In this document: piece after piece, positions 1 to 64,000 of the stretch
Layout: each line of letters begins with the position of its first letter
How positions within the stretch are numbered: the first letter of the stretch is position 1
Assembly (NCBI RefSeq): GCF_025506335.1
Contig: NZ_JANZYO010000005.1
Span: forward strand, 62,001 to 126,000
Direction of reading: 5' to 3'
Length of the DNA stretch: 64,000 nucleotides
DNA from: Mumia quercus
Lineage (GTDB): Bacteria > Actinomycetota > Actinomycetes > Propionibacteriales > Nocardioidaceae
Made by a program: the position numbers and the translations under genes
The notes under the pieces: model-generated
What the model was told of the DNA's origin: nothing
Database searches by the model: none
The model's input: the letters and a program-made list of their open reading frames with translations, nothing else

Positions 1-41
1 TTAGGCTTCCCGGACGACCAGTTCTCCCGGAAGGGGCCTCC

Positions 42-1685
42 GTGGCGGCATCAGACGGCGCATCGCCGACGCGTGCGCTCCCGCTCGCGCGCCCGGACAT
101 CCCTCGCGTGGGGCCGTACACGTTGCACACGCTGCTGGGATCCGGGGGATTCGGGGCCGTCTACGTCGCGAGCACGCGCGGGGGCCCGCGCGTCGCGGTC
201 AAGGTCCTCACGTTCGAGGGTCGCGGGGCGCGCGAGCGCTTCGCTGCCGAGGCCCGGCTGCTGGACGAGCTCGGCGGCCGCGGGTTCCCGGCGTACGTCA
301 CCGGGGACCTCGACGCGGCGCGCCCCTGGTTCGCGATGGAGCTGCTCGAGGGCATCACGGTCGACGAGGCCGTCTGTCACGCGGGCCCGATCGCGGTCCC
401 GACGGTCGCAGCGGTCGCGCTCGACATCGGGCGGTCCCTCCACCGGCTGCACGGGCTCGGCTTCGTCCACCGCGACATCAAGCCCGCCAACGCCGTCCTC
501 GCCGGCCGCCGCGCCACGCTCATCGACGTCGGCATCGCCAAGGGGGAGCACGGCCTCGACCTCACCAGGACCGGAGAGATGATCGGCTCGGCCGCGTGGG
601 CGGCGCCCGAGCGTCTGCTGGGTGACCGGGCGACCGCGGCCAGCGACGTGTACGGGCTCGGTCTGCTGGTCGCGTACGCCTCCGCCGGCCAGCGTCCGCT
701 TCCCAGCGGTGACGACGCCCGCACGGTGGCCGCCGTCGTCGACGGGCGACTCGACCTCTCGGGCGTTCCCGACCCGCTGCGCGACCTCGTCGTCGAGATG
801 ACCGCCCTCGATCCCGCCGACCGGCCGGAGATGCCTCGCGTGGCGTCTGCGCTGGTCGACCTGGCGCGTGAGGCGCCGAGGACGCCGTCGGCGGCACGGA
901 GCGAGGCTTCACCCCGCCCTGTGCCGGTCCCGCCGCCCGTCCCGCCGGCGCCGCGACCTGCCCCGCCCGCTCCGCCCGCTCCAGCGATGCCGTCTGCCTC
1001 GGACACCGCGCCCACGCAGCCTGCGCCCGTGTCTCGGCCGCAACCGGCGCCGACCGGCGCCGAGGACGCCGTGCGGCGGCTGGCCGACAACCCCCGGGTC
1101 ACGGCGTCGCTGAGGGCCGCGCACGAGCGCGGCTACGACCTCGCGGCGGTCGGGATCGTCGCCCGTGCCCAGCGGCGCTCGCACCGCCGGGCGGTGAAGG
1201 CGCTCGACCCCGCCCGCGTCAAGGCGACCGTGTGGCGGGCTCGCGGGTGGTACGACGGCCAGCACGCGTCGCGTCGCCGCTTCGCCGACACCGACGAAGG
1301 GTGGGCCAAGGAGCGTGCGCTCATCCGGCGCGGCTGGTGGCTCGACAAGGCGGGCGGCTTCGCGGCGATGCTCGCGATCCTGCTCGTCGTGGCGGCGGCC
1401 GCGAGCCCCAGCGGGTCAGGCGCCAGGGCGCCGTTCGCCTGGCTCGACGCGATCCTCCCGTTCGTCGCCGTGCGCGACGGGCGTGGGCTCGCGTGGGACC
1501 TGCTGGCGCTGCTCCTCGCGGTGGGGGCGCTGCTGTTCCTCGGCGTCAGATGGTCGGGAGAGGCGCGGATCGCACGTGGCGAGGGCCCGCCTCAGAGCAT
1601 CCGGATCGGGCCTGGGCTGCTGGCGACGGCGTACGTGGTGGTGGCCGGCGCGCTCGTGCTCACCGTGCTCGGCGTCTTGAGCTGA
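42..1685 (+). CDS. Membrane-anchored Ser/Thr protein kinase (PknB-like)
   Basis: 547 aa from a GTG start preceded by a GGAAGGGG ribosome-binding site. The kinase domain covers about residues 25-275: glycine loop GSGGFGAVY, ATP-anchoring Lys54, catalytic HRDIKPAN (Asp145), and an APE motif. The metal-binding motif is DVG (Asp162) rather than the usual DFG. A proline-rich stretch (about 285-345) follows, then a basic region and three hydrophobic C-terminal segments (about 435-455, 485-505, 525-545). Typical actinobacterial PknB kinases have one membrane span and extracellular sensor repeats; this one has no sensor domain and several spans. It probably phosphorylates cytoplasmic proteins from the membrane; the signal is unknown. 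The 41 bases before it hold no recognisable feature. Confidence 0.9.
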   Translation: MAASDGASPTRALPLARPDIPRVGPYTLHTLLGSGGFGAVYVASTRGGPRVAVKVLTFEGRGARERFAAEARLLDELGGRGFPAYVTGDLDAARPWFAMELLEGITVDEAVCHAGPIAVPTVAAVALDIGRSLHRLHGLGFVHRDIKPANAVLAGRRATLIDVGIAKGEHGLDLTRTGEMIGSAAWAAPERLLGDRATAASDVYGLGLLVAYASAGQRPLPSGDDARTVAAVVDGRLDLSGVPDPLRDLVVEMTALDPADRPEMPRVASALVDLAREAPRTPSAARSEASPRPVPVPPPVPPAPRPAPPAPPAPAMPSASDTAPTQPAPVSRPQPAPTGAEDAVRRLADNPRVTASLRAAHERGYDLAAVGIVARAQRRSHRRAVKALDPARVKATVWRARGWYDGQHASRRRFADTDEGWAKERALIRRGWWLDKAGGFAAMLAILLVVAAAASPSGSGARAPFAWLDAILPFVAVRDGRGLAWDLLALLLAVGALLFLGVRWSGEARIARGEGPPQSIRIGPGLLATAYVVVAGALVLTVLGVLS

Positions 1686-1697
1686 GGACTCGCCCGC

Positions 1698-3859
<2,162 letters not shown>

Positions 3860-3875
3860 GGTCGCGGGCAGCGGA

Positions 3876-4376
3876 TCAGTCGTCCGCGGCCAGCGCCTCT
3901 CGGCACTGAGGGTCGTCCTCGGCGGCACGCGTCAGCCGTGCCCCGAGGAGGGCGCCGGTCTCGGCCAGCTGCTCCACGCGGTCCGGGCCGAGCGTCTCGA
4001 GGACGAGCGCGCGCAAGGATGCTTCTCGGACCGCGCGCGCCCGCGCGGCTGCCGTACGCCCCTCCGGCGTGACCACGACGTCGGCGCTGCGCCCGTCCGC
4101 GACGCAGGTCTCCCGTGCGACGAGGCCGCGCTGCTCCATGCGGCGGATCTGGTGCGAGAGGCGGCTCTTCTCCCACTCCAGCGCGACTCGGAGGTCGCGC
4201 GAGCGTCGCCGCCCGGCCGGGGCGTCCGAGAGGGCCTCGAGGACGCAGTAGTCGGCGTCCGACAAGCCGGTCTCGCGCGTGATCTCACGGGCGAGGTGCC
4301 GCACCAGCCGCTCGTGCGCAGAGGCGTACGCGCGCCACGCGTCGAGCGGCGTCTCGGTCGTCGGGGTTGCGGTCAC
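3876..4376 (-). CDS. MarR-family transcriptional regulator
   Basis: 166 aa from GTG 4376; an ATG at 4409 would add 11 residues but would overlap the -35 box of the divergent gene, so I prefer the shorter form. Winged-helix MarR signature: a recognition helix around EWEKSRLSHQIRRMEQRGLV and a wing around CVADGRSADVVVTPEG. The 3' end is 16 bp from the convergent CoA-disulfide reductase. It sits divergent to the flavoprotein fusion, whose promoter carries a perfect inverted repeat; local control of that gene by a flavin-substrate ligand is the likely role (inference). Confidence 0.88.
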   Translation of the reverse strand: MTATPTTETPLDAWRAYASAHERLVRHLAREITRETGLSDADYCVLEALSDAPAGRRRSRDLRVALEWEKSRLSHQIRRMEQRGLVARETCVADGRSADVVVTPEGRTAAARARAVREASLRALVLETLGPDRVEQLAETGALLGARLTRAAEDDPQCREALAADD

Positions 4377-4397
4377 ACGTCCACGGTACCTCGGAGG

Positions 4398-4426
4398 TTG
4401 ATGTGTCATCCACTGCGCGCTACGGT
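4398..4426 (+). promoter_or_regulatory. Candidate promoter of the flavoprotein fusion gene
   Basis: TTGATG (4398-4403), a 17-nt spacer and TACGGT (4421-4426) form a good housekeeping-type promoter. Transcription would begin around 4433, inside the inverted repeat at 4424-4439. Confidence 0.6.
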
Positions 4427-4439
4427 TGACCTATCAACC
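4424..4439. promoter_or_regulatory. Candidate MarR operator
   Basis: GGTTGA-CCTA-TCAACC has perfect 6-bp arms. It overlaps the -10 box and predicted start point of the flavoprotein promoter, an ideal repression site. A further GGTTGA half-site occurs at 4396-4401. MarR proteins commonly bind TTGA/TCAA palindromes of this size. Confidence 0.6.
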
Positions 4440-4455
4440 AAAACCGGAGGACCCC

Positions 4456-6663
4456 ATGCCCGACTACGGCCACGAGCTGAGATTCGGCACGTTCATCACC
4501 CCGCAGAACACCGCGCCCGACCAGGTCGTCGCGCTCGCCCGGCTGAGCGAAGATCTCGGGTTCGACCTGGTGACCTTCCAGGACCATCCGTACCAGCCGG
4601 CGTTCCTCGACACCTGGACGCTGCTCAGCTTCGTCGCCGCGCGCACCCAGCGCGTGCACTTGGCGCCGAACGTCCTCAACCTCCCGCTGCGCAACCCCGC
4701 CGTCACCGCCCGCTCGGTGGCGAGCCTCGACCTCCTCTCCGGCGGTCGCATCGACCTGGGTCTGGGGGCAGGCGCGTTCTGGGAGGCCATCGAGGCCATG
4801 GGCGGACCCCGGCTGACGCCGGGGCAGAGCGTCCAGGCGTTGAGCGAAGCCCTCGACGTCATCCGGGGGATCTGGGCGGCAGACGAGCGCGGCGGCGTGT
4901 TCGTCCAGGGTGAGTTCCACTCCGCCCACGGTGCCAAGCGCGGCCCGGCGCCGGCCCACGACGTGCCGATCTGGCTGGGTGCGTACAAGCCGCGGATGCA
5001 GCGGCTGATCGGCCAGAAGGCCGACGGCTGGCTGCCGAGCCTGAGCTACCTCCAGCCGGGGGACCTCGAGCGCGGCAACGCCGTGATCGACCAGGCGGCG
5101 CAGGCCGCCGGACGCGACCCGCGCGAGATCCGCCGGCTGCTGAACATCACGGGCGGTGGCACGGACCCGCGGGCCTGGGTCGACCAGCTCCTGCCGCTGG
5201 TGCTGGCCGACGGCGTCAGCACGCTCATCCTCCCGGCCGACGATCCGGAGACGATGCGCGCGTTCGCCGAGGAGGTGATCCCGGCGCTGCGCGAGGAGGT
5301 GGCCGCCGAACGCGCCGATTTCCCTTCCGCGGGGACAGGGCGTAGCGCACGCGCCCTGTCCCGCCGCGTGTCGGGCATCGACTACGACGCCGTTCCCGCC
5401 TCGCTCGCCGCCGACGCGGTCGAGCCCGGAGACCCCACGTACGCACGGGTCCGGCACAGCTACGTGCACCGCGGCAGCCCGGGTCTCGTGCTGCGCCCGG
5501 CCGACACCGCGCAGGTCGCCGAGGCGGTCGCGTACGCCCGCCGGCAGGACGTCCCGTTCGTGGCCCGCAGTGGGGGGCACGGCATCGGCGGACGCTCGAC
5601 GAACGACGGCGGGATCGTCGTCGACCTCGGCCGCCTCAAGACCGTCGAGGTCCTGGACCGCGACCGCAGAATCGTCCGGCTCGGGGCAGGACTGCGGTGG
5701 CGCGAGGTCGCCGCCGCGCTCGCTCCGCACGGCCTGGCGGTCAGCTCGGGCGACTCCGGCGACGTCGGGGTCGGCGGGCTGGGCACGTCCGGAGGCATCG
5801 GTCTCCTCGCCCGCAGCTACGGGCTGACAGTCGACCACGTGGTCGGCGCGGAGGTCGTGCTCGCCGACGGGACGGTCGTCCGTGCCGACGCCGCGCACCA
5901 CCCGGACCTCTTCTGGGCGGTGCGCGGGGGAGGGGAGTACGTCGGGATCGTGACCAGCCTCGACATCGAGGCGATGGAGCTCGGGGACATCGTCCTCGCG
6001 GTGATCGTGCACCAGGTCGACGACACAGCCGGTTACCTCGCCCGGCTGGGCGAGCTGGTCGAGCAGAGCCCGCGTGCGCTCACGCCGTTCACCACGGTGT
6101 TCCCCTCCGGCGACGGGCAGACGTTCGCGCGGGTCATGCTGGTCTGGGCGGGCGACGACACCGAAGCAGCGGTGGGCGCGATCGAGCGGTTCCTCCACCT
6201 CGCGCCGGTGCTCCAGCAGCAGGCGCAGGTCGCGCCGTACAAGGGGATCATCCGGTCCACCGGCGACCCCAGCGCCGGCCATGCCCAGCCCGCCACCCGG
6301 TCTGCGCTGGTCGCGCACCTCACCGACGAGCCCGTACGCACGGCCGGCCGGCTGATGGACACCGGCCGGCTGCAGCTGATCCAGGTGCGTGCCTTCCCTG
6401 GGGCCGCCGGCGAGGTGGATCCTGCCGAGACGGCATTCGCGCACCGCGACCGCGCGTACAGCGTCCTCGTCATGCCGGGCGACGATCCGGGGGTCGACGA
6501 CGAGTGGGACCCCGTCGTCGACGCGCTCTACGGCAACTTCGAGACCGTCACGACGCCGGAGACGGTCGCGAAGGCTTTCCCGCCTGCGACGCTCTCGCGC
6601 CTGCGCGAGGTGAAGGCCACCTACGACCCCGACGGTGTGCTGGGACGCACATCGCTCGGGTGA
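4456..6663 (+). CDS. Two-flavin fusion: luciferase-like oxidoreductase plus FAD-linked (BBE-type) oxidase
   Basis: 735 aa from ATG 4456 with GGAGG 6 nt upstream. Residues 1-290 are an LLM-class flavin (FMN or F420) oxidoreductase, with ASLDLLSGGRIDLGLGAG typical of the family. Residues about 310-735 are a PCMH-type FAD-binding oxidoreductase: RSGGHGIGG carries the His that usually forms the 8-alpha histidyl-FAD bond, followed by DVGVGGLGTSGGIG and a berberine-bridge-like C-terminus. The Cys that forms the second covalent FAD link in many BBE enzymes is absent. The linker (around residues 292-305) is encoded over an 11-bp inverted repeat. Substrate unknown; regulation probably by the divergent MarR protein. 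A fused pair suggests channelling of an oxidised intermediate (inference). Confidence 0.85.
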   Translation: MPDYGHELRFGTFITPQNTAPDQVVALARLSEDLGFDLVTFQDHPYQPAFLDTWTLLSFVAARTQRVHLAPNVLNLPLRNPAVTARSVASLDLLSGGRIDLGLGAGAFWEAIEAMGGPRLTPGQSVQALSEALDVIRGIWAADERGGVFVQGEFHSAHGAKRGPAPAHDVPIWLGAYKPRMQRLIGQKADGWLPSLSYLQPGDLERGNAVIDQAAQAAGRDPREIRRLLNITGGGTDPRAWVDQLLPLVLADGVSTLILPADDPETMRAFAEEVIPALREEVAAERADFPSAGTGRSARALSRRVSGIDYDAVPASLAADAVEPGDPTYARVRHSYVHRGSPGLVLRPADTAQVAEAVAYARRQDVPFVARSGGHGIGGRSTNDGGIVVDLGRLKTVEVLDRDRRIVRLGAGLRWREVAAALAPHGLAVSSGDSGDVGVGGLGTSGGIGLLARSYGLTVDHVVGAEVVLADGTVVRADAAHHPDLFWAVRGGGEYVGIVTSLDIEAMELGDIVLAVIVHQVDDTAGYLARLGELVEQSPRALTPFTTVFPSGDGQTFARVMLVWAGDDTEAAVGAIERFLHLAPVLQQQAQVAPYKGIIRSTGDPSAGHAQPATRSALVAHLTDEPVRTAGRLMDTGRLQLIQVRAFPGAAGEVDPAETAFAHRDRAYSVLVMPGDDPGVDDEWDPVVDALYGNFETVTTPETVAKAFPPATLSRLREVKATYDPDGVLGRTSLG
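5332..5362. repeat. Perfect inverted repeat inside the fusion linker
   Basis: GGGACAGGGCG (5332-5342) and CGCCCTGTCCC (5352-5362) are perfect 11-bp arms around a 9-nt loop. They fall precisely between the two enzyme domains of the fusion gene. It resembles an intercistronic hairpin retained within coding sequence. Confidence 0.7.
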
Positions 6664-6718
6664 TTGATCCGAAAGTGCTCGGGCACCGAGTCCTTGAGTC
6701 GAAGAAGGAGGAGCTTTC

Positions 6719-7243
6719 ATGAGCAAGACGACGAGTGACAAGCGCCGTACGGTCGAGGCGCCGTTCCGGGCCTCGCAGCAGATGGCCGACCACCTTCAGC
6801 AGATCCACGTGGACCTGATCGACCTCCACCTCATCGGCAAGCAGGCCCACTGGAACGTCGTCGGCAAGAACTTCCGCGACCTCCACCTCCAGCTCGACGA
6901 GATCGTCGACGCGGCACGTCAGTTCAGCGACGACGTCGCCGAGCGGATGCGCGCCGTCTACATCACGCCCGACGGGCGCGCGGCGACCGTCGCGAAGCAC
7001 AGCAGCCTGCCGGAGTACCCGGCCGACGAGGTCGACACCGCCGAGACGGTCGACCTCGTCGCGAGCGCGCTGCACGCGGTCGCGGCGACGGCGCGTCGGA
7101 TCCACGACGACGTGGACGAGGAGGACCCGACCACGGCAGACCTGCTGCACACCATCCTCGAGCGGATCGAGCAGCTGGCGTGGATGGTGGAGTCGGAGAA
7201 CCGCATCGCCAACCGGAGCATCCCGCGCCCGGTCCACGAGTAG
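6719..7243 (+). CDS. dps: Dps-family DNA-binding/ferritin-like protein
   Basis: 174 aa from ATG 6719 behind a strong AAGGAGGAG site. The four-helix ferritin-like core contains HLIGKQAHWNVVGKNFRDLH and QLDEIVD, which supply the His and Asp/Glu residues of the Dps inter-subunit ferroxidase centre. Dodecamers of this family oxidise and store iron using hydrogen peroxide and can bind DNA. A short basic N-terminal tail (MSKTTSDKRR) could contact DNA. The gene stands alone, 55 nt after the flavoprotein fusion, and ends just before a strong terminator. Confidence 0.92.
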   Translation: MSKTTSDKRRTVEAPFRASQQMADHLQQIHVDLIDLHLIGKQAHWNVVGKNFRDLHLQLDEIVDAARQFSDDVAERMRAVYITPDGRAATVAKHSSLPEYPADEVDTAETVDLVASALHAVAATARRIHDDVDEEDPTTADLLHTILERIEQLAWMVESENRIANRSIPRPVHE

Positions 7244-7254
7244 GCACTCACACG

Positions 7255-7287
7255 ACGACGGCCGGTCCCGCAGGGACCGGCCGTCGT
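7255..7287. terminator. Bidirectional terminator hairpin
   Basis: Perfect 15-bp stem, ACGACGGCCGGTCCC (7255-7269) and its complement (7273-7287), with a 3-nt loop GCA. It lies between the convergent dps and glycine betaine transporter genes and would serve both. Confidence 0.85.
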
Positions 7288-7300
7288 GCTGTTCCTCAGG

Positions 7301-8218
7301 TCAGCTGACGCCGGCCTTCTTCTTGAGGTCCTCGACGAACGTCGAGTTGTCCTCGAGCCACTGCTCGACCGCGTCCTCCTCGTCGACGTCGTCGCCCGAG
7401 TTGAACATCAGGTTCTCCAGCGAGAACAGCTGCTCGTCGTCCAGGGTGAACGCGCCGATCAGCTCCTCGAGGTCGCCGAAGCGCTCGCCGAAGTCCTTCG
7501 CGCCGTAGGCGTGGATCTCCTCAGCCGCTCCGAGCTTGCCCTCGGGGTCCTCGAGGTCGCGGATCGGGAACTCGTCGTACGCCCAGTGCGGACGCCACAG
7601 CGTGACGGCGATGTTGTCGCCCGAGGCGGTCGCGCTCTTCAGCTCGGCCAGCATCGCCGGCGTCGAGGAGATGACGTAGTCCATCTTCTCCAGGCCGTAG
7701 GTCGGGACGACCTCCTCCTGCGTGACCTTGGTGAGGCCCGCGCCCGCCTCGATGCCGACGAGGCGGTTGCCGTAGGCGTCGGCCATGCCGGCGAGATCCT
7801 CGAGGGACTTCGCCGGCGAGCTCTCGTTGACCGCGATCGTCAGCTTGGCGTTGTCGTACCAGGTGCCGAGGTCGGTGATGTCGTCACCGAACTTCTCGAG
7901 GTACGAGGCGTGCGTGAGCGGCAGCCAGGTGTCGAACGTGACGTCGAAGTCCCCGCCGGCCAGGCCGGTGAAGATGATCCCGATGTCAGCCGTCTCGGTC
8001 TCGACCTCGTAGCCCTCGTCCTCGAGGATCGCCTTCCACAGGTGAGAGACAGCGATGCCCTCGTCCCACCCTGAGGGGATGCCGATCGAGATCGTCTTCT
8101 CCTCGTCGCCGCTGGCCGAGTCGGACCCGCCGCAGGCGGCGAGCCCCATGCTCAGCACGAGCGCTGAGGAGGCAGCGGTGACGCCTCGGAGGAGTCGAGA
8201 GGTGCGTACGCGTGACAT
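7301..8218 (-). CDS. Glycine betaine/proline ABC transporter substrate-binding lipoprotein (OpuAC-like)
   Basis: 305 aa. Start placed at ATG 8218, with GAAGGAAGG upstream and directly followed by a signal peptide ending in the lipobox LAAC (Cys29); the longer in-frame extension is not needed. The mature part shows the OpuAC/ProX fold, with aromatic residues around SGWDEGIAVSHLWKAILE and LWRPHWAYDEF that in the family form the box around the quaternary ammonium group. Last gene of the operon ATPase-permease-binding protein; captures compatible solutes outside the membrane for osmoprotection. Confidence 0.92.
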   Translation of the reverse strand: MSRVRTSRLLRGVTAASSALVLSMGLAACGGSDSASGDEEKTISIGIPSGWDEGIAVSHLWKAILEDEGYEVETETADIGIIFTGLAGGDFDVTFDTWLPLTHASYLEKFGDDITDLGTWYDNAKLTIAVNESSPAKSLEDLAGMADAYGNRLVGIEAGAGLTKVTQEEVVPTYGLEKMDYVISSTPAMLAELKSATASGDNIAVTLWRPHWAYDEFPIRDLEDPEGKLGAAEEIHAYGAKDFGERFGDLEELIGAFTLDDEQLFSLENLMFNSGDDVDEEDAVEQWLEDNSTFVEDLKKKAGVS

Positions 8219-8272
8219 GTGTTCCTTCCTTCGGCGGACCCGGGGGACCACCTGGGTTGGGGTGGTGGTCGC

Positions 8273-9142
8273 TCAGACCAGGCCGGTGGCCAGAGACTTC
8301 GCGACCGGGGTGCGGGCGGACAGGCCCGCAGTGACGCGATCGAGGAAGATCGCGAGGATCACGACGGAGATGCCGGCTTCGAATCCCTTGCCGACATCCA
8401 CGCTGCTGAGGGCGGCCACGACGTCGCGGCCGAGCCCGTCGGCGCCGACCATGCCCGAGATCACGACCATCGACAGCGCCAGCATGATGACCTGGTTGAC
8501 GCCGGCCATGATCGTCGGCATCGCCAGGGGCAGCTGGACCTGTCGAAGGATGCGGCCCGGAGTCGCACCGAACGCCTGGCCCGCCTCGACGACCTCGGCG
8601 TCCACCTGGCGGATGCCGAGCTCGGTGAAGCGGACGCCCGGGGCGAGGGCGAAGATCACGGTCGCGACGATGCCCGGCACGACACCGGTGAGGAAGATGA
8701 CGACCGTCGGGATCAGGTAGACGAAGGCAGGCATCGTCTGCATGAAGTCCAGCACCGGCTTGACGACCGTGGAGACGGTGTCGCTGCGGGCGCTCCAGAT
8801 CCCGAGCGGCACCGCGATCGCGAGCGCGATCAAGGAGGCGAGGATGACCAGCGCGAGAGTCTTCATCGCGTTGTCCCACTGGTCGACGCTGGCGACGAGC
8901 GTGAACCCGGCCACGGTGACCAGAGCAAGCTTCCAACCCTTCGCGACGAGCGCGATCACGGCCAGCAGGGCGGTGACGACCCAGAACGGTGGGGCCAGGA
9001 GCAGCTCGCTCAGCACGTCGTACGCACCGGAGAGCACGTCCTTGACGAACCCGAACAACGGGCGGAAGGTCTCGGTCACCCAGTCGACACCGGTCTCGAC
9101 CCACTCGCCGAGCGGCATCCGGGGGACAGTGCTGTCACTCAT
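8273..9142 (-). CDS. Glycine betaine/proline ABC transporter permease
   Basis: 289 aa with six or so hydrophobic helices and the EAA cytoplasmic loop around EAGQAFGATPGRILRQVQLP that contacts the ATPase. Start ATG 9142 overlaps the end of the ATPase gene by 8 nt (ATGAGTGA), implying translational coupling. The single permease would act as a homodimer, as in OpuA/ProU systems. It is 54 nt upstream of the binding-protein gene. Confidence 0.92.
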   Translation of the reverse strand: MSDSTVPRMPLGEWVETGVDWVTETFRPLFGFVKDVLSGAYDVLSELLLAPPFWVVTALLAVIALVAKGWKLALVTVAGFTLVASVDQWDNAMKTLALVILASLIALAIAVPLGIWSARSDTVSTVVKPVLDFMQTMPAFVYLIPTVVIFLTGVVPGIVATVIFALAPGVRFTELGIRQVDAEVVEAGQAFGATPGRILRQVQLPLAMPTIMAGVNQVIMLALSMVVISGMVGADGLGRDVVAALSSVDVGKGFEAGISVVILAIFLDRVTAGLSARTPVAKSLATGLV

Positions 9143-10418
9143 CGCCGTCTCCCATCGTCTTGTCCACCGGCGCCATCGCGGCCAGCAAGGTCACTCGTGG
9201 CACGACGCCCACGAGCCTCCCGTCCTCGTCGGTCACCGGGACCGGGAGCGCGTCCTCGGCGGCTGGCGCGAACACGTCCGCGAGCAGGGTCGTCGTCCGC
9301 ACCGCAGTGACGCCCTCGCGGATCGCGCTGGCGATGGTGCTCTTGCCGTCACGGAGCGCGGCGACCGCGTCGACGTCGTGCACGACACCGCGGAGCACGC
9401 GTTGACGGTCGACGACGTAGGCAGCGCTCACCTGCGCCTCGCGCATCGTGCGGCTGGCCTGGCGAGGCCCACCGGAGGCGGGGACGACGGCGGCGGGTCT
9501 GACCATCACCGAGGACGCGGTCAGGACACGGCTGCGGTCGACGTCGGCGACGAACTGCGCGACGTAGTCGTTCGCGGGGTCGGACAGGATCTGCTCGGCG
9601 GTGCCGACCTGGGCGATCCGCCCGTCGCGCATGACCGCGATCCGGTCGCCGAGGTACATCGCCTCGTTCAGATCGTGGGTGATGAAGACGATCGTCTTGC
9701 CGAGGCGGCGCTGCAGGTCGAGCAGCTGCTCTTGCATCTCCCGCCGGATCAACGGGTCGAGCGCCGAGAACGCCTCGTCCATCAGGAGGATGTCGGTGTC
9801 GGCCGCCAGGGCACGCGCCAGTCCCACTCGTTGGCGCATGCCGCCCGACAGCTGCGACGGCAGCGAGGTCTCCCAGCCGTCGAGCCCGACCATCGCGAGG
9901 GCCTCGGCCGCCTTCGCCCGTCGTTCCTTCTTGCGCATCCCCTGGATCTCCAGCGGGTACGCGGCGTTGTCGAGGACCGTGCGATGGGGGAGCAGCGCGA
10001 AGTGCTGGAAGACCATGCTGAGGCGAGCCCGTCGCAGGGCGCGCAGCTCCTTCGCGTCCACCGCCGAGAGATCGTCGTCGCCGATCAGGACGCGTCCTGC
10101 GCTCGGACTCCACAGACCGTTGAGCATGCGGATGAGCGTCGACTTGCCCGAGCCCGACAGGCCCATGACGACGAAGATCTCTCCGGCGCGGATCTCGAGG
10201 CTGGCATCGATGACGGCAGCGGTCCCGTACGGCTTGACCTCGTCGCGGCTCGCCCCTGCCTCGAGGCGGCGCAGCGCCTCGGCGGGGCGGCGTCCGAAGA
10301 CTTTGGAGACGTTCTCGACGCGCAGGGCGACCGGCGCTTCGCCGACGGTGGCCGCAGCAGCCTCCGGAGGCGGCACGAGCTCGGCATCGGTTACCGGATC
10401 TGCAGTGGGGGACGTCAT
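9135..10418 (-). CDS. Glycine betaine/proline ABC transporter ATP-binding protein with CBS domains (OpuAA/ProV-like)
   Basis: 427 aa from ATG 10418; GTG 10433, just behind GAAAGG, is an alternative start, and further extension is unsupported. Walker A GLSGSGKST, signature LSGGMRQRVGLARALA, Walker B ILLMDEAFSALD. The C-terminal about 130 residues contain two CBS repeats, which in OpuA-type transporters sense ionic strength or c-di-AMP and gate activity. First gene of the compatible-solute uptake operon. No riboswitch was recognised upstream. Confidence 0.92.
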   Translation of the reverse strand: MTSPTADPVTDAELVPPPEAAAATVGEAPVALRVENVSKVFGRRPAEALRRLEAGASRDEVKPYGTAAVIDASLEIRAGEIFVVMGLSGSGKSTLIRMLNGLWSPSAGRVLIGDDDLSAVDAKELRALRRARLSMVFQHFALLPHRTVLDNAAYPLEIQGMRKKERRAKAAEALAMVGLDGWETSLPSQLSGGMRQRVGLARALAADTDILLMDEAFSALDPLIRREMQEQLLDLQRRLGKTIVFITHDLNEAMYLGDRIAVMRDGRIAQVGTAEQILSDPANDYVAQFVADVDRSRVLTASSVMVRPAAVVPASGGPRQASRTMREAQVSAAYVVDRQRVLRGVVHDVDAVAALRDGKSTIASAIREGVTAVRTTTLLADVFAPAAEDALPVPVTDEDGRLVGVVPRVTLLAAMAPVDKTMGDGDE

Positions 10419-10708
10419 GACGGACTTGTTCGCCACCTTTCGGTCGATCGCTGCGCGCGTCACGTCGGGGTCGACGCGAGAGGCGTAGGGGTGCAGCCTC
10501 GCTGTCTGGTCGCGACGTCGGCATCGTCGTGGATGCGCTGACCGGGACCCGCTGGTGGCGGGCGCGCCGTGCGGTGGGACGTCGCGCTTGTGCATCTTGC
10601 CTGGTCAAGGTCACGGAAGGTAACGGCAGGGGCGCTGGGTGGGCCTTACGGGGCGTGTGCAACGCGCGCGGGCCCTCGCTGAGCAGGGACGATCGGCGTA
10701 GGCCTTTG
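10419..10708. other. 290-bp non-coding region upstream of the compatible-solute operon
   Basis: The largest gene-free gap in the window. On the minus strand it contains GTTACC, GTGACC and TTGACC in close succession (10604-10625), a possible direct-repeat operator, but nothing firm. No ydaO-type (c-di-AMP) riboswitch consensus was recognised, and no tRNA-like fold. Confidence 0.4.
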
Positions 10709-11245
10709 TTATTGCTTCGTGATCGGGCTGTCGTCGACCGCAGCCGCGAACGCCGCGAGGCGCGCCCTCGGGGCAAGGGTCGTCATGGTGGAGAAACCCC
10801 CACCCGAGAGCGACCGGACGACGCCGTCGGCCGCCTTCGGGCCGACCGAGCCTGACGGCGTCTCGTAGAACAGCCACAGGCTCCCTCCCCGGCGCAACAC
10901 GCGACGCAGCTGAGCAGACAGGGCAGAGGCGTCGGTGGTCCAGAAGACGTTGACGTTCACGGCGAAGACGACGTCGTACGCGTGGTCGGGGAGCTCGGCG
11001 ACGACGTCCTCGATCGCTCCCCGTACGACCTCCCAGCGCGCCGCGGACCCGACGTCGGTGCACCTCTGCCGGGTACGACGCTCGGCCACCTCAGAGCGGT
11101 CGACGCTCACGTACGATCCGCCGGCGCCAAGGCGAGCGAGCACGAGCTGCGCGGCGGCCCCCGAACCGCCGCCGATCTCGAGCACGGCGCTCGACGGCGT
11201 CAGAGGCAGCGCGTCCACGGCAGCGGCGACACGATCGGGCACCAT
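10709..11245 (-). CDS. Class I SAM-dependent methyltransferase
   Basis: 178 aa. Motif I VLEIGGGSGAAAQLV binds S-adenosylmethionine; the acidic motif II follows at YVSVDRSEV; a post-I hydrophobic strand DVVFAVNVN precedes FWTT. The C-terminal half is short, so this is a minimal Rossmann-fold enzyme of the Methyltransf_11/25 type. Substrate cannot be deduced. It is divergent to the HhH-GPD gene with a 47-bp gap, and is followed by the 290-bp non-coding region. Confidence 0.8.
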   Translation of the reverse strand: MVPDRVAAAVDALPLTPSSAVLEIGGGSGAAAQLVLARLGAGGSYVSVDRSEVAERRTRQRCTDVGSAARWEVVRGAIEDVVAELPDHAYDVVFAVNVNVFWTTDASALSAQLRRVLRRGGSLWLFYETPSGSVGPKAADGVVRSLSGGGFSTMTTLAPRARLAAFAAAVDDSPITKQ

Positions 11246-11292
11246 GCCTCACCGTATGACGCACATCGGGTCGGCCTTGGGATGATCGGAGC

Positions 11293-11874
11293 ATGAGCCT
11301 CAACCTCACCGGTGATGCTGACGCCGACCAGCTCCTCGACTCCGACCCGTTCGCACTTCTCGTCGGGATGCTGCTCGACCAGCAGTACCCGATGGAGGCG
11401 GCGTTCGCCGGCCCGCTCAAGATCGTGCAGCGCGTCGGCACCCTCGACGTCGCGACGATCGCCGAGTACGACCCGGAGGCGTTCGCCGCGCTCTGCGCGA
11501 CCCCGCCCGCGGTGCACCGCTACCCGGGTTCGATGGCCAAGCGCATCCAGGAGCTCGCGTCGTACCTGATGAGCGAGTACGACGGCGATCCCACGCGGCT
11601 CTGGACCGACGGCGACCCGGACGGCAAGACCGTGCTCAAGCGCCTCAAGGCCCTGCCGGGGTACGGCGAGCAGAAGGCACGCATCTTCCTCGCGCTCCTC
11701 GGCAAGCAGCGCGGCATCGAGCCCCGCGGATGGCGCGATGCAGCCGGTGCGTACGGCGAGGACGGCTCTCGCCGTTCGATCGCCGACGTGGTCGACGCCC
11801 AGACCCTCCAGGAGGTGCGGACCTTCAAGAAGGAGCAGAAGGCAGCGGCGAAGGCGGCCAAGGCCAAGGGCTGA
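11293..11874 (+). CDS. HhH-GPD-type base-excision DNA repair protein
   Basis: 193 aa from ATG 11293. N-terminal PFALLVGMLLDQQYPMEAAF matches the start of the helical HhH-GPD glycosylase fold, and LPGYGEQKARIF is the helix-hairpin-helix DNA-binding motif. There is no iron-sulfur cluster cysteine set. This compact actinobacterial family is annotated as base-excision repair DNA glycosylases; lesion specificity is not established. The C-terminus is Lys/Ala-rich (KKEQKAAAKAAKAKG), probably an extra DNA contact. Ends 14 nt before a terminator. Confidence 0.82.
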   Translation: MSLNLTGDADADQLLDSDPFALLVGMLLDQQYPMEAAFAGPLKIVQRVGTLDVATIAEYDPEAFAALCATPPAVHRYPGSMAKRIQELASYLMSEYDGDPTRLWTDGDPDGKTVLKRLKALPGYGEQKARIFLALLGKQRGIEPRGWRDAAGAYGEDGSRRSIADVVDAQTLQEVRTFKKEQKAAAKAAKAKG

Positions 11875-11887
11875 CCCGACGCTGGTC

Positions 11888-11926
11888 GGCCTGCCCCACC
11901 CGCGTCGTACGCGGGCGGAGCAGGCC
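11888..11926. terminator. Bidirectional terminator hairpin
   Basis: GGCCTGCCCCACCCGCG (11888-11904) pairs with 11910-11926 over 17 positions with only two mismatches, both compatible with G:U pairing in one transcript, around a 5-nt loop. It separates the convergent HhH-GPD and fasciclin genes. Confidence 0.75.
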
Positions 11927-11947
11927 GGGTCCGGACGATGCCGTGGC

Positions 11948-12634
11948 TCAGGCTGCCGGCGGCATCAGCACCGAGTCGATGAGGTAGACGGTCGCGTTCT
12001 CCGTCTTCACGCCGCCGCAGATCACCGCGGCGTTCTCGGCGCCGACGGTCAGCGCATCAGGGTCGCCCTTGACCTCGAGGTCGGCGCCGTTCACGGTCTT
12101 GTGGGTGCCGACGACCTCGTTCGGGGCGAGCTGTCCCGGCACGACGTGGTAGGTGAGCACCGACGTCAGCGTCTCCGCGCCGGCCGGCTTCGACAGCTCG
12201 GTGACCGTCGCCTTCGGCAGCTTGGCGAACGCCTCGTCGACCGGGGCGAACACCGTGAACTCGTCACCGTTGAGGGTGTCGACGAGGTTCACGTCCGGGT
12301 TGAGCTGACCGCTCACCGCCGCCGTCAGGGTCTTGAGCAACGGGTTGTTGCTCGCCGCGGTCGCCACCGGCTCCTGCGCCATGCCCTCGATCGAGCCGGG
12401 CCCGTCGGGGACCTGCTCGGCATACGCGGCGCAGCCCGGGCCGACGAGGTCGGAGGACGCGTCGGACATCGCGTCGTCGGTCATCTCCGAGGTCATCTCC
12501 GAGGCGCTCGGCGTCGAGTCGTCCGAGCTCGAGCCCGAGTCGGAGTCGTCGCCGCCGCACGCCGAGGTGACGAGTGCCAGTGACGCCAGCATCGCGGCCG
12601 CAGCGAGGTGAGTCTTGCGAAGGGTCGTACGCAT
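11948..12634 (-). CDS. Fasciclin (FAS1) domain lipoprotein
   Basis: 228 aa from ATG 12634; the 21-residue in-frame extension upstream is not needed. Signal peptide ending in the lipobox TSAC (Cys26), then a Ser/Asp/Glu-rich linker, then one FAS1 domain (about 90-228) with the typical [17 protein letters not shown] and TYHVVPGQL segments. Surface adhesion-type domain anchored to the outer face of the membrane. In mycobacteria, FAS1 proteins MPT70/MPT83 are the main SigK targets; here the gene follows the molybdopterin oxidoreductase by 22 nt behind a SigK-type promoter, so it is probably SigK-controlled too. Confidence 0.9.
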
Positions 12635-12656
12635 GATCGTGCCTTCCTGTCGTCGG

Positions 12657-14210
12657 TCAGTCCACCGAGAACCTGACGCTGTGCCAGCCGGTGGCACCGT
12701 CCGGGCGCGGTTCGGCCCGGTCGGAGGTCTGTGGGGTGCCGTCCGCGTCGATCGCGCGGACGGTGAGCGTGTGGTCGCCCGGCGTGGCGTCGCGCCAGTG
12801 CCAGGTCCACTGCCGCCAGGTGTCGAGGCCGTCCTGGGGGGCGAGGGTCGCGGTCTCCCACGTCCTGTCGTCGACCCGGACCTCGACGCTGCGTACGCCG
12901 ACGTGCTGGGCCCACGCGACTCCGCCGACGCGCACGGCGTCCTGGTCGAACGACTGGAACGACCGAGGGACGTCGATGCGCGACGCGAGCTTGATCGGAG
13001 CCTGCTCGGCCCACCCGCGCTCGGTCCAGTACGCGTCGAGCTCGGAGAACCGCGTGACCTCCAGGTCCACCAGCCACTTGGTCGCCGACACGTACCCGTA
13101 CAGGCCCGGGACGACCATCCGCGCAGGGAACCCGTGGTCCAGCGGCAGCGGCTCCCCGTTCATCGCGACCGCGACGAGCGCGTCCCGCCCGTCGAGCACG
13201 GCGTCGAGCGGGGTGCCGATCACCATCCCGTCGGCGCTCGTCGACTTGAGCGCGTCCGCGCCGTCGCGGACGCCCGCTCGCCGGAGCAGGTCGGCGAGCG
13301 GGACGCCGATCCAGGTGGCGTTGCCCGCGTACGGGCCGCCGACCTCGTTGGAGACGCAGGTGAGCGTGATGCGGCGTTCGACCAGGCGCATGTCGAGCAG
13401 GTCGGCGAAGGTCAGCTCGAGCTCCTCCTCCACGTCGCCGTGGATCCGTAGCCGCCAGGTGTCGGCAGGGACGTCTGGCACGATCAGCGCGGTGTCGACG
13501 CGGTAGAAGTCACGGTTCGGGGTCACGTACGAGGTGACGCCGGGCAGCGGGTCGAGCCCGGTCGGAAGGGCGGGCGCGGGACTGATCGGCGTCGGGATGC
13601 GCAGGCGCGAGCGGGACACCGCCGCCTCGGAGCCGCCCGCGACCCGCGTCACCGCACCGCCCGCGGCGGCGACGGCAGTGGTGCCGAGCACGGCGACGAG
13701 GAAGCGACGGCGGTCGAACCCCGAGGGCAGGTCGTCACCGGGGCGACGTGCAGGCTCGCTGCGGGCGGGCCCGGGAAGCACCCGCAGGAGGGCGAGGAGC
13801 GCACCGACCGCGACGGCGGTCGCCACGACGGGTGCGAAGAGGGCGACCGCGGGCCGGGCAGGCGTCGAGGTGTCCACCGCGGTCGCTCCCGCCGCGACCG
13901 CCCCCACGGCCACGACGAGGGCGACCGCGGCCCGGCGGTGCGTCACGCCGACCGCACCCGCCGCCGCGGCGAGCGCCACGAGCACCACCGTCATCCCACC
14001 CAGCAGCACCGCCTTGTCGGCCTCGCCGAAGGTCCGTACCGCGACGTCCTTCACGTACCCCGGCGTCACGGAGACCACGGCGTTGCCGACGGCGACCAGG
14101 GGTGACGGGCCCCCGACGACGGCCGCGACGGCGGTGCCGACCACGACGCCGGTGCCCGCGGCGAGCACGCCGCAACCGGCGGCGAGGAGACGGACACGGT
14201 TCGCGGTCAT
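12657..14210 (-). CDS. Membrane molybdopterin-dependent oxidoreductase (sulfite-oxidase family)
   Basis: 517 aa. The first about 150 residues form four hydrophobic helices; then [11 protein letters not shown], a twin-arginine-like motif, leads into a fifth. Residues about 200-400 are the Mo-cofactor domain, with the Mo-ligand cysteine in TCVSNEVGG (Cys285); residues 400-517 are the Ig-like Mo dimerisation domain. The catalytic domain would face the outside. Members oxidise or reduce sulfoxides or sulfite; the substrate here is unknown. It shares an operon with the fasciclin gene and starts 7 nt after a SigK-like -10 box, suggesting a leaderless transcript. Confidence 0.88.
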
Positions 14211-14216
14211 GTCCCT

Positions 14217-14244
14217 GTTTCGCGGCGAGGGGCGACACGGATGG
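14217..14244 (-). promoter_or_regulatory. SigK-type promoter for the oxidoreductase-fasciclin operon
   Basis: Read on the minus strand: CCATCC (14244-14239), a 16-nt spacer, CGAAAC (14222-14217). This matches the mycobacterial SigK consensus (CCATCC about 16 nt upstream of a CGAA core). The ATG at 14210 lies at the expected transcription start. Confidence 0.7.
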
Positions 14245-14281
14245 GTCGCTCAGGAGACAATCGTCGGACGGGAGTTCCTAC

Positions 14282-14310
14282 CCATCCGCGGGGCAGGCTG
14301 TGTCGAAGAC
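14282..14310 (+). promoter_or_regulatory. SigK-type autoregulatory promoter of sigK-rskA
   Basis: CCATCC (14282-14287), a 16-nt spacer and CGAAGAC (14304-14310). It has the same spacing and core as the promoter in the other direction. The sigK ATG is 31 nt downstream with CAGGAGAG as its ribosome-binding site. Confidence 0.7.
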
Positions 14311-14341
14311 CTGATGACAGTCCCTCGTACCAGGAGAGCCG

Positions 14342-14938
14342 ATGCCAGACGCCGAGCGCAGCCGGGCCGCCCGCGACGAGAGTCCTCCCTTCGCGGAGGA
14401 CGCGGTCGAGACGCTGATGGGTCGGGTCGCACGCGGCGACGAGCAGGCGTTCGCCGAGGTGTACGACGCGTTGGCCGGTGCTGTCTTCGGTCTGGTACGG
14501 AGGGTGCTGCGTGATCCGGTGCGTTCGGAGGAGGTGACGCAGGAGGTGTTCCTGCAGGTGTGGCAGACGGCTCCGCGCTTCGATGCGCGGCGTGGGCGTG
14601 CGAAGACGTGGGTGCTCACGCTGGCGCACCGCCGTGCCGTCGACGCGGTCCGTCACGACCAGGCGGCGGCGAACCGCGACGCGCGCTACGACTGGTCCGG
14701 GGGACCCGCGTACGACCAGGTCAGCGACGAGGTGACCGTACGCCTCGAGCACGAGCAGGTACGCCGATGCCTGGGCACGCTCACCGACCTGCAGCGCGAG
14801 GCGGTCGGTCTGGCGTACTACCAGGGGCACACCTACGCGGAGGTCGCCGTGATCCTCGAGGCCAACCCGGCGACGGTCAAGACCCGGCTGCGCGACGGGC
14901 TGATCCGTCTGCGTGACTGCCTGGGGGTGACGGCATGA
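14342..14938 (+). CDS. sigK: ECF RNA polymerase sigma factor SigK
   Basis: 198 aa from ATG 14342. Region 2 includes the -10-recognition segment around SEEVTQEVFLQVWQTAPRFD; region 4 carries the helix-turn-helix YYQGHTYAEVAVILEANPATVKTRLRDGL. The pairing with an RskA-type anti-sigma factor by ATGA overlap, and the divergent molybdopterin oxidoreductase and fasciclin genes, reproduce the content of the mycobacterial SigK regulon, so the SigK assignment is firm. Probably activates its own promoter and the divergent one when RskA releases it. Confidence 0.92.
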   Translation: MPDAERSRAARDESPPFAEDAVETLMGRVARGDEQAFAEVYDALAGAVFGLVRRVLRDPVRSEEVTQEVFLQVWQTAPRFDARRGRAKTWVLTLAHRRAVDAVRHDQAAANRDARYDWSGGPAYDQVSDEVTVRLEHEQVRRCLGTLTDLQREAVGLAYYQGHTYAEVAVILEANPATVKTRLRDGLIRLRDCLGVTA

Positions 14939-15660
14939 CCATCGATCCCCACATGCTCGCCGGCGCGTACGCCCTCGACGCCCTCGACAGCGACGAGCGC
15001 GCCTCGTACGAGGCCCATCTGGCCGAGTGCACCGACTGCGCGGCCGAGGTCGTCGGCTTCCGCGCGACGGCCGCGCGGCTCGGCGACGCGGAGGAGAGCG
15101 AGCCGCCGCCTCGCCTGCGTCGCGCGGTCCTGGACGCGGTGGCGCGCACCCCCCAGGAGCATCCCGTCGTCACCGACATCACCAGCGCCCGGTCGTGGCG
15201 CAGGGGTTGGCCGGCACGGATCATGCTCGCCGCGGCGGCGCTCGCCCTCGTCGTCGGCGCCGTCGGCTTCGGGTTGGCGCAGCGCGACCGTGCTGATCGT
15301 TACGAGGCTCAGCAGTCGGGCATCACCGCCGTGCTGTCAGCGCCCGACGCGGCGATGGCCACGGCCCCTGTCGAAGGCGGTGGGACGGTGCGCGTCGTCC
15401 AGTCGGCCGAGCTCGGCAAGGCCGTCATGGTCGTGTCCGACCTGCCGCGGCTCAGCGACGACCGCGACTACCAGATGTGGACCGAGTCCGACGGCACGAT
15501 GCACAGTGCCGGCGTCCTGCCGCGAGACGAGCAGGGATCGCGGGGTGCGCACCTGATGGACGACGTCTCGGGGGTGACGGCGGTCGCGATCAGCGTCGAG
15601 CCCGCCGGCGGCTCCGAGGAGCCGACCAGCGACCCCATCGTGACGCTCAGGACGTCCTGA
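14935..15660 (+). CDS. rskA: Anti-sigma-K factor RskA
   Basis: 241 aa; ATG overlaps the sigK stop by 4 nt. The cytoplasmic N-terminal anti-sigma domain (1-85) contains HLAECTDCAAEV, a zinc-binding-like CxxC motif. One membrane span follows (about 96-115, IMLAAAALALVVGAVGFGL), then an extracytoplasmic RskA domain (about 130-241). In mycobacteria regulated proteolysis of RskA frees SigK; the signal is probably redox or envelope related. Here the same single-span topology is visible. Confidence 0.92.
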   Translation: MTIDPHMLAGAYALDALDSDERASYEAHLAECTDCAAEVVGFRATAARLGDAEESEPPPRLRRAVLDAVARTPQEHPVVTDITSARSWRRGWPARIMLAAAALALVVGAVGFGLAQRDRADRYEAQQSGITAVLSAPDAAMATAPVEGGGTVRVVQSAELGKAVMVVSDLPRLSDDRDYQMWTESDGTMHSAGVLPRDEQGSRGAHLMDDVSGVTAVAISVEPAGGSEEPTSDPIVTLRTS

Positions 15661-15663
15661 GCC

Positions 15664-16203
15664 TCACCCCAGGCCCGCGCGCTCGGCGATGCCGCGGACG
15701 TACGCCGCCTGGCCGAGGTGCTGGAGGCTGTCACCGAACATGCTCACGAGCCGCACCGCGGCGGTCACGGGCGGGTCCCAGCGTTCGTCGACGACGCGAG
15801 CGAGCTCGGGGACGTCCACGCCGTGCAGGTACGAGCGGAGCCGGCCGGTCACGTCGTGGTGGTAGCCGGCGAGCTTTTCGCCGCTGACCGCCACCGCTGC
15901 GACGTCGTCGGCGGACTGGCCGTAGCCGGTCGCGGACTTCGGGAAGGGAAGGCCGAGCTCGTCGTACCAGCCGCCGTCCGTCCATGCCTGGAGCGACCCG
16001 AGGAGGTCGGCGCCGTGGTCGTCGAGCACGCGGGACTGGTGCCACACGAGCCAGCAGATGCTGTTGGACTCGGCGTCGGGGCGGAACGTGCCGATCGGCA
16101 GGGGGAGGTCACGGGTGAGGTCGTCGACGAGCTCGTCGATGCGGTCGAGCTGGTCGAGGAGCATCGCTCGCAGGGCGTCGAGGGCAGCGGAGTCATTGCT
16201 CAT
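15664..16203 (-). CDS. DinB-superfamily protein (mycothiol-transferase-like)
   Basis: 179 aa four-helix-bundle protein. Putative metal-binding histidines: WLVWHQSR, AGYHHDV and QHLGQAAYVRG, at the spacing seen in DinB/DUF664 proteins. Several actinobacterial members are mycothiol S-transferases or maleylpyruvate isomerases that bind zinc or another divalent metal. Substrate unknown. Stops 4 nt from the rskA stop codon (convergent). Confidence 0.8.
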   Translation of the reverse strand: MSNDSAALDALRAMLLDQLDRIDELVDDLTRDLPLPIGTFRPDAESNSICWLVWHQSRVLDDHGADLLGSLQAWTDGGWYDELGLPFPKSATGYGQSADDVAAVAVSGEKLAGYHHDVTGRLRSYLHGVDVPELARVVDERWDPPVTAAVRLVSMFGDSLQHLGQAAYVRGIAERAGLG

Positions 16204-16313
16204 GGGAAGCCACGTTAGTGCGAGAGGAATACGCGGGGTAGCAAGATAGTTGAAGGCTGTACTAGATTGGTTCCAGAGCGACCGCGGGAGCGGTCAGACA
16301 AGGGGACGAGCAG

Positions 16314-17471
16314 ATGCAGTTCGGGATCTTCACCGTCGGTGACGTCACGACCGACCCGACGACGGGCCGCACGCCGACCGAGCACGAGCGGATCAAGGCC
16401 ACGATCGCGATCGCGAAGAAGGCGGAGGAGGTGGGCCTCGACGTCTTCGCGACCGGGCAGCACCACAACCCGCCGTTCATCCCCTCGGCGCCGACCACCA
16501 CGTTGGCCTACATCGCCGCCCAGACCGAGCGGATCATCCTCTCGACCTCGACGACGCTCATCACGACCACCGACCCCGTGCGCATCGCAGAGGACTACGC
16601 GACACTCCAGCACCTGTCGGACGGCCGCAACGACCTGATGATGGGTCGCGGCAACACCGGCCCGGTCTACCCGTGGTTCGGCAAGGACATCCGTCAGGGC
16701 ATCGAGCTGGCGATCGAGAACTACCACCTGCTGCGCCGCCTCTGGACCGAGGACGTCGTCGACTGGGAGGGCAAGTTCCGTACGCCCCTGCAGGGGTTCA
16801 CGTCGACACCGCGCCCGCTGGACGGCGTGCCGCCGTTCGTCTGGCACGGGTCGATCCGCAGCCCCGAGATCGCCGAGCAGGCGGCCTACTACGGAGACGG
16901 GTTCTTCTCGAACCACATCTTCTGGCCCGCGAGCCACACGCAGCGGATGGTCGCCTTCTACCGCCAGCGCTTCGAGCACTACGGCCATGGCGCCGCCGAC
17001 CAGGCCATCGTCGGGCTCGGCGGTCAGGTCTTCATGCGCAAGAACAGCCAGGACGCCGTGAACGAGTTCCGTCCGTACTTCGACAACGCGCCGGTCTACG
17101 GCCACGGTCCGAGCCTCGAGGACTTCGCGCGGGAGACCCCGCTGACGGTCGGCAGCCCGCAGCAGGTCATCGAGCGGACGCTGGGCTTCCGGGACTACGT
17201 CGGCGACTACCAGCGTCAGCTCTGGCTGATGGACCATGCGGGGCTCCCCCTGAAGACGGTGCTCGAGCAGCTCGACCTCCTCGGTGAAGAGGTCGTCCCC
17301 GTGCTGCGCAAGGAGTTCGCGGCGCTCAAGCCCGCCCACGTCCCCGAGGCCCCGACCCACGCGTCCCTGGTCGCCGCCGCCGGCGGCGCCCGGGACACCA
17401 CCGTCCACGCAGCCGGCGACGCCGTCACCGGCACCTCCGACCGCGAGACCACGAACGAGGTGAGCGCATGA
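16314..17471 (+). CDS. FMN-dependent luciferase-like monooxygenase, CE1758 family
   Basis: 385 aa from ATG 16314. An (alpha/beta)8 barrel of the LLM class with family-characteristic segments MQFGIFTVGDVTTDPTTGR, TGQHHNPPF, MGRGNTGPVYPWFGKDIRQG. The last about 50 residues are Ala/Pro/Thr-rich and probably disordered. The gene overlaps the following FMN reductase by 4 nt (ATGA). In this gene pair the reductase supplies FMNH2 for oxygen-dependent oxidation of an unknown compound. Transcribed away from the DinB gene across a 110-bp gap. Confidence 0.88.
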   Translation: MQFGIFTVGDVTTDPTTGRTPTEHERIKATIAIAKKAEEVGLDVFATGQHHNPPFIPSAPTTTLAYIAAQTERIILSTSTTLITTTDPVRIAEDYATLQHLSDGRNDLMMGRGNTGPVYPWFGKDIRQGIELAIENYHLLRRLWTEDVVDWEGKFRTPLQGFTSTPRPLDGVPPFVWHGSIRSPEIAEQAAYYGDGFFSNHIFWPASHTQRMVAFYRQRFEHYGHGAADQAIVGLGGQVFMRKNSQDAVNEFRPYFDNAPVYGHGPSLEDFARETPLTVGSPQQVIERTLGFRDYVGDYQRQLWLMDHAGLPLKTVLEQLDLLGEEVVPVLRKEFAALKPAHVPEAPTHASLVAAAGGARDTTVHAAGDAVTGTSDRETTNEVSA

Positions 17472-18088
17472 GCACGGCCCGCAAGATCGCGGTCGTCAGC
17501 GCGGGGCTGAGCCAGCCGTCCTCGACGCGCCTGCTCGCCGACCGGCTGGCCCAAGCCGTCGGCGACGACCTCCTCACCCGTGGTGTCGAGGCGCAGGTCA
17601 GCGTCCACGAGCTGCGGCAGCACGCCCACGACATCACCAACGCGATGCTCACGGGCTTCGCCCCAGAGGGTCTGCAGGAGGTCGTCGACGACGTCGTCGC
17701 CGCCGACGGCCTGATCGTCGTGACGCCGATCTTCACCGCCTCGTACTCGGGGTTGTTCAAGTCGTTCTTCGACGTGCTGGAGAAGGACGCGCTCGCCGGC
17801 AAGCCGGTGCTGATCGCCGCGACGGCGGGAACGGCACGCCACTCCCTGGCGCTCGAGCACGCGCTGCGGCCGATGTTCGCCTACCTGCGGGTGGTCGTCG
17901 TGCCCACCGCGGTCTTCGCTGCGTCGGAGGACTGGGGAGGCGTCGACGGCGTCAGCGGTGCGCTCCAGTCGCGGGTCGAGCGTGCGGCCGGCGAGCTGGG
18001 CACGCTCGTCGCGGCGCGCGCGAGCGACCGGCCTGCGGACCCGTTCGCGTTGACGACCTCGTTCGAAGACCTGCTCTCGGGGTCCTGA
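17468..18088 (+). CDS. NAD(P)H-dependent FMN reductase, CE1759 family
   Basis: 206 aa flavodoxin-like fold. Phosphate-binding loop AGLSQPSSTRLLADRL near the N-terminus and the flavin-contact segment VVTPIFTASYSGLFKSFFD match NADPH-dependent FMN reductases. Overlap with the upstream monooxygenase and the fixed pairing of these two families show that it is the reduced-flavin supplier. Cytoplasmic; substrate of the pair not known. Confidence 0.88.
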   Translation: MSTARKIAVVSAGLSQPSSTRLLADRLAQAVGDDLLTRGVEAQVSVHELRQHAHDITNAMLTGFAPEGLQEVVDDVVAADGLIVVTPIFTASYSGLFKSFFDVLEKDALAGKPVLIAATAGTARHSLALEHALRPMFAYLRVVVVPTAVFAASEDWGGVDGVSGALQSRVERAAGELGTLVAARASDRPADPFALTTSFEDLLSGS

Positions 18089-18136
18089 TCCGCGTGCCTT
18101 CGAGGTCCGCCCACCGCGGTGTGCTGTGATGCGGTC

Positions 18137-18559
18137 ATGCGAACGCCCGTGACGTTGACGGAGCGGGCGAGGGGGTACGGGCTGTGGCCCGGCGACCTTC
18201 TCGCCCGCCTCCCTGGCGCGCACGTCGAGCACGTGACGCACCGCTATGACGAGGCTCGGCTCGTCGTGTCCCTCGCGCTGCCGGGGGATGCCTCACCCCT
18301 GGACGGCACCCCTCTGCAGGTCCTCCTGACCTTCGACGACGCGCGTCTGCGGACCCTTCGGTCCGGCTGGCGCGCGCGGCTCGGACGTTCCCGTACGTCT
18401 GCCGTGCCCGAGGTCGTCGAGCTCGTACGGGGCCGGCTCGGCGGGTACCGGTTGCTGCACACCACCGGACGCCTCGCCGTCCGTGCCTCGGGACTGGTCG
18501 TCGACGTCGTCCCGGTCGCCGTCCCCGATAGCATCCGCGCCGCCGCGCTCGCGTCCTAG
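18137..18559 (+). CDS. Hypothetical protein of 140 aa
   Basis: ATG 18137 chosen (MRTPVTLTERARG), dropping six residues of in-frame extension. No family recognised. Predicted soluble, beta-rich, highly basic middle (LRSGWRARLGRSR), no signal peptide, no membrane segment, no cysteine. Codon third positions are GC-biased as expected for a real gene, and it fills the gap between two co-oriented genes. A role cannot be assigned. Confidence 0.6.
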   Translation: MRTPVTLTERARGYGLWPGDLLARLPGAHVEHVTHRYDEARLVVSLALPGDASPLDGTPLQVLLTFDDARLRTLRSGWRARLGRSRTSAVPEVVELVRGRLGGYRLLHTTGRLAVRASGLVVDVVPVAVPDSIRAAALAS

Positions 18560-18602
18560 CCGCTCGCTCCTGGCGCCGGTCGGGCTCGGTACGGTGACCC
18601 CT

Positions 18603-19487
18603 GTGATCCCACCCGCTCGCCCCCAGGTCGGTGTCGTCGTGCTCACCCAGGGCACCCGTCCCGACGACCTCGACGCCGCCCTCCGCTCGGTCCTCGCGCA
18701 GCGCGCCGTCGACGTGGACGTCGTCTGCGTCGGCAACGGGTGGGAGCCGACGGGGCTGCCCGAGGGCGTCCGTCCGCTGGCGCTGCCCGAGAACCTCGGC
18801 ATCCCCGCCGGACGCAACGCGGGCGTCCCGCACGTACGGGGGGACCTGCTGCTCTTCGTCGACGACGACGCCCGGCTGGAGGGGGAGGACTTCCTCTCCC
18901 GCGCCGCCGCCCTCTTCGCCGCCGACACCGACCTCGGCGTCGTGCAGCCGCGTGTCGAGAGCCCCGGCGAGACCGCCCCGACGCGCTGGATCCCGCGGAT
19001 GCGCAAGGGCGATCCCCGGCGTTCGTCTCCGGCCTTCTCGCTGTGGGAGGGCGTGCTCGTCGCGCGCCGGGCCGCCTTCGACGCGGCCGGCGGCTGGGGT
19101 GACGAGTTCTTCTACGCGCACGAGGGCATCGAGCTGGCGTGGCGGGTGTGGGACGCGGGGTACGAGGTCTGGTACCGCGGCGACCTCGCGTGCCTCCACC
19201 CGGCGATCGACCCCGCTCGGCACGACTTCTACTACCGGCTCAACGCACGGAACCGGGTGTGGCTGGCTCGCCGCAACCTCCGCTGGCCGTTCTCCTGGGC
19301 GTACGTGGCGACCTGGACGCTGGTGGCCCTGCTGCGGGGAGTGCGCTCGTCGGCGGGACGCCGCGCGCTGCGGCCGTGGTTCGCGGGATGGCGCGAGGGC
19401 TGGCGTACAGGCCCGGGGGAGCGGCGTCCGCTGAAGTGGCGCACGGTCCTCGCCATGACGCGGCGAGGGCGCCCTCCCGTCGTCTGA
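18603..19487 (+). CDS. Family 2 glycosyltransferase
   Basis: 294 aa from GTG 18603 (another GTG at 18594 is possible). GT-A fold: VGVVVLTQGTRPDDL opens the nucleotide-sugar-binding domain, LGIPAGRNAG and LLFVDDDARL supply the DXD-type metal site, and FFYAHEGIELAWRVWDAGYEVW is the acceptor-side ED/GxE region. Resembles rhamnosyl- or related transferases used on cell-wall polymers. It ends 8 bp from the convergent exporter ATPase and marks the left edge of the teichoic-acid locus. Confidence 0.88.
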   Translation: MIPPARPQVGVVVLTQGTRPDDLDAALRSVLAQRAVDVDVVCVGNGWEPTGLPEGVRPLALPENLGIPAGRNAGVPHVRGDLLLFVDDDARLEGEDFLSRAAALFAADTDLGVVQPRVESPGETAPTRWIPRMRKGDPRRSSPAFSLWEGVLVARRAAFDAAGGWGDEFFYAHEGIELAWRVWDAGYEVWYRGDLACLHPAIDPARHDFYYRLNARNRVWLARRNLRWPFSWAYVATWTLVALLRGVRSSAGRRALRPWFAGWREGWRTGPGERRPLKWRTVLAMTRRGRPPVV

Positions 19488-19494
19488 CGCCGGG

Positions 19495-20355
19495 TCAGAC
19501 GACGGAGCGGAGGCCGTCGGTGTCGTCGTCCTCGTCGTCCTCGTCGTCGTCCTCGTCACCGAGGAGCCCACGGCGGCGCATGCGCCGCATCCGGCGCTCG
19601 TGACGGCGACGCAGCGCAGCCTCGTCGCCCGACTCGCTGAAGTACTTCTCGACGACCTCGGCGATCGGGCCGTCGTGGACGAGCTGACCCTCGCGCAGGT
19701 AGAGGCCGCGGGTGCAGAAGCGCGTCAGGTTCGCCTCGCTGTGGGAGACCATGAACAGCGTCCGGCCCTCGCTGAGCATCTCGTCGATCCGCTCGAAGCA
19801 CTTGTCGCGGAACGCCCGGTCGCCGACGGCCAGCACCTCGTCGACGAGCATGATCGGCTCGTTGAGCCGCGACACGACGCTGAAGGCGACACGGACCTTC
19901 ATCCCGGACGAGAGGTGCTTGTACGGGGTGTCGACGAAGTCCTCGATCTCGGCGAACTCGACGATCTCGTCGAACGACGCCGCGATCTGCTTCTTGGACA
20001 TGCCGTGGAGGCCGGCGGCGAGGTAGATGTTGTCCCGCACCGTCAGGTCCCCGACGAAACCGCCCGTGATCTCGATGAGCGGGGCGACCCCGCCGTTCAC
20101 CACGGCACGGCCCTCGTCGGGGATGAGCACGCCGGCGATCGTCTTCAGCAGCGTCGATTTGCCCTGGCCGTTGCGGCCCACGACGCCGATCGCCTCGCCC
20201 GGCTGGACGTCGAAGGAGATGTGCCGCAGACCCCAGAACTCGCCCGCCCGGACGCCGCCCTGACCCCGGAAGACGAGGTCGCGGATGCTGCGGTGGCGTC
20301 GTGACCGGTGGAACCGGACCGAGACGTCCTGGACGGAGATGATGGGTTCGGACAT
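19495..20355 (-). CDS. Teichoic acid/polysaccharide export ABC transporter ATP-binding protein (TagH-like)
   Basis: 286 aa. Walker A GRNGQGKST, signature LSSGMKVRVAFS (the LSSGM form typical of Wzt/TagH), Walker B IMLVDEVLAVGD. The extreme C-terminus is unusual: a basic run (RRRHERRMRRMRRRG) followed by an acidic run (DEDDDEDDEDDDTD). TagH and Wzt often carry C-terminal extensions, but this one is too short for a sugar-binding domain. Separated by 4 nt from the upstream permease gene; the two form the exporter of the finished or lipid-linked polymer. Confidence 0.92.
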   Translation of the reverse strand: MSEPIISVQDVSVRFHRSRRHRSIRDLVFRGQGGVRAGEFWGLRHISFDVQPGEAIGVVGRNGQGKSTLLKTIAGVLIPDEGRAVVNGGVAPLIEITGGFVGDLTVRDNIYLAAGLHGMSKKQIAASFDEIVEFAEIEDFVDTPYKHLSSGMKVRVAFSVVSRLNEPIMLVDEVLAVGDRAFRDKCFERIDEMLSEGRTLFMVSHSEANLTRFCTRGLYLREGQLVHDGPIAEVVEKYFSESGDEAALRRRHERRMRRMRRRGLLGDEDDDEDDEDDDTDGLRSVV

Positions 20356-20359
20356 GGGT

Positions 20360-21172
20360 CTAGAGCTCCTTGAGGACCGTGCGCTCGAGGCGGGCGAAGA
20401 TCCACCACCCGAGGGCGAGGACGACCACGGAGACGGCTGCGGCGTAGCCGACGTGGAGCCAGTTGAGGTAGTGCGGGAAGATCCCCGAACGGAACAGCTG
20501 GAGGATGTCGGAGACCGGGTTCGCGACGTACACCCAGCGGATCTCCTCGGGCAGGCGCGTCGTCGAGTACAGCACCGGCGAAGCGTAGAAGAAGAGTCGG
20601 AGGAAGATCGCGACGACCCTGTTGAGGTCGGGCACCAGGACGGTGAGGACGCTCAGCGCGAGGCCGATGCCGCAGAGCAGCACGGCCATGATCACGAAGG
20701 CCAGCGGCAGCGTGTACAGCATGTTCCAGTGGAGCGGGACCTGGAACGCGATCAGGAAGCCGGCCAGCACGGGCAGCGCGAAGAGGTACTCGACGGCGTT
20801 GGAGGCCACCACCCGGAGGACCCAGATCTCTCGGGGCAGGTTCGTCGAGCGGATCAGCCGCGACGAGCTGCGCAGCGCCTTCGCGCTCTGCGAGACGGTC
20901 GAGTTGAACCACTGCCAGGGGAGCATGCCGGCCAGGAGGAAGACGATGTACGGATCGTCGCCGGGGACGTCCCTGGCGAAGAGCATCGTGAACACGGCCC
21001 AGTAGACGAGGCTCATCAGGAGCGGGTCGAGGACCGTCCACACATAGCCGAGGACGGAGTTGGCATACCGGACCTTCAGGTCCCTGCGGACCAGCAGGAG
21101 GAAGATCCGCCGCGCGCCCCAGATGGCGCGGACACGCGCCCAGGGCGAGCGGGTGTAGCTCGAGTCGACCAT
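20360..21172 (-). CDS. Teichoic acid/polysaccharide export ABC transporter permease (TagG-like)
   Basis: 270 aa ABC-2-type membrane protein with six predicted spans and a conserved N-terminal amphipathic segment (RIFLLLVRRDLKVRYANSVLG). LPGEI/WVYVANPVSD-like loops match Wzm/TagG. First gene of a two-gene minus-strand operon with the TagH-like ATPase. Divergent from the CDP-ribitol-type enzyme across 134 bp. Confidence 0.92.
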   Translation of the reverse strand: MVDSSYTRSPWARVRAIWGARRIFLLLVRRDLKVRYANSVLGYVWTVLDPLLMSLVYWAVFTMLFARDVPGDDPYIVFLLAGMLPWQWFNSTVSQSAKALRSSSRLIRSTNLPREIWVLRVVASNAVEYLFALPVLAGFLIAFQVPLHWNMLYTLPLAFVIMAVLLCGIGLALSVLTVLVPDLNRVVAIFLRLFFYASPVLYSTTRLPEEIRWVYVANPVSDILQLFRSGIFPHYLNWLHVGYAAAVSVVVLALGWWIFARLERTVLKEL

Positions 21173-21306
21173 CGATCCCTCTCGTCAGGTGTCGCGTCCC
21201 CGCGGGGACGACCCCCGGCACAGCAGGCCTACTCTACGTGCGCCGCTCCTGGAACCCACGCCTACCCTCCGGCTCGGGGCTCGTGGCACAAGTTACTCTC
21301 TAGGTC

Positions 21307-22713
21307 GTGACTACGATAAGAAACGTGGCCGTGGTGCTGGCCGGCGGCACCGGCACCCGGGTCGGCCTGTCGATCCCGAAGCAGCTGATCAAGATCGCAG
21401 GCAAGCCGATCATCGAGCACACGATCGCGGTCATGCAGGCCTCACCGCTCATCGACGAGATCGTCGTGATGATGACGCCGGGCCACCTCGACCCCGTCCG
21501 CAGCATCGTCCGCAACGGCGGCTACGACAAGGTCACCCAGATCCTCGAGGGCGCCGACACCCGCAACGCCACCACCCAGCGGGCGCTGGACGCTCTCGGT
21601 GACGAGGAGTGCAACGTCCTCCTCCACGACGCCGTACGCCCGCTGGTCTCCCAGACGATCATCGAGGACGTCGTCGCCGCGCTCGGCACGTACGAGGCCG
21701 TGGACACGGTCATCCCGTCGGCCGACACGATCGTCGCCGTCCACGAGGACTCCGAGACCATCGCGGACGTGCTCCCGCGCCACCTGCTGCGCCGCGGGCA
21801 GACCCCGCAGGCGTTCCGGCTGTCGGTCATCCGCGCCGCGTACGCCAAGGCCGCCGAGGACCCCGACTTCGTGGCGACCGACGACTGCACCGTCGTCCTG
21901 CGCTACACGCCCGAGGTCCCCATCACGGTGGTCGACGGGCACGAGCGCAACATGAAGGTCACCGAGCCCATCGACGTCTACATCGCCGACAAGCTCTTCC
22001 AGCTGGCCTCCGCGGAGCGCCCCGAGGCGATGTCCGACACGCAGCACGCGGCCGTGCTCGAGGGCAAGACCGTCGTCGTCTTCGGCGGCTCGTACGGGAT
22101 CGGCGGCGACATCGCGGCCCTCGCCGAGCGTGCAGGGGCGACCGTCTTCACGTTCGCGCGCTCGAGCACCGGGACGCACGTCGAGCGGCGTGCCGACGTC
22201 CGTGCCGCGGCAGAGACCGTCCTCGCGAAGACCGGCCGCGTGGACTACGTCGTCAACACGGCGGGAGTCCTCCCGATCGCGCCGCTGTCGGAGACCAGCG
22301 AAGAGACGATCTACAACGCGACCGAGGTGAACTACCTCGGGCCGATCTTCATCGCCCAGGAGTTCTACCCGCACCTCGCGGCGACCTCCGGCTCGCTCCT
22401 GCTCTTCACCTCGTCGTCGTACACGCGCGGCCGTTCGGGCTACTCGCTGTACTCCTCGGCGAAGGCGGCCGTCGTCAACCTCACGCAGGCGCTCGCCGAC
22501 GAGTGGGCCGGCTCCGTCCGGGTGAACTGCGTCAACCCCGAGCGCACCGGTACGCCGATGCGCACCAAGGCGTTCGGTGAGGAGCCGGCGGGTACCCTGC
22601 TGTCCTCGGAGGAGGTCGCGCGCCAGTCGCTCGACGTGCTCCTGTCCTCGCAGACGGGACACGTCATCGACATCCGGCGAGAGAACGGCCCGGCTGCGAT
22701 CACGAATGGCTGA
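21307..22713 (+). CDS. Bifunctional cytidylyltransferase/short-chain dehydrogenase (CDP-ribitol synthesis type)
   Basis: 468 aa from GTG 21307. Residues 1-230 are an IspD/TarI-type cytidylyltransferase: LAGGTGTRVGLSIPKQL nucleotide-binding loop, VLLHDAVRPLV, and VDGHERNMKVTEPIDV. Residues about 245-468 are a short-chain dehydrogenase with cofactor loop FGGSYGIGGD and catalytic YSSAK. The same fusion in Haemophilus Bcs1 reduces ribulose 5-phosphate to ribitol 5-phosphate and makes CDP-ribitol; that is the best function here. No clear ribosome-binding site; TACTCT 8 nt before GTG suggests a leaderless mRNA. It overlaps the next gene by 8 nt. Confidence 0.88.
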   Translation: MTTIRNVAVVLAGGTGTRVGLSIPKQLIKIAGKPIIEHTIAVMQASPLIDEIVVMMTPGHLDPVRSIVRNGGYDKVTQILEGADTRNATTQRALDALGDEECNVLLHDAVRPLVSQTIIEDVVAALGTYEAVDTVIPSADTIVAVHEDSETIADVLPRHLLRRGQTPQAFRLSVIRAAYAKAAEDPDFVATDDCTVVLRYTPEVPITVVDGHERNMKVTEPIDVYIADKLFQLASAERPEAMSDTQHAAVLEGKTVVVFGGSYGIGGDIAALAERAGATVFTFARSSTGTHVERRADVRAAAETVLAKTGRVDYVVNTAGVLPIAPLSETSEETIYNATEVNYLGPIFIAQEFYPHLAATSGSLLLFTSSSYTRGRSGYSLYSSAKAAVVNLTQALADEWAGSVRVNCVNPERTGTPMRTKAFGEEPAGTLLSSEEVARQSLDVLLSSQTGHVIDIRRENGPAAITNG

Positions 22714-25700
22714 TCCAGGCCTGGCACCCCCGGAGGCCGCCCGCGTGATGGCGGCCCGTGCTGGCGACGCGGTGACGGCCCTCGGTGCCGCCGCAGCCGT
22801 CGCCCTGGCGGCCGCCGCGGCGCTTGCGGGCGTCGTCGAGCCGGTCGTCGTCACCGTCCTCCTCGTCGTCATCGCCGCGCTGGCCTACGACGGGTGGCGC
22901 TTCGTCCACCGTGACGACCTCCCGGTGAGCGTCGACCGTGTGCTCCTCGGGCACGGCGGGGCGCTGCGCGGCATGGTCGGCGCGGCCGTCACCGTCTGCT
23001 TCGTCGCGTGGAGCGACGCGTCCGCGTGGGTCGCGGCGCTGGCCGCGCTGATGAGCATCGGTGTGGTGGTGCTCGAGCCGGTGCTCGGCCAGGCGCGCCA
23101 GTACCGCGTGACCTTCGTGTCCAACGTCCCCGGCCTGACCCCGGCGCCGAAGCAGGTCGACCTCGAGGCTGCGGCGACCGGCGCGCACCTGGGGGCGCTC
23201 GCCTTCGGCGCCGTCACCGCAGGGGTCGGGCTGTCGCCGTGGTGGTGGGCCGCCGTCACGGTCGTCGCCGCGGGGCCCGACATCGTGATGGGCCTCAACG
23301 CCGTCGCCCGGATGCGTGCCGGCCGCAAGATCGAGGCCGACCTCCCCGGCGCCGTGGCGGCCCTCGCTCCCGACGCCCTCGTCTACACGGCGTGGCCCGA
23401 GGACGGCACGCACCAGGTCACGATGTGGCTCCCGTACCTCGAGCGGACCGGACGCCAGCTCCTCCTCGTCACCCGCCACAACTACCCGGCCGAGCTGCTC
23501 GCCGAGCGCACGGACCTCCCGATCGTGATGCGTCACGGGTCGCGCGACCTCGACGACGTGGTCGCTCCGTCGTTGACGACCGCGTTCTACGTCAACGCCT
23601 CGTCGGGCAACAGCATCTTCGTCCGCCACAACCAGCTGACCCACGTCTTCTTGGGCCACGGAGACTCCGACAAGCCGACGTCGTACAACCCGACGCACGC
23701 GATGTACGACCGGATCTTCGCGGCGGGGGAGGCGGCCGTCCGGCGCTACGCGGCCCACGGCGTCGCGATCCCGCGGGAGAAGTTCGACATCGTCGGCCGC
23801 CCGCAGGTCGAGGGCGTCGCACGCGTCGACGGCCCGGTCCCCGCAGAGCCGACGGTGCTGTACGCGCCGACGTGGCGCGGCCACGTCGACGAGACGGCGT
23901 ACCACTCGCTGCCCATCGGCACCGCGATCGTCGGCGCGCTCCTCGAGCGGGGCGCGACGGTCGTCTTCCGGCCGCACCCGTTCAGCTACCAGTTCGAGAC
24001 CGACACCGACACCATCCGCACCATCCACCAGATGCTGCGCGAGGACGCCGCGCGGACCGGACGGGCGCACGTCTTCGGCGAGCAGGCCGAGCGCGTGATG
24101 TCGATCTTCGACTGCATCAACGCCGCGGACGCGATGGTTTCGGACGTCTCGAGCGTCGTCGTCGACTGGCTGTTCTCCGGCAAGCCGTTCGCGATGACCG
24201 CGATGACCGAGAACGGGCGCGACTTCGTCGGGCACTACCCGATCGCGGCGGCCTCGTACGTGATCGAGGGCGACGCCTCCAACCTCTCGGCCGCGCTCGA
24301 CTCGATGCTCGGCAGCGACCCTCTCGCGCTCGAGCGGCGCGCGGTCCGCAACGACTACCTGGGCGACTTCCCGGCCGAGGGGTACGCCGACGTCTTCGTC
24401 GACCGTGCACGCGAGATCATCGACCAGCGTCCCACCGGGGCACTCGTGAAGGAGACCGCTGCGGCGGAGACCGACGACGGCGGTGTGAAGCTGACCCTCG
24501 GCGCCGTGCGTCGCCAGCTGGCGGTCGCCGCGCGCGACGTCACGACCGGTGGTCTTGCGCTGCTGACGTTCGTGGCCGCGCTCCTCGGCGCCCCTCGCGG
24601 GCTGACGCTGGGCGGCGCGCTGCTGACGATGGCGCTGTTCGCCGTCCTCCACCGGCGCGCGCGCCCGGGCAACCGCAAGTTCCACCAGATCGCCGGGACG
24701 CTCCAGATGGCGCGCCTGCTGCTGGTGCTGGCGCTCGTCGTGGCGTGGTTCGACTGGCACGGGAGCTCCTGGGTGGTCGCTGCGGCCCTCGCGGTGCTGG
24801 CTGCCTCGACCGCTGCGGAGACGACGGTCTTCGACAGCTGGGAGCGGGTCGGTCTCGAGGCGCGCAACCTGCCGTCGTTGAACGTCGACGTCCGCGAGGT
24901 GGTGTCGCGCGGCACGGTCGGCGTCCTCAACGCGGGAGCGGTCGTCGCCGCGTGGCTGGCGGCGCTGGCCGGGCTCACGCCCGTGCTCGTCCTCGTGGCG
25001 GCGGCGTGCCTCGTGGCGAGCGCGGTGGCGCTCACGTACGGGCTGCGACGGGTGTACCGCTGCGTCGACGCAGAGGACCGGCTCTACGCGACGCTGGAGG
25101 AGCACGCCCCGGAGTTCACCGTCTACTTCGGGTCGAACGTCGGTGCGCGCTACCAGCTGGGCATGTGGATGCCGTACTTCGAGCGGCTCGGACGCCCGTT
25201 CGTCGTGGTGACGCGCAACCTCACGATGTTCCGCTCGATCGAGGGCATGACGTCGGCCCCGGTGATCCACCGTCCGTCGATCCGCAGTCTCCAAGAGGTC
25301 GTGGTGCCGAGCATGCGCGCGGCGTTCTACGTCAACAACGCGCCGAACAACACGCACTTCATCGAGCGTCGCCAGATGGTCCACGTCTGGCTCAACCACG
25401 GCGACTCCGAGAAGCCGGCCTGCTTCAACCCCGTCCACGCGATCTACGACCGGATCTTCGCCGCCGGCCAGGCCGGCATCGACCGCTACGCACGGCACGG
25501 CGTCGAGATCCCGCGGGAGAAGTTCGAGGTCGTCGGCCGCCCGCAGGTGGAGGACATCACGCCGGCACGGGGTCCGATCGGCGACCTGACCGACCGCACG
25601 GTGCTGTACGCGCCGACGTGGCGAGGGCCGTACGCGGACTCGGAGGTGTACTCGCTGCCGCGCGGCGAGGAGATCGTGAAGGCGCTGCTCAAGCGGGAGG

Positions 25701-26200
25701 TGCGGGTCATCTTCCGGTCGCACCCGTTCAACTACCGCTTCCCGGACGCGACCCGGATGGTCGCCCGGATCGGGGCCCTGCTCGATGCCGACCGTGCGCG
25801 GACCGGGCGCCAGCACCTGTGGGGCGACGCCGCCGAGGTCCGCATGTCGGTGGTCGACTGCTTCAACGCGTCCGACGCGATGGTCGCGGACGTGTCGGCG
25901 GTCGTGTCCGACTACCTCCAGTCGCAGAAGCCGTTCGCGATGATCGCCGTCGGTCGCACGCCGGAGGCACTCCGTGAGGAGGCGCCTGCCGCCCGTGCGG
26001 CGTACGTCGTCGACGGCGCGGTGAGCGACCTCGAGCCGGCGCTCGACGCGATGCTCGGAGAGGACCCGCTGGCCCACGAGCGGGCGCAGACGCGTGTGTA
26101 CTACCTGGGTGACTTCCCCGCCGGTTCGTACGCCGACGGGTTCCTGACCGCCGGACGTCGCCTCATCGACGCCGGCCCGCTGGACGAAGGGCTGCGTTGA
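22706..26200 (+). CDS. Tandem-duplicated TagF-like CDP-alcohol polymerase (two glycerophosphotransferase units)
   Basis: 1164 aa from ATG 22706 (8-nt overlap ATGGCTGA with the previous gene). The protein is two homologous units of about 580 residues, each with N-terminal hydrophobic helices followed by a glycerophosphotransferase domain. Matching motifs recur 580 residues apart: GHGDSDKP (His318) and NHGDSEKP (His898); RPHPFSYQF and RSHPFNYRF; DVSSVVVDW and DVSAVVSDY; both units end with LGDFPA. CDP-glycerol/CDP-ribitol polymerases (TagF, TarK, TarL) transfer polyol phosphate to the growing chain. Two active sites in one membrane protein could alternate polyols or do priming and extension (inference). 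Confidence 0.9.
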   Translation: MADPGLAPPEAARVMAARAGDAVTALGAAAAVALAAAAALAGVVEPVVVTVLLVVIAALAYDGWRFVHRDDLPVSVDRVLLGHGGALRGMVGAAVTVCFVAWSDASAWVAALAALMSIGVVVLEPVLGQARQYRVTFVSNVPGLTPAPKQVDLEAAATGAHLGALAFGAVTAGVGLSPWWWAAVTVVAAGPDIVMGLNAVARMRAGRKIEADLPGAVAALAPDALVYTAWPEDGTHQVTMWLPYLERTGRQLLLVTRHNYPAELLAERTDLPIVMRHGSRDLDDVVAPSLTTAFYVNASSGNSIFVRHNQLTHVFLGHGDSDKPTSYNPTHAMYDRIFAAGEAAVRRYAAHGVAIPREKFDIVGRPQVEGVARVDGPVPAEPTVLYAPTWRGHVDETAYHSLPIGTAIVGALLERGATVVFRPHPFSYQFETDTDTIRTIHQMLREDAARTGRAHVFGEQAERVMSIFDCINAADAMVSDVSSVVVDWLFSGKPFAMTAMTENGRDFVGHYPIAAASYVIEGDASNLSAALDSMLGSDPLALERRAVRNDYLGDFPAEGYADVFVDRAREIIDQRPTGALVKETAAAETDDGGVKLTLGAVRRQLAVAARDVTTGGLALLTFVAALLGAPRGLTLGGALLTMALFAVLHRRARPGNRKFHQIAGTLQMARLLLVLALVVAWFDWHGSSWVVAAALAVLAASTAAETTVFDSWERVGLEARNLPSLNVDVREVVSRGTVGVLNAGAVVAAWLAALAGLTPVLVLVAAACLVASAVALTYGLRRVYRCVDAEDRLYATLEEHAPEFTVYFGSNVGARYQLGMWMPYFERLGRPFVVVTRNLTMFRSIEGMTSAPVIHRPSIRSLQEVVVPSMRAAFYVNNAPNNTHFIERRQMVHVWLNHGDSEKPACFNPVHAIYDRIFAAGQAGIDRYARHGVEIPREKFEVVGRPQVEDITPARGPIGDLTDRTVLYAPTWRGPYADSEVYSLPRGEEIVKALLKREVRVIFRSHPFNYRFPDATRMVARIGALLDADRARTGRQHLWGDAAEVRMSVVDCFNASDAMVADVSAVVSDYLQSQKPFAMIAVGRTPEALREEAPAARAAYVVDGAVSDLEPALDAMLGEDPLAHERAQTRVYYLGDFPAGSYADGFLTAGRRLIDAGPLDEGLR

Positions 26201-27195
26201 TGAGCGAGGAGAGCACGATGCCGGTCACTGGGATGCCGCCGGTGTCGGTCTTCATGACCGTGCGCAACGAGGAGCGCGACCTCGCCGACTGCGTCGAGCG
26301 CATCCTGGACCAGGACTACGCCGGCGAGCTCGAGGTCGTCGTCGCTGTCGGTCCGTCGGAGGACCGCACGCGCGAGATCGCCGACGCGCTCGCGGCGGAG
26401 CACCCGACGGTCACGGTGGTCGACAACCCGACGGGCCTCACCCCGCACGGGCTCAACGCCGCGATCGCGGCCGCCCGCCACGACTTCCTCGTCCGTGCCG
26501 ACGGGCACGCCCTCTTCCCGTCGCACTACCTGACCGCGGTGGTGACGGCGCTGATGGAGACGGGCGCCGCGAACGTCGGCGGGTGCATGGCGCCTCACGG
26601 GACGACGCCCTTCGGACGTGCTGTGGCGCGGACGATGTCGTCGCGGTTCGGCATCGGCGGCGCCGCGTTCCACACCGGCGGCGCCCCGGGTCCGCAGCTG
26701 ACGGTCTACCTCGGTGCCTTCCGGCGCAGCGCGCTGGAGAAGGTCGGCGGCTACGACGAGCACTTCGTCCGGGCCCAGGACTGGGAGCTGAACCACCGCC
26801 TGCGCGAGGCGGGGGAGACCATCTGGTTCCTCCCTGACCTCGCCGTCACGTACCACCCGCGGGAGACGTGGAAGGCGTTCGCCACCCAGCAGTACCGGAC
26901 GGGCGGGTGGCGCAGACGCGTCATCCGGCGGCACCCGGAGACGGCGTCCGTGCGCTACCTCGCTCCGCCCACGGTGGTGGTGGCCTCTGCCCTCGGGCTG
27001 GTCGCCGGCATCCTCGGTCTCTTCACGACGCCGTGGCTGCTGCTGGGCCTCCTTGCTCCTGTCGCGTACCTTGTCGGGGTGACGGCCGCCTCGCTGTGGG
27101 AGGGCCGTGACCTCGATGCAGCGGCGCGTGTCCGCCTCCCGGTGGCCATGGTGACGATGCACTTCGCGTGGGGGCTAGGCTTTCTCCTGAGTTAG
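26200..27195 (+). CDS. Family 2 glycosyltransferase with C-terminal membrane helices
   Basis: 331 aa; ATG 26200 overlaps the preceding stop (TGATG). GT-A domain: VSVFMTVRNEERDLADCVERIL, VVAVGPSEDRT, the metal-site region LVRADGHALF (DXH variant), GGFRRSALEKVGGYDEHFVRAQDWELNHRLRE-type acceptor region split over 26720-26815. Three hydrophobic helices (about 250-331) anchor it to the membrane. Resembles ExoA-like glycosyltransferases that act on lipid-linked polymers. Probably adds a sugar to the polyol-phosphate chain made by the upstream enzyme. Confidence 0.88.
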   Translation: MSEESTMPVTGMPPVSVFMTVRNEERDLADCVERILDQDYAGELEVVVAVGPSEDRTREIADALAAEHPTVTVVDNPTGLTPHGLNAAIAAARHDFLVRADGHALFPSHYLTAVVTALMETGAANVGGCMAPHGTTPFGRAVARTMSSRFGIGGAAFHTGGAPGPQLTVYLGAFRRSALEKVGGYDEHFVRAQDWELNHRLREAGETIWFLPDLAVTYHPRETWKAFATQQYRTGGWRRRVIRRHPETASVRYLAPPTVVVASALGLVAGILGLFTTPWLLLGLLAPVAYLVGVTAASLWEGRDLDAAARVRLPVAMVTMHFAWGLGFLLS

Positions 27196-27217
27196 TCAAT
27201 CGTTCTAGGAGACTTTT

Positions 27218-28480
27218 GTGACGCAGGTCCTCCTCCGGGCCCACCGCAACCCGTTCACGACGCCGTCGGCCGACAGGGTGCTCGCACGCAACCTCATCGG
27301 CGACAACGTCGGCAACCTCGTGTTCAGCTACGCGGTGCAGCGGACGTTGGCGACGGCCGACACGACGATCCAGGTCGCGCGGCTCAACCACGCCCGGACC
27401 CTGCGGCCGGAGGAGATCGACGAGCGCTTCGACCACGTCGTCATCCCGCTCGCCAACGCGTTCCGCAAGCGGTTCCTCCCGAACCTCGACGCGATCAGCG
27501 AGACGATCGAGAAGCTCTCGATCCCCGTGACCGTCGTCGGCGTCGGGGTGCAGTCGGCGGTCGGAGAGGGCGTACGCGCGCCGCGGCAGGTCGGCGACTC
27601 GGTCACGCGCTTCATGCGTGCGGTCCTCGACCACTCGCCGTCGGTCGGCGTCCGTGGGGAGTGGACGGCGGAGTACCTCCGCGGACTCGGCTTCGGCGAG
27701 GACCACGTCGACGTGATCGGGTGCCCGTCGATGTTCCTGCACGGTGACACGCTCCCGCTGCGCGAGCCCGCGCGTCGCCTCGCTCCCAAGGGGCCGATCG
27801 CCTTCAACCTCTCGCCGTACCTCGACCAGATGGCCCCCGTCGTCGAGGAGCAGGCGGCGCGCTACCCCGGCCTGGTCTACTTCGCGCAGGACATCCGGAC
27901 GCTCGCGCTCCTGCTCGAGGGCACCGACGCGCGCCCCGGGAGCGACCGGCGCCTTCCGGTGCACCCCGACCACCCGCTGATCGCCGAGGGGCGCACGCGC
28001 TTCCCGCTCGACGCCACGACGTGGATGGAGGCGCTCTCGCGCTTCCCGTTCTCGTTCGGCACCCGCATCCACGGCAACATCGCAGCGCTGCTCGCGGGGA
28101 CCCCCGCGTACGTGCTCGCGCACGACGCCCGCACGCTCGAGCTCGCGCGCTACCACGAGATCCCGCACCGCCGCATCGACCGTGACGTCGACGGGGTGGA
28201 TGCCCTCGCGCTCTACGCCGAGGCCGACTGGACTCCGACGGTCAACGGCCACGCCGAGCGCTTCCGGCGCTACTCCGCCTTCCTGGGCCGGCACGCGTTG
28301 AAGCACGTGTTCGAGCCGGGGGAGTCTGCGGACAAGTTCGACCGCCGGATCGCCCGCAAGTCCTTCGCCCCCCTGGTGGGTGCACCGGACGAGGCATCTG
28401 CGGTCCACGTCCGTAGCGTCAGCGGGCGGCTCCGGGGCCGTCTGAAGAAGCTCGTCCAAGGGGCACGGACGCGAGGCTGA
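27218..28480 (+). CDS. Polysaccharide pyruvyl transferase family protein
   Basis: 420 aa from GTG 27218 after an AGGAG site. GT-B-like family (CsaB/PssM/WcaK): NLIGDNVGNLVFSYAV near the N-terminus, VVGVGVQSAVG and, late in the protein, FGTRIHGNIAALLAGTPAYVL, the conserved R-x-H donor-site motif. These enzymes move a pyruvate ketal from phosphoenolpyruvate to a sugar of a wall polymer. Pyruvylated teichoic acids are known in several actinobacteria. It ends with a 62-nt antisense overlap with the convergent TagF-like gene. Confidence 0.85.
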   Translation: MTQVLLRAHRNPFTTPSADRVLARNLIGDNVGNLVFSYAVQRTLATADTTIQVARLNHARTLRPEEIDERFDHVVIPLANAFRKRFLPNLDAISETIEKLSIPVTVVGVGVQSAVGEGVRAPRQVGDSVTRFMRAVLDHSPSVGVRGEWTAEYLRGLGFGEDHVDVIGCPSMFLHGDTLPLREPARRLAPKGPIAFNLSPYLDQMAPVVEEQAARYPGLVYFAQDIRTLALLLEGTDARPGSDRRLPVHPDHPLIAEGRTRFPLDATTWMEALSRFPFSFGTRIHGNIAALLAGTPAYVLAHDARTLELARYHEIPHRRIDRDVDGVDALALYAEADWTPTVNGHAERFRRYSAFLGRHALKHVFEPGESADKFDRRIARKSFAPLVGAPDEASAVHVRSVSGRLRGRLKKLVQGARTRG

Positions 28481-29630
28481 CCGCCTCCTTGAGGGCCGCG
28501 ACGAGACGCACGGTGCTCGAGCCCGGGGTGGTGTCGCCGAAGTACGCGGCCGCCAGCTCGCGCATCCGCTCGCGCGGCCACGGCCGGTCGAGGACCTCGG
28601 CGGCCCGCGGTGCGTCGGCCGCCTCGAGGCGTGGCACCTCGTCGAGGAAGAGCGACGGAGGCAGGGCCGCCCTGGGCTCGGTGGGCACCGTCACGAGCAT
28701 CGGCTTGGTGGTCGCGAGCCAGTCGTAGGCCACCGACGAGAGATCGGTGACGCACACATCGGCGAAGGCCCACTGCCACCCGTACGGGCCGGTGTCGACC
28801 AGGTGGTCGCGCCCGTGCTCGGCCAGCAGCGCACGGATCCGACGGTCCGCGGCCGCGTACGCCGGGTCCTGGACGCCCGTACGGGGGTGCGGGCGGTAGA
28901 TGACGCGGTAGCGAGGGTCGCCGACGAGAGACCGGACCAGCGCCAGACCGTGCGAGGCGACCGAGCCGTACGCCATGCTCCGCCGGTCGCCCTCCCACGT
29001 CGGCGCGTAGAGGACGCGCGTGCGCCCGTCGTCGGGCCAGTCCGGCGCTCCGGGGTAGTCGAGGTCGAGCTGGGGCCGCCCGATCTCGCGCACGTGCGCG
29101 GCGTCGTCGAACTCGCGCAGCGCGCCGGCCATGCGCTGCCGCGCGGCGGGGCCTGCGACGAGCACCCGGTCGTACGCCTTGTTCTGGTTGGTGACGCTGG
29201 AGTCCTTGTCGCTCTCCCCGTGGCCGAGGTGCACGTGGACCGGGCTCGCGAACCGCAGCATGCGGAAGTTGAGGGGGAGGTGGTTGACGTAGGTGACGAC
29301 GCGGAGGGCGCCGTGGCCCACGAGCGTCTCCAGGAAGGACGAGCCGGGGGCGAAGAAGACCGGCAGCGGCGTCTCGTCGAGCACCCGGCGCCCGGTGTCC
29401 GGACGCGAGACGATCACGACCACCGGCCAGGGGAGCGCGGCGAGGACGCGGTCCCACTGGTGGAGCTGGTAGAGGTTCTCAGGGCCGTCGGCGAAGTAGA
29501 GCGCCAGCGGAGCGTCCAGCGCGGCCGGGTTGCTGTTGCACCGTGCGGCGAACGAGCGGCGGTCGAGCCGGTTGCGGACGAGGGCGCCTCCTCGGCGCGC
29601 GACCTGGCCGAGGCGACGGATCCGGTGCAC
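28419..29630 (-). CDS. CDP-glycerol glycerophosphotransferase family protein (TagF/TagB-like)
   Basis: 403 aa from GTG 29630; upstream in-frame sequence overlaps the phosphatidyltransferase gene and lacks the family's character. Motifs: VHLGHGESDKD, VLYAPTWEGD, YRPHPRTG, and CVTDLSSVAYDWLATTKPML, matching the glycerophosphotransferase core. There are no N-terminal membrane helices, unlike the tandem protein at 22706-26200, so this is more like a TagB-type primer enzyme that adds the first polyol phosphate (inference). The ribosome-binding site is weak and translation may be coupled to the gene 43 nt upstream. Confidence 0.82.
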   Translation of the reverse strand: MHRIRRLGQVARRGGALVRNRLDRRSFAARCNSNPAALDAPLALYFADGPENLYQLHQWDRVLAALPWPVVVIVSRPDTGRRVLDETPLPVFFAPGSSFLETLVGHGALRVVTYVNHLPLNFRMLRFASPVHVHLGHGESDKDSSVTNQNKAYDRVLVAGPAARQRMAGALREFDDAAHVREIGRPQLDLDYPGAPDWPDDGRTRVLYAPTWEGDRRSMAYGSVASHGLALVRSLVGDPRYRVIYRPHPRTGVQDPAYAAADRRIRALLAEHGRDHLVDTGPYGWQWAFADVCVTDLSSVAYDWLATTKPMLVTVPTEPRAALPPSLFLDEVPRLEAADAPRAAEVLDRPWPRERMRELAAAYFGDTTPGSSTVRLVAALKEAVSLASVPLGRASSDGPGAAR

Positions 29631-29673
29631 GCCGGACAGCCTACCGTCGTCCTCCGTCGTGCCGGCGCTCTCC

Positions 29674-30507
29674 TCAGGGAGTCGGCGCGCGCAGCCGCGA
29701 CGACGCCATGATCGACAGGAAGTGGCCGACGACGGCCAGCAGGGCGAGCGGCAGCAGCGCGACGACGAGCGTACGCGTGCCGGCGAGGCCACCCCAGGCG
29801 TCTCCGGCGACGAGGTCGATGACGGCGGCGACGAGCGCGAACAGCGTGAGCTCGACGGAGTGGTAGAGCCGGTGGAAGGGGACGAACCGTGCCATCCGTC
29901 GCAGGGTCGCGACCAGGCCGGGCCGGGGCGCGGCGGCCTCGGCGCTGTCGGCGACGCGGGGGAGGCCCGAGAAGGCGCGCGAGACGTGGACGAAGTCGTT
30001 CAGGGACTTGTTGAGCAGGATCACCACGGCCAGCAGGGCGCCGAGCGTCGTCCAGCCGTAGTGGTCGGACATGTCCGGGAGCCCGCCGGCAGCACGGACG
30101 CCGAGCGCGATCGGGATCAGCGACTCGGTCGTGTAGTGACCGATCTTGTCGAGGAACGTCCCCGCAGGCGACAGCGTCCCGCGCCAGCGCGCGACCTCGC
30201 CGTCCGCACAGTCGAGCAGCATCTGCAGCTGCCCGAAGAAGACGGCCAGGAGGACCCCCACCAGGCCCGGCACCAGGAGCGACCCCGCCGCCAGCCACCC
30301 GCTCAGGATCATCAGACCCGTGACCGCGTTGGCGCTCAGGCCCAGCCTGACCAGCGGGCGGCTCACGTACGGCGAGATGTCGCGGAGGTAGAGGTCTGCG
30401 ACCCAGTGCTCCGCGCTGCGGCGTGCCCGCACCTCCGGAGGCTGGGCGATCGCCCGGTACTCCGCGAGGGTCGGGCGGCTGGGACGTGAGGCTGCGGAGG
30501 CGGGCAC
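29674..30507 (-). CDS. CDP-alcohol phosphatidyltransferase family membrane protein
   Basis: 277 aa from GTG 30507. Six or so hydrophobic helices. The family motif DxxDGxxAR...GxxxDxxxD is present as DCADGEVARWRG...AGTFLDKIGH: Asp99, Asp102, Gly103, Ala106, Arg107, Gly116 and Asp120 are intact, but the fourth Asp, the proposed catalytic base, is His124. Family members attach a phosphorylated alcohol from a CDP-linked donor to another alcohol in the membrane. In this context it may form the lipid anchor or the linkage unit. The His substitution may mark a distinct subfamily rather than an inactive enzyme. Confidence 0.85.
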   Translation of the reverse strand: MPASAASRPSRPTLAEYRAIAQPPEVRARRSAEHWVADLYLRDISPYVSRPLVRLGLSANAVTGLMILSGWLAAGSLLVPGLVGVLLAVFFGQLQMLLDCADGEVARWRGTLSPAGTFLDKIGHYTTESLIPIALGVRAAGGLPDMSDHYGWTTLGALLAVVILLNKSLNDFVHVSRAFSGLPRVADSAEAAAPRPGLVATLRRMARFVPFHRLYHSVELTLFALVAAVIDLVAGDAWGGLAGTRTLVVALLPLALLAVVGHFLSIMASSRLRAPTP

Positions 30508-30512
30508 GGCGG

Positions 30513-31100
30513 CTACCGTAGCAGCCGGACCCCCGCGCCCTTGGAGGTGAGCAGAGCGGGGTCCGGGGCCGTCCACCGCAGGACCTCTGGGCAGAACGGC
30601 TCGTGCCACTCACGGACCACCGTGCCCTCGGCGGTCGGCACGACCTCGGCCCACCACTTCGGGCAGTGCGGGCAGTCGGTGATCACGAGGTCGACCGGGT
30701 CGAACTCCACCGAGACCATCGGGCTGCTGCCTTCCGGGTGGCCGCCGGCCTGGCTGAGGTCCACGAGGAAGCCTTCGGTGATCAGTTCCTCACCGTCCGC
30801 CGCCTGGCGGTCGCTGCCGACGGCCACGACTTCGTGGACGAAGCCACGGGTGTCGACGATCCGGTGCTGGTAGCTGAACCCACGGCAGTCACCGCGCCCC
30901 CGCGTCGCCAGCAGTGCACGCGTGCGGCCGACGTCGTCCGGGTGCTGGTGGTCGAGGACGACCCCCGTGGTGATCGGCAACGTCTCCGGGAAACCGAAGA
31001 TCCCACGAAGCTCCTCGGAGAAGTCCCACGCCTCCGTGCGTGGCCGGTACGTGAAGTGGCCGAGTGCGGGCGATGGCCCCCACGGCATGTCGTGCTTCAT
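30513..31100 (-). CDS. PAS-domain protein of unknown function
   Basis: 195 aa from ATG 31100 with GGGGGAG upstream. Residues about 10-115 look like a PAS_3 fold (FSEELRGIFGFPE, HQHPDDVGRTRALL, YQHRIVDTRGFVHEV), the type found in actinobacterial ANTAR regulators. There is no ANTAR, HTH, kinase or cyclase domain; the C-terminal part instead has DCPHCPKWW and HEPFCPEVLRW, a possible Cys/His metal site. It may be a stand-alone sensor that acts on a partner. It lies 5 nt before the phosphatidyltransferase start and could be cotranscribed with it. Confidence 0.75.
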   Translation of the reverse strand: MKHDMPWGPSPALGHFTYRPRTEAWDFSEELRGIFGFPETLPITTGVVLDHQHPDDVGRTRALLATRGRGDCRGFSYQHRIVDTRGFVHEVVAVGSDRQAADGEELITEGFLVDLSQAGGHPEGSSPMVSVEFDPVDLVITDCPHCPKWWAEVVPTAEGTVVREWHEPFCPEVLRWTAPDPALLTSKGAGVRLLR

Positions 31101-31147
31101 ACGCGCTCCCCCGCGTTCGCGGCCGCCCCCCAGCGGCCTGAGGCACG

Positions 31148-31177
31148 ACCGTAGGCGCCGAGAGGCCGCCCTGACAA
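31148..31177 (-). promoter_or_regulatory. Candidate promoter of the PAS-domain gene
   Basis: On the minus strand: TTGTCA (31177-31172), an 18-nt spacer and TACGGT (31153-31148). It lies about 50 nt before the ATG and would drive the PAS gene and possibly the two genes after it. Confidence 0.5.
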
Positions 31178-31211
31178 GGGTTGCGGCCACGTTGCAGCCG
31201 CAATTCACCCC

Positions 31212-32234
31212 TCAGGTGGCAAGCGTGCCCGGGGGGAGCGCAGCGGGAGCGGTGCCGTCACCGAAGGGCGAGCCGCCCAGCTCTTCGCGTCCGTGCGGGG
31301 TGTGCCACCCCGACAGGTCCGGACCCTTCGGCACGATCTGCGTGGGGTTGATGTCGGCGTGCACGACGTAGTAGTGCGCCTTGATCTGGTCGAAGTCCGT
31401 GGTGTCGCCGAAGCCTGGCGTCTGGAAGAGGTCGCGCGCGTACGCCCAGAGCACGGGCATCTCGGTGAGCTTCTGGCGGTTGCACTTGAAGTGCCCGTGG
31501 TAGACGGCGTCGAAGCGCGCGAGCGTGGTGAACAGGCGCACGTCGGCCTCGGTGAGGGTGTCGCCCATGAGGTAGCGCCGGGTCGCGAGACGCTCCTCCA
31601 GCCAGTCGAGCGCGGTCCAGAGCCGGTCGTACGCCGCGTCGTACGCCTCCTGCGAGCCGGCGAAGCCGCACCGGTAGACCCCGTTGTTGACCTCGGTGAA
31701 GACCCGCTTCATCACGGTCTCCATCTCGTCGCGCAGGTGCTCGGGCCAGAGGTCCGGTGCGCCGTCGCGGTGGTAGTCGCGCCACTCGAAGAAGAGGTCG
31801 CGCGTGATCTGGTCGAAGTCGTTGGTCGCCACGGCCTTCGTCGGGACGTCGACCATCGCGGGGACGGTGATGCCGAGGGGGTACTCGGGGTCGCGGGCGA
31901 AGTACGCCTGCTGGAGCCGCTCGTACCCGAGGACGGGGTCGACGCCGCCGGGGTCGAGGTCGAACGTCCAGCTGCGGACGTCGTGCACCGGCCCGCAGAG
32001 GCCCATCGAGAGGACGTCCTCGAGGCCGAGGAGGCGACGGACGATCACGGCGCGGTTGGCCCAGGGGCACGCTCGAGCCGCGATCAGGCGGTAGCGGCCG
32101 GGCTCGACGGGGTAGCCGTCACGGCCGTCGCGGGTGATCCGTGTCGTCAGGTAGCGCATGTCGCGGCTGTAGTCCTCGCCGCTCTGCACGTAGGCGCCCT
32201 TGGTGGAGTGCGGGTCTTCGGTGGTCGAGGTCAC
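31212..32234 (-). CDS. Glutathione S-transferase-like protein (glutathionyl-hydroquinone reductase/omega type)
   Basis: 340 aa from GTG 32234, which overlaps the MFS stop as GTGA. Thioredoxin-fold N-terminal domain with active-site ARACPWANRAVIV (Cys56), followed by an all-helical C-terminal domain (RYLMGDTLTEADVRLFTTLARFD). This is the Xi/omega branch, which reduces S-conjugated hydroquinones using a catalytic cysteine. Actinobacteria generally use mycothiol rather than glutathione, so the natural thiol is probably mycothiol or another small thiol (inference). Last gene of the peptidase-MFS-GST chain. Confidence 0.87.
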   Translation of the reverse strand: MTSTTEDPHSTKGAYVQSGEDYSRDMRYLTTRITRDGRDGYPVEPGRYRLIAARACPWANRAVIVRRLLGLEDVLSMGLCGPVHDVRSWTFDLDPGGVDPVLGYERLQQAYFARDPEYPLGITVPAMVDVPTKAVATNDFDQITRDLFFEWRDYHRDGAPDLWPEHLRDEMETVMKRVFTEVNNGVYRCGFAGSQEAYDAAYDRLWTALDWLEERLATRRYLMGDTLTEADVRLFTTLARFDAVYHGHFKCNRQKLTEMPVLWAYARDLFQTPGFGDTTDFDQIKAHYYVVHADINPTQIVPKGPDLSGWHTPHGREELGGSPFGDGTAPAALPPGTLAT

Positions 32235-33502
32235 GTGACCAGTCTGCCCCGCCGGCCCAGCCGGTGTCTCCCGGCCAGGACCATCCGGATCGCTGGGACC
32301 GTGAGGAAGGCCGCGACGAGGTTGAGGGGACCGAAGCCCCACGCGTTGATGATCACGCCCGCGAGGAGACCTCCCACGGCGCCGCCGAGGCTCATCAGGA
32401 AGTCCGACGTGCCCTGCACCGTCGGGCGTACCGGGGCGGGGACCGCCTGCGCGACCAGCGACGACCCGGCGATGGTCGAGGCCGACCACCCCAGCCCCAG
32501 CAAGGTGAGGCCGACGATCATGCGGGTCTCGGACTCGCCCGCCGTGCCGGCGACCAGCGCGGCGAGCAGGAGCAGCGCCTGCCCCAGGACGATCGTGCGT
32601 CCACGGCCCCAGCGGTCGGCGAGGATGCCCATCACCGGCGCCAGCGCGAACATCCCGGCGATGTGCAGGCTGATCGTCAGGCCGATGATCGTGAGCGTCG
32701 AGCCGTGGTCGGCCATGTGGACGGGGGTCATCGCCATCACGGCGACCATCAGCGCGTGCGCCCCCACGATCGTGACGACGCCCGTACGCGCGGCCGCGTT
32801 GGTGCGCAGCACCGGCCAGGCGTCGCGCATCCGCGGTCGGGTCGCGGCACCCTCGTCCACACGCGGTCGCAGGCTGTCGGCGACGCGCAGCGGGTCGGGG
32901 ACGAGGGCGACGCCGGTGAGCACCGCGGTGAGCGCGAACCCGACGGCGGCGAGGGCGAACGGCCCCGCGAGGTCCGGGATGCCCAGGGCCTCGGCGGTGC
33001 GCGCGCCGAGGGCGGTGAGGTTCGGACCGATCACGGAGCCGATCGTCGTGGCCCAGACCACCAGCGAGAGGGCTCGCCCGACGTGCTGCGGCTCGGCGAG
33101 GTCGGTCGCGGCGTAGCGGGACTGGAGGTTGGTCGCGGTGCTGGCGCCGACGACGAACAGGCCCGCGAGCAGCAGCCACGCGGCGTCGAGCTCGGCGCCG
33201 GCGACCACGACGAGCGCCCCCACGGCCGCCAGCACCCAACCGACCGTGAGCGCCGGTCGCCGCCCCCGGGCCGAGGCCAGCGCCGCCAGCGGGAGCGCGA
33301 TCAGGGCGGAGCCGAGCGTGAGCATCGTCGTGGCGAGCCCGGCCCAGGCCGACGACCCCGACACCTCCTTGACCAGGAGCGCGCCCACCGAGAGCGCAGC
33401 CCCCGCCCCGAGGCCGCCCACCACCTGCACGGCCGACAGGACGCCGACCGTACGGCGCTGGACGTGGGCGACGCCCTCGGGGGAGGGGACGGACGTGCTC
33501 AC
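32231..33502 (-). CDS. Major facilitator superfamily transporter
   Basis: 423 aa from GTG 33502 (4-nt overlap with the peptidase stop). Twelve hydrophobic segments; between helices 2 and 3 the ALASARGRRPALTVGW loop is the MFS motif A equivalent. A basic cytoplasmic loop around LRPRVDEGAATRPRMRD separates the halves. Probably a drug or metabolite exporter; substrate cannot be named. Overlaps at both ends put it in strict translational coupling with the M13 peptidase and GST genes. Confidence 0.88.
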   Translation of the reverse strand: MSTSVPSPEGVAHVQRRTVGVLSAVQVVGGLGAGAALSVGALLVKEVSGSSAWAGLATTMLTLGSALIALPLAALASARGRRPALTVGWVLAAVGALVVVAGAELDAAWLLLAGLFVVGASTATNLQSRYAATDLAEPQHVGRALSLVVWATTIGSVIGPNLTALGARTAEALGIPDLAGPFALAAVGFALTAVLTGVALVPDPLRVADSLRPRVDEGAATRPRMRDAWPVLRTNAAARTGVVTIVGAHALMVAVMAMTPVHMADHGSTLTIIGLTISLHIAGMFALAPVMGILADRWGRGRTIVLGQALLLLAALVAGTAGESETRMIVGLTLLGLGWSASTIAGSSLVAQAVPAPVRPTVQGTSDFLMSLGGAVGGLLAGVIINAWGFGPLNLVAAFLTVPAIRMVLAGRHRLGRRGRLVT

Positions 33503-35469
33503 CAGATCGTCACGCGCTGGTCGACGTCCAGCCACAGGTCGTCGGTCTCGGCGAGCCCGAACGCGTCGTAGAAGGCGTCGATGTTGCGGACGACCTGGTT
33601 GCACCGGAACTCCGGCGGCGAGTGCGGGTCGATCGTGAGACGACGGACGACCTCGGTCGGACGGACCTTGCCGCGCCAGACCTGCGCCCACGACACGAAG
33701 AACCGTTGGATCCCGGTGAGGCCGTCGAGGACCGGCGGCTCGGCCCCGTCGAGCGAGAGGAGGTACGCCTTGAGCGCGATCCCGAGCCCACCGAGGTCAC
33801 CGATGTTCTCGCCGATCGTGAGCGCCCCGTTGACCGTCTGCCCGTCGGCGCCGTCCGGCGAGAGGGCGTCGTACTGCGCGATCAGCGTGCCGGTCAGCTT
33901 GTCGAACGCAGCACGGTCGTCGTCGCTCCACCAGTTGCGCAGCGCGCCGGTGCCGTCGTACTGCGAGCCCTGGTCGTCGAAGCCGTGCCCGATCTCGTGG
34001 CCGATCACGCCGCCGATCCCGCCGTAGTTGACCGCGTCGTCGGCGTCGGCGTCGAAGAACGGGGGCTGCAGGATGGCAGCCGGGAAGACGATCTCGTTCA
34101 TCGTCGGGTTGTAGTAGGCGTTGACCGTCTGGGGGGTCATCAGCCACTCGTCGCGGTCGATCGGCTGACCGATCTTGGCCAGCTCGCGGTCGGTCGCCAC
34201 GTCGGAGGCGCGACGGACGTTGCCGAGGAGGTCGCGCGGGTCCGCGACCAGGGCCCCGTAGTCACGCCACTTCTTCGGGTAGCCGACCTTCGGCGTGAAC
34301 GCGGCAAGCTTCTCGAGCGCGCGCTCCTTGGTGACCTCGCTCATCCACGGCAGCTCGCGGATGCTCTGCTCGTACGCCCGCACGAGGTTCGCGACGAGCT
34401 CGTCCATGCGCGCCGCCGCGACCGGCGGGAAGTGGCGCTCGACGTACAGGCGTCCGACGCCCTCGCCGATGGCGCCCTCGACGAACGCGACCGCGCGCTT
34501 CCAGCGTGCGCGCAGCTCGGTCGTGCCGGAGAGCGTCCGGCCGTAGAACGCGAAGTTCTCGTCGACGAAGGCGCTGGAGAGGTAGGGGGCGGCAGCGCTG
34601 ACGAGACGGAACCGCAGCCAGTCCTTCCACGTGTCGACGTCCTCTTCGCGCAGGGCCTCGGAGAGCGTCTCGAACGCCGAGGGCTGCGACACGACGACCT
34701 CGGCGAGCACGTCGAGGTCGAAGCGCGCGGCCCGTGCCCACGCGCGCCAGTCGAGCGACGGGGTGAGGAGCTGCAGCTCGTCGAGCGTCGTGAGGTTGTA
34801 CGTCTTGACGGCGTCGCGGCTCGCAACGCGGTCCCAGTGCCCGGCGGCGAGCCTCGACTCCAGCCCGTACACCCGGGTGGCGCGTTCCTGGCCGCCGTCG
34901 AACCCGGCGAGGGTGAGCATCGTGGCCACGTGCTCGCGGTACGCCGTGCGGACGGCCTCGAACTGGTCCTCGCGGTAGTAGGCCTCGTCGGGCAGGCCGA
35001 GGCCACCCTGGAGCATCGTCACGACGTAACGGTCGGGGTTGCCGCTGTCCGGGCCGACGTACATGCCGAAGACGCTCGACGCCGCCTTGCGCTCGAGCCC
35101 GCCGAGCGCCTCCACGACGTCGTGGAGGTCGGTGATCGCGTCGATCGCGGCGAGGTCGTCCGCGAGCGGTGCTGCGCCGAGGGCCTCGACGCGGTCGGTG
35201 TCCATGAAGCTGGTGTAGAGCGCGCCGATCTTGGCGGGCTCGTCCTCCACGGCGGATCCTGCGGGGTCGCCCGACGCCTGCTGGCACTCCTCGACGATCG
35301 CGCGGACGTGCTTCTCGGCCTCGTCGACGAGCGTGACGAAGGAGCCGGCGACGGCGCGGTCGGCCGGGATCTCGGCGGTCGAGAGCCACGCCCCGTTCAC
35401 GTGTCGGAACAGGTCGTCCTGGACCCGGACGTCGTGGTCGATCCCGCTGCTGTCGATGCCTGATCTCAT
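33499..35469 (-). CDS. M13 family zinc metallopeptidase (neprilysin/PepO-like)
   Basis: 656 aa from ATG 35469. The catalytic zinc motif HEIGH (residues 491-495) lies in VIGHEIGHGFDDQGSQYD, and the third ligand Glu in GENIGDLGGLG. NAYYNPTMNEIVFPAAIL is the conserved substrate-binding NAYY segment. The large N-terminal helical domain is full length. There is no signal peptide, so it acts in the cytoplasm on short peptides, like other bacterial PepO enzymes. First gene of a three-gene overlapping chain. Confidence 0.93.
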   Translation of the reverse strand: MRSGIDSSGIDHDVRVQDDLFRHVNGAWLSTAEIPADRAVAGSFVTLVDEAEKHVRAIVEECQQASGDPAGSAVEDEPAKIGALYTSFMDTDRVEALGAAPLADDLAAIDAITDLHDVVEALGGLERKAASSVFGMYVGPDSGNPDRYVVTMLQGGLGLPDEAYYREDQFEAVRTAYREHVATMLTLAGFDGGQERATRVYGLESRLAAGHWDRVASRDAVKTYNLTTLDELQLLTPSLDWRAWARAARFDLDVLAEVVVSQPSAFETLSEALREEDVDTWKDWLRFRLVSAAAPYLSSAFVDENFAFYGRTLSGTTELRARWKRAVAFVEGAIGEGVGRLYVERHFPPVAAARMDELVANLVRAYEQSIRELPWMSEVTKERALEKLAAFTPKVGYPKKWRDYGALVADPRDLLGNVRRASDVATDRELAKIGQPIDRDEWLMTPQTVNAYYNPTMNEIVFPAAILQPPFFDADADDAVNYGGIGGVIGHEIGHGFDDQGSQYDGTGALRNWWSDDDRAAFDKLTGTLIAQYDALSPDGADGQTVNGALTIGENIGDLGGLGIALKAYLLSLDGAEPPVLDGLTGIQRFFVSWAQVWRGKVRPTEVVRRLTIDPHSPPEFRCNQVVRNIDAFYDAFGLAETDDLWLDVDQRVTIW

Positions 35470-35478
35470 CCGGTCAGT

Positions 35479-36039
35479 CTAGGGAGCCCCGCCCTCTGCG
35501 GCGACGGAGTTCTCGTGCGGGGTGAGGATCACGAGGACGGCCTCGGCGGGCTCGTCGCCGAGGACCTCGTACGTGTGGGGGCGATCGGCGCCGAAGCGGC
35601 CGTGCTCGCCCCCGGCCGCCGTCCGGAGCTCGCCGGGTGTGCCGAAGCGCAGCCTCCCGCGGGTCACGACGAGGTGCTCGACGACGCCGTCCCCGTGCGC
35701 CGGAGAGCGCCGGATGCTGCCGGGCGCGAAGCGCATCGCGTACGTCTCGACCGTCGTGCCCTCGCTCGTGCGGACGTCGACCAGGTGGGCCGTGAGGCCC
35801 CCTCCGGAGACCTCGGCGCCGACGGCGTCGTCGAGCAGCGCGGCCAGCGGGACGTGGAGCGGACCGGCGAGGGCGTACAGGGTGGCGAGCGTCGGGTTGC
35901 GCTGGCCCGACTCCAGCTCGGACAGGGAGCCCTTGCCGACCCCTGCCGCACGCGCGAGCGCCGACTGGCTGAGCCCGCGCGCCACCCGCAGGTCGCGGAC
36001 CCGTCCACCGATCCGGGCAGAGGCGTCGGGACTGGACAT
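35479..36039 (-). CDS. XRE-family regulator with C-terminal cupin domain
   Basis: 186 aa from ATG 36039. N-terminal helix-turn-helix (about 8-65: RGLSQSALARAAGVGKGSLSELESGQRNPT) and C-terminal cupin beta-barrel (about 100-186) with RSPAHGDGVVEHLVVTRGRL. This architecture is typical of regulators that bind small ligands or metals and control an adjacent transporter. It is divergent to a BenE-type transporter with a near-perfect palindrome in the 64-bp gap. Confidence 0.9.
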   Translation of the reverse strand: MSSPDASARIGGRVRDLRVARGLSQSALARAAGVGKGSLSELESGQRNPTLATLYALAGPLHVPLAALLDDAVGAEVSGGGLTAHLVDVRTSEGTTVETYAMRFAPGSIRRSPAHGDGVVEHLVVTRGRLRFGTPGELRTAAGGEHGRFGADRPHTYEVLGDEPAEAVLVILTPHENSVAAEGGAP

Positions 36040-36061
36040 GGCCGCCACCCTAGCGTCTATC

Positions 36062-36077
36062 GTTCCGTATACAGAAC
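36062..36077. promoter_or_regulatory. Candidate operator of the XRE-cupin regulator
   Basis: GTTCCGTATACAGAAC is palindromic at 14 of 16 positions (a single mismatched pair). It is centred 30-35 bp from both divergent start codons, so one dimer could control both genes. Confidence 0.6.
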
Positions 36078-36103
36078 GGTTGTGCCGAGATCGAGGGAGA
36101 CCC

Positions 36104-37318
36104 ATGGGGACGTCCGAGGCGAGCCGCCGCGCGGTCCTCGCGGGAGTGGTCGCGGCGCTGGTCGGGTTCACCAGCTCGTTCGCCGTCGTGCTCGCCGGCC
36201 TGCGCGCGGTCGGTGCCTCGGGGCCCGAGGCCGCGTCCGGGCTCCTCGTCCTGTGCGTCGCGCAGGCGGTCGGCATGATCGTGCTCTCGTGGCGCTACCG
36301 GATGCCGCTCACGCTGGCGTGGTCGACGCCGGGAGCGGCGATGCTCGCCGGTGCCGCCACGACCGACGGAGGCTGGCCGGCCGCCGTCGGCGCGTTCGCC
36401 GTGACCGGGCTGCTGATCGTGGCGACCGCGGCCTGGCCGGTGCTCGGCCGTCTGGTCGCCCGCATCCCGGCCCCGGTCGCGCACGCGATGCTCGCCGGGG
36501 TGCTGCTGCCGCTCTGCCTCGCACCGGTCCACGGGCTGGTCACGAGCCCGTGGATGGTCGCGCCGGTCGTGCTCACCTGGCTCGTGCTGCTGCGCGTCGC
36601 GCCGCGCTGGGCGGTCCCGGCGGCGTTCGTCGTCACGATGGCGGTGGTCGGCACCTGGCTCGCCCGGTACGGCGACGCCCTCGACGGGCCGCTCCTGCCG
36701 CACCTGGCCTGGACGACGCCGGCGCTGGAGTGGCAGGCCGTCGTGGGGATCGCGCTGCCCTTGTACGTGGTGACGATGGCCGCGCAGAACGTCCCGGGCG
36801 TGGCCGTGATGGCGTCGTACGGGTACGCCGTCCCGTGGCGCGCGACGATGGCGACGACCGGGGTCGGCACGCTCGCAGGTGCCGCGGCCGGTGGCCACGC
36901 GGTCAACCTGGCGGCGATCACCGCGGCGCTCGCCGCCGGGCCGGAGGCAGGCCCGGACCCGCGCCGGAGGTGGCTCGCCGCGCACACCGCCGGCTGGGCG
37001 TACCTCGTCATCGCCCTGCTCTCGACCGCACTCGCGACCGTCGTGGCCGCGGCGCCGTCCGGCGTCGTCGAGGCGGTCGCCGGCCTCGCGCTCGTCGGCA
37101 CGCTGGGCGCGTCGCTGCACGCGGCGCTCACCGCACCCGGCGGCCGCGAGCCCGCGGTGGTCACGTTCGTCGTCGCCGCCAGCGGGGTCACGGTGCTGGG
37201 GATCGGCGCCGCCTTCTGGGCGCTCGTCGCCGGGGTGGTGGCCCACCTCGTCCTGGCACCCCGCACCCCCGCCCCCGAGCGGGCGGCTACTTCACCGAGC
37301 CGGAGACGAGTCCGTTGA
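36104..37318 (+). CDS. benE: Benzoate/H+ symporter family transporter (BenE-like)
   Basis: 404 aa from ATG 36104, with GAGGGAGA before it. About eleven hydrophobic segments with the BenE landmarks LTLAWSTPGAAMLAGA and AAQNVPGVAVMASYGYAVPW. BenE proteins import benzoate, and related members other small aromatic or purine-like compounds, using the proton gradient. No aromatic-degradation genes are nearby, so the substrate is uncertain. Probably controlled by the divergent XRE-cupin protein. Its last 32 nt overlap the convergent sugar permease gene. Confidence 0.88.
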   Translation: MGTSEASRRAVLAGVVAALVGFTSSFAVVLAGLRAVGASGPEAASGLLVLCVAQAVGMIVLSWRYRMPLTLAWSTPGAAMLAGAATTDGGWPAAVGAFAVTGLLIVATAAWPVLGRLVARIPAPVAHAMLAGVLLPLCLAPVHGLVTSPWMVAPVVLTWLVLLRVAPRWAVPAAFVVTMAVVGTWLARYGDALDGPLLPHLAWTTPALEWQAVVGIALPLYVVTMAAQNVPGVAVMASYGYAVPWRATMATTGVGTLAGAAAGGHAVNLAAITAALAAGPEAGPDPRRRWLAAHTAGWAYLVIALLSTALATVVAAAPSGVVEAVAGLALVGTLGASLHAALTAPGGREPAVVTFVVAASGVTVLGIGAAFWALVAGVVAHLVLAPRTPAPERAATSPSRRRVR

Positions 37319-38168
37319 CGATGTAGCGCTGCAGCGCGAGGAAGACGACCATCACAGGGAGCGCGGCGAGGACGGCGCCGGCGGCGAAGATCGTCCAGTT
37401 CGTCGAGGTCTGCTCCGAGACGTAGCCGAAGAGACCGACCGCCAGCGTCTGCTGGTCCGGGTCGGTGAGGAACACGCTCGCGATCATGAACTCGCTCGTG
37501 GCGGTGATGAAGGCGAGCAGTCCCACGACCGCGAGGATCGGCGTGACGAGCCGCAGGATGATCCCGAAGAAGATCTGGACATGGCTCGCCCCGTCCAGGC
37601 GCGCCGCCTCGTCGATCGAGACCGGCACGGTGTTGAAGAACCCGTACATGAGGTACGTGTTCACCCCGAGCGCGCCGCCGAGGTAGACCATGATCAGGCC
37701 GGCGTGCGTGCCGATGCCGAGCGCGGGGAAGACGTCCCCGATCGTCGACATGAGGATGAAGATCGCGACGACGGCCAGCATCTGCGGGAACATCTGGATC
37801 AGCATCAGCGAGAGCAGACCGAAGCGGCGGCCGGTGAAGCGCATCCGGGAGAACGCGTAGGCGGCGAGCGCTCCGAGGAACACCGTGCCGACGGCCGTGA
37901 CGCCACCGACGACCAGCGTGTTGAGGAACCACTTGCCGTACGGCCGGGACGGGTCGTCGAACAGCTCGCGGTAGTTCGTCAGGTCGAAGGTGCCGAACAG
38001 GCGGCTGCTGCCGGCCAGCGTGCCGGAGGGATCGAGCGACGCCGAGAGCACGTACAGCAGCGGGAAGGCGGCGTACACGGTGACGACCAGACCGACGAGG
38101 TGGCGCCATCCGAGCGTGGTGAACCAGCGACGGAAGCTGCGACGGCGGGGAGCGGGAGCGGTGCTCAT
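37287..38168 (-). CDS. Maltose/oligosaccharide ABC transporter permease (MalG-like)
   Basis: 293 aa; ATG 38168 shares one base with the upstream permease's stop (TGATG). Six helices and the EAA loop EAARLDGASHVQIFFGIILR that docks with the ATPase. Typical CUT1 family MalG. Third gene of the operon binding protein-MalF-MalG. No MalK-type ATPase is encoded here; actinobacteria often use one shared ATPase (MsiK) for several CUT1 systems. Confidence 0.92.
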   Translation of the reverse strand: MSTAPAPRRRSFRRWFTTLGWRHLVGLVVTVYAAFPLLYVLSASLDPSGTLAGSSRLFGTFDLTNYRELFDDPSRPYGKWFLNTLVVGGVTAVGTVFLGALAAYAFSRMRFTGRRFGLLSLMLIQMFPQMLAVVAIFILMSTIGDVFPALGIGTHAGLIMVYLGGALGVNTYLMYGFFNTVPVSIDEAARLDGASHVQIFFGIILRLVTPILAVVGLLAFITATSEFMIASVFLTDPDQQTLAVGLFGYVSEQTSTNWTIFAAGAVLAALPVMVVFLALQRYIVNGLVSGSVK

Positions 38169-39796
38169 CAGTGGATGTCCTCCAGTGCCTTCGTGCGCCG
38201 GAACAGCACCGCCGAGATGACGCCGATCACGACGAAGATGATGATCGCCAACGCGCTCGCGAGCCCGTAGTCGCGTCCGGTCCCGGTTCCGAACGCCACC
38301 TTGTAGACCATCGTGATCAGCAGGTCGGTCGCTCCGACGTCGTTGGCGGTGTCGTCGAAGCGCGGGCCGCCACGGGTGAGCATGTAGATCACGTTGAAGT
38401 TGTTGAAGTTGTAGGCGAACGTCGTGATCAGCAGCGGCGCCACCGAGACCAGCAGCAGGGGCAGCTTGACCGCGCGGAACGCCTTCCACGGTGACGCGCC
38501 GTCCATGCGGGCGGCCTCGCTCATCTCGTCGGGGATCGACTGGAGCGCGCCGGTGCAGACGAGGAACATGTACGGGAACCCGAGCCAGAGGTTCACGAAA
38601 AGGACGCTGAAGCGCGCCAGCCAGGGGTCGGTGAGCCACTCGATCTGGGCACCGCCGAAGAACACCTGGTTGATGAAGCCGAACTCCGCGTTGAGCATGC
38701 CCGACCAGACGAGTCCGGAGAGGAACGCCGGGAACGCGTACGGGAGGATCAGGATGACGCGGTAGAGCTTCTTGCCGCGCATGCGGGGCACGTTGAAGAC
38801 GGTGGCCAGGAAGAGGCCGAGACCGAAGCAGAGCAGCACCGAGAGCGTCGAGAAGGCGAACGTCCACGCGATCACGGACACGAGAGAGTCGCGCAGCTGC
38901 GGCGTCTCCACCGCGCGGCGGAAGTTGTCGATCCCGACGTTGATCTGCCAGCCGGGTACGAGCGCGTCGCCGTCGGGGGAGACGAACTCACCGTTGCCCT
39001 CGTCGCGGTAGACCGTGCCGGTCGTGCTGTCGGTCACGGTGTCGGTCTCGGCGTCGTACGCGAGGTTCGAGCGGTACTCGTAGGCGCTGCTGCCGTCGGC
39101 GGTGCGCAGGCTGCCGTCGGCCGGGTCGTCGGAGACCGGGACGGCGACGGCGAGGATCTCGTCCTGGCGCTGGAGCAGCTCCTCGAACGACAGAGGGGTG
39201 TAGCCGTCGAGGCCGACGGCCTTGCCGGACCCGTCGGTCTGGGCGTCGTCGGCCGGCTCCTGCGGCTGGTCGGAGGTCCCGACCGTGACGTCGCCGTCGG
39301 GAGCGGTGAGGAGGAAGGCGAGCTCGCCGCGCCGCTCGAGCACGGAGAGCTGGTACTGCGGCGAGTCGGGGACGCGCTCCTGGCCCTTGGTGGAGATCGC
39401 GGTGATCGCGTCGTCCTTGTTCCCGAGGTGGCCGTCGCCGGCGTTGGTGAACGCGATGAAACCGGTGTAGACCATCACGAACACCTGGAAGACCAGGAGG
39501 AGGAGGACGCCGGGCGCCAGGTACTTCGCCGGCAACCCGTCGCGACGCAGGTAGATCACGTTCACGGCGACGGTGAGGACCACGCCGAGCGCCAGGACGA
39601 GCCACTCCTCCTGGGCGGCGAGCAGGAAGACGGCGTAGAGCGCGAAGGCGTCGACGACCGCGAGGACCACGATCTTGACGAGGATCCCAGCCAGGCTGTC
39701 GGTCTCACCAGGGCGGGTCAGACGCGCGCGCAGCCCGCGGCGGCGTGGTGCCGCGTCGGGGCCGTCCTCGGTCCGGGTGTCGTCGGTCAACGTCAT
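38168..39796 (-). CDS. Maltose/oligosaccharide ABC transporter permease (MalF-like) with large extracytoplasmic insert
   Basis: 542 aa, far longer than the about 300 aa usual for Gram-positive CUT1 permeases. Three N-terminal helices are followed by about 160 acidic residues (about 115-275) before PGWQINVGIDNFRRAV and the remaining helices. E. coli MalF has a comparable periplasmic P2 domain at the same place that contacts the binding protein. The EAA loop is EAARMDGASPWKAFRAVKLP. Preceded by a strong hairpin after the binding-protein gene. Confidence 0.92.
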   Translation of the reverse strand: MTLTDDTRTEDGPDAAPRRRGLRARLTRPGETDSLAGILVKIVVLAVVDAFALYAVFLLAAQEEWLVLALGVVLTVAVNVIYLRRDGLPAKYLAPGVLLLLVFQVFVMVYTGFIAFTNAGDGHLGNKDDAITAISTKGQERVPDSPQYQLSVLERRGELAFLLTAPDGDVTVGTSDQPQEPADDAQTDGSGKAVGLDGYTPLSFEELLQRQDEILAVAVPVSDDPADGSLRTADGSSAYEYRSNLAYDAETDTVTDSTTGTVYRDEGNGEFVSPDGDALVPGWQINVGIDNFRRAVETPQLRDSLVSVIAWTFAFSTLSVLLCFGLGLFLATVFNVPRMRGKKLYRVILILPYAFPAFLSGLVWSGMLNAEFGFINQVFFGGAQIEWLTDPWLARFSVLFVNLWLGFPYMFLVCTGALQSIPDEMSEAARMDGASPWKAFRAVKLPLLLVSVAPLLITTFAYNFNNFNVIYMLTRGGPRFDDTANDVGATDLLITMVYKVAFGTGTGRDYGLASALAIIIFVVIGVISAVLFRRTKALEDIH

Positions 39797-39848
39797 GGGG
39801 TGCCCTCCTCGAGAGGGTCGGATTCGGCAGCAGGGCGGTGACGGAGTG

Positions 39849-39881
39849 CCGGCCGGGGAGCGGGTGAGGCTCCCCGGCCGG
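39849..39881 (-). terminator. Intercistronic hairpin between binding-protein and permease genes
   Basis: CCGGCCGGGGAGC (39849-39861) and its perfect complement (39869-39881) give a 13-bp stem with a 7-nt loop. It lies 15 nt after the binding-protein stop and 52 nt before the MalF start. Such hairpins usually reduce readthrough or stabilise the upstream mRNA, giving more binding protein than permease. Confidence 0.75.
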
Positions 39882-39895
39882 GACGGGTTCTCGCG

Positions 39896-41152
39896 TCAGC
39901 CGGCGACCTTCGCCTGGACGCTGGTGACCATCTTCGGCCAGGCCTGCGCCGGATCGGCCTTGCCCTTGATGATGTCGAGCTCGGTCGCGCCCCAGTCGGC
40001 CCAGACCGCGTCCATCTGCGGGATCGCGGGCATGGGGGAGCCGGTCTTGCCGATCTCGCCGAACGCGGCGACGACCGGGTCGGAGGCGGCCTTCTCGAAC
40101 GACGCCTTCAGGGCCGGCGGACGACCGCCCTGGGCGAAGAGCGCGTCCTGCGCGTCCTCGGTGCTGAGGTAGTTGAGCACGAACTCGCTCGCCGCGAGCG
40201 CGTTCTTCGCCTTGGCGCTGATGAAGAAGCCGTTGACGCCGATGAACGGGCTCGCCGGCTGGTCACCGCCGGTCGGGATCGGGTCGATCGCGATCTTGAG
40301 ACCGGCCTTCTCCATGTCCGGGATGTTCCACGGGCCGGTCAGGAAGTAGGGGGACTCGCCCTTGTTGAAGGAGTCCTTGGCGATGTCGCCGGTGATGTTG
40401 GGGTTGAGCGCACCGGCCTTCGCCCATGCGGCGAGGTCCTTGGCGAACTCCACGCCGCCGGGGTTGCCCAGACCGAGCTTGCTCGGGTCGTAGTCGCCCT
40501 CGGCGTTGCGCTCGAACACCGGGACGCCGTACGACGTCTGGATGCCGTAGAGGTGGTACGGGTCGCCCTGCTTGGGGTCCAGCCCGACGAGGAACGGGAA
40601 CTTCGCCTTTCCGGCGTCCACGACCTTCTTGCCGGCAGCCACGACCTCGTCCATCGTCGCCGACGGCTCGGGGAGCAGCGCGGTGTTGCGCACCAGCGCG
40701 ACGTTCTCGATGGCGTACGGCAGGCCGTACGTCTTGCCCTCGAACGTCATGGCCTGGACGGCCGCGTCCTCGAACTGCGAGGCCTTGTCGCCGAGCTCGA
40801 GCGGAGCGACGACGCCGTTCTGGACGAACTTGCCGACCCAGTCGTGCGGCCCGACGATCAGGTCGGGGCCTTCGCCGGCGGAGACCTGCGTGATGAAGTC
40901 GTCGCGCGCGGCCTGGAAGTCCTTGATGACGAGCTTGACCTCGACACCCTTGTCCTTCTTGAAGGACGCGACGGCGTCCTCGAGTGCGGGGGCGCGCTCA
41001 GCGTCGACCCACATGGAGAGGGTCGTGGAGGCGCCCTTGTCGCCCTTGGACGTGTCGTCGTCCTCTGCCGAGCCGCCGCACGCGCTCAGCAGGAGGGCGG
41101 AGGCCGCGGCGAGCACGCCCGCGGTCAATGCGCCCCTCGAGTTCACCAGCAT
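39896..41152 (-). CDS. Maltose/oligosaccharide ABC transporter substrate-binding lipoprotein (MalE-like)
   Basis: 418 aa from ATG 41152, with AAGGGAG upstream. Lipoprotein signal peptide ending LLLSAC (Cys25), then an Asp/Lys-rich linker and a family 1 binding-protein fold (LSMWVDAERAPALEDAV; DLIVGPHDWVGKF; FLTGPWNIPDMEKAG). Binds alpha-glucosides such as maltose or maltodextrins outside the membrane, as suggested by the divergent GH13 alpha-glucosidase and LacI repressor. A LacI-type operator lies 19-32 bp upstream of the start. Confidence 0.92.
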   Translation of the reverse strand: MLVNSRGALTAGVLAAASALLLSACGGSAEDDDTSKGDKGASTTLSMWVDAERAPALEDAVASFKKDKGVEVKLVIKDFQAARDDFITQVSAGEGPDLIVGPHDWVGKFVQNGVVAPLELGDKASQFEDAAVQAMTFEGKTYGLPYAIENVALVRNTALLPEPSATMDEVVAAGKKVVDAGKAKFPFLVGLDPKQGDPYHLYGIQTSYGVPVFERNAEGDYDPSKLGLGNPGGVEFAKDLAAWAKAGALNPNITGDIAKDSFNKGESPYFLTGPWNIPDMEKAGLKIAIDPIPTGGDQPASPFIGVNGFFISAKAKNALAASEFVLNYLSTEDAQDALFAQGGRPPALKASFEKAASDPVVAAFGEIGKTGSPMPAIPQMDAVWADWGATELDIIKGKADPAQAWPKMVTSVQAKVAG

Positions 41153-41170
41153 GATGCTCCCTTCAAGGTC

Positions 41171-41184
41171 TGGAATCGCTTCCA
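41171..41184. promoter_or_regulatory. LacI-family operator upstream of the sugar transporter operon
   Basis: TGGAATCGCTTCCA, a palindrome with central CG and perfect TGGAA/TTCCA arms, of the class bound by LacI/GalR proteins. Lies 19 bp upstream of the binding-protein start. Confidence 0.75.
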
Positions 41185-41334
41185 TTTCTAAGCGACGAGT
41201 CTGACCTACGGCAAGAGCCGCAGCGAAACCGGCTCGCAACGTTTCCGTAACGGGCGCGTCTTCCGGCCGCCGAGATCGCGGGATTCCGGGGTTGTGTGGC
41301 CAATATCGAGTGGAGCGGTGCCGATGACGTGTGC

Positions 41335-41348
41335 TGTAATCGCTTCCA
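41335..41348. promoter_or_regulatory. LacI-family operator upstream of the alpha-glucosidase
   Basis: TGTAATCGCTTCCA differs from the 41171-41184 site at one position only. Lies 33 bp before the alpha-glucosidase start. The two sites are 164 bp apart, centre to centre, so looping or independent repression of both directions by the local LacI protein is plausible. Confidence 0.75.
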
Positions 41349-41380
41349 CTTTGAGGGACTCAGCCACGGAGGAGAGAGCC

Positions 41381-43099
41381 ATGACGATCGAGGTCGCCCC
41401 TCGGACCGAGGGGACCGCGCCCGACGAGCGCCCGACCGACCAGGCCCGCTGGTGGCGCGACGCGGTCGTCTACCAGGTCTACCCGCGCGCGTTCGCCGAC
41501 GCCGACGGTGACGGGACGGGCGACCTGCGGGGCATCACCGGGCGCCTGCCCGCGCTCGCCGAGCTGGGGGTGGACGCCGTCTGGCTCTCGCCGTTCTACC
41601 CCTCGCCGCAGCGCGACGGCGGCTACGACGTCAGCGACTACTGCGACGTCGACCCGATGTTCGGGACGCTCGACGACTTCGACGGCCTCGTCGCCCGGGC
41701 GCACGGGCTCGGCCTCCGGGTGATCGTGGACCTCGTCCCGAACCACGCCTCGAGCGAGCACCCGTTGTTCGCCGCCGCCCTTGCGGCGGGCCCGGGCAGC
41801 GCCGAGCGTGCCCGCTTCGTCTTCCGCGACGGCAGGGGCGAGACGGGTGAGCTCCCACCGAACAACTGGCAGTCGCACTTCGGCGGCCCGGCCTGGACGC
41901 GGGTCACCGAGTCCGACGGACGCCCCGGCCAGTGGTACCTCCACCTCTTCGACCCGACCCAGCCCGACTTCGACTGGGACAACGAGGAGGTGCTGGCGCT
42001 CTTCGACGACGTGCTCGACTTCTGGCTCGGCCGCGGGGTCGACGGCTTCCGCGTGGACGTCGCGCACGCCCTCGTCAAAGCTCCCGGCCTGCCGGACTGG
42101 GGAGGGCGGGCCGACGGGGCGAGCATCCCGGGCTTCCCTGGGGAGGACGCGCCGATGTTCGACCAGCCGGGCGTCCACCGGATCTTCGAGCGCTGGCGGG
42201 AGCGGCTCGAGTCGTGGGGTCCGGACCGGATCCTGTGCGCCGAGGCGAACGTCGCGCCGCTGAGCCGTGCCGCGAAGTGGGTCCGGCCGCGCGAGATGCA
42301 CCAGGCGTTCAACTTCCCCTACCTCCACGCGCCGTGGGACGCCTCGGCGCTCCGCGCGGTGATCGACGAGTCCCTCGCCGCCTTCGGAGGTGTCGGCGCG
42401 GCCAGCACGTGGGTCCTCTCCAACCACGACGTGGTCCGCCCCGCGACCCGCTTCGCGCTGCTGGACCGTCCCGTCGAGATGGGGCACGGCATCGCCGAGG
42501 GGACAGGACTCGACCCCGCGCTCGGGGAACGCCGTGCTCGGGCCGCGGCGCTGCTGATGCTCGCGCTGCCCGGGGCGGCGTACGTCTACCAGGGTGAGGA
42601 GCTCGGTCTGCCGGAGGTGCTCGACATCCCGGCCGACCAGCGTCGCGACCCCTACTTCCTGCGCAGTGGGGGCGCGGTCGTCGGTCGTGACGGTTGCCGC
42701 GTCCCGCTCCCGTGGGAGGCCGACGCGCCGGCGTACGGGTTCAACGCGACCGGGCAGAGCTGGCTCCCGCAGCCGCCGCAGTGGGCCTCGTACGCCCGTG
42801 ACGTGCAGCGCCAGGACCCGGCCTCGACGTTGTCCCTCTACACCGCCGCGCTGCAGCTGAGAAAGTCGCTCGGCCTGGGCGCGGGTTCGCTAGCGTGGGT
42901 CCGCACCGACGACGCGGTGCTCGGACTCGTCAACGGGGAGGTGCTCGTGCTGACCTGCTTCGCAGGAGCCCCGGTCCCGCTCGACGGCCAGGAGGTGCTG
43001 CTCGCCAGCGCGCCCGACGCGGTGGTGGACGGCCGCCTGACGGCCGACGCCACGGTCTGGGTGCGTGCCCGGCGCGCCGACGGCTCCGAGGGGGCGTGA
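41381..43099 (+). CDS. GH13 alpha-glucosidase (oligo-1,6-/maltose-cleaving)
   Basis: 572 aa from ATG 41381 with GGAGGAGAG upstream. (beta/alpha)8 amylase fold: YQVYPRAFADADGDGTGDL, then catalytic nucleophile Asp226 in FRVDVAH, acid/base Glu288 in CAEANV, and transition-state Asp350 in SNHDVVR. No signal peptide, so it hydrolyses imported maltose or isomalto-oligosaccharides in the cytoplasm. Divergent from the ABC transporter and followed after 4 nt by a LacI regulator; two matching operators lie upstream. Confidence 0.93.
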   Translation: MTIEVAPRTEGTAPDERPTDQARWWRDAVVYQVYPRAFADADGDGTGDLRGITGRLPALAELGVDAVWLSPFYPSPQRDGGYDVSDYCDVDPMFGTLDDFDGLVARAHGLGLRVIVDLVPNHASSEHPLFAAALAAGPGSAERARFVFRDGRGETGELPPNNWQSHFGGPAWTRVTESDGRPGQWYLHLFDPTQPDFDWDNEEVLALFDDVLDFWLGRGVDGFRVDVAHALVKAPGLPDWGGRADGASIPGFPGEDAPMFDQPGVHRIFERWRERLESWGPDRILCAEANVAPLSRAAKWVRPREMHQAFNFPYLHAPWDASALRAVIDESLAAFGGVGAASTWVLSNHDVVRPATRFALLDRPVEMGHGIAEGTGLDPALGERRARAAALLMLALPGAAYVYQGEELGLPEVLDIPADQRRDPYFLRSGGAVVGRDGCRVPLPWEADAPAYGFNATGQSWLPQPPQWASYARDVQRQDPASTLSLYTAALQLRKSLGLGAGSLAWVRTDDAVLGLVNGEVLVLTCFAGAPVPLDGQEVLLASAPDAVVDGRLTADATVWVRARRADGSEGA

Positions 43100-43103
43100 C
43101 GAG

Positions 43104-44144
43104 GTGTCCGTCAAGGCGGTGACGATCAAGGAGGTCGCCGAGCGTGCGGGTCTGTCCGTCGCCACCGTCTCCCGTGCGCTGAGCGGGCGCGGCCACGTGT
43201 CGACGACGGCGCGCACCCTCAGTGAGCAGGCGGCGCGCGAGCTCGGTTACGTCGCGTCGTACAACGCCGCCGGCCTGGCCTCTGGTCGCAGCAAGAACAT
43301 CGGTCTCGTCGTCCCGTGGGTCAACCGCTGGTTCTTCAGCACGATCATCGAGACCGCGTCGACCGTGCTGGCCGCCGAGGGGTACGACCTCACGCTCTAC
43401 TACCTTGGCGGCGGCAGGCGTGAGCGCGACCTCGTGTTCAGCGACTTCCTCCTCCGCAAGCGGGTCGACGGTCTGCTGGCCGTGTCGCTCGAGCTCGACG
43501 ACTCTGAGCGTGCCGACCTGCTTCGCGTGGGGACCCCTCTGGTCGGCATCGGCGGCGTCCTGCCGGGGGTCTCGACGGTGAGCATCGACGACTTCGCGAC
43601 GGCCCGGCTGGCGACCGAGCACCTCATCGCCCTCGGGCACGAGCGGATCGCCCACCTGGGGTGGGAGGGCTCGGGCGACTTCGACCTCGCGAACACCCGC
43701 CAGGGCGGCTACGCGCACGCGCTCGCCGAGGCCGGGATCGCCCTCGCTCCGGAGCTGCTCGTCCTCGGCGACTTCACGATGGCCGAGGGGTACGCCTCGG
43801 CCAAGCGGCTGCTCTCCGACCCGCGCCTGCGCCCCACGGCGATCTTCGCGGCGTCCGACGAGATGGCGATCGGTGCGATCATGGCTGCGCGCGACCTCGG
43901 TCTCGACGTGCCCCGGGACGTCTCGGTCGTGGGCATCGACGGGCACGACCTCGGTCCCGTCTTCGGGTTGACCACCGTCGACCAGCACGTACGCGCGCAG
44001 GCGACGCAGGCGGCGACGCTGCTCCTGGAGCTGGTCGACGCCGAGCCCGGCGACCGGGAGCCGGTGCAGTCGCAGCTGGAGGTGGACCTCGTCGTGCGGG
44101 GGAGCACGATGGTGCCGAACCCGGACAGACCTCCCAGCCGGTAG
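43104..44144 (+). CDS. LacI-family repressor of the alpha-glucoside regulon
   Basis: 346 aa from GTG 43104 (GTG 43119 also in frame). N-terminal HTH and hinge: TIKEVAERAGLSVATVSRAL, then a periplasmic-binding-protein-like effector domain (LATEHLIALGHERIAHLGW, PTAIFAASDEMAIGAIMAARDLG). It lies 4 nt after the alpha-glucosidase and so is cotranscribed with it. The operators at 41171 and 41335 are the expected targets; the effector is probably maltose or a derivative. Confidence 0.92.
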   Translation: MSVKAVTIKEVAERAGLSVATVSRALSGRGHVSTTARTLSEQAARELGYVASYNAAGLASGRSKNIGLVVPWVNRWFFSTIIETASTVLAAEGYDLTLYYLGGGRRERDLVFSDFLLRKRVDGLLAVSLELDDSERADLLRVGTPLVGIGGVLPGVSTVSIDDFATARLATEHLIALGHERIAHLGWEGSGDFDLANTRQGGYAHALAEAGIALAPELLVLGDFTMAEGYASAKRLLSDPRLRPTAIFAASDEMAIGAIMAARDLGLDVPRDVSVVGIDGHDLGPVFGLTTVDQHVRAQATQAATLLLELVDAEPGDREPVQSQLEVDLVVRGSTMVPNPDRPPSR

Positions 44145-44154
44145 CGTCTGGCAG

Positions 44155-45525
44155 GTGGCCTTCTCCTCACGGCGGTCGCGCTGGTCGAACGTGCTGACGG
44201 CGCTGGCGCACCCCGTCCGCATCCTGCCGGTGACGTTCGTCGTCGGCAGCATCGTCGGCACCCTGATCCTGCTGCTGCCGGGGATGCGGTCCGAGGGTCA
44301 CCGCGGCAGCGGGCTGCTCGAGGCGTCGTTCACGTCGGTCTCTGCCGTCACGGTGACCGGTCTGAGCACCGTAGACGTGTCGTCGTACTGGACGCCGCTC
44401 GGTCAGGTCGTCGTCCTCGTGCTCGTCCAGATCGGCGGCTTCGGCTTCGTCACGCTGGCAACGATCCTCGGTGTGGTCGTCGGCGGTCGCATCGGGCTGC
44501 GCTCACGCCTGGCCGCGCAGGCCGACCTCCACCTCGTGAACCTGGGGGAGGTCATCCCGCTCGTCCGGCGGATCCTGTTCACGATGCTCGCCTTCGAGGC
44601 GGCTGTCGCTGTCGTGCTGACGGTCGGCTTCGAGTCGCGGCACGGCGAGGGGTGGGGCGAGGCGGCCTGGCACGGCCTCTTCTACTCGGTGATGGCGTTC
44701 AACAACGCCGGGTTCGCGCTCGCGCCCGACAGCCTGGTCGGGTACGCGGGCGACGCTGCCCTGATCCTGCCGATCTCGTTCGCGGTCTTCGTCGGGGCGA
44801 TGGGGTTCCCGGTGCTCGCCGAGCTCTCGAAGCGCTGGCGCCGGCCCGAGCGTTGGTCGATCCACACCCGCCTCACAGTGTGGGGGTCGTTCATCCTGCT
44901 CGGTGCGGGCACGCTCCTCTTCGGCCTGATCGAGTGGACGAACCCGGCGACGCTGGGGCCGATGTCGCTCGGCGAAAAGCTGGTGACGTCCGTCGAGGGT
45001 GGCGTGATGCCGCGCTCGGGAGGCTTCAACTCGATCGACTACGCCGACGCCACGTCCGAGACGACGCTGATCTCCACGATCATGATGTTCATCGGCGGCG
45101 GCTCCGCGAGCACCGCCGGCGGCATCAAGATCACCACCTTCTTCCTCCTCGGGTACGTGATCCTGGCTGAGGTCCGCGGTGACCCCGACGTCACGATCGG
45201 CGCGAGGCGGATCGGCGCGAGCACGTTGCGCCAGGCGCTGACGGTGGCGCTGATCGCGGTGATGCTCGTCGTCGTCGGCACGCTCGCCCTCCTGGCGCTG
45301 GCCGAGGTGAGCCTCGAGGAGGCGCTCTTCGAGGCGACGTCGGCCTTCGGTACCACCGGTCTGTCGATGGGGATCACCGGCTCGCTGCCCGGCGGCGCGC
45401 AGGTGGTGCTGATGGTCTTGATGCTGATCGGACGTGTCGGTACGGTCGCGACGGCGTCCGCTCTCGCGCTGCGCGCCCGGCCGCGTCGCTTCCACCTGCC
45501 CGAGGAACGACCGATCATCGGGTGA
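44155..45525 (+). CDS. TrkH/KtrB-family potassium channel subunit
   Basis: 456 aa from GTG 44155. About ten hydrophobic helices arranged as four M1-P-M2 repeats; the selectivity-filter glycines appear in SAVTVTGLST, AFNNAGFAL, MPRSGGFNS and SAFGTTGLSMG. Length fits KtrB rather than longer TrkH proteins. Together with the downstream TrkA protein it makes a K+ (possibly Na+-coupled) uptake system in the membrane. Begins 10 nt after the LacI gene but is functionally unrelated to it. Confidence 0.92.
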   Translation: MAFSSRRSRWSNVLTALAHPVRILPVTFVVGSIVGTLILLLPGMRSEGHRGSGLLEASFTSVSAVTVTGLSTVDVSSYWTPLGQVVVLVLVQIGGFGFVTLATILGVVVGGRIGLRSRLAAQADLHLVNLGEVIPLVRRILFTMLAFEAAVAVVLTVGFESRHGEGWGEAAWHGLFYSVMAFNNAGFALAPDSLVGYAGDAALILPISFAVFVGAMGFPVLAELSKRWRRPERWSIHTRLTVWGSFILLGAGTLLFGLIEWTNPATLGPMSLGEKLVTSVEGGVMPRSGGFNSIDYADATSETTLISTIMMFIGGGSASTAGGIKITTFFLLGYVILAEVRGDPDVTIGARRIGASTLRQALTVALIAVMLVVVGTLALLALAEVSLEEALFEATSAFGTTGLSMGITGSLPGGAQVVLMVLMLIGRVGTVATASALALRARPRRFHLPEERPIIG

Positions 45526-45582
45526 GCGCTCAGGGTCGCTGACCCGATGTCGCGCACGGTTGACCTACGAAGGAGACGAGCA

Positions 45583-46254
45583 GTGGTGAAGCAGGACGTC
45601 CCGGCGGACGCACCGGTCCTGGTGATCGGCCTCGGCCGGTTCGGCACGGCGGTCGCGGCGTCGCTGACCCGGCTCGGGCACGAGGTCCTCGCGATCGACG
45701 AGAGCATGGAGCTCGTGCAGAAGTGGGCCGCCGAGTTCACACACGTGGTGCAGGCCGACTCGACCGACGAGGAGGCGTTGCGGCAGATCGGGGCCGACCA
45801 GTTCGACCGTGCGGTGGTGGGGATCGGCACCGACATCGAGGCGAGCGTGCTCACCGTCCTCACGCTGAACGAGCTCGGCGTCCGCGAGGTGTGGGCGAAG
45901 GCCATCAACAAGAAGCACGGCAAGATCCTCGAGCGGGTCGGGGCGCGCCACGTCGTGTACCCCGAGTCGGCGATGGGCGAGCGCGTCGCGCACACCGTCA
46001 CCGGCACGATGATCGACTTCATCGAGTTCGACGACGGGTTCGCGATCGCCCGCACGGCGGCACCCTCGGCGGCGGTCGGACGCACCCTCGCCGAGTCCGC
46101 GCTGCGCAGCCAGTACGGCATCACCGTCGTGGGGGTGAAGCGCCCCGGCGCCGACTTCACGTACGCGCGCCCGGAGACGCTGGTCGGCGAGTTCGACGAG
46201 CTGATCGTCTCGGGGGCGACCAAGAAGGTCGAGCGGTTCTCCGGGCTCGTCTGA
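45583..46254 (+). CDS. TrkA/KtrA-family potassium uptake regulatory subunit
   Basis: 223 aa. GTG 45583 chosen because AAGGAG lies 7 nt upstream; an in-frame ATG at 45547 lacks such a site. RCK_N domain with VLVIGLGRFGTAVAASL, the nucleotide-binding loop, and acidic residue at IDESMEL; C-terminal RCK_C domain (about 135-223). Forms a cytoplasmic ring that gates the TrkH/KtrB channel in response to ATP/ADP or NAD(H), and in Gram-positives often c-di-AMP. Convergent with galE, 9 nt apart. Confidence 0.92.
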   Translation: MVKQDVPADAPVLVIGLGRFGTAVAASLTRLGHEVLAIDESMELVQKWAAEFTHVVQADSTDEEALRQIGADQFDRAVVGIGTDIEASVLTVLTLNELGVREVWAKAINKKHGKILERVGARHVVYPESAMGERVAHTVTGTMIDFIEFDDGFAIARTAAPSAAVGRTLAESALRSQYGITVVGVKRPGADFTYARPETLVGEFDELIVSGATKKVERFSGLV

Positions 46255-46263
46255 GCTCCGGTC

Positions 46264-47247
46264 TCACTCCGGGAGGCGCTCGCGCCCCACGACGTGCATC
46301 CACGCACCCCACGCCGAGCGCACCATGTCGGTGAGGTCGTGACGCATGGCCCACTCGAGGTCACGCGCCGCCAGGTCACCCGACGCCACGATCCGCGCCG
46401 GGTCGCCGGGGCGACGGGGGCCGACGACGGGGGTGAAGTCGATCCCGGTCACGGCGGCGATGGTGTCCATGATCTGGCGTACGGACACGCCATCACCGCT
46501 GCCCAGGTTGTAGACGGGTTCGAGCGCGGCCTCGCGCGCGAGCGCCTGCGCCGCGACGACGTGGCTGTGCGCCAGGTCGGTGACGTGGACGTAGTCGCGC
46601 ACGCACGTGCCGTCGGGGGTGGGGTAGTCGGCCCCGTTGATCTGCGGGACGCCGCCGTCGGTGAGCGTCTTGAACACCTTCGGGAAGAGGTTGTGCGGGC
46701 TCGCGTCGTAGAGGTCGTCGTATCCGGAGCCGACGACGTTGAAGTAGCGCAGCGAGGTCTGCCGCAGGCCGGTGGCGACCGCCTGGGCCCGCAGCACCCA
46801 CTCGTCGACCAGCTTGCTCTCCCCGTACGGGGACTCCGGTGAGGTCGGCGTCTCCTCCGTGACGAGCTCCGTGCGCGGGGTGCCGTACACGGCGGCCGAC
46901 GACGAGAACACGACCGCCTCGACCCCGACGTCGGCCATCGCCTCGAGCAGGTGGACGGTGCCGGTGACGTTCTGCTCGTACGTGTGGAGGGGCCGCTGCA
47001 CGGAGACCCCGGCGTACTTGTAGCCCGCGACGTGGACGACCCCGCTCACGTCGTATGTGCGCAGGGTCGTACGGACGGCGTCGGTGTCGGTCACGTTGGC
47101 CTCGACGAACGGCACGCCGCCGGGGACGAACTCCCGGAACCCCGACTCCAGCGAGTCGAGGACGACGACCTCGATGCCGGCGTCGAGGAAGGCGCGGACG
47201 ACGTGCGAGCCGATGTAGCCGGCGCCGCCGGTCACGAGCCAGGTCAT
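46264..47247 (-). CDS. galE: UDP-glucose 4-epimerase
   Basis: 327 aa, extended SDR. NAD+ loop TGGAGYIGSHV; catalytic SSSAAVYG (Ser) and YGESK (Tyr/Lys). Interconverts UDP-glucose and UDP-galactose, feeding galactose use or polymer glycosylation. Start ATG 47247 immediately precedes the conserved N-terminus. A stand-alone gene. Confidence 0.93.
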   Translation of the reverse strand: MTWLVTGGAGYIGSHVVRAFLDAGIEVVVLDSLESGFREFVPGGVPFVEANVTDTDAVRTTLRTYDVSGVVHVAGYKYAGVSVQRPLHTYEQNVTGTVHLLEAMADVGVEAVVFSSSAAVYGTPRTELVTEETPTSPESPYGESKLVDEWVLRAQAVATGLRQTSLRYFNVVGSGYDDLYDASPHNLFPKVFKTLTDGGVPQINGADYPTPDGTCVRDYVHVTDLAHSHVVAAQALAREAALEPVYNLGSGDGVSVRQIMDTIAAVTGIDFTPVVGPRRPGDPARIVASGDLAARDLEWAMRHDLTDMVRSAWGAWMHVVGRERLPE

Positions 47248-47280
47248 GCCGTCGACCCTAACCGTTCGGCGGGGGCGAGG

Positions 47281-48414
47281 TCAGCCGAGCGAGACACGCA
47301 GGATCTGGTCGTCACCGTCGCGGGGCTCGCCTCGCCCGTCGGTGTTGCTCGTCGTGATCCAGAGCGACCCGTCGGGAGCCGCGACCGCACTGCGCAGGCG
47401 ACCGAGATCCTCACCGGCCAGGCGCCGACGCGGGCGACCGGCGTCGCTGCCCGACAGCGGCACCGCCCAGACGCACTGGCCACGCAGGGCAGCGACGAAG
47501 GCGGTCCCGTACGCGATGCCGACGCCGGCGGGGGAGGCCTCGTCGGTGCTCCATGAGGCCTTCGGGCCGGTGACGCCGTCGGCGTCGGTCGGACCCTCGG
47601 TCTGCGGCCAGCCGTAGTTCGCGCCGCGCTCGATCAGGTTGAGCTCGTCGGTCCGCTGGTCGCCGAACTCCGTCGCCCACAGCCGGCCGTCCGCGTCGAA
47701 CGCCAGACCCTCCACGTTGCGGTGACCGTACGACCACACACGGTTCTTGAAGGGGTTGCCGTCGGCGGCCTTGCCCTCGAGCGTCATCCTCAGGATCTTC
47801 CCGGCGAGGGAGTCGACGTCCTGGGCGCGGTCCCGCTCGCCGGCGTCGCCGGTGCTGGCGTAGAGCAGGCCGTCGGGGCCGAGGGCGAGCCGACCTCCGT
47901 TGTGGTTGAAGGCGCGGGGGATGCCGTCGACGAGCACCGTCGGGCGCCCGAGGCGCCGGCCGTCGTACGACATGCGCACGATCCGGTTGTCGTCCGACGA
48001 GGTGAGCATCGCGATCACTGCGTCCTCGCCGGGCAGGACGACGATCCCCATCAGGCCGCCCTCGCCGCTGTCGGTGTCGACGCCGGGCACCTCGCCGACC
48101 GTGGTCGTACGGCCGTCGGCGACACGGACGACGCGCGCGGTGTCGCGCTCGGTGACCAGCGCGCTCCCGCCGCGCAGGAACGCCAGGCCCCACGGGACCG
48201 TGAGGCCCTCGGCGACGGCGCGGTCGATGCGCAGCCGCGTCGGGTCGGCGGGCGTCGGGCGCGTCGCCGTCGCGCTGGTCGGCGGGCTGGTCGGCGGGGT
48301 CGTCGGCTCGGTCGTCGGTGCCGGGTCGGTGGCGTCGTCGCCGCTGCAGCCGGTGGCCAACCCCGCTCCGGCGGCGGCGAGCGCGACGAGGACCTCGCGT
48401 CGAGTCAGCGTCAT
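47281..48414 (-). CDS. PQQ-dependent sugar dehydrogenase-like lipoprotein
   Basis: 377 aa from ATG 48414. A signal peptide with twin arginines (LTRREVLV) ends in the lipobox ATGC (Cys23), so Tat export and lipidation are both indicated. A Pro/Thr-rich linker (about 28-60) leads to a six-bladed beta-propeller of the glucose/sorbosone dehydrogenase family: GLAFLRGGSALVTERD, FNHNGGRLALGPDGLLY, YGHRNVEGLAF. Oxidises aldoses outside the cell with PQQ; the exact sugar is unknown. The opposite-strand frame running far upstream is spurious. Confidence 0.9.
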   Translation of the reverse strand: MTLTRREVLVALAAAGAGLATGCSGDDATDPAPTTEPTTPPTSPPTSATATRPTPADPTRLRIDRAVAEGLTVPWGLAFLRGGSALVTERDTARVVRVADGRTTTVGEVPGVDTDSGEGGLMGIVVLPGEDAVIAMLTSSDDNRIVRMSYDGRRLGRPTVLVDGIPRAFNHNGGRLALGPDGLLYASTGDAGERDRAQDVDSLAGKILRMTLEGKAADGNPFKNRVWSYGHRNVEGLAFDADGRLWATEFGDQRTDELNLIERGANYGWPQTEGPTDADGVTGPKASWSTDEASPAGVGIAYGTAFVAALRGQCVWAVPLSGSDAGRPRRRLAGEDLGRLRSAVAAPDGSLWITTSNTDGRGEPRDGDDQILRVSLG

Positions 48415-48567
48415 GGGCCAAGTGTTCCGTACGGCCGAAGCGGCGCACAGGGCGTGCGCGACACGGGTACGGGCCCCTGCGTCTTGCGCTGCCGACCTGT
48501 CGACGGGGGAGTAACGTGCCGAGCGGGGCCAGGCCACTGACCCGACACGACCGGCGCAGGAGGGCGG

Positions 48568-50283
48568 ATGGACGGCAACGTGGTCTGGGCGGCCGACGAG
48601 ACGTTCCGGTTGGACGCCGGATTCTCGGACTACCTCATCATCGCGATCTACTTCGCGTTCGTGCTCGGCATCGGGATCCTCGCGAAGCGCCAGGTGTCCT
48701 CGAGCATCGACTTCTTCCTCTCGGGCCGGTCGCTGCCCGCCTGGGTGACGGGCCTCGCCTTCATCTCCGCCAACCTCGGTGCGGTCGAGATCATGGGCAT
48801 GTCGGCCAACGGCGCCCAGTACGGCATGCCGACGATGCACTACTTCTGGATCGGCGCCGTCCCCGCGATGCTGTTCCTCGGCATCGTGATGATGCCCTTC
48901 TACTACGGCTCGAAGGTGCGCAGCGTCCCCGAGTTCATGCGGATGCGGTTCGGCACGGGTGCGCACCTCGTCAACGCGCTGAGCTTCGCGGTCGCCCAGC
49001 TGTTGATCGCCGGCGTCAACCTCTACCTGCTCGCCCGCATCGTCAACGTCATCCTCGGCTGGCCCCTGTGGGTGTCGCTGATCGTCGCGGCGATCGTGGT
49101 GCTCACCTACACGACCCTCGGCGGGCTCTCGGCCGCGATCTACAACGAGGTCCTCCAGTTCTTCGTGATCGTGGCGGCCCTGCTCCCGCTGACGTTGGTG
49201 GCGCTGCACAAGGTCGGCGGTGTCAGCGGTCTGACGGACAAGGTCGCCGACGGCCCGGGGGGCTCGCAGCAGCTGTCGTCGTGGCCCGGTACGGAGCTCA
49301 CCGGCATCGAGGACCCCTTCTGGTCGGTCGTGGGCATCGTGTTCGGTCTCGGCTTCGTGCTGTCGTTCGGGTACTGGACGACCAACTTCGTCGAGGTCCA
49401 GCGCGCGATGGCGTCGAAGTCGATGTCGGCCGCCCGCAGCGCCCCCATCATCGGCACCTTCCCGAAGATGTTCGTGCCCTTCATCGTCGTGGTGCCCGGC
49501 ATGATCTGTGCCGTCCTCATCCCGGAGATGATCGAGCTCAAGGCCGGCGACGACTCGTCCGGCGTCGCGTACAACGACGCGATCCTGCTGCTGATGCGTG
49601 ACCTCCTGCCCAACGGCATGCTCGGCCTGGCCATCGCCGGTCTGCTGGCGTCCTTCATGGCCGGCATGGCCGCCAACATCTCCGCCTTCAACACCGTCTT
49701 CAGCGTCGACCTGTGGCAGCAGTACGTGCGCAAGGACCGGCCGGACGGCTACTACACGACGGTCGGGCGCTGGGCGACCGTCGGCGCCACGGTCATCGCG
49801 ATCTTCACGGCCCTGATCGCGTCGGGCTACTCGAACCTCATGGACTACCTCCAGACGCTGTTCGGGTTCTTCAACGCCCCGCTCTTCGCGACGTTCATCC
49901 TCGGCATGTTCTGGAAGCGGATGACGGCCACGGCCGGCTGGGTCGGCCTGGTCTCCGGCACGGCGGCGGCGGTGCTCGTCGCCTTCCTGAGCGAGGACGC
50001 CTTCGGCACGGCCAGCATCGGGGTCATCCCGCTGTCCGGCCAGGGGGCGAGCTTCGTCGCGGCGAGCGCGGCGTTCGTCGTCGACATCGTGGTCAGCTAC
50101 GTCGTGAGCCTGGCGACGCAGCCCAAGCCGGAGACCGCGCTGCGCGGCTTCGTCTACTCGCTGACACCGAAGGACCAGCTGCGCGACCCGCTCGCCCACC
50201 TGCTCCCGTGGTACCAGCGTCCGACCGTGCTCGCCTCGATCTCGCTGGTCCTGGTGATCGCCTTGAACATCATCTTCTGGTGA
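48568..50283 (+). CDS. Sodium:solute symporter family transporter
   Basis: 571 aa, thirteen or more predicted membrane helices, LeuT-like SSS family. Landmarks: DFFLSGRSLPAWVTGLAFIS near the N-terminus, GGLSAAIYNEVLQFFVI, and FGFFNAPLFATFILGMFWKR in the C-terminal half. Related proteins import sugars, inositol or sialic acid using Na+. ATG 48568 has GCAGGAGGG upstream. Followed after 11 nt by a small two-helix membrane protein that may be its accessory subunit. Confidence 0.9.
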   Translation: MDGNVVWAADETFRLDAGFSDYLIIAIYFAFVLGIGILAKRQVSSSIDFFLSGRSLPAWVTGLAFISANLGAVEIMGMSANGAQYGMPTMHYFWIGAVPAMLFLGIVMMPFYYGSKVRSVPEFMRMRFGTGAHLVNALSFAVAQLLIAGVNLYLLARIVNVILGWPLWVSLIVAAIVVLTYTTLGGLSAAIYNEVLQFFVIVAALLPLTLVALHKVGGVSGLTDKVADGPGGSQQLSSWPGTELTGIEDPFWSVVGIVFGLGFVLSFGYWTTNFVEVQRAMASKSMSAARSAPIIGTFPKMFVPFIVVVPGMICAVLIPEMIELKAGDDSSGVAYNDAILLLMRDLLPNGMLGLAIAGLLASFMAGMAANISAFNTVFSVDLWQQYVRKDRPDGYYTTVGRWATVGATVIAIFTALIASGYSNLMDYLQTLFGFFNAPLFATFILGMFWKRMTATAGWVGLVSGTAAAVLVAFLSEDAFGTASIGVIPLSGQGASFVAASAAFVVDIVVSYVVSLATQPKPETALRGFVYSLTPKDQLRDPLAHLLPWYQRPTVLASISLVLVIALNIIFW

Positions 50284-50294
50284 GAGGATCTGCC

Positions 50295-50579
50295 ATGGCT
50301 GAGCGCAAGAGTCGCTTCAAGGTCGCGTCGGCGTTCGACATCAGGACGATCATCGGTGCCCTCCTGGGTATCTACGGCGTGATCCTGACGTTCCTCGGCC
50401 TCTTCAACGCCTCCGACGCCGAGCTCGAGAAGGCCGACGGCTTCAACGTGAACCTCGTGAACGGGCTGATCCTCCTCGGCGTCGCGGCGGTCTTCATCGC
50501 CTGGGCCGTCCTCAAGCCGCTCGTGGTCGAGGACGTTCCGCCCGAGGCGCTGGACGACCGCAAGGCCGGCCCCGAGTAA
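50295..50579 (+). CDS. Small two-helix membrane protein next to the symporter
   Basis: 94 aa from ATG 50295 with GAGAGGA upstream. Two hydrophobic segments (about 18-38, IIGALLGIYGVILTFLGLF, and 55-75, LILLGVAAVFIAWAVL) with charged ends. No enzymatic motif. It is cotranscribed with the sodium:solute symporter, and its size and topology fit a transporter accessory or stabilising subunit; this is inference. Confidence 0.8.
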   Translation: MAERKSRFKVASAFDIRTIIGALLGIYGVILTFLGLFNASDAELEKADGFNVNLVNGLILLGVAAVFIAWAVLKPLVVEDVPPEALDDRKAGPE

Positions 50580-50612
50580 CGCCTGGACGACGCCGCCGGC
50601 ACCCGCGCTAGC

Positions 50613-50654
50613 ATGGACTCCATGTACGGCGAACTCCTTGTCGAGCCGCGCTGA
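50613..50654 (+). CDS. Candidate leuS leader peptide
   Basis: ATG-initiated 13-codon frame encoding MDSMYGELLVEPR, with a second ATG at 50622. It contains consecutive Leu codons CTC CTT (50634-50639); CTT is rare in this GC-rich genome. TAGCAT (50609-50614) 7 nt before ATG 50622 could be a -10 box, making the shorter form MYGELLVEPR leaderless. Followed at once by two perfect hairpins and then leuS. Confidence 0.5.
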   Translation: MDSMYGELLVEPR

Positions 50655-50674
50655 CGACCACCCGGTCAGCGCGG
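50646..50674 (+). promoter_or_regulatory. First hairpin of the leuS leader
   Basis: CCGCGCTGAC (50646-50655) pairs perfectly with GTCAGCGCGG (50665-50674) around a 9-nt loop. The left arm overlaps the leader peptide's last codons and stop, so ribosome position would control whether it forms. Confidence 0.6.
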
Positions 50675-50697
50675 CAGCCCCTCTGCGTGAGGGGCTG
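50675..50697 (+). terminator. Attenuator-type terminator upstream of leuS
   Basis: CAGCCCCTC (50675-50683) and GAGGGGCTG (50689-50697) form a perfect 9-bp stem with loop TGCGT, followed by TTCTGTGT. It lies 45 nt before the leuS start, where a terminator can only act as an attenuator. Confidence 0.6.
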
Positions 50698-50741
50698 TTC
50701 TGTGTACGGGGCCGTACGAGAGATTTTCGGAGGAGACCCAG

Positions 50742-53219
<2,478 letters not shown>

Positions 53220-53234
53220 TCCGCGCTCGCGCTC

Positions 53235-53648
53235 TCACGCGCTCGCGCCGGCCACCACGAGCCCGACTCCCGTGGTGGCCAGCCCGAGGGCGAGCACGGC
53301 GGCGCCTGCCCACACGAGCGTGATCAGGCGACCGGGTCGCTGCGGGTCGCGGCCCAGCGCCGACAGGAAGAAGCCGGCGGGCATCAGGATCGCCGCTGCC
53401 AGCACTCCGAGCGGGCCGACCCACTTCCAGGGGTCGGCGACGTCGCTCGCGTTCGTGAGCAGCAGGGTCACGAGACCGAGGATGACGAGCACGCCCGCGT
53501 GCGCGTGCCCGGCGCGGAAGAACGAGGTCTGCAGCGCGTTGGCCGGCTGCTTGCCGCGGACGACGCGCAAGAGGAACATGCCACCGGTCTCGATGGTGAT
53601 CACCGTCAGCACGACGATGCCTGCGGTGAGGGTCGAAGCGGCGTCCAT
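53235..53648 (-). CDS. Small four-helix membrane protein of unknown function
   Basis: 137 aa with four hydrophobic helices (about 8-28, 47-65, 75-100, 112-135). The motif SFFRAGHAHAGVLVIL, with two histidines at the start of helix 2, resembles small actinobacterial integral membrane proteins of unknown role. No signal peptide. It is divergent to a MerR regulator with a long palindrome in the 89-bp gap, so it is probably that regulator's target. Confidence 0.75.
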   Translation of the reverse strand: MDAASTLTAGIVVLTVITIETGGMFLLRVVRGKQPANALQTSFFRAGHAHAGVLVILGLVTLLLTNASDVADPWKWVGPLGVLAAAILMPAGFFLSALGRDPQRPGRLITLVWAGAAVLALGLATTGVGLVVAGASA

Positions 53649-53666
53649 GAGTGCTCCTTCGGATTA

Positions 53667-53704
53667 GAGAGTAGAACTATCCAATATTAGATAGTGCTAC
53701 TCTC
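53667..53704. promoter_or_regulatory. Long palindrome between the membrane protein and MerR genes
   Basis: GAGAGTAGAACTATC (53667-53681) pairs with 53690-53704 at 14 of 15 positions around an AT-rich 8-nt centre (CAATATTA). This region is strikingly AT-rich compared with its surroundings. It is the likely operator for the MerR protein, perhaps two nested sites (ACTATC/GATAGT inside GAGAGTAG/CTACTCTC). Confidence 0.65.
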
Positions 53705-53737
53705 CAGTTGGTCAAGGTCATTTCCCGAGGAGGGGCC

Positions 53738-54394
53738 ATGCGGATCTCGGAGCTTGCCGGCGCCGCCGGCGTGCCGGTCGCCACGGTGAAGTACTACCTG
53801 CGCGACGGCCTCCTCCCGCCCGGCCAGGCGACCAGCGCGACCCAGGCGTCGTACGACCAGAGCCACCTCCGTCGGCTGCGGCTCATCCGCTCGCTCGTCG
53901 AGGTCGGCGGACTCCCGCTGGCGAAGGTCCGTCAGGTCCTCGCCGCGGTCGACGACCCGGACCCCGACCCGTACGAGGCGGTCGGCGCGGCGCTCGCGGC
54001 CCTGCCGCCGTACGTCCGGACCGAGCCGCCCTTCACGCGCGCGAGCGCCGCGCTGGACGCGATCGGTCTGGCCTACGAGCCCGATGCGGTGGCGGTCGCC
54101 CAGCTCGACGCAGCCCTGGCCGGCCTCGAGGCGGCGGGACGACCCCTGGACGTCGACGCGCTGCGCCGGTACGCCGACGACGTCGTCGGCCTCGCCCGCA
54201 GGGAGGTCGCGTCGATCAGGCACAGCCGCACACGACAACCGCAGCAGGTCGCGGACGTCGTCCAGGACGTGGTGCTCGGGACCGTGCTGCTGGAGCCGAT
54301 CATCCTCGCCCTGCGGCGGCTCACCCACGCCGCGCTCTTCCGGGAGCGCGAAGAGCGCGGCGGCGACGGTCAGAAGCCGGCGGCCAACCGGTAG
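53738..54394 (+). CDS. MerR-family transcriptional regulator
   Basis: 218 aa from ATG 53738 with GAGGAGGGG upstream. N-terminal winged helix (about 1-70): [29 protein letters not shown] and wing residues. A long C-terminal helical domain (about 75-218) is larger than in metal-sensing MerR proteins and lacks a conserved cysteine set, suggesting an organic ligand. Ends with a 25-nt antisense overlap with araA. Confidence 0.88.
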
Positions 54395-55866
54395 TACGCC
54401 TGGTTCCAGCGCAGCTCGTGGCGCAGCGCGCGGGTCGTCGTCGAGGCGTCGATGTGGACGATCTCGGTCCGCAGGATCTCGGCCAGGTCGTCGAACTCCT
54501 CGAAGCCGACGGCCGTGGTGAGGACGGTGTGGTGGGGGCCGCCGGTCATCAGCCACGCCTCCGCGGCCGTCGTGAGCGAGGGCTGCGCCTGCCACACGGC
54601 GCAGGCGACCGGCAGCGCAGGCAGCGGCTCGTCCGGCTCGACCAGCGTGACGTCGTTGGCGGTCAGGCGGAAACGGTCGCCCTGGTCGGAGAGCCCGACG
54701 ACGAGGCCCGTCCCGGGATCGGCCACGAAACGCAGGCGTACGGGGTCCTCCCGTCCCCCCATCGACAGCGGGTGCACCTCGACGGTCGGACGCTGGGAGG
54801 TGATGCTCGGGCAGACCTCGAGCATGTGGGCTCCGAGAGACTTCATGTTCCCTGGCGCCAGGTGGTAGGTGTAGTCCTCCATGAACGACGTGCCGCCTGG
54901 CCGCCCCTCCGCCATGGTCTTCGTCGCGTGCACGAGTGCCGCCGTCTTCCAGTCGCCCTCGGCGCCGAAGCCGTAGCCCTCCGCCATCAGGCGCTGGACC
55001 GCGAGCCCCGGCAGCTGCCGCAACCCGCCGAGGTCCTCGAAGCTCGTCGTGAACGCTCCGAAGCCTCCCTGGACGAGGAATGCCCGCAACCCCGCCTCGA
55101 GGCGCGCTGCGTAGCGCAGCGCGTCGTGCCGGCCGCCGCCTGCGCGCAGCGAGGGCGAGACGTCGTACAGGTCTTCGTACTCCGCGACCAGCTTCGTGAC
55201 GTCCTCCTCCGCGACATCGTCGACGACGGCGACGAGGTCGTTCACGCCGTACCCGTTCACCGAGACGCCCAGGCGCAGCTCGGCCTCGACCTTGTCACCC
55301 TCCGTGACGGCGACGTCCCGCATGTTGTCGCCGAAGCGAGCCACGCGCAGGGTGCGGAGCGCGGCCGCGCCTGCCGCCGCGCGTGCCCAGCTGGCCACCC
55401 GGCTGCGGACCCCGGGGTCCGTGACGTGACCGGCAACCGTCTTGCGCGCGACCCCGAGACGCGTCTGCACGAACCCGAACTCGCGGTCGCCGTGCGCGGC
55501 CTGGTTGAGGTTCATGAAGTCCATGTCCAAGGTGGCCCACGGGATCTCGACGTGGTGCTGGGTGTGCAGGTGCAGGAGCGGCTTCGCCAGGACGTCGAGA
55601 CCGGAGATCCACATCTTGGCCGGCGAGAAGGTGTGCATCCACGCGACGACCCCGACGCACCCGTCGTCCGCGTTTGCCTCGAGGAGGAGACGACGGATCG
55701 CGTCGGACGACGTGAGGACGGGCTTCCACACGACGGGCAGCGCGAGATCCTCCGTCTCGTCGAGGAGGGCCGCGATCTCCCGCGACTGCACGGCGACCTG
55801 GTGGAGGGTCTCCTCGCCGTAGAGGGACTGGCTCCCGGTCAGGAACCACAGCACGCGGTCGGTCAT
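54370..55866 (-). CDS. araA: L-arabinose isomerase
   Basis: 498 aa from ATG 55866, overlapping the araD stop (ATGA). Family motifs [11 protein letters not shown] at the N-terminus, [31 protein letters not shown], and [14 protein letters not shown]. Converts L-arabinose to L-ribulose in the cytoplasm (Mn2+-dependent). Last gene of the operon. Confidence 0.96.
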
Positions 55867-56561
55867 CGGTGGTCTCGCTCTCGTGGGTCCTGGCCGTAGA
55901 CGTTCTGGTAGCGCTCGTAGAGACGGTCGACGTCCTCGGCCGCGATCAGGGTGGGTTCGCCGACCTGCCGGCTGATGTGCACGGTGCGCGCGACGTCCTC
56001 GCACATCACCGCCGCCTTGACCGCCTCGGTGGCGGTGGCGCCGACGGCGAAGACGCCGTGGTTGCGCATGAGGACCGCGCGAGACCGGCTCCGTGCGAGC
56101 GTCTCGACGATGCCGCGCCCGATGGCGTCGTCACCGATCAGCGCGAACGGGCCGACGGGGATCTCGCCGCCGAACTCGTCGGCGATCATCGTCAGGGCGC
56201 ACGGGATGGGCTCGCCCCGTGCGGCCCACGCGGTCGCGTAGGTCGAGTGGGTGTGGACGATGCCGCCGACGTCGGGTCGGTGCCGGTAGACGTACGCGTG
56301 CGCCGCGGTGTCGCTCGAGGGGAACAGGTCGCCCTCGAGGAGCCGTCCGTGCAGGTCGGTGACGACGAGCGACGCCGGCGTGAGGTCGTCGTACGCGACG
56401 CCGCTGGGCTTGATCACCAGCGCGTCCTCGCCCGGCACGCGGGCCGAGACGTTCCCCGCGGTCCACACGACCAGGTCGTACCGCGTGAGATGCGCGTGCA
56501 GCGCGCACACCTCCTCCCGGAGCCTTTCGATGGTGCGACGCACCTCGTCCACCACGGTCAT
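55863..56561 (-). CDS. araD: L-ribulose-5-phosphate 4-epimerase
   Basis: 232 aa from ATG 56561 (ATGA overlap with araB). Class II aldolase/AraD fold: [33 protein letters not shown], and the zinc-binding [11 protein letters not shown] with a third His in [10 protein letters not shown]. Converts L-ribulose 5-phosphate to D-xylulose 5-phosphate for the pentose phosphate pathway. Four-nt overlaps on both sides imply translational coupling of araB-araD-araA. Confidence 0.95.
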
Positions 56562-58237
56562 CGATCCTCCCTCTCCTCGCGTGACGCCTCCGCGCGCAGC
56601 GCGCGCAGCCGGTGCATCACGTCGTTGCCGCCGCGACCGAAGTAGTCGTGCAGCGCGACGTACTCGGCGTACAGCCGGTCGTACGCGCGCGCACGCGCCT
56701 CGTCGGGGACGTAGACCGCCTTGCGCACCGACCCCATCGCCTTCGCAGCGGCACGTATGTCCGCGTACGCGCCGGCCGCGACGGCGGCATGGAGTGCGGC
56801 GCCCAAGGCGGGGCCTTGGGCCGACCCGACCACGGACAGCGGGAGCCGGGTCACGTCGGAGTAGATCTGCATGAGCAGGGAGTTGCGCGCCAGCCCGCCG
56901 GCGATCACCAGCTCTTCGACCGGAACCCCGCTGCCGACGAAGGCCTCGATGATGGTCCGGGTGCCGAACGCGGTCGCCTCGACGAGGGCACGGTAGACGT
57001 CCTCGGGGCGGGTCGCGAGGGTCTGTCCGACCACCACACCGGAGAGCCCGTGGTCCACGAGCACCGAGCGGTTGCCGTTGTGCCAGTCCAGCGCCACGAG
57101 GCCGTGCTCGCCGACCACCTGCTCCGCCGCGAGCCCGGAGAGGTAGTCGTGCACGCTCATCCCGCCCGCCGCGGCAGCCTCGTAGACGTACGCAGGCGCG
57201 GCGTGCTCGGCGAACCAGCCGAAGATGTCGCCGACCCCGCTCTGCCCCGCCTCGTACCCCCAGAGTCCCGGCACGATGCCTCCGTCGACGACACCACACA
57301 TGCCCGGGACCTCGCGCAGGACCGACGAGCTCATCACGTGGCAGGTGGAGGTCCCCATGATCGCGACCATCTGGCCGTCGTCGACGGCCTGCGCGGCCGG
57401 TGCGCTCACGTGCGCGTCGACGTTGCCGACGGCGACAGGGATGCCCTCCGGCAGCCCGGTCCACGCGGCGGCCTCGCGGGTGAGGGTCCCGGCGCGGTCG
57501 CCGAGCTGCGCGACGGTCTGGGCGAGGCGGTCCTCGACGAAACCACCGAACGACGGGTGGAGGGCGGTGAGGAAGTCCGTGGCCGGGAAGCGGCCGTCCT
57601 GGTAGATCGCCTTGTAGCCGGTCGCGCACGCGTTGCGCACGTACGTGCCGCACAGCTGCCACACGATCCAGTCGGCGGCCTCCACCCAGCAGTCCATGGC
57701 GGCGTAGACCTCGGGAGCCTCCTCGAGGACCTGCAGCCCCTTGGCGAACTCCCACTCCGACGAGATGAGGCCGCCGTACCGACCGAGCCACGGCTCACCA
57801 CGCTCGGCGGCGAGGGCGTTGATGCGGTCGGCCTGGGGCTGCGCGGCGTGGTGCTTCCAGAGCTTCACGTAGGCGTGCGGTTGGTCGGCGAAGGCGGGCA
57901 GCTCGCACAGCGGCGTGCCGTCGCGGGTCGTGGGGAGCACGGTGCACGCGGTGAAGTCCGTCCCGATCGCGATCACGTCCGCCGGGTCGATGCCGGCCTT
58001 GCGGACGGCCTCCGGGACGGCGTGGCGCAGGACGTCGACGTAGTCCGAGGGCACCTGCAGCGCCCAGTCGGCCGGCAGCCTCCGGCCGGCACGACCCGGC
58101 AGCGCGTCGGTCAGGACGCCATGGGCGTAGACCGACTCCGCGCTCGCGACCTCTGTGCCGTCCTCGACGGCGACCACGAGCGCGCGGCCGGAGAGCGTCC
58201 CGAAGTCGACGCCCACGACGTACTCGGCCCTGCTCAT
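56558..58237 (-). CDS. araB: Ribulokinase
   Basis: 559 aa from ATG 58237, overlapping the LacI gene's stop. FGGY-type sugar kinase: GVDFGTLSGRALVV opens the N-terminal ATPase fold, ALDWHNGNRSVL and VIAGGLARNSLLMQIYSDVT belong to the C-terminal domain. Phosphorylates L-ribulose with ATP. Length matches AraB rather than xylulokinase. Confidence 0.95.
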   Translation of the reverse strand: MSRAEYVVGVDFGTLSGRALVVAVEDGTEVASAESVYAHGVLTDALPGRAGRRLPADWALQVPSDYVDVLRHAVPEAVRKAGIDPADVIAIGTDFTACTVLPTTRDGTPLCELPAFADQPHAYVKLWKHHAAQPQADRINALAAERGEPWLGRYGGLISSEWEFAKGLQVLEEAPEVYAAMDCWVEAADWIVWQLCGTYVRNACATGYKAIYQDGRFPATDFLTALHPSFGGFVEDRLAQTVAQLGDRAGTLTREAAAWTGLPEGIPVAVGNVDAHVSAPAAQAVDDGQMVAIMGTSTCHVMSSSVLREVPGMCGVVDGGIVPGLWGYEAGQSGVGDIFGWFAEHAAPAYVYEAAAAGGMSVHDYLSGLAAEQVVGEHGLVALDWHNGNRSVLVDHGLSGVVVGQTLATRPEDVYRALVEATAFGTRTIIEAFVGSGVPVEELVIAGGLARNSLLMQIYSDVTRLPLSVVGSAQGPALGAALHAAVAAGAYADIRAAAKAMGSVRKAVYVPDEARARAYDRLYAEYVALHDYFGRGGNDVMHRLRALRAEASREEREDR

Positions 58238-59262
58238 GCCGACACCTCCGGCCGGTAGGGGCGTGCGGTGCTCGAACGCAGGATCACGTCGGGCGGCACG
58301 AGCCGCTCCAGGTGCGGCTCCAGACCCTTGATGCTCGCGTCGAGGAACGCGATGGCCCGTCGGCCGACCTCGGCGAAGTCCTGGCGAACCGTCGTCAGAG
58401 GGGGCTGGAGGTACTCGGCCTCGGGGGTGTCGTCGAAGCCCACCACGCTCACGTGGCGCGGCGCAGGGCGGCCACCCTCGTGGTACGCGCGGAGCAGGCC
58501 GATCGCCATCTGGTCGTTGGCGACGAAGACGGCCGTGGTGTCCCCGTCGGCGACGAGGGTCCGCCCCGCCGCGTAGCCGCTGCGTGCCGACCAGTCGCCG
58601 TGCAGCAGCACGCCCGGCTCGAGACCGGCCGCCGCGAGGGCATCACGCCACCCCGACTCGCGCCCGTCGGCCTCGGTCCAGCTGCGCGGCCCGCGCACGT
58701 GGGCGATGCGGGTGTGCCCCAGCTCGACGAGATGGGTGGTCGCCGCGAACGCCCCCGCGTGCTGGTCGACCCCCACGACGTTCGACGCCTTGGAGAGGTC
58801 GCCCTCGACGACCACGAACGGGACGCCGAAGTCCTGGCGGCTCACGAGCTCCAGTGCCTCGACCTGTCCTGCGATCATGACGATCCCCTCGACGGCCTGG
58901 CGGAGCAGGTGGTCGATGGCGTCGGTGAGGGTCGACTCCGTGACGGTCGCGAGACTCACCGACCCCGCGAACCAGCCCGCGCTGCGCGCCGCGTCCTCGA
59001 CCGTGCGCTGGATGCTCGCCGGCCCGTACAGCCCGCTCCCGGTGCTGATGATGCCGATCGTCGACGACCGGCGGGTCACCAGCGCGCGGGCGGCGGTGTT
59101 CGGGCGGTAGCCGAGTGCGCGGATGGCCGACTCGACGCGCTCGCGGGTCGACGGCCGGATGTTCGGTGATCCGTTGATGACGCGCGAGACCGTCTGGTGA
59201 GAGACGCCGGCCGCACGGGCGACGTCGGCCATCACGGGCGGTGTCTGACGGTCGGAACTCAC
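58234..59262 (-). CDS. LacI-family regulator of arabinose utilisation
   Basis: 342 aa from GTG 59262 (GTGA overlap with the permease gene). HTH MADVARAAGVSHQTVSRVI, hinge around NTAARALVTRRSS, and a sugar-binding effector domain (VEGIVMIAGQVEALELV, VVGFDDTPEAEYLQPPLTTV). It is embedded between transporter and araBDA genes, so it is probably the repressor of the whole operon with arabinose as inducer. No operator is visible inside the operon; the target probably lies beyond the window's right edge. Confidence 0.92.
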   Translation of the reverse strand: MSSDRQTPPVMADVARAAGVSHQTVSRVINGSPNIRPSTRERVESAIRALGYRPNTAARALVTRRSSTIGIISTGSGLYGPASIQRTVEDAARSAGWFAGSVSLATVTESTLTDAIDHLLRQAVEGIVMIAGQVEALELVSRQDFGVPFVVVEGDLSKASNVVGVDQHAGAFAATTHLVELGHTRIAHVRGPRSWTEADGRESGWRDALAAAGLEPGVLLHGDWSARSGYAAGRTLVADGDTTAVFVANDQMAIGLLRAYHEGGRPAPRHVSVVGFDDTPEAEYLQPPLTTVRQDFAEVGRRAIAFLDASIKGLEPHLERLVPPDVILRSSTARPYRPEVSA

Positions 59263-60275
59263 GAGGCCCCCCGGCGGGTGAAGAAGCGTTGCAGGACGAC
59301 GAAGACGAGCAGCAGCGCACCGATCGAGATCTTGGTCCACCACGAGCTCAGTGTCCCGTCGAAGGAGATGAAGGTCTGGATCGTGCCGAGGACCAGGACG
59401 CCGAGGAGCGAGCCGACGACCAGGCCGTACCCGCCGGTCAACAGCGTGCCCCCGATCACCACCGCGGCGATCGCGTCCAGCTCCATGCCGACGGCGTGGA
59501 GGCTGTAGCCCGAGAGCATGTAGAGGGAGAAGAGGAGCCCGCCGAGCGCGGAGCAGAACCCGCTGATGGCGTACACGCCCACCTGGACGCGCGCGACCGC
59601 CAGCCCCATGAGCATCGCCGAGGTCTCGCTCCCTCCGACCGCGTAGACGGTGCGGCCGAAGCGTGTCAGGTGCAGCACCCAGGCCGCGACGATCACCACC
59701 AGGAGGGCGATCAGCACGGTCGGTGTCACGTACAGCTCTCCGGGGAGTGTGATCGACGCGGCCGACAGCGACTGGAAGGTGTCGTCCTTGATCGGGATCG
59801 ACTCGACGCTGATGAGGTAGCACAGGCCGCGGGCGAGGAACATGCCGGCGAGCGTCGCGATGAACGGCTGGACCTCGAAGTAGTGGATGACCAGGCCCAT
59901 CGCCAGACCCAGCAAGGTCCCGGTGAGCAGCACGGCGAGGACCGCCAGCAGCGGTGGCCAGCCCGCGCGCAGCGTCGCCGCCGCGATCATCGTCGAGAGC
60001 GCCACCACGGAGCCGACCGAGAGGTCGATGCCGCCCGTGAGGATGACGAACGTCATCCCGACGGCGAGGACGATGAGGAAGGCGTTGTCGACGAAGAGGT
60101 TGAGGACGACCTGCGGCGACGCGAACCCCTCGTACCGGATCGACCCGACCCCGAACATCCCGACGAGCAGGGCGAAGGTCGCCAGCACGGGCATCACGGA
60201 CGAGGGAGGGGAGTAGCCCTTCACGCGGTCCGCGAAGGAGCGCTGCGAGGTACGGGGCGTGGTGGCCGTGCTCAT
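59259..60275 (-). CDS. Sugar ABC transporter permease (YjfF-like)
   Basis: 338 aa, CUT2-family permease with eight to ten hydrophobic helices and the GMTFVILTGGIDLSVGSVVAL signature. Overlaps its upstream partner by 4 nt (ATGA). The set YtfQ-YtfR-YtfT-YjfF imports furanose sugars (galactofuranose, also arabinofuranose) in E. coli; with araBDA in the same operon, L-arabinose is the likely substrate. Confidence 0.92.
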   Translation of the reverse strand: MSTATTPRTSQRSFADRVKGYSPPSSVMPVLATFALLVGMFGVGSIRYEGFASPQVVLNLFVDNAFLIVLAVGMTFVILTGGIDLSVGSVVALSTMIAAATLRAGWPPLLAVLAVLLTGTLLGLAMGLVIHYFEVQPFIATLAGMFLARGLCYLISVESIPIKDDTFQSLSAASITLPGELYVTPTVLIALLVVIVAAWVLHLTRFGRTVYAVGGSETSAMLMGLAVARVQVGVYAISGFCSALGGLLFSLYMLSGYSLHAVGMELDAIAAVVIGGTLLTGGYGLVVGSLLGVLVLGTIQTFISFDGTLSSWWTKISIGALLLVFVVLQRFFTRRGAS

Positions 60276-61300
60276 GCTCGCCCTGCTTTCACCGTCGACG
60301 GACGCCTGCGCCCGCGACGCCACACCGCCGCACGCGCCTTGGGCGACTGGAGGAGGCACACCGCGATCACGACGACGGCCTTGAAGAGGTAGTTGGTCTC
60401 TGACGGGATCCCGATCGTCGGGACGGTGGTCGCCAGCGTGGCGATGAAGAGCGCGCCGACGAGCGTCCCCGTGAGCGAGAAGCGGCCGCCGGCCAACGAC
60501 GTGCCCCCGATCACCACGGCGAGGATCGCGTCGAGCTCGATCCACAGGCCGGCGTTGTTCGCGTCCGCGGCGCTGGTGTTGGCGGCGATCATCAGACCGG
60601 CGAGGCCCGCGCAGAAGGCGGAGAAGACGTACACGGTCCACAGGATGGTGCGCGAGCGTACGCCGGCGAGCCTGCTCGCCTCCGGGTTGATGCCGACCGC
60701 CTCGACCAGCATGCCGAGCGCCGTCCGGCGGGTGACCAGCGCCGTGACCGCGAGGACGCCGAGCGAGAGGAGGATCGCGACCGGCAGCGTGAAGACGTAG
60801 CCGGTGCCGACCGCCTTGAAGAAGGAGTTGTTCACCGTGGTGATCTGGCCGCCGGTCACCAGCATCGCCAGACCGCGTCCGGCGGTCATGAGGACCAGCG
60901 TCGCGATGATCGGCTGGATCCCCAGCACGGAGACGAGGAAGCCGTTCCAGAGACCGAGCAGGACGCACACCGCCAGCGCCAGCGCGATCGCGGTGATCGC
61001 CGTCCCCGCCGAGCCCGGGTCGCCGGACCCGGCGATGTGCACGCAGGCGACGGCCCCGGCGATCGCGGCGATCGCGCCGACGGACAGGTCGATGCCGCGC
61101 GTCGCGATCACCAGCGTCATCCCGAGCGCGACGAGAAGCACCGGGGCGCCGTTGCGCAGGATGTCGACGAGGCTCCCGTACAGGTGCCCGTCCTGCATCC
61201 GGACCTGCACGAAGGACGGCGTCGCGACGACGTTGACCACCAGCAGCAGGGTCAGGGCGAGGACCGGCCAGAAGAGGCGGTGCCGAGGCAGGTCACGCAC
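60272..61300 (-). CDS. Sugar ABC transporter permease (YtfT-like)
   Basis: 342 aa from GTG 61300, chosen because GAGGAGG lies 7 nt upstream; GTG 61318 is also in frame. CUT2 permease: GMTLVIATRGIDLSVGAIAAIAG, and ELDAILAVVIGGTSLAGGRFSL near the C-terminus. It pairs with the YjfF-like permease to form a heterodimeric channel. Overlaps the ATPase stop by 8 nt. Confidence 0.92.
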   Translation of the reverse strand: MRDLPRHRLFWPVLALTLLLVVNVVATPSFVQVRMQDGHLYGSLVDILRNGAPVLLVALGMTLVIATRGIDLSVGAIAAIAGAVACVHIAGSGDPGSAGTAITAIALALAVCVLLGLWNGFLVSVLGIQPIIATLVLMTAGRGLAMLVTGGQITTVNNSFFKAVGTGYVFTLPVAILLSLGVLAVTALVTRRTALGMLVEAVGINPEASRLAGVRSRTILWTVYVFSAFCAGLAGLMIAANTSAADANNAGLWIELDAILAVVIGGTSLAGGRFSLTGTLVGALFIATLATTVPTIGIPSETNYLFKAVVVIAVCLLQSPKARAAVWRRGRRRPSTVKAGRA

Positions 61301-62873
61301 GAGCGGCCTCCTCGTCACGGGCGATGATCGCCATCAGGTCCGACGTCGTGGTCTGGGTGTTCGCGAGCTCGTCGACCTTGTGACGGTCACGCATGACGAC
61401 CAGCCGGTCGCTCAGGCGGAGCACCTCCTCCAGCTCGGCCGAGATGAAGACGACGCCCATCCCGGCGCGCGCGAGGTCGTCGACGACCTGCTGGATCTGC
61501 GCCTTCGCGCCGACGTCGATCCCGCGGGTGGGCTCGTCGAGGAGGAGCAGGTCGGGCTGCATGATCAGCCAGCGGGAGAGCAGCACCTTCTGCTGGTTGC
61601 CGCCGCTGAGGTTGCGCATGAGCGCCTGCGGGTCGGCCGGTCGGATGTCGAGCGCCTCGACGTACTTCGCCACGAGCTGCTCACGGGTGCGGGCCGGCAC
61701 CGGTCGCAACCAGCCCCGGGCGGCCTGGAGGCTCAGCAGCATGTTCTCGGCCACGGTGAGGTCGCCGACCACACCCTCGGCGCGACGGTTCTCGCTGGAG
61801 AACCCGATCTTGTGGTCGACGGCCTTGCGCGGTGAACGCAGGTGCACACGATGCCCACGCACCTCGACCGTCCCGCTGTCCGCGGGGTCGGCGCCGAAGA
61901 GCAGCCGTGCGAGCTCGGTGCGGCCCGAGCCGAGGAGACCGGCGATGCCGATCACCTCGCCGTCGTAGACCTCGAGGTCGACGGGTGCCAGCGACCCTCG
62001 ACGGCCGATCCCGCTCGCGCGCAGCACCGGCGTACGACGGTCGTCCGGTTGACGGGAGGGCTCACGGTCCAGGCGCTCGAGGACCTCCAGCTCACGGCCC
62101 AGCATCTCCTCGACGACCTCCAGGCGGGTGACGTCGCGTGCGAGGTGCTCGCCGACGAGCCGACCGTTGCGCAGCACCGTCATCCGGTCGGAGATCGCGA
62201 AGACCTGGTCGAGGAAGTGGGAGACGAAGAGGATCGCCACGCCCTGCGAACGGAGCGAGTCGATGACCTCGAAGAGCGTGGCGACCTCCTCGCTGTCGAG
62301 GCTGGCGGTCGGCTCGTCGAGGACGAGCACCCGGGCGTCGATGTCGACCGCGCGCCCGATCGCGACCAGCTGCTGCACGGCGATCGGGTGGTCTCCCAGC
62401 CGCGACCTGGGCGAGATGTCCAGGCCAAGACGGGCGAGCACGTCACCCGCGCGCCGGTACATCCGCCGGTGGTCGATCCGCCCGAGCCGCCGTGGTTCAC
62501 GGCCGAGCAGCATGTTCTCGGCGACGGTGAGGTTCGTGCAGAGGTTGACCTCTTGGTAGACGGTGCTCACGCCCGCGTCCTGCGCAGCGGCCGTCCCCGT
62601 GAGCTGGCGTTCCTCGCCGTCGATCCGGATCGTGCCGGCGTCGATCGTGTAGACGCCTGTCAGCGCCTTGATGAGCGTGGACTTCCCGGCGCCGTTCTCG
62701 CCCATCAGAGCGTGGACCTCGCCGGGGTACATCCGGAACGAGACGTCGTCGAGCGCCGTGACGCCGGGGAAGGTGAGGGTGATCCCGGTCATCTCGACGA
62801 CCGGCTCGCCGTGCCGTGCACCCTCGACCGACGGCCCGGGAGAGGGCTGGGCGTCGGCGGACATGTGGGTCAT
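61293..62873 (-). CDS. Sugar ABC transporter ATP-binding protein with two ATPase domains (YtfR-like)
   Basis: 526 aa. Tandem nucleotide-binding domains: first with Walker A GENGAGKST and Walker B VLVLDEPTASLD; second with degenerate Walker A GLLGSGRTEL, signature LSGGNQQKVLLSRWL, and LLLLDEPTRGIDVG. A degenerate second Walker A is usual in this CUT2 family. ATG 62873 chosen; ATG 62864 possible. It follows the binding-protein gene by 112 nt containing a strong hairpin. Confidence 0.93.
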   Translation of the reverse strand: MTHMSADAQPSPGPSVEGARHGEPVVEMTGITLTFPGVTALDDVSFRMYPGEVHALMGENGAGKSTLIKALTGVYTIDAGTIRIDGEERQLTGTAAAQDAGVSTVYQEVNLCTNLTVAENMLLGREPRRLGRIDHRRMYRRAGDVLARLGLDISPRSRLGDHPIAVQQLVAIGRAVDIDARVLVLDEPTASLDSEEVATLFEVIDSLRSQGVAILFVSHFLDQVFAISDRMTVLRNGRLVGEHLARDVTRLEVVEEMLGRELEVLERLDREPSRQPDDRRTPVLRASGIGRRGSLAPVDLEVYDGEVIGIAGLLGSGRTELARLLFGADPADSGTVEVRGHRVHLRSPRKAVDHKIGFSSENRRAEGVVGDLTVAENMLLSLQAARGWLRPVPARTREQLVAKYVEALDIRPADPQALMRNLSGGNQQKVLLSRWLIMQPDLLLLDEPTRGIDVGAKAQIQQVVDDLARAGMGVVFISAELEEVLRLSDRLVVMRDRHKVDELANTQTTTSDLMAIIARDEEAARA

Positions 62874-62918
62874 CTCGATCCCGTCCTCAGGGTCGGTGGA
62901 GCGCTGTCGGGGGAGTGG

Positions 62919-62961
62919 GCCGAGGGTGCCGGGGCGGTGTGACGCGGCCCGGCACCTCGGC
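62919..62961 (-). terminator. Intercistronic hairpin after the arabinose binding-protein gene
   Basis: GCCGAGGGTGCCGGG (62919-62933) pairs with CCCGGCACCTCGGC (62948-62961), a 14-bp stem with one bulged G and a 14-nt loop. Placed between the binding protein and the ATPase, it probably limits expression of downstream genes or stabilises the upstream mRNA. Confidence 0.7.
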
Positions 62962-62985
62962 CGTGCGAGTGCGGGGGAGCGACAC

Positions 62986-63972
62986 TCAGTACTGGCGGTC
63001 GGGGAGTGCGGCCTTGGCCTGCTCCTGGTCGAAGGTCGTCTCCTCGGTGACGACCCGCTCAGGGACGTCCTCGCCGTTGACGACCTTCTTCGCCAGGTCC
63101 ATCAGCTGCGGGCCGAGCAGCGGGTTGCACTCGACGATGAAGTTGATCTTCCCGGCGGCGAGCGCGGTCATCCCGTCCTTGACGGCGTCGACGGTGATGA
63201 TCTTGATGTCGGTCCCGGGTGTCTTCCCGGCCGCCTCGATCGCCTCGATCGCGCCGAGCCCCATGTCGTCGTTGTGGGCGTAGACGACGTCGATGTCGGG
63301 CTGGGACTTCAGGAACGACTCCATGACCTTCTTGCCGCCGTCACGCGTGAAGTCGCCGGTCTGGGAGGCGGTGATCTCGATCCGCGGGTCGGCGGAGATC
63401 TTCTCCTTGAAGCCTTCCGCGCGGTCGATGGCCGGTGCGGCGCCGGTCGTTCCCTCCAGCTGGACGACCTTGACCGCGCCGTTCTTGTCGGTGTCGGCCT
63501 CGTCGGCGTTCTCGACCAGCCAGTCGCCGGCCTTCTCGCCCTCGAGGACGAAGTCGGAGCCGAGGAACGTCTCGTACAGCGAGGTGTCGTCGGAGTCGAC
63601 GGAGCGGTCGGTGAGGATCACGGGGATCTTCGCCCGCTTGGCCTCCTGGAGGACGGTGTCCCAGCCGGTCTCGACCACGGGGCTGAAGGCGATCACGTCG
63701 ACCTTCTGCTGGATGTAGGACCGGATGGCCTTGATCTGGTTCTCCTGCTTCTGCTGGGCGTCGGAGAACTTGAGGGTCACGCCCTCCTGCTTCGCGGTGT
63801 CCTTGATGGACTTGGTGTTGGCGGTCCGCCACCCGCTCTCTGCGCCGACCTGGGCGAAGCCCATGGTGATGCTGTCGTCGTCCGACGCGTCGCTGCTGCC
63901 GCCGCCCCCGCACGCGGCGAGGCTCCCGACGAGCACGGCGCCTACGGCGACTGCGCTCATTCTCCTGATCAT
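62986..63972 (-). CDS. Sugar ABC transporter substrate-binding lipoprotein (YtfQ-like)
   Basis: 328 aa from ATG 63972 with GGAGGAA upstream. Signal peptide ending in lipobox SLAAC (Cys21), Gly/Ser/Asp-rich linker, then a type I periplasmic-binding fold (MGFAQVGAESGWRTANTKS, AFSPVVETGWDTVL, YAHNDDMGLGAIEAIEAAG). The QVGAESGWR and ETGWD segments are characteristic of YtfQ, which binds furanose forms. First gene of the arabinose operon within the window; its promoter lies beyond position 63972, near the edge. Confidence 0.93.
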   Translation of the reverse strand: MIRRMSAVAVGAVLVGSLAACGGGGSSDASDDDSITMGFAQVGAESGWRTANTKSIKDTAKQEGVTLKFSDAQQKQENQIKAIRSYIQQKVDVIAFSPVVETGWDTVLQEAKRAKIPVILTDRSVDSDDTSLYETFLGSDFVLEGEKAGDWLVENADEADTDKNGAVKVVQLEGTTGAAPAIDRAEGFKEKISADPRIEITASQTGDFTRDGGKKVMESFLKSQPDIDVVYAHNDDMGLGAIEAIEAAGKTPGTDIKIITVDAVKDGMTALAAGKINFIVECNPLLGPQLMDLAKKVVNGEDVPERVVTEETTFDQEQAKAALPDRQY

Positions 63973-64000
63973 GAGATTCCTCCGTCTACGGAGCCCGGCA

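Follow-up and report, generated by a model that had tools for sequence, protein, structure and literature searches.

Leader peptides upstream of leuS and related genes

In the trp and leu attenuators of E. coli, termination depends on whether the ribosome stalls at control codons in the leader peptide, as we propose here for leuS; these leaders differ from the locus described below in having both a Shine-Dalgarno site and an evident 2:3 antiterminator helix. In Actinobacteria, Seliverstov et al. (2005) predicted classical leuS attenuators in Streptomyces avermitilis and S. coelicolor (PMC1262725). According to the account given there, T-boxes in Actinobacteria were seen only before ileS, which makes doubtful the suggestion of an earlier note on this DNA that an attenuator of a tRNA synthetase gene is unusual because actinobacteria prefer T-boxes. 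In S. lividans TK24, RNA-seq identified the leader LeuL2 (MRAVRLLLSEPR) before leuS, with a hairpin and a run of uridines after it; LeuL2 is leaderless, and transcription of this leaderless leader was mapped (PMC8079986). Experimental support for attenuation of a related actinobacterial gene comes from ilvB1 of M. tuberculosis, for which a 26-nt ribosome footprint was used (PMC13236596). Results from S. coelicolor count against the explanation favored here: mutation of regulatory codons in the ilvB leader was reportedly without effect, and the effect for leuA did not fit classical attenuation (Craster 1999, as cited in PMC1262725). A search on leuS attenuators and on Nocardioides leader peptides, mostly in literature outside subscription journals, returned no title on a leuS leader beyond Streptomyces.

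The leader element before leuS

The window, that is, the whole stretch of 64,000 nucleotides that was analysed, contains an element at 50609-50705 composed of a TAGCAT -10 box, an ATG, the frame MYGELLVEPR*, and two hairpins, one of 11 bp and a terminator-like one of 9 bp. It ends 36 nt before the start of leuS. The features are as follows:

50609-50614, forward strand: -10-like box TAGCAT (TAnnnT), from sequence
50622-50654, forward strand: leader ORF MYGELLVEPR*, its TGA stop within the 5' arm of hairpin 1, from sequence
50634-50639, forward strand: control codons CTC CTT (Leu-Leu), CTT being the near-invariant rare codon of the family
50645-50655, forward strand: hairpin 1, 5' arm GCCGCGCTGAC, from 5 nt past the last Leu codon, inverted repeat
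50665-50675, forward strand: hairpin 1, 3' arm GTCAGCGCGGC, inverted repeat and covariation
50675-50683, forward strand: terminator hairpin, 5' arm CAGCCCCTC, inverted repeat and covariation
50689-50697, forward strand: terminator hairpin, 3' arm GAGGGGCTG, inverted repeat and covariation
50698-50706, forward strand: degenerate, moderately U-rich tail TTCTGTGTA, 5 T of 9
50729-50735, forward strand: Shine-Dalgarno-like GGAGGAG of leuS, from sequence
50742-53219, forward strand: leuS, leucyl-tRNA synthetase, GTG start (TIGR00396, 966.9 bits; cut-off 548.4)

The leader reads ATG TAC GGC GAA CTC CTT GTC GAG CCG CGC TGA, with two Leu among its 10 residues. Since the ATG at 50622-50624 begins 7 nt past the TAGCAT box, the transcript is probably leaderless, and this spacing is within the range described for leaderless genes of S. 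lividans (PMC8079986). The earlier note had recognized a possibly leaderless frame with tandem Leu codons, one of them rare, before leuS, and both the sequence and its conservation in the family bear this out. It had allowed 10 to 13 codons; the 10-codon frame, which has the leaderless spacing, is the likely one because the ATG of the 13-codon version (50613) overlaps the -10 box. Its first hairpin is indeed perfect and has 11 bp rather than 10; the left arm, which contains the TGA, overlaps the last codons of the peptide as described, and the perfect 9-bp terminator lies just before leuS, with C50675 common to both helices. For the 81-nt leader the folding energy is -46.2 kcal/mol (z -4.5; 0/200 dinucleotide shuffles as good), and its minimum-energy fold contains both hairpins. 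Because the fold is better than shuffles and the element is conserved, the leader is more than chance: the element is real, and we infer that it is functional. No Rfam family reaches its gathering score in the window or in eight related loci; below that score the matches look like chance, and none of the nine found in the leader is to a T-box.

Directly upstream of the leader, in the same direction, are a sodium/solute symporter gene (TIGR00813; 48568-50283) and a small membrane-protein-like frame (50284-50579). A similar small upstream frame was seen by eye in loci L007 and L011-L013.

As described in PMC1262725, the Streptomyces leuS attenuators resemble the window in having a Leu-codon leader peptide and a poly-U terminator immediately upstream of leuS. 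An antiterminator hairpin is marked there, whereas none was found in the window's family, and the two Streptomyces of that study compare with 44 of 115 genera of the class here. LeuL2 is likewise a leaderless leader before leuS, followed by a hairpin and uridines, and its peptide shares the LLxEPR ending of the window peptide, but it has three Leu codons where the window has two (PMC8079986). M. tuberculosis ilvB1 (PMC13236596) and the Corynebacterium ilvB-II motif (PMC10272879) share the combination of a branched-chain leader frame and a Rho-independent terminator in Actinobacteria; they differ in gene and codons, and an explicit antiterminator is drawn for both. Seventeen of 200 leaders collected here encode exactly the LeuL2 peptide, and one covariance model matches these 17 and the window. 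By its sequence, the window element is thus very probably a leuS attenuator as predicted in Streptomyces in 2005, a known kind. What the present analysis adds is the breadth of the family, the near-invariant rare codon, and the missing antiterminator.

Distribution and association with leuS

LeuS is present in 58/58 genomes searched, and 30 loci of relatives were returned. The element occurs upstream of leuS in 29 of these: 26 were recognized by a pattern requiring TAnnnT and a CTC/CTT-ending control codon, L009 and L025 by a covariance model, and the last is L033, whose element encodes MRATLLLA. The sole exception, L014, has no leader match by pattern or model. Peptides of the relatives include MRKSLLLGQPH, MRVNLLLS, MPVALLLSEPR, and MRTALLLVAPR. 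The model was built from 22 leaders of the 26 pattern-positive loci (L010, L011, L017, and L026 were left out). At E ≤ 1e-9 it matches 155/293 genomes of the order (15/37 genera) and 107/296 genomes of the class (44/115 genera sampled), and at E ≤ 0.01, a looser cut that admits other leaders, 29/396 genomes across the phylum; in these genome tallies leuS downstream is confirmed for part of the matches.

Seventy-seven of 80 named loci were searched, three having too little upstream sequence, and 29 match the model, from Nocardioides, Marmoricola, Microlunatus, Actinomadura, Thermoactinospora, Nonomuraea, Arthrobacter, Pseudarthrobacter, and some MAGs. The 48 named loci without a model match include Microbacterium loci, Planktophila, Kocuria, Glutamicibacter, and Tessaracoccus. 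One locus (L106), on a contig titled Stenotrophomonas maltophilia that is perhaps a contaminant, has a leuS 59% identical to that of the window and falls among the Microbacterium matches.

LeuS is encoded downstream in 156/158 fetched loci. These comprise 58/58 loci (L116-L173, window included) of the best 30 matches per list for order and class (tblastn), L150 and L152 containing only the leuS start before the contig end, and 98 of 100 further matches picked by hand, non-randomly, from the match lists (at least 38 bits). The two exceptions are L239, where the contig ends, and L287, where a leuA-like gene follows. Five leuS leaders (L282-L285 and L286) are from genomes labelled as another class. 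In seven genomes two leuS-like genes are near each other; each copy has its own leader in five (G042, G044, G047, G055, and G057; E ≤ 1e-9), and only one leader was detected at this threshold in G049 and G052. L029 (4122-4240) is a case of paired leuS-like genes each with its own leader. In all, 213 leaders were gathered, 200 of them distinct; L287 and L033 are not among the 200, and L239 was kept although its contig ends before leuS. Hairpin-based counts are over 199 because L025 has no parsable hairpin 1.

Conservation of the frame, the rare codon and the hairpins

The TAnnnT box stands at the model start in 198/200 distinct leaders, a conservation that is partly by construction given the pattern used to choose the training leaders. 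The start codon (ATG in 144, GTG in 55, and CTG in 1 of the 200) lies 6 or 7 nt past the box in 199/200. When start and hairpin were located by geometry alone, which failed for one leader, the frame from the start to the GCCG of hairpin 1 was constant in 198/199, with the number of codons between them varying from 6 to 9. The longest Leu run has two to four codons in 195/200 leaders and one in 5. CTT occurs within the Leu run of 198/200 leaders and is its last codon in 190 (137/147 distinct peptide/codon strings), and this preference for CTT over CTC is not a product of the training pattern. In 195 leaders, the penultimate codon of the run is CTC 121 times and CTT and CTG 37 times each. Among 1,898 Leu codons in 29 leuS bodies (from 29 of the 30 loci, L033 being omitted; all belong to the window's order), CTT occurs 9 times, CTC 325 times, and CTG 1,500 times. 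Both CUC and CUU are read by tRNA-Leu(GAG).

Hairpin 1 begins 5 nt past the last Leu codon in 135/199 leaders and 2-4 nt past it in 64; the 5-nt offset is found in 45/75 short leaders, which have an early stop codon, and in 90/124 long ones. The alignment proposed in the earlier note, for a conserved ELLVEPR peptide with Leu codons, thus gave a divided answer: the peptide is not conserved, but the family does keep a run of Leu codons that ends in CTT and stands at a nearly fixed distance from hairpin 1. In the window's genus, MYGELLVEPR is encoded by three members, and MYGEHLIEPR, VYDLHLVEPR, and VRALMLLLDVPR by one each. MYGEHLIEPR and VYDLHLVEPR (L008 and L009) have a single-Leu run in which CTT is kept, and the T tract is poor in 5/6 members. 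The window's genus is therefore a reduced version and the weakest case of the family, in which regulation may be weaker.

The two helices have 97.7% of cells paired and double changes in 14/17 pairs (98 distinct rows), with 0/500 shuffles as good and slid versions 45-54% paired; the alignment, of 98 diverse sources out of 199, was fitted to the model, and both lean towards two helices. Hairpin 1 and the terminator are 0-2 nt apart in 169/199 leaders and overlap by 1-2 nt in 27. Six to eight T follow within 9 nt of the terminator in 161/199 leaders, compared with 5 of 9 in the window. An intrinsic terminator, consisting of a conserved covarying hairpin and a T tract that is weak in the window, thus lies between the frame and the gene. 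Lack of conservation of the leader peptide and hairpins had been named beforehand as evidence against attenuation; the frame and both hairpins are conserved.

Proposed mechanism and alternatives

These comparisons support the promoter and start geometry, the frame, the rare control codon, both hairpins, and the link to leuS; translation of the window leader, its response to leucine, and the terminating state are what we infer from them. With a probability of about 0.83, the leader is a leucine-responsive, ribosome-mediated transcription attenuator of leuS. The ribosome-mediated attenuation advanced in the earlier note is in keeping with the conserved frame, Leu run, -10/start spacing, and two hairpins, and with the published LeuL2 leader. 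Transcription would start at or beside the leader ATG, and a 70S ribosome would translate the 10-codon leaderless frame. With ample Leu-tRNA, the ribosome would reach the stop codon and leave, both hairpins would form, and RNA polymerase would terminate before leuS. When charged Leu-tRNA is short, particularly for CUC/CUU, the ribosome would stall on CTC CTT, covering much of arm 1 of hairpin 1, and termination would fall. A 26-nt footprint placed with the ribosome at the last Leu codon covers 5-10 arm-1 bases in 199/199 leaders (7 in 119), and in this model stalling can break hairpin 1.

In the textbook arrangement, a competing helix would form at this point. The antiterminator suggested in the earlier note (50666-50672 with 50685-50690) can be drawn in the window, but neither it nor a variant (50669-50674 with 50683-50688) is kept in congeners, in which the terminator loop TGCGT becomes TGCTC, TGCAC, or TGTAC, and across the family such pairings are equalled by swapped or shuffled loops. 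Pairing of arm 2 with its own terminator 5' arm and loop averages -4.26 kcal/mol (140 distinct combinations), compared with -4.68 for swapped loops, where 200/200 permutations are at least as strong as the own pairing, and -4.52 for shuffled loops, where 190/200 are. If anything, the real pairings are weaker than the controls; that of the window, -6.9 kcal/mol, is on the strong side of the family mean. In a covariation scan, which would miss a helix made up of invariant positions, arm 2 is linked to neither the 5' arm nor the loop of the terminator by any of the 45 highest-scoring pairs. The seven highest pairs are within the two known helices, and some others are register neighbours; pair 165-208 lengthens the terminator, and pair 81-112 (74% paired, 14 double changes) adjoins the loop side of hairpin 1. 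When the RNA is masked as far as 10, 12, and 15 nt beyond the last Leu codon, the probability of the terminator stays at 0.5 or more in 197, 196, and 196 of 199 leaders, respectively, the leaders below 0.5 being L017 under all three masks, L228 under the first, and L122 and L150 under the other two. In the window, with 13 nt masked past the CTT, pairing between arm 2 and the terminator loop is possible until the 3' arm has been transcribed, and from then on the terminator wins. A competing antiterminator helix is therefore not supported in the family by the swaps and shuffles, covariation, or masked folding.

A long-range helix joining the leader start (GTACGGC, 50624-50630) to the sequence that follows the terminator (GCCGTAC, 50711-50717) was also considered. 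It is strong in 6/6 members of the genus (ranks 2-7 of 55 in a first test), L009 and L010 having other letters at these positions, and in a swap table the own pairing is best for L010, L012, and L038 and not for L009. In a stricter shuffle over 198 leaders it has a mean z of 0.03, with 9 below -2, and it was rejected as a general feature. L038 and L151 are strong single cases of such pairing.

With no competing antiterminator helix found, candidates for the link from stalling to lost termination are an antiterminator that is weak and acts kinetically, a dual-hairpin terminator dependent on hairpin 1, or a hairpin 1 that hinders the terminator. The last of these is a variant within the same attenuator, so that its odds overlap with those of the main reading, and we consider it unlikely. 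Hairpin 1 would then be a starvation-formed structure: a ribosome at the stop codon would cover arm 1 and leave only the terminator to form, and a stall at the first Leu codons would leave arm 1 mostly uncovered, so that hairpin 1 could form beside the terminator and hinder it. The 26-nt footprint of a ribosome at the stop codon does cover the whole of arm 1 in 199/199 leaders (75 short and 124 long), and hairpin 1 abuts or slightly overlaps the terminator in nearly all of them, as would suit such hindrance. At the last Leu codon, the conserved CTT, however, the footprint already covers at least 7 arm-1 bases in 178/199, which means that stalling at this codon would disrupt hairpin 1 as well. 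Moreover, the two helices are not mutually exclusive by base pairing, given that the minimum-energy fold holds both, and we know of no adjacent hairpin that has been shown to block a terminator.

Control of translation instead of termination is improbable. In such a scheme CUCCUU, which resembles an anti-Shine-Dalgarno sequence, would sequester the leuS ribosome site until a stalled ribosome freed it, a role suggested for the base stem in the LEU element of leuA, which has a pseudoknot and a run of Leu codons paired with a downstream Shine-Dalgarno box (PMC1262725). CTCCTT in the window can pair with the GGAGGAG before leuS, and the degenerate T tract of the window's genus would also be compatible with this scheme. 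But the codon before CTT is not kept in the family, and of 195 leaders the 37 with CTG and the 37 with CTT at this place lack the motif; the conserved terminator and T run would stay unexplained, and cimA leaders have the same layout with ATT. Least probable is a plain terminator between the upstream genes and leuS with an accidental small frame, since, although terminators occur between genes and the long upstream frames run in the same direction, the constant frame, the -10/start spacing, and CTT in nearly every leader make such an accident very unlikely.

Related leaders before other branched-chain genes

Besides leuS, weak matches to the model point to leaders of similar design before other genes. 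Twenty such matches (30.8-41.5 bits) were fetched, with 11 cimA-like genes, 7 ilvB, 1 ilvA-like gene, and 1 leuS downstream; three cimA representatives score above the TIGR00977 cut-off and one ilvB representative above that of TIGR00118. ATT is present in 11/11 cimA leaders, as the last Ile codon in 7 and within ATT ATC in 4, and accounts for 2/173 Ile codons in the bodies of the cimA-like genes. Six of the 7 ilvB leaders are readable, and the last codon of the control run is GTA, CTT, or GTT in each; A/T-ending codons make up 26/509 CTN/GTN codons in six ilvB genes. The genome of the window itself carries a leaderless-type Ile leader, MLRVTCLVISRRV, containing CTC GTC ATT, before a cimA-like gene (L294, G000:C6:278091-278201, minus strand; 23.3 bits). 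One literature search on attenuation of citramalate synthase found no report of a cimA leader; its only match was, by title, a paper on a methanogen.

Two single cases may be added. A VHEMAIT* leader with the rare ATT precedes a threonine ammonia-lyase-like gene that is below profile cut-offs (L187, G744:C1:1220440), and a leader of the same design, MSQNLLLT*, precedes the leuA-like gene of L287 (G109:C182), from a genome assigned by its label to a different class of the phylum.

Tentatively, these leaders may belong to one family of leaderless branched-chain attenuators, before leuS, cimA, ilvB, and an ilvA-like gene, and before leuA in one genome of another class. Its members would share a -10 box, a start codon about 6-7 nt on, about 7-15 codons with a near-invariant rare codon (CUU for Leu, AUU for Ile), and a hairpin 1 that begins 2-5 nt later and abuts the terminator. 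They would sense the charging of isoacceptors that read U-ending codons, acting by ribosome cover of hairpin 1 alone with no base-paired antiterminator.

Implications

The leuS leader offers a testable and conserved case in which a leaderless leader peptide would place an essential actinobacterial tRNA synthetase under amino-acid control, and it singles out one rare codon as the likely sensor. Should hairpin 1 work with no antiterminator, a variant of the textbook two-structure model would be required. Through the cimA leaders, control by isoleucine would extend to the citramalate pathway.
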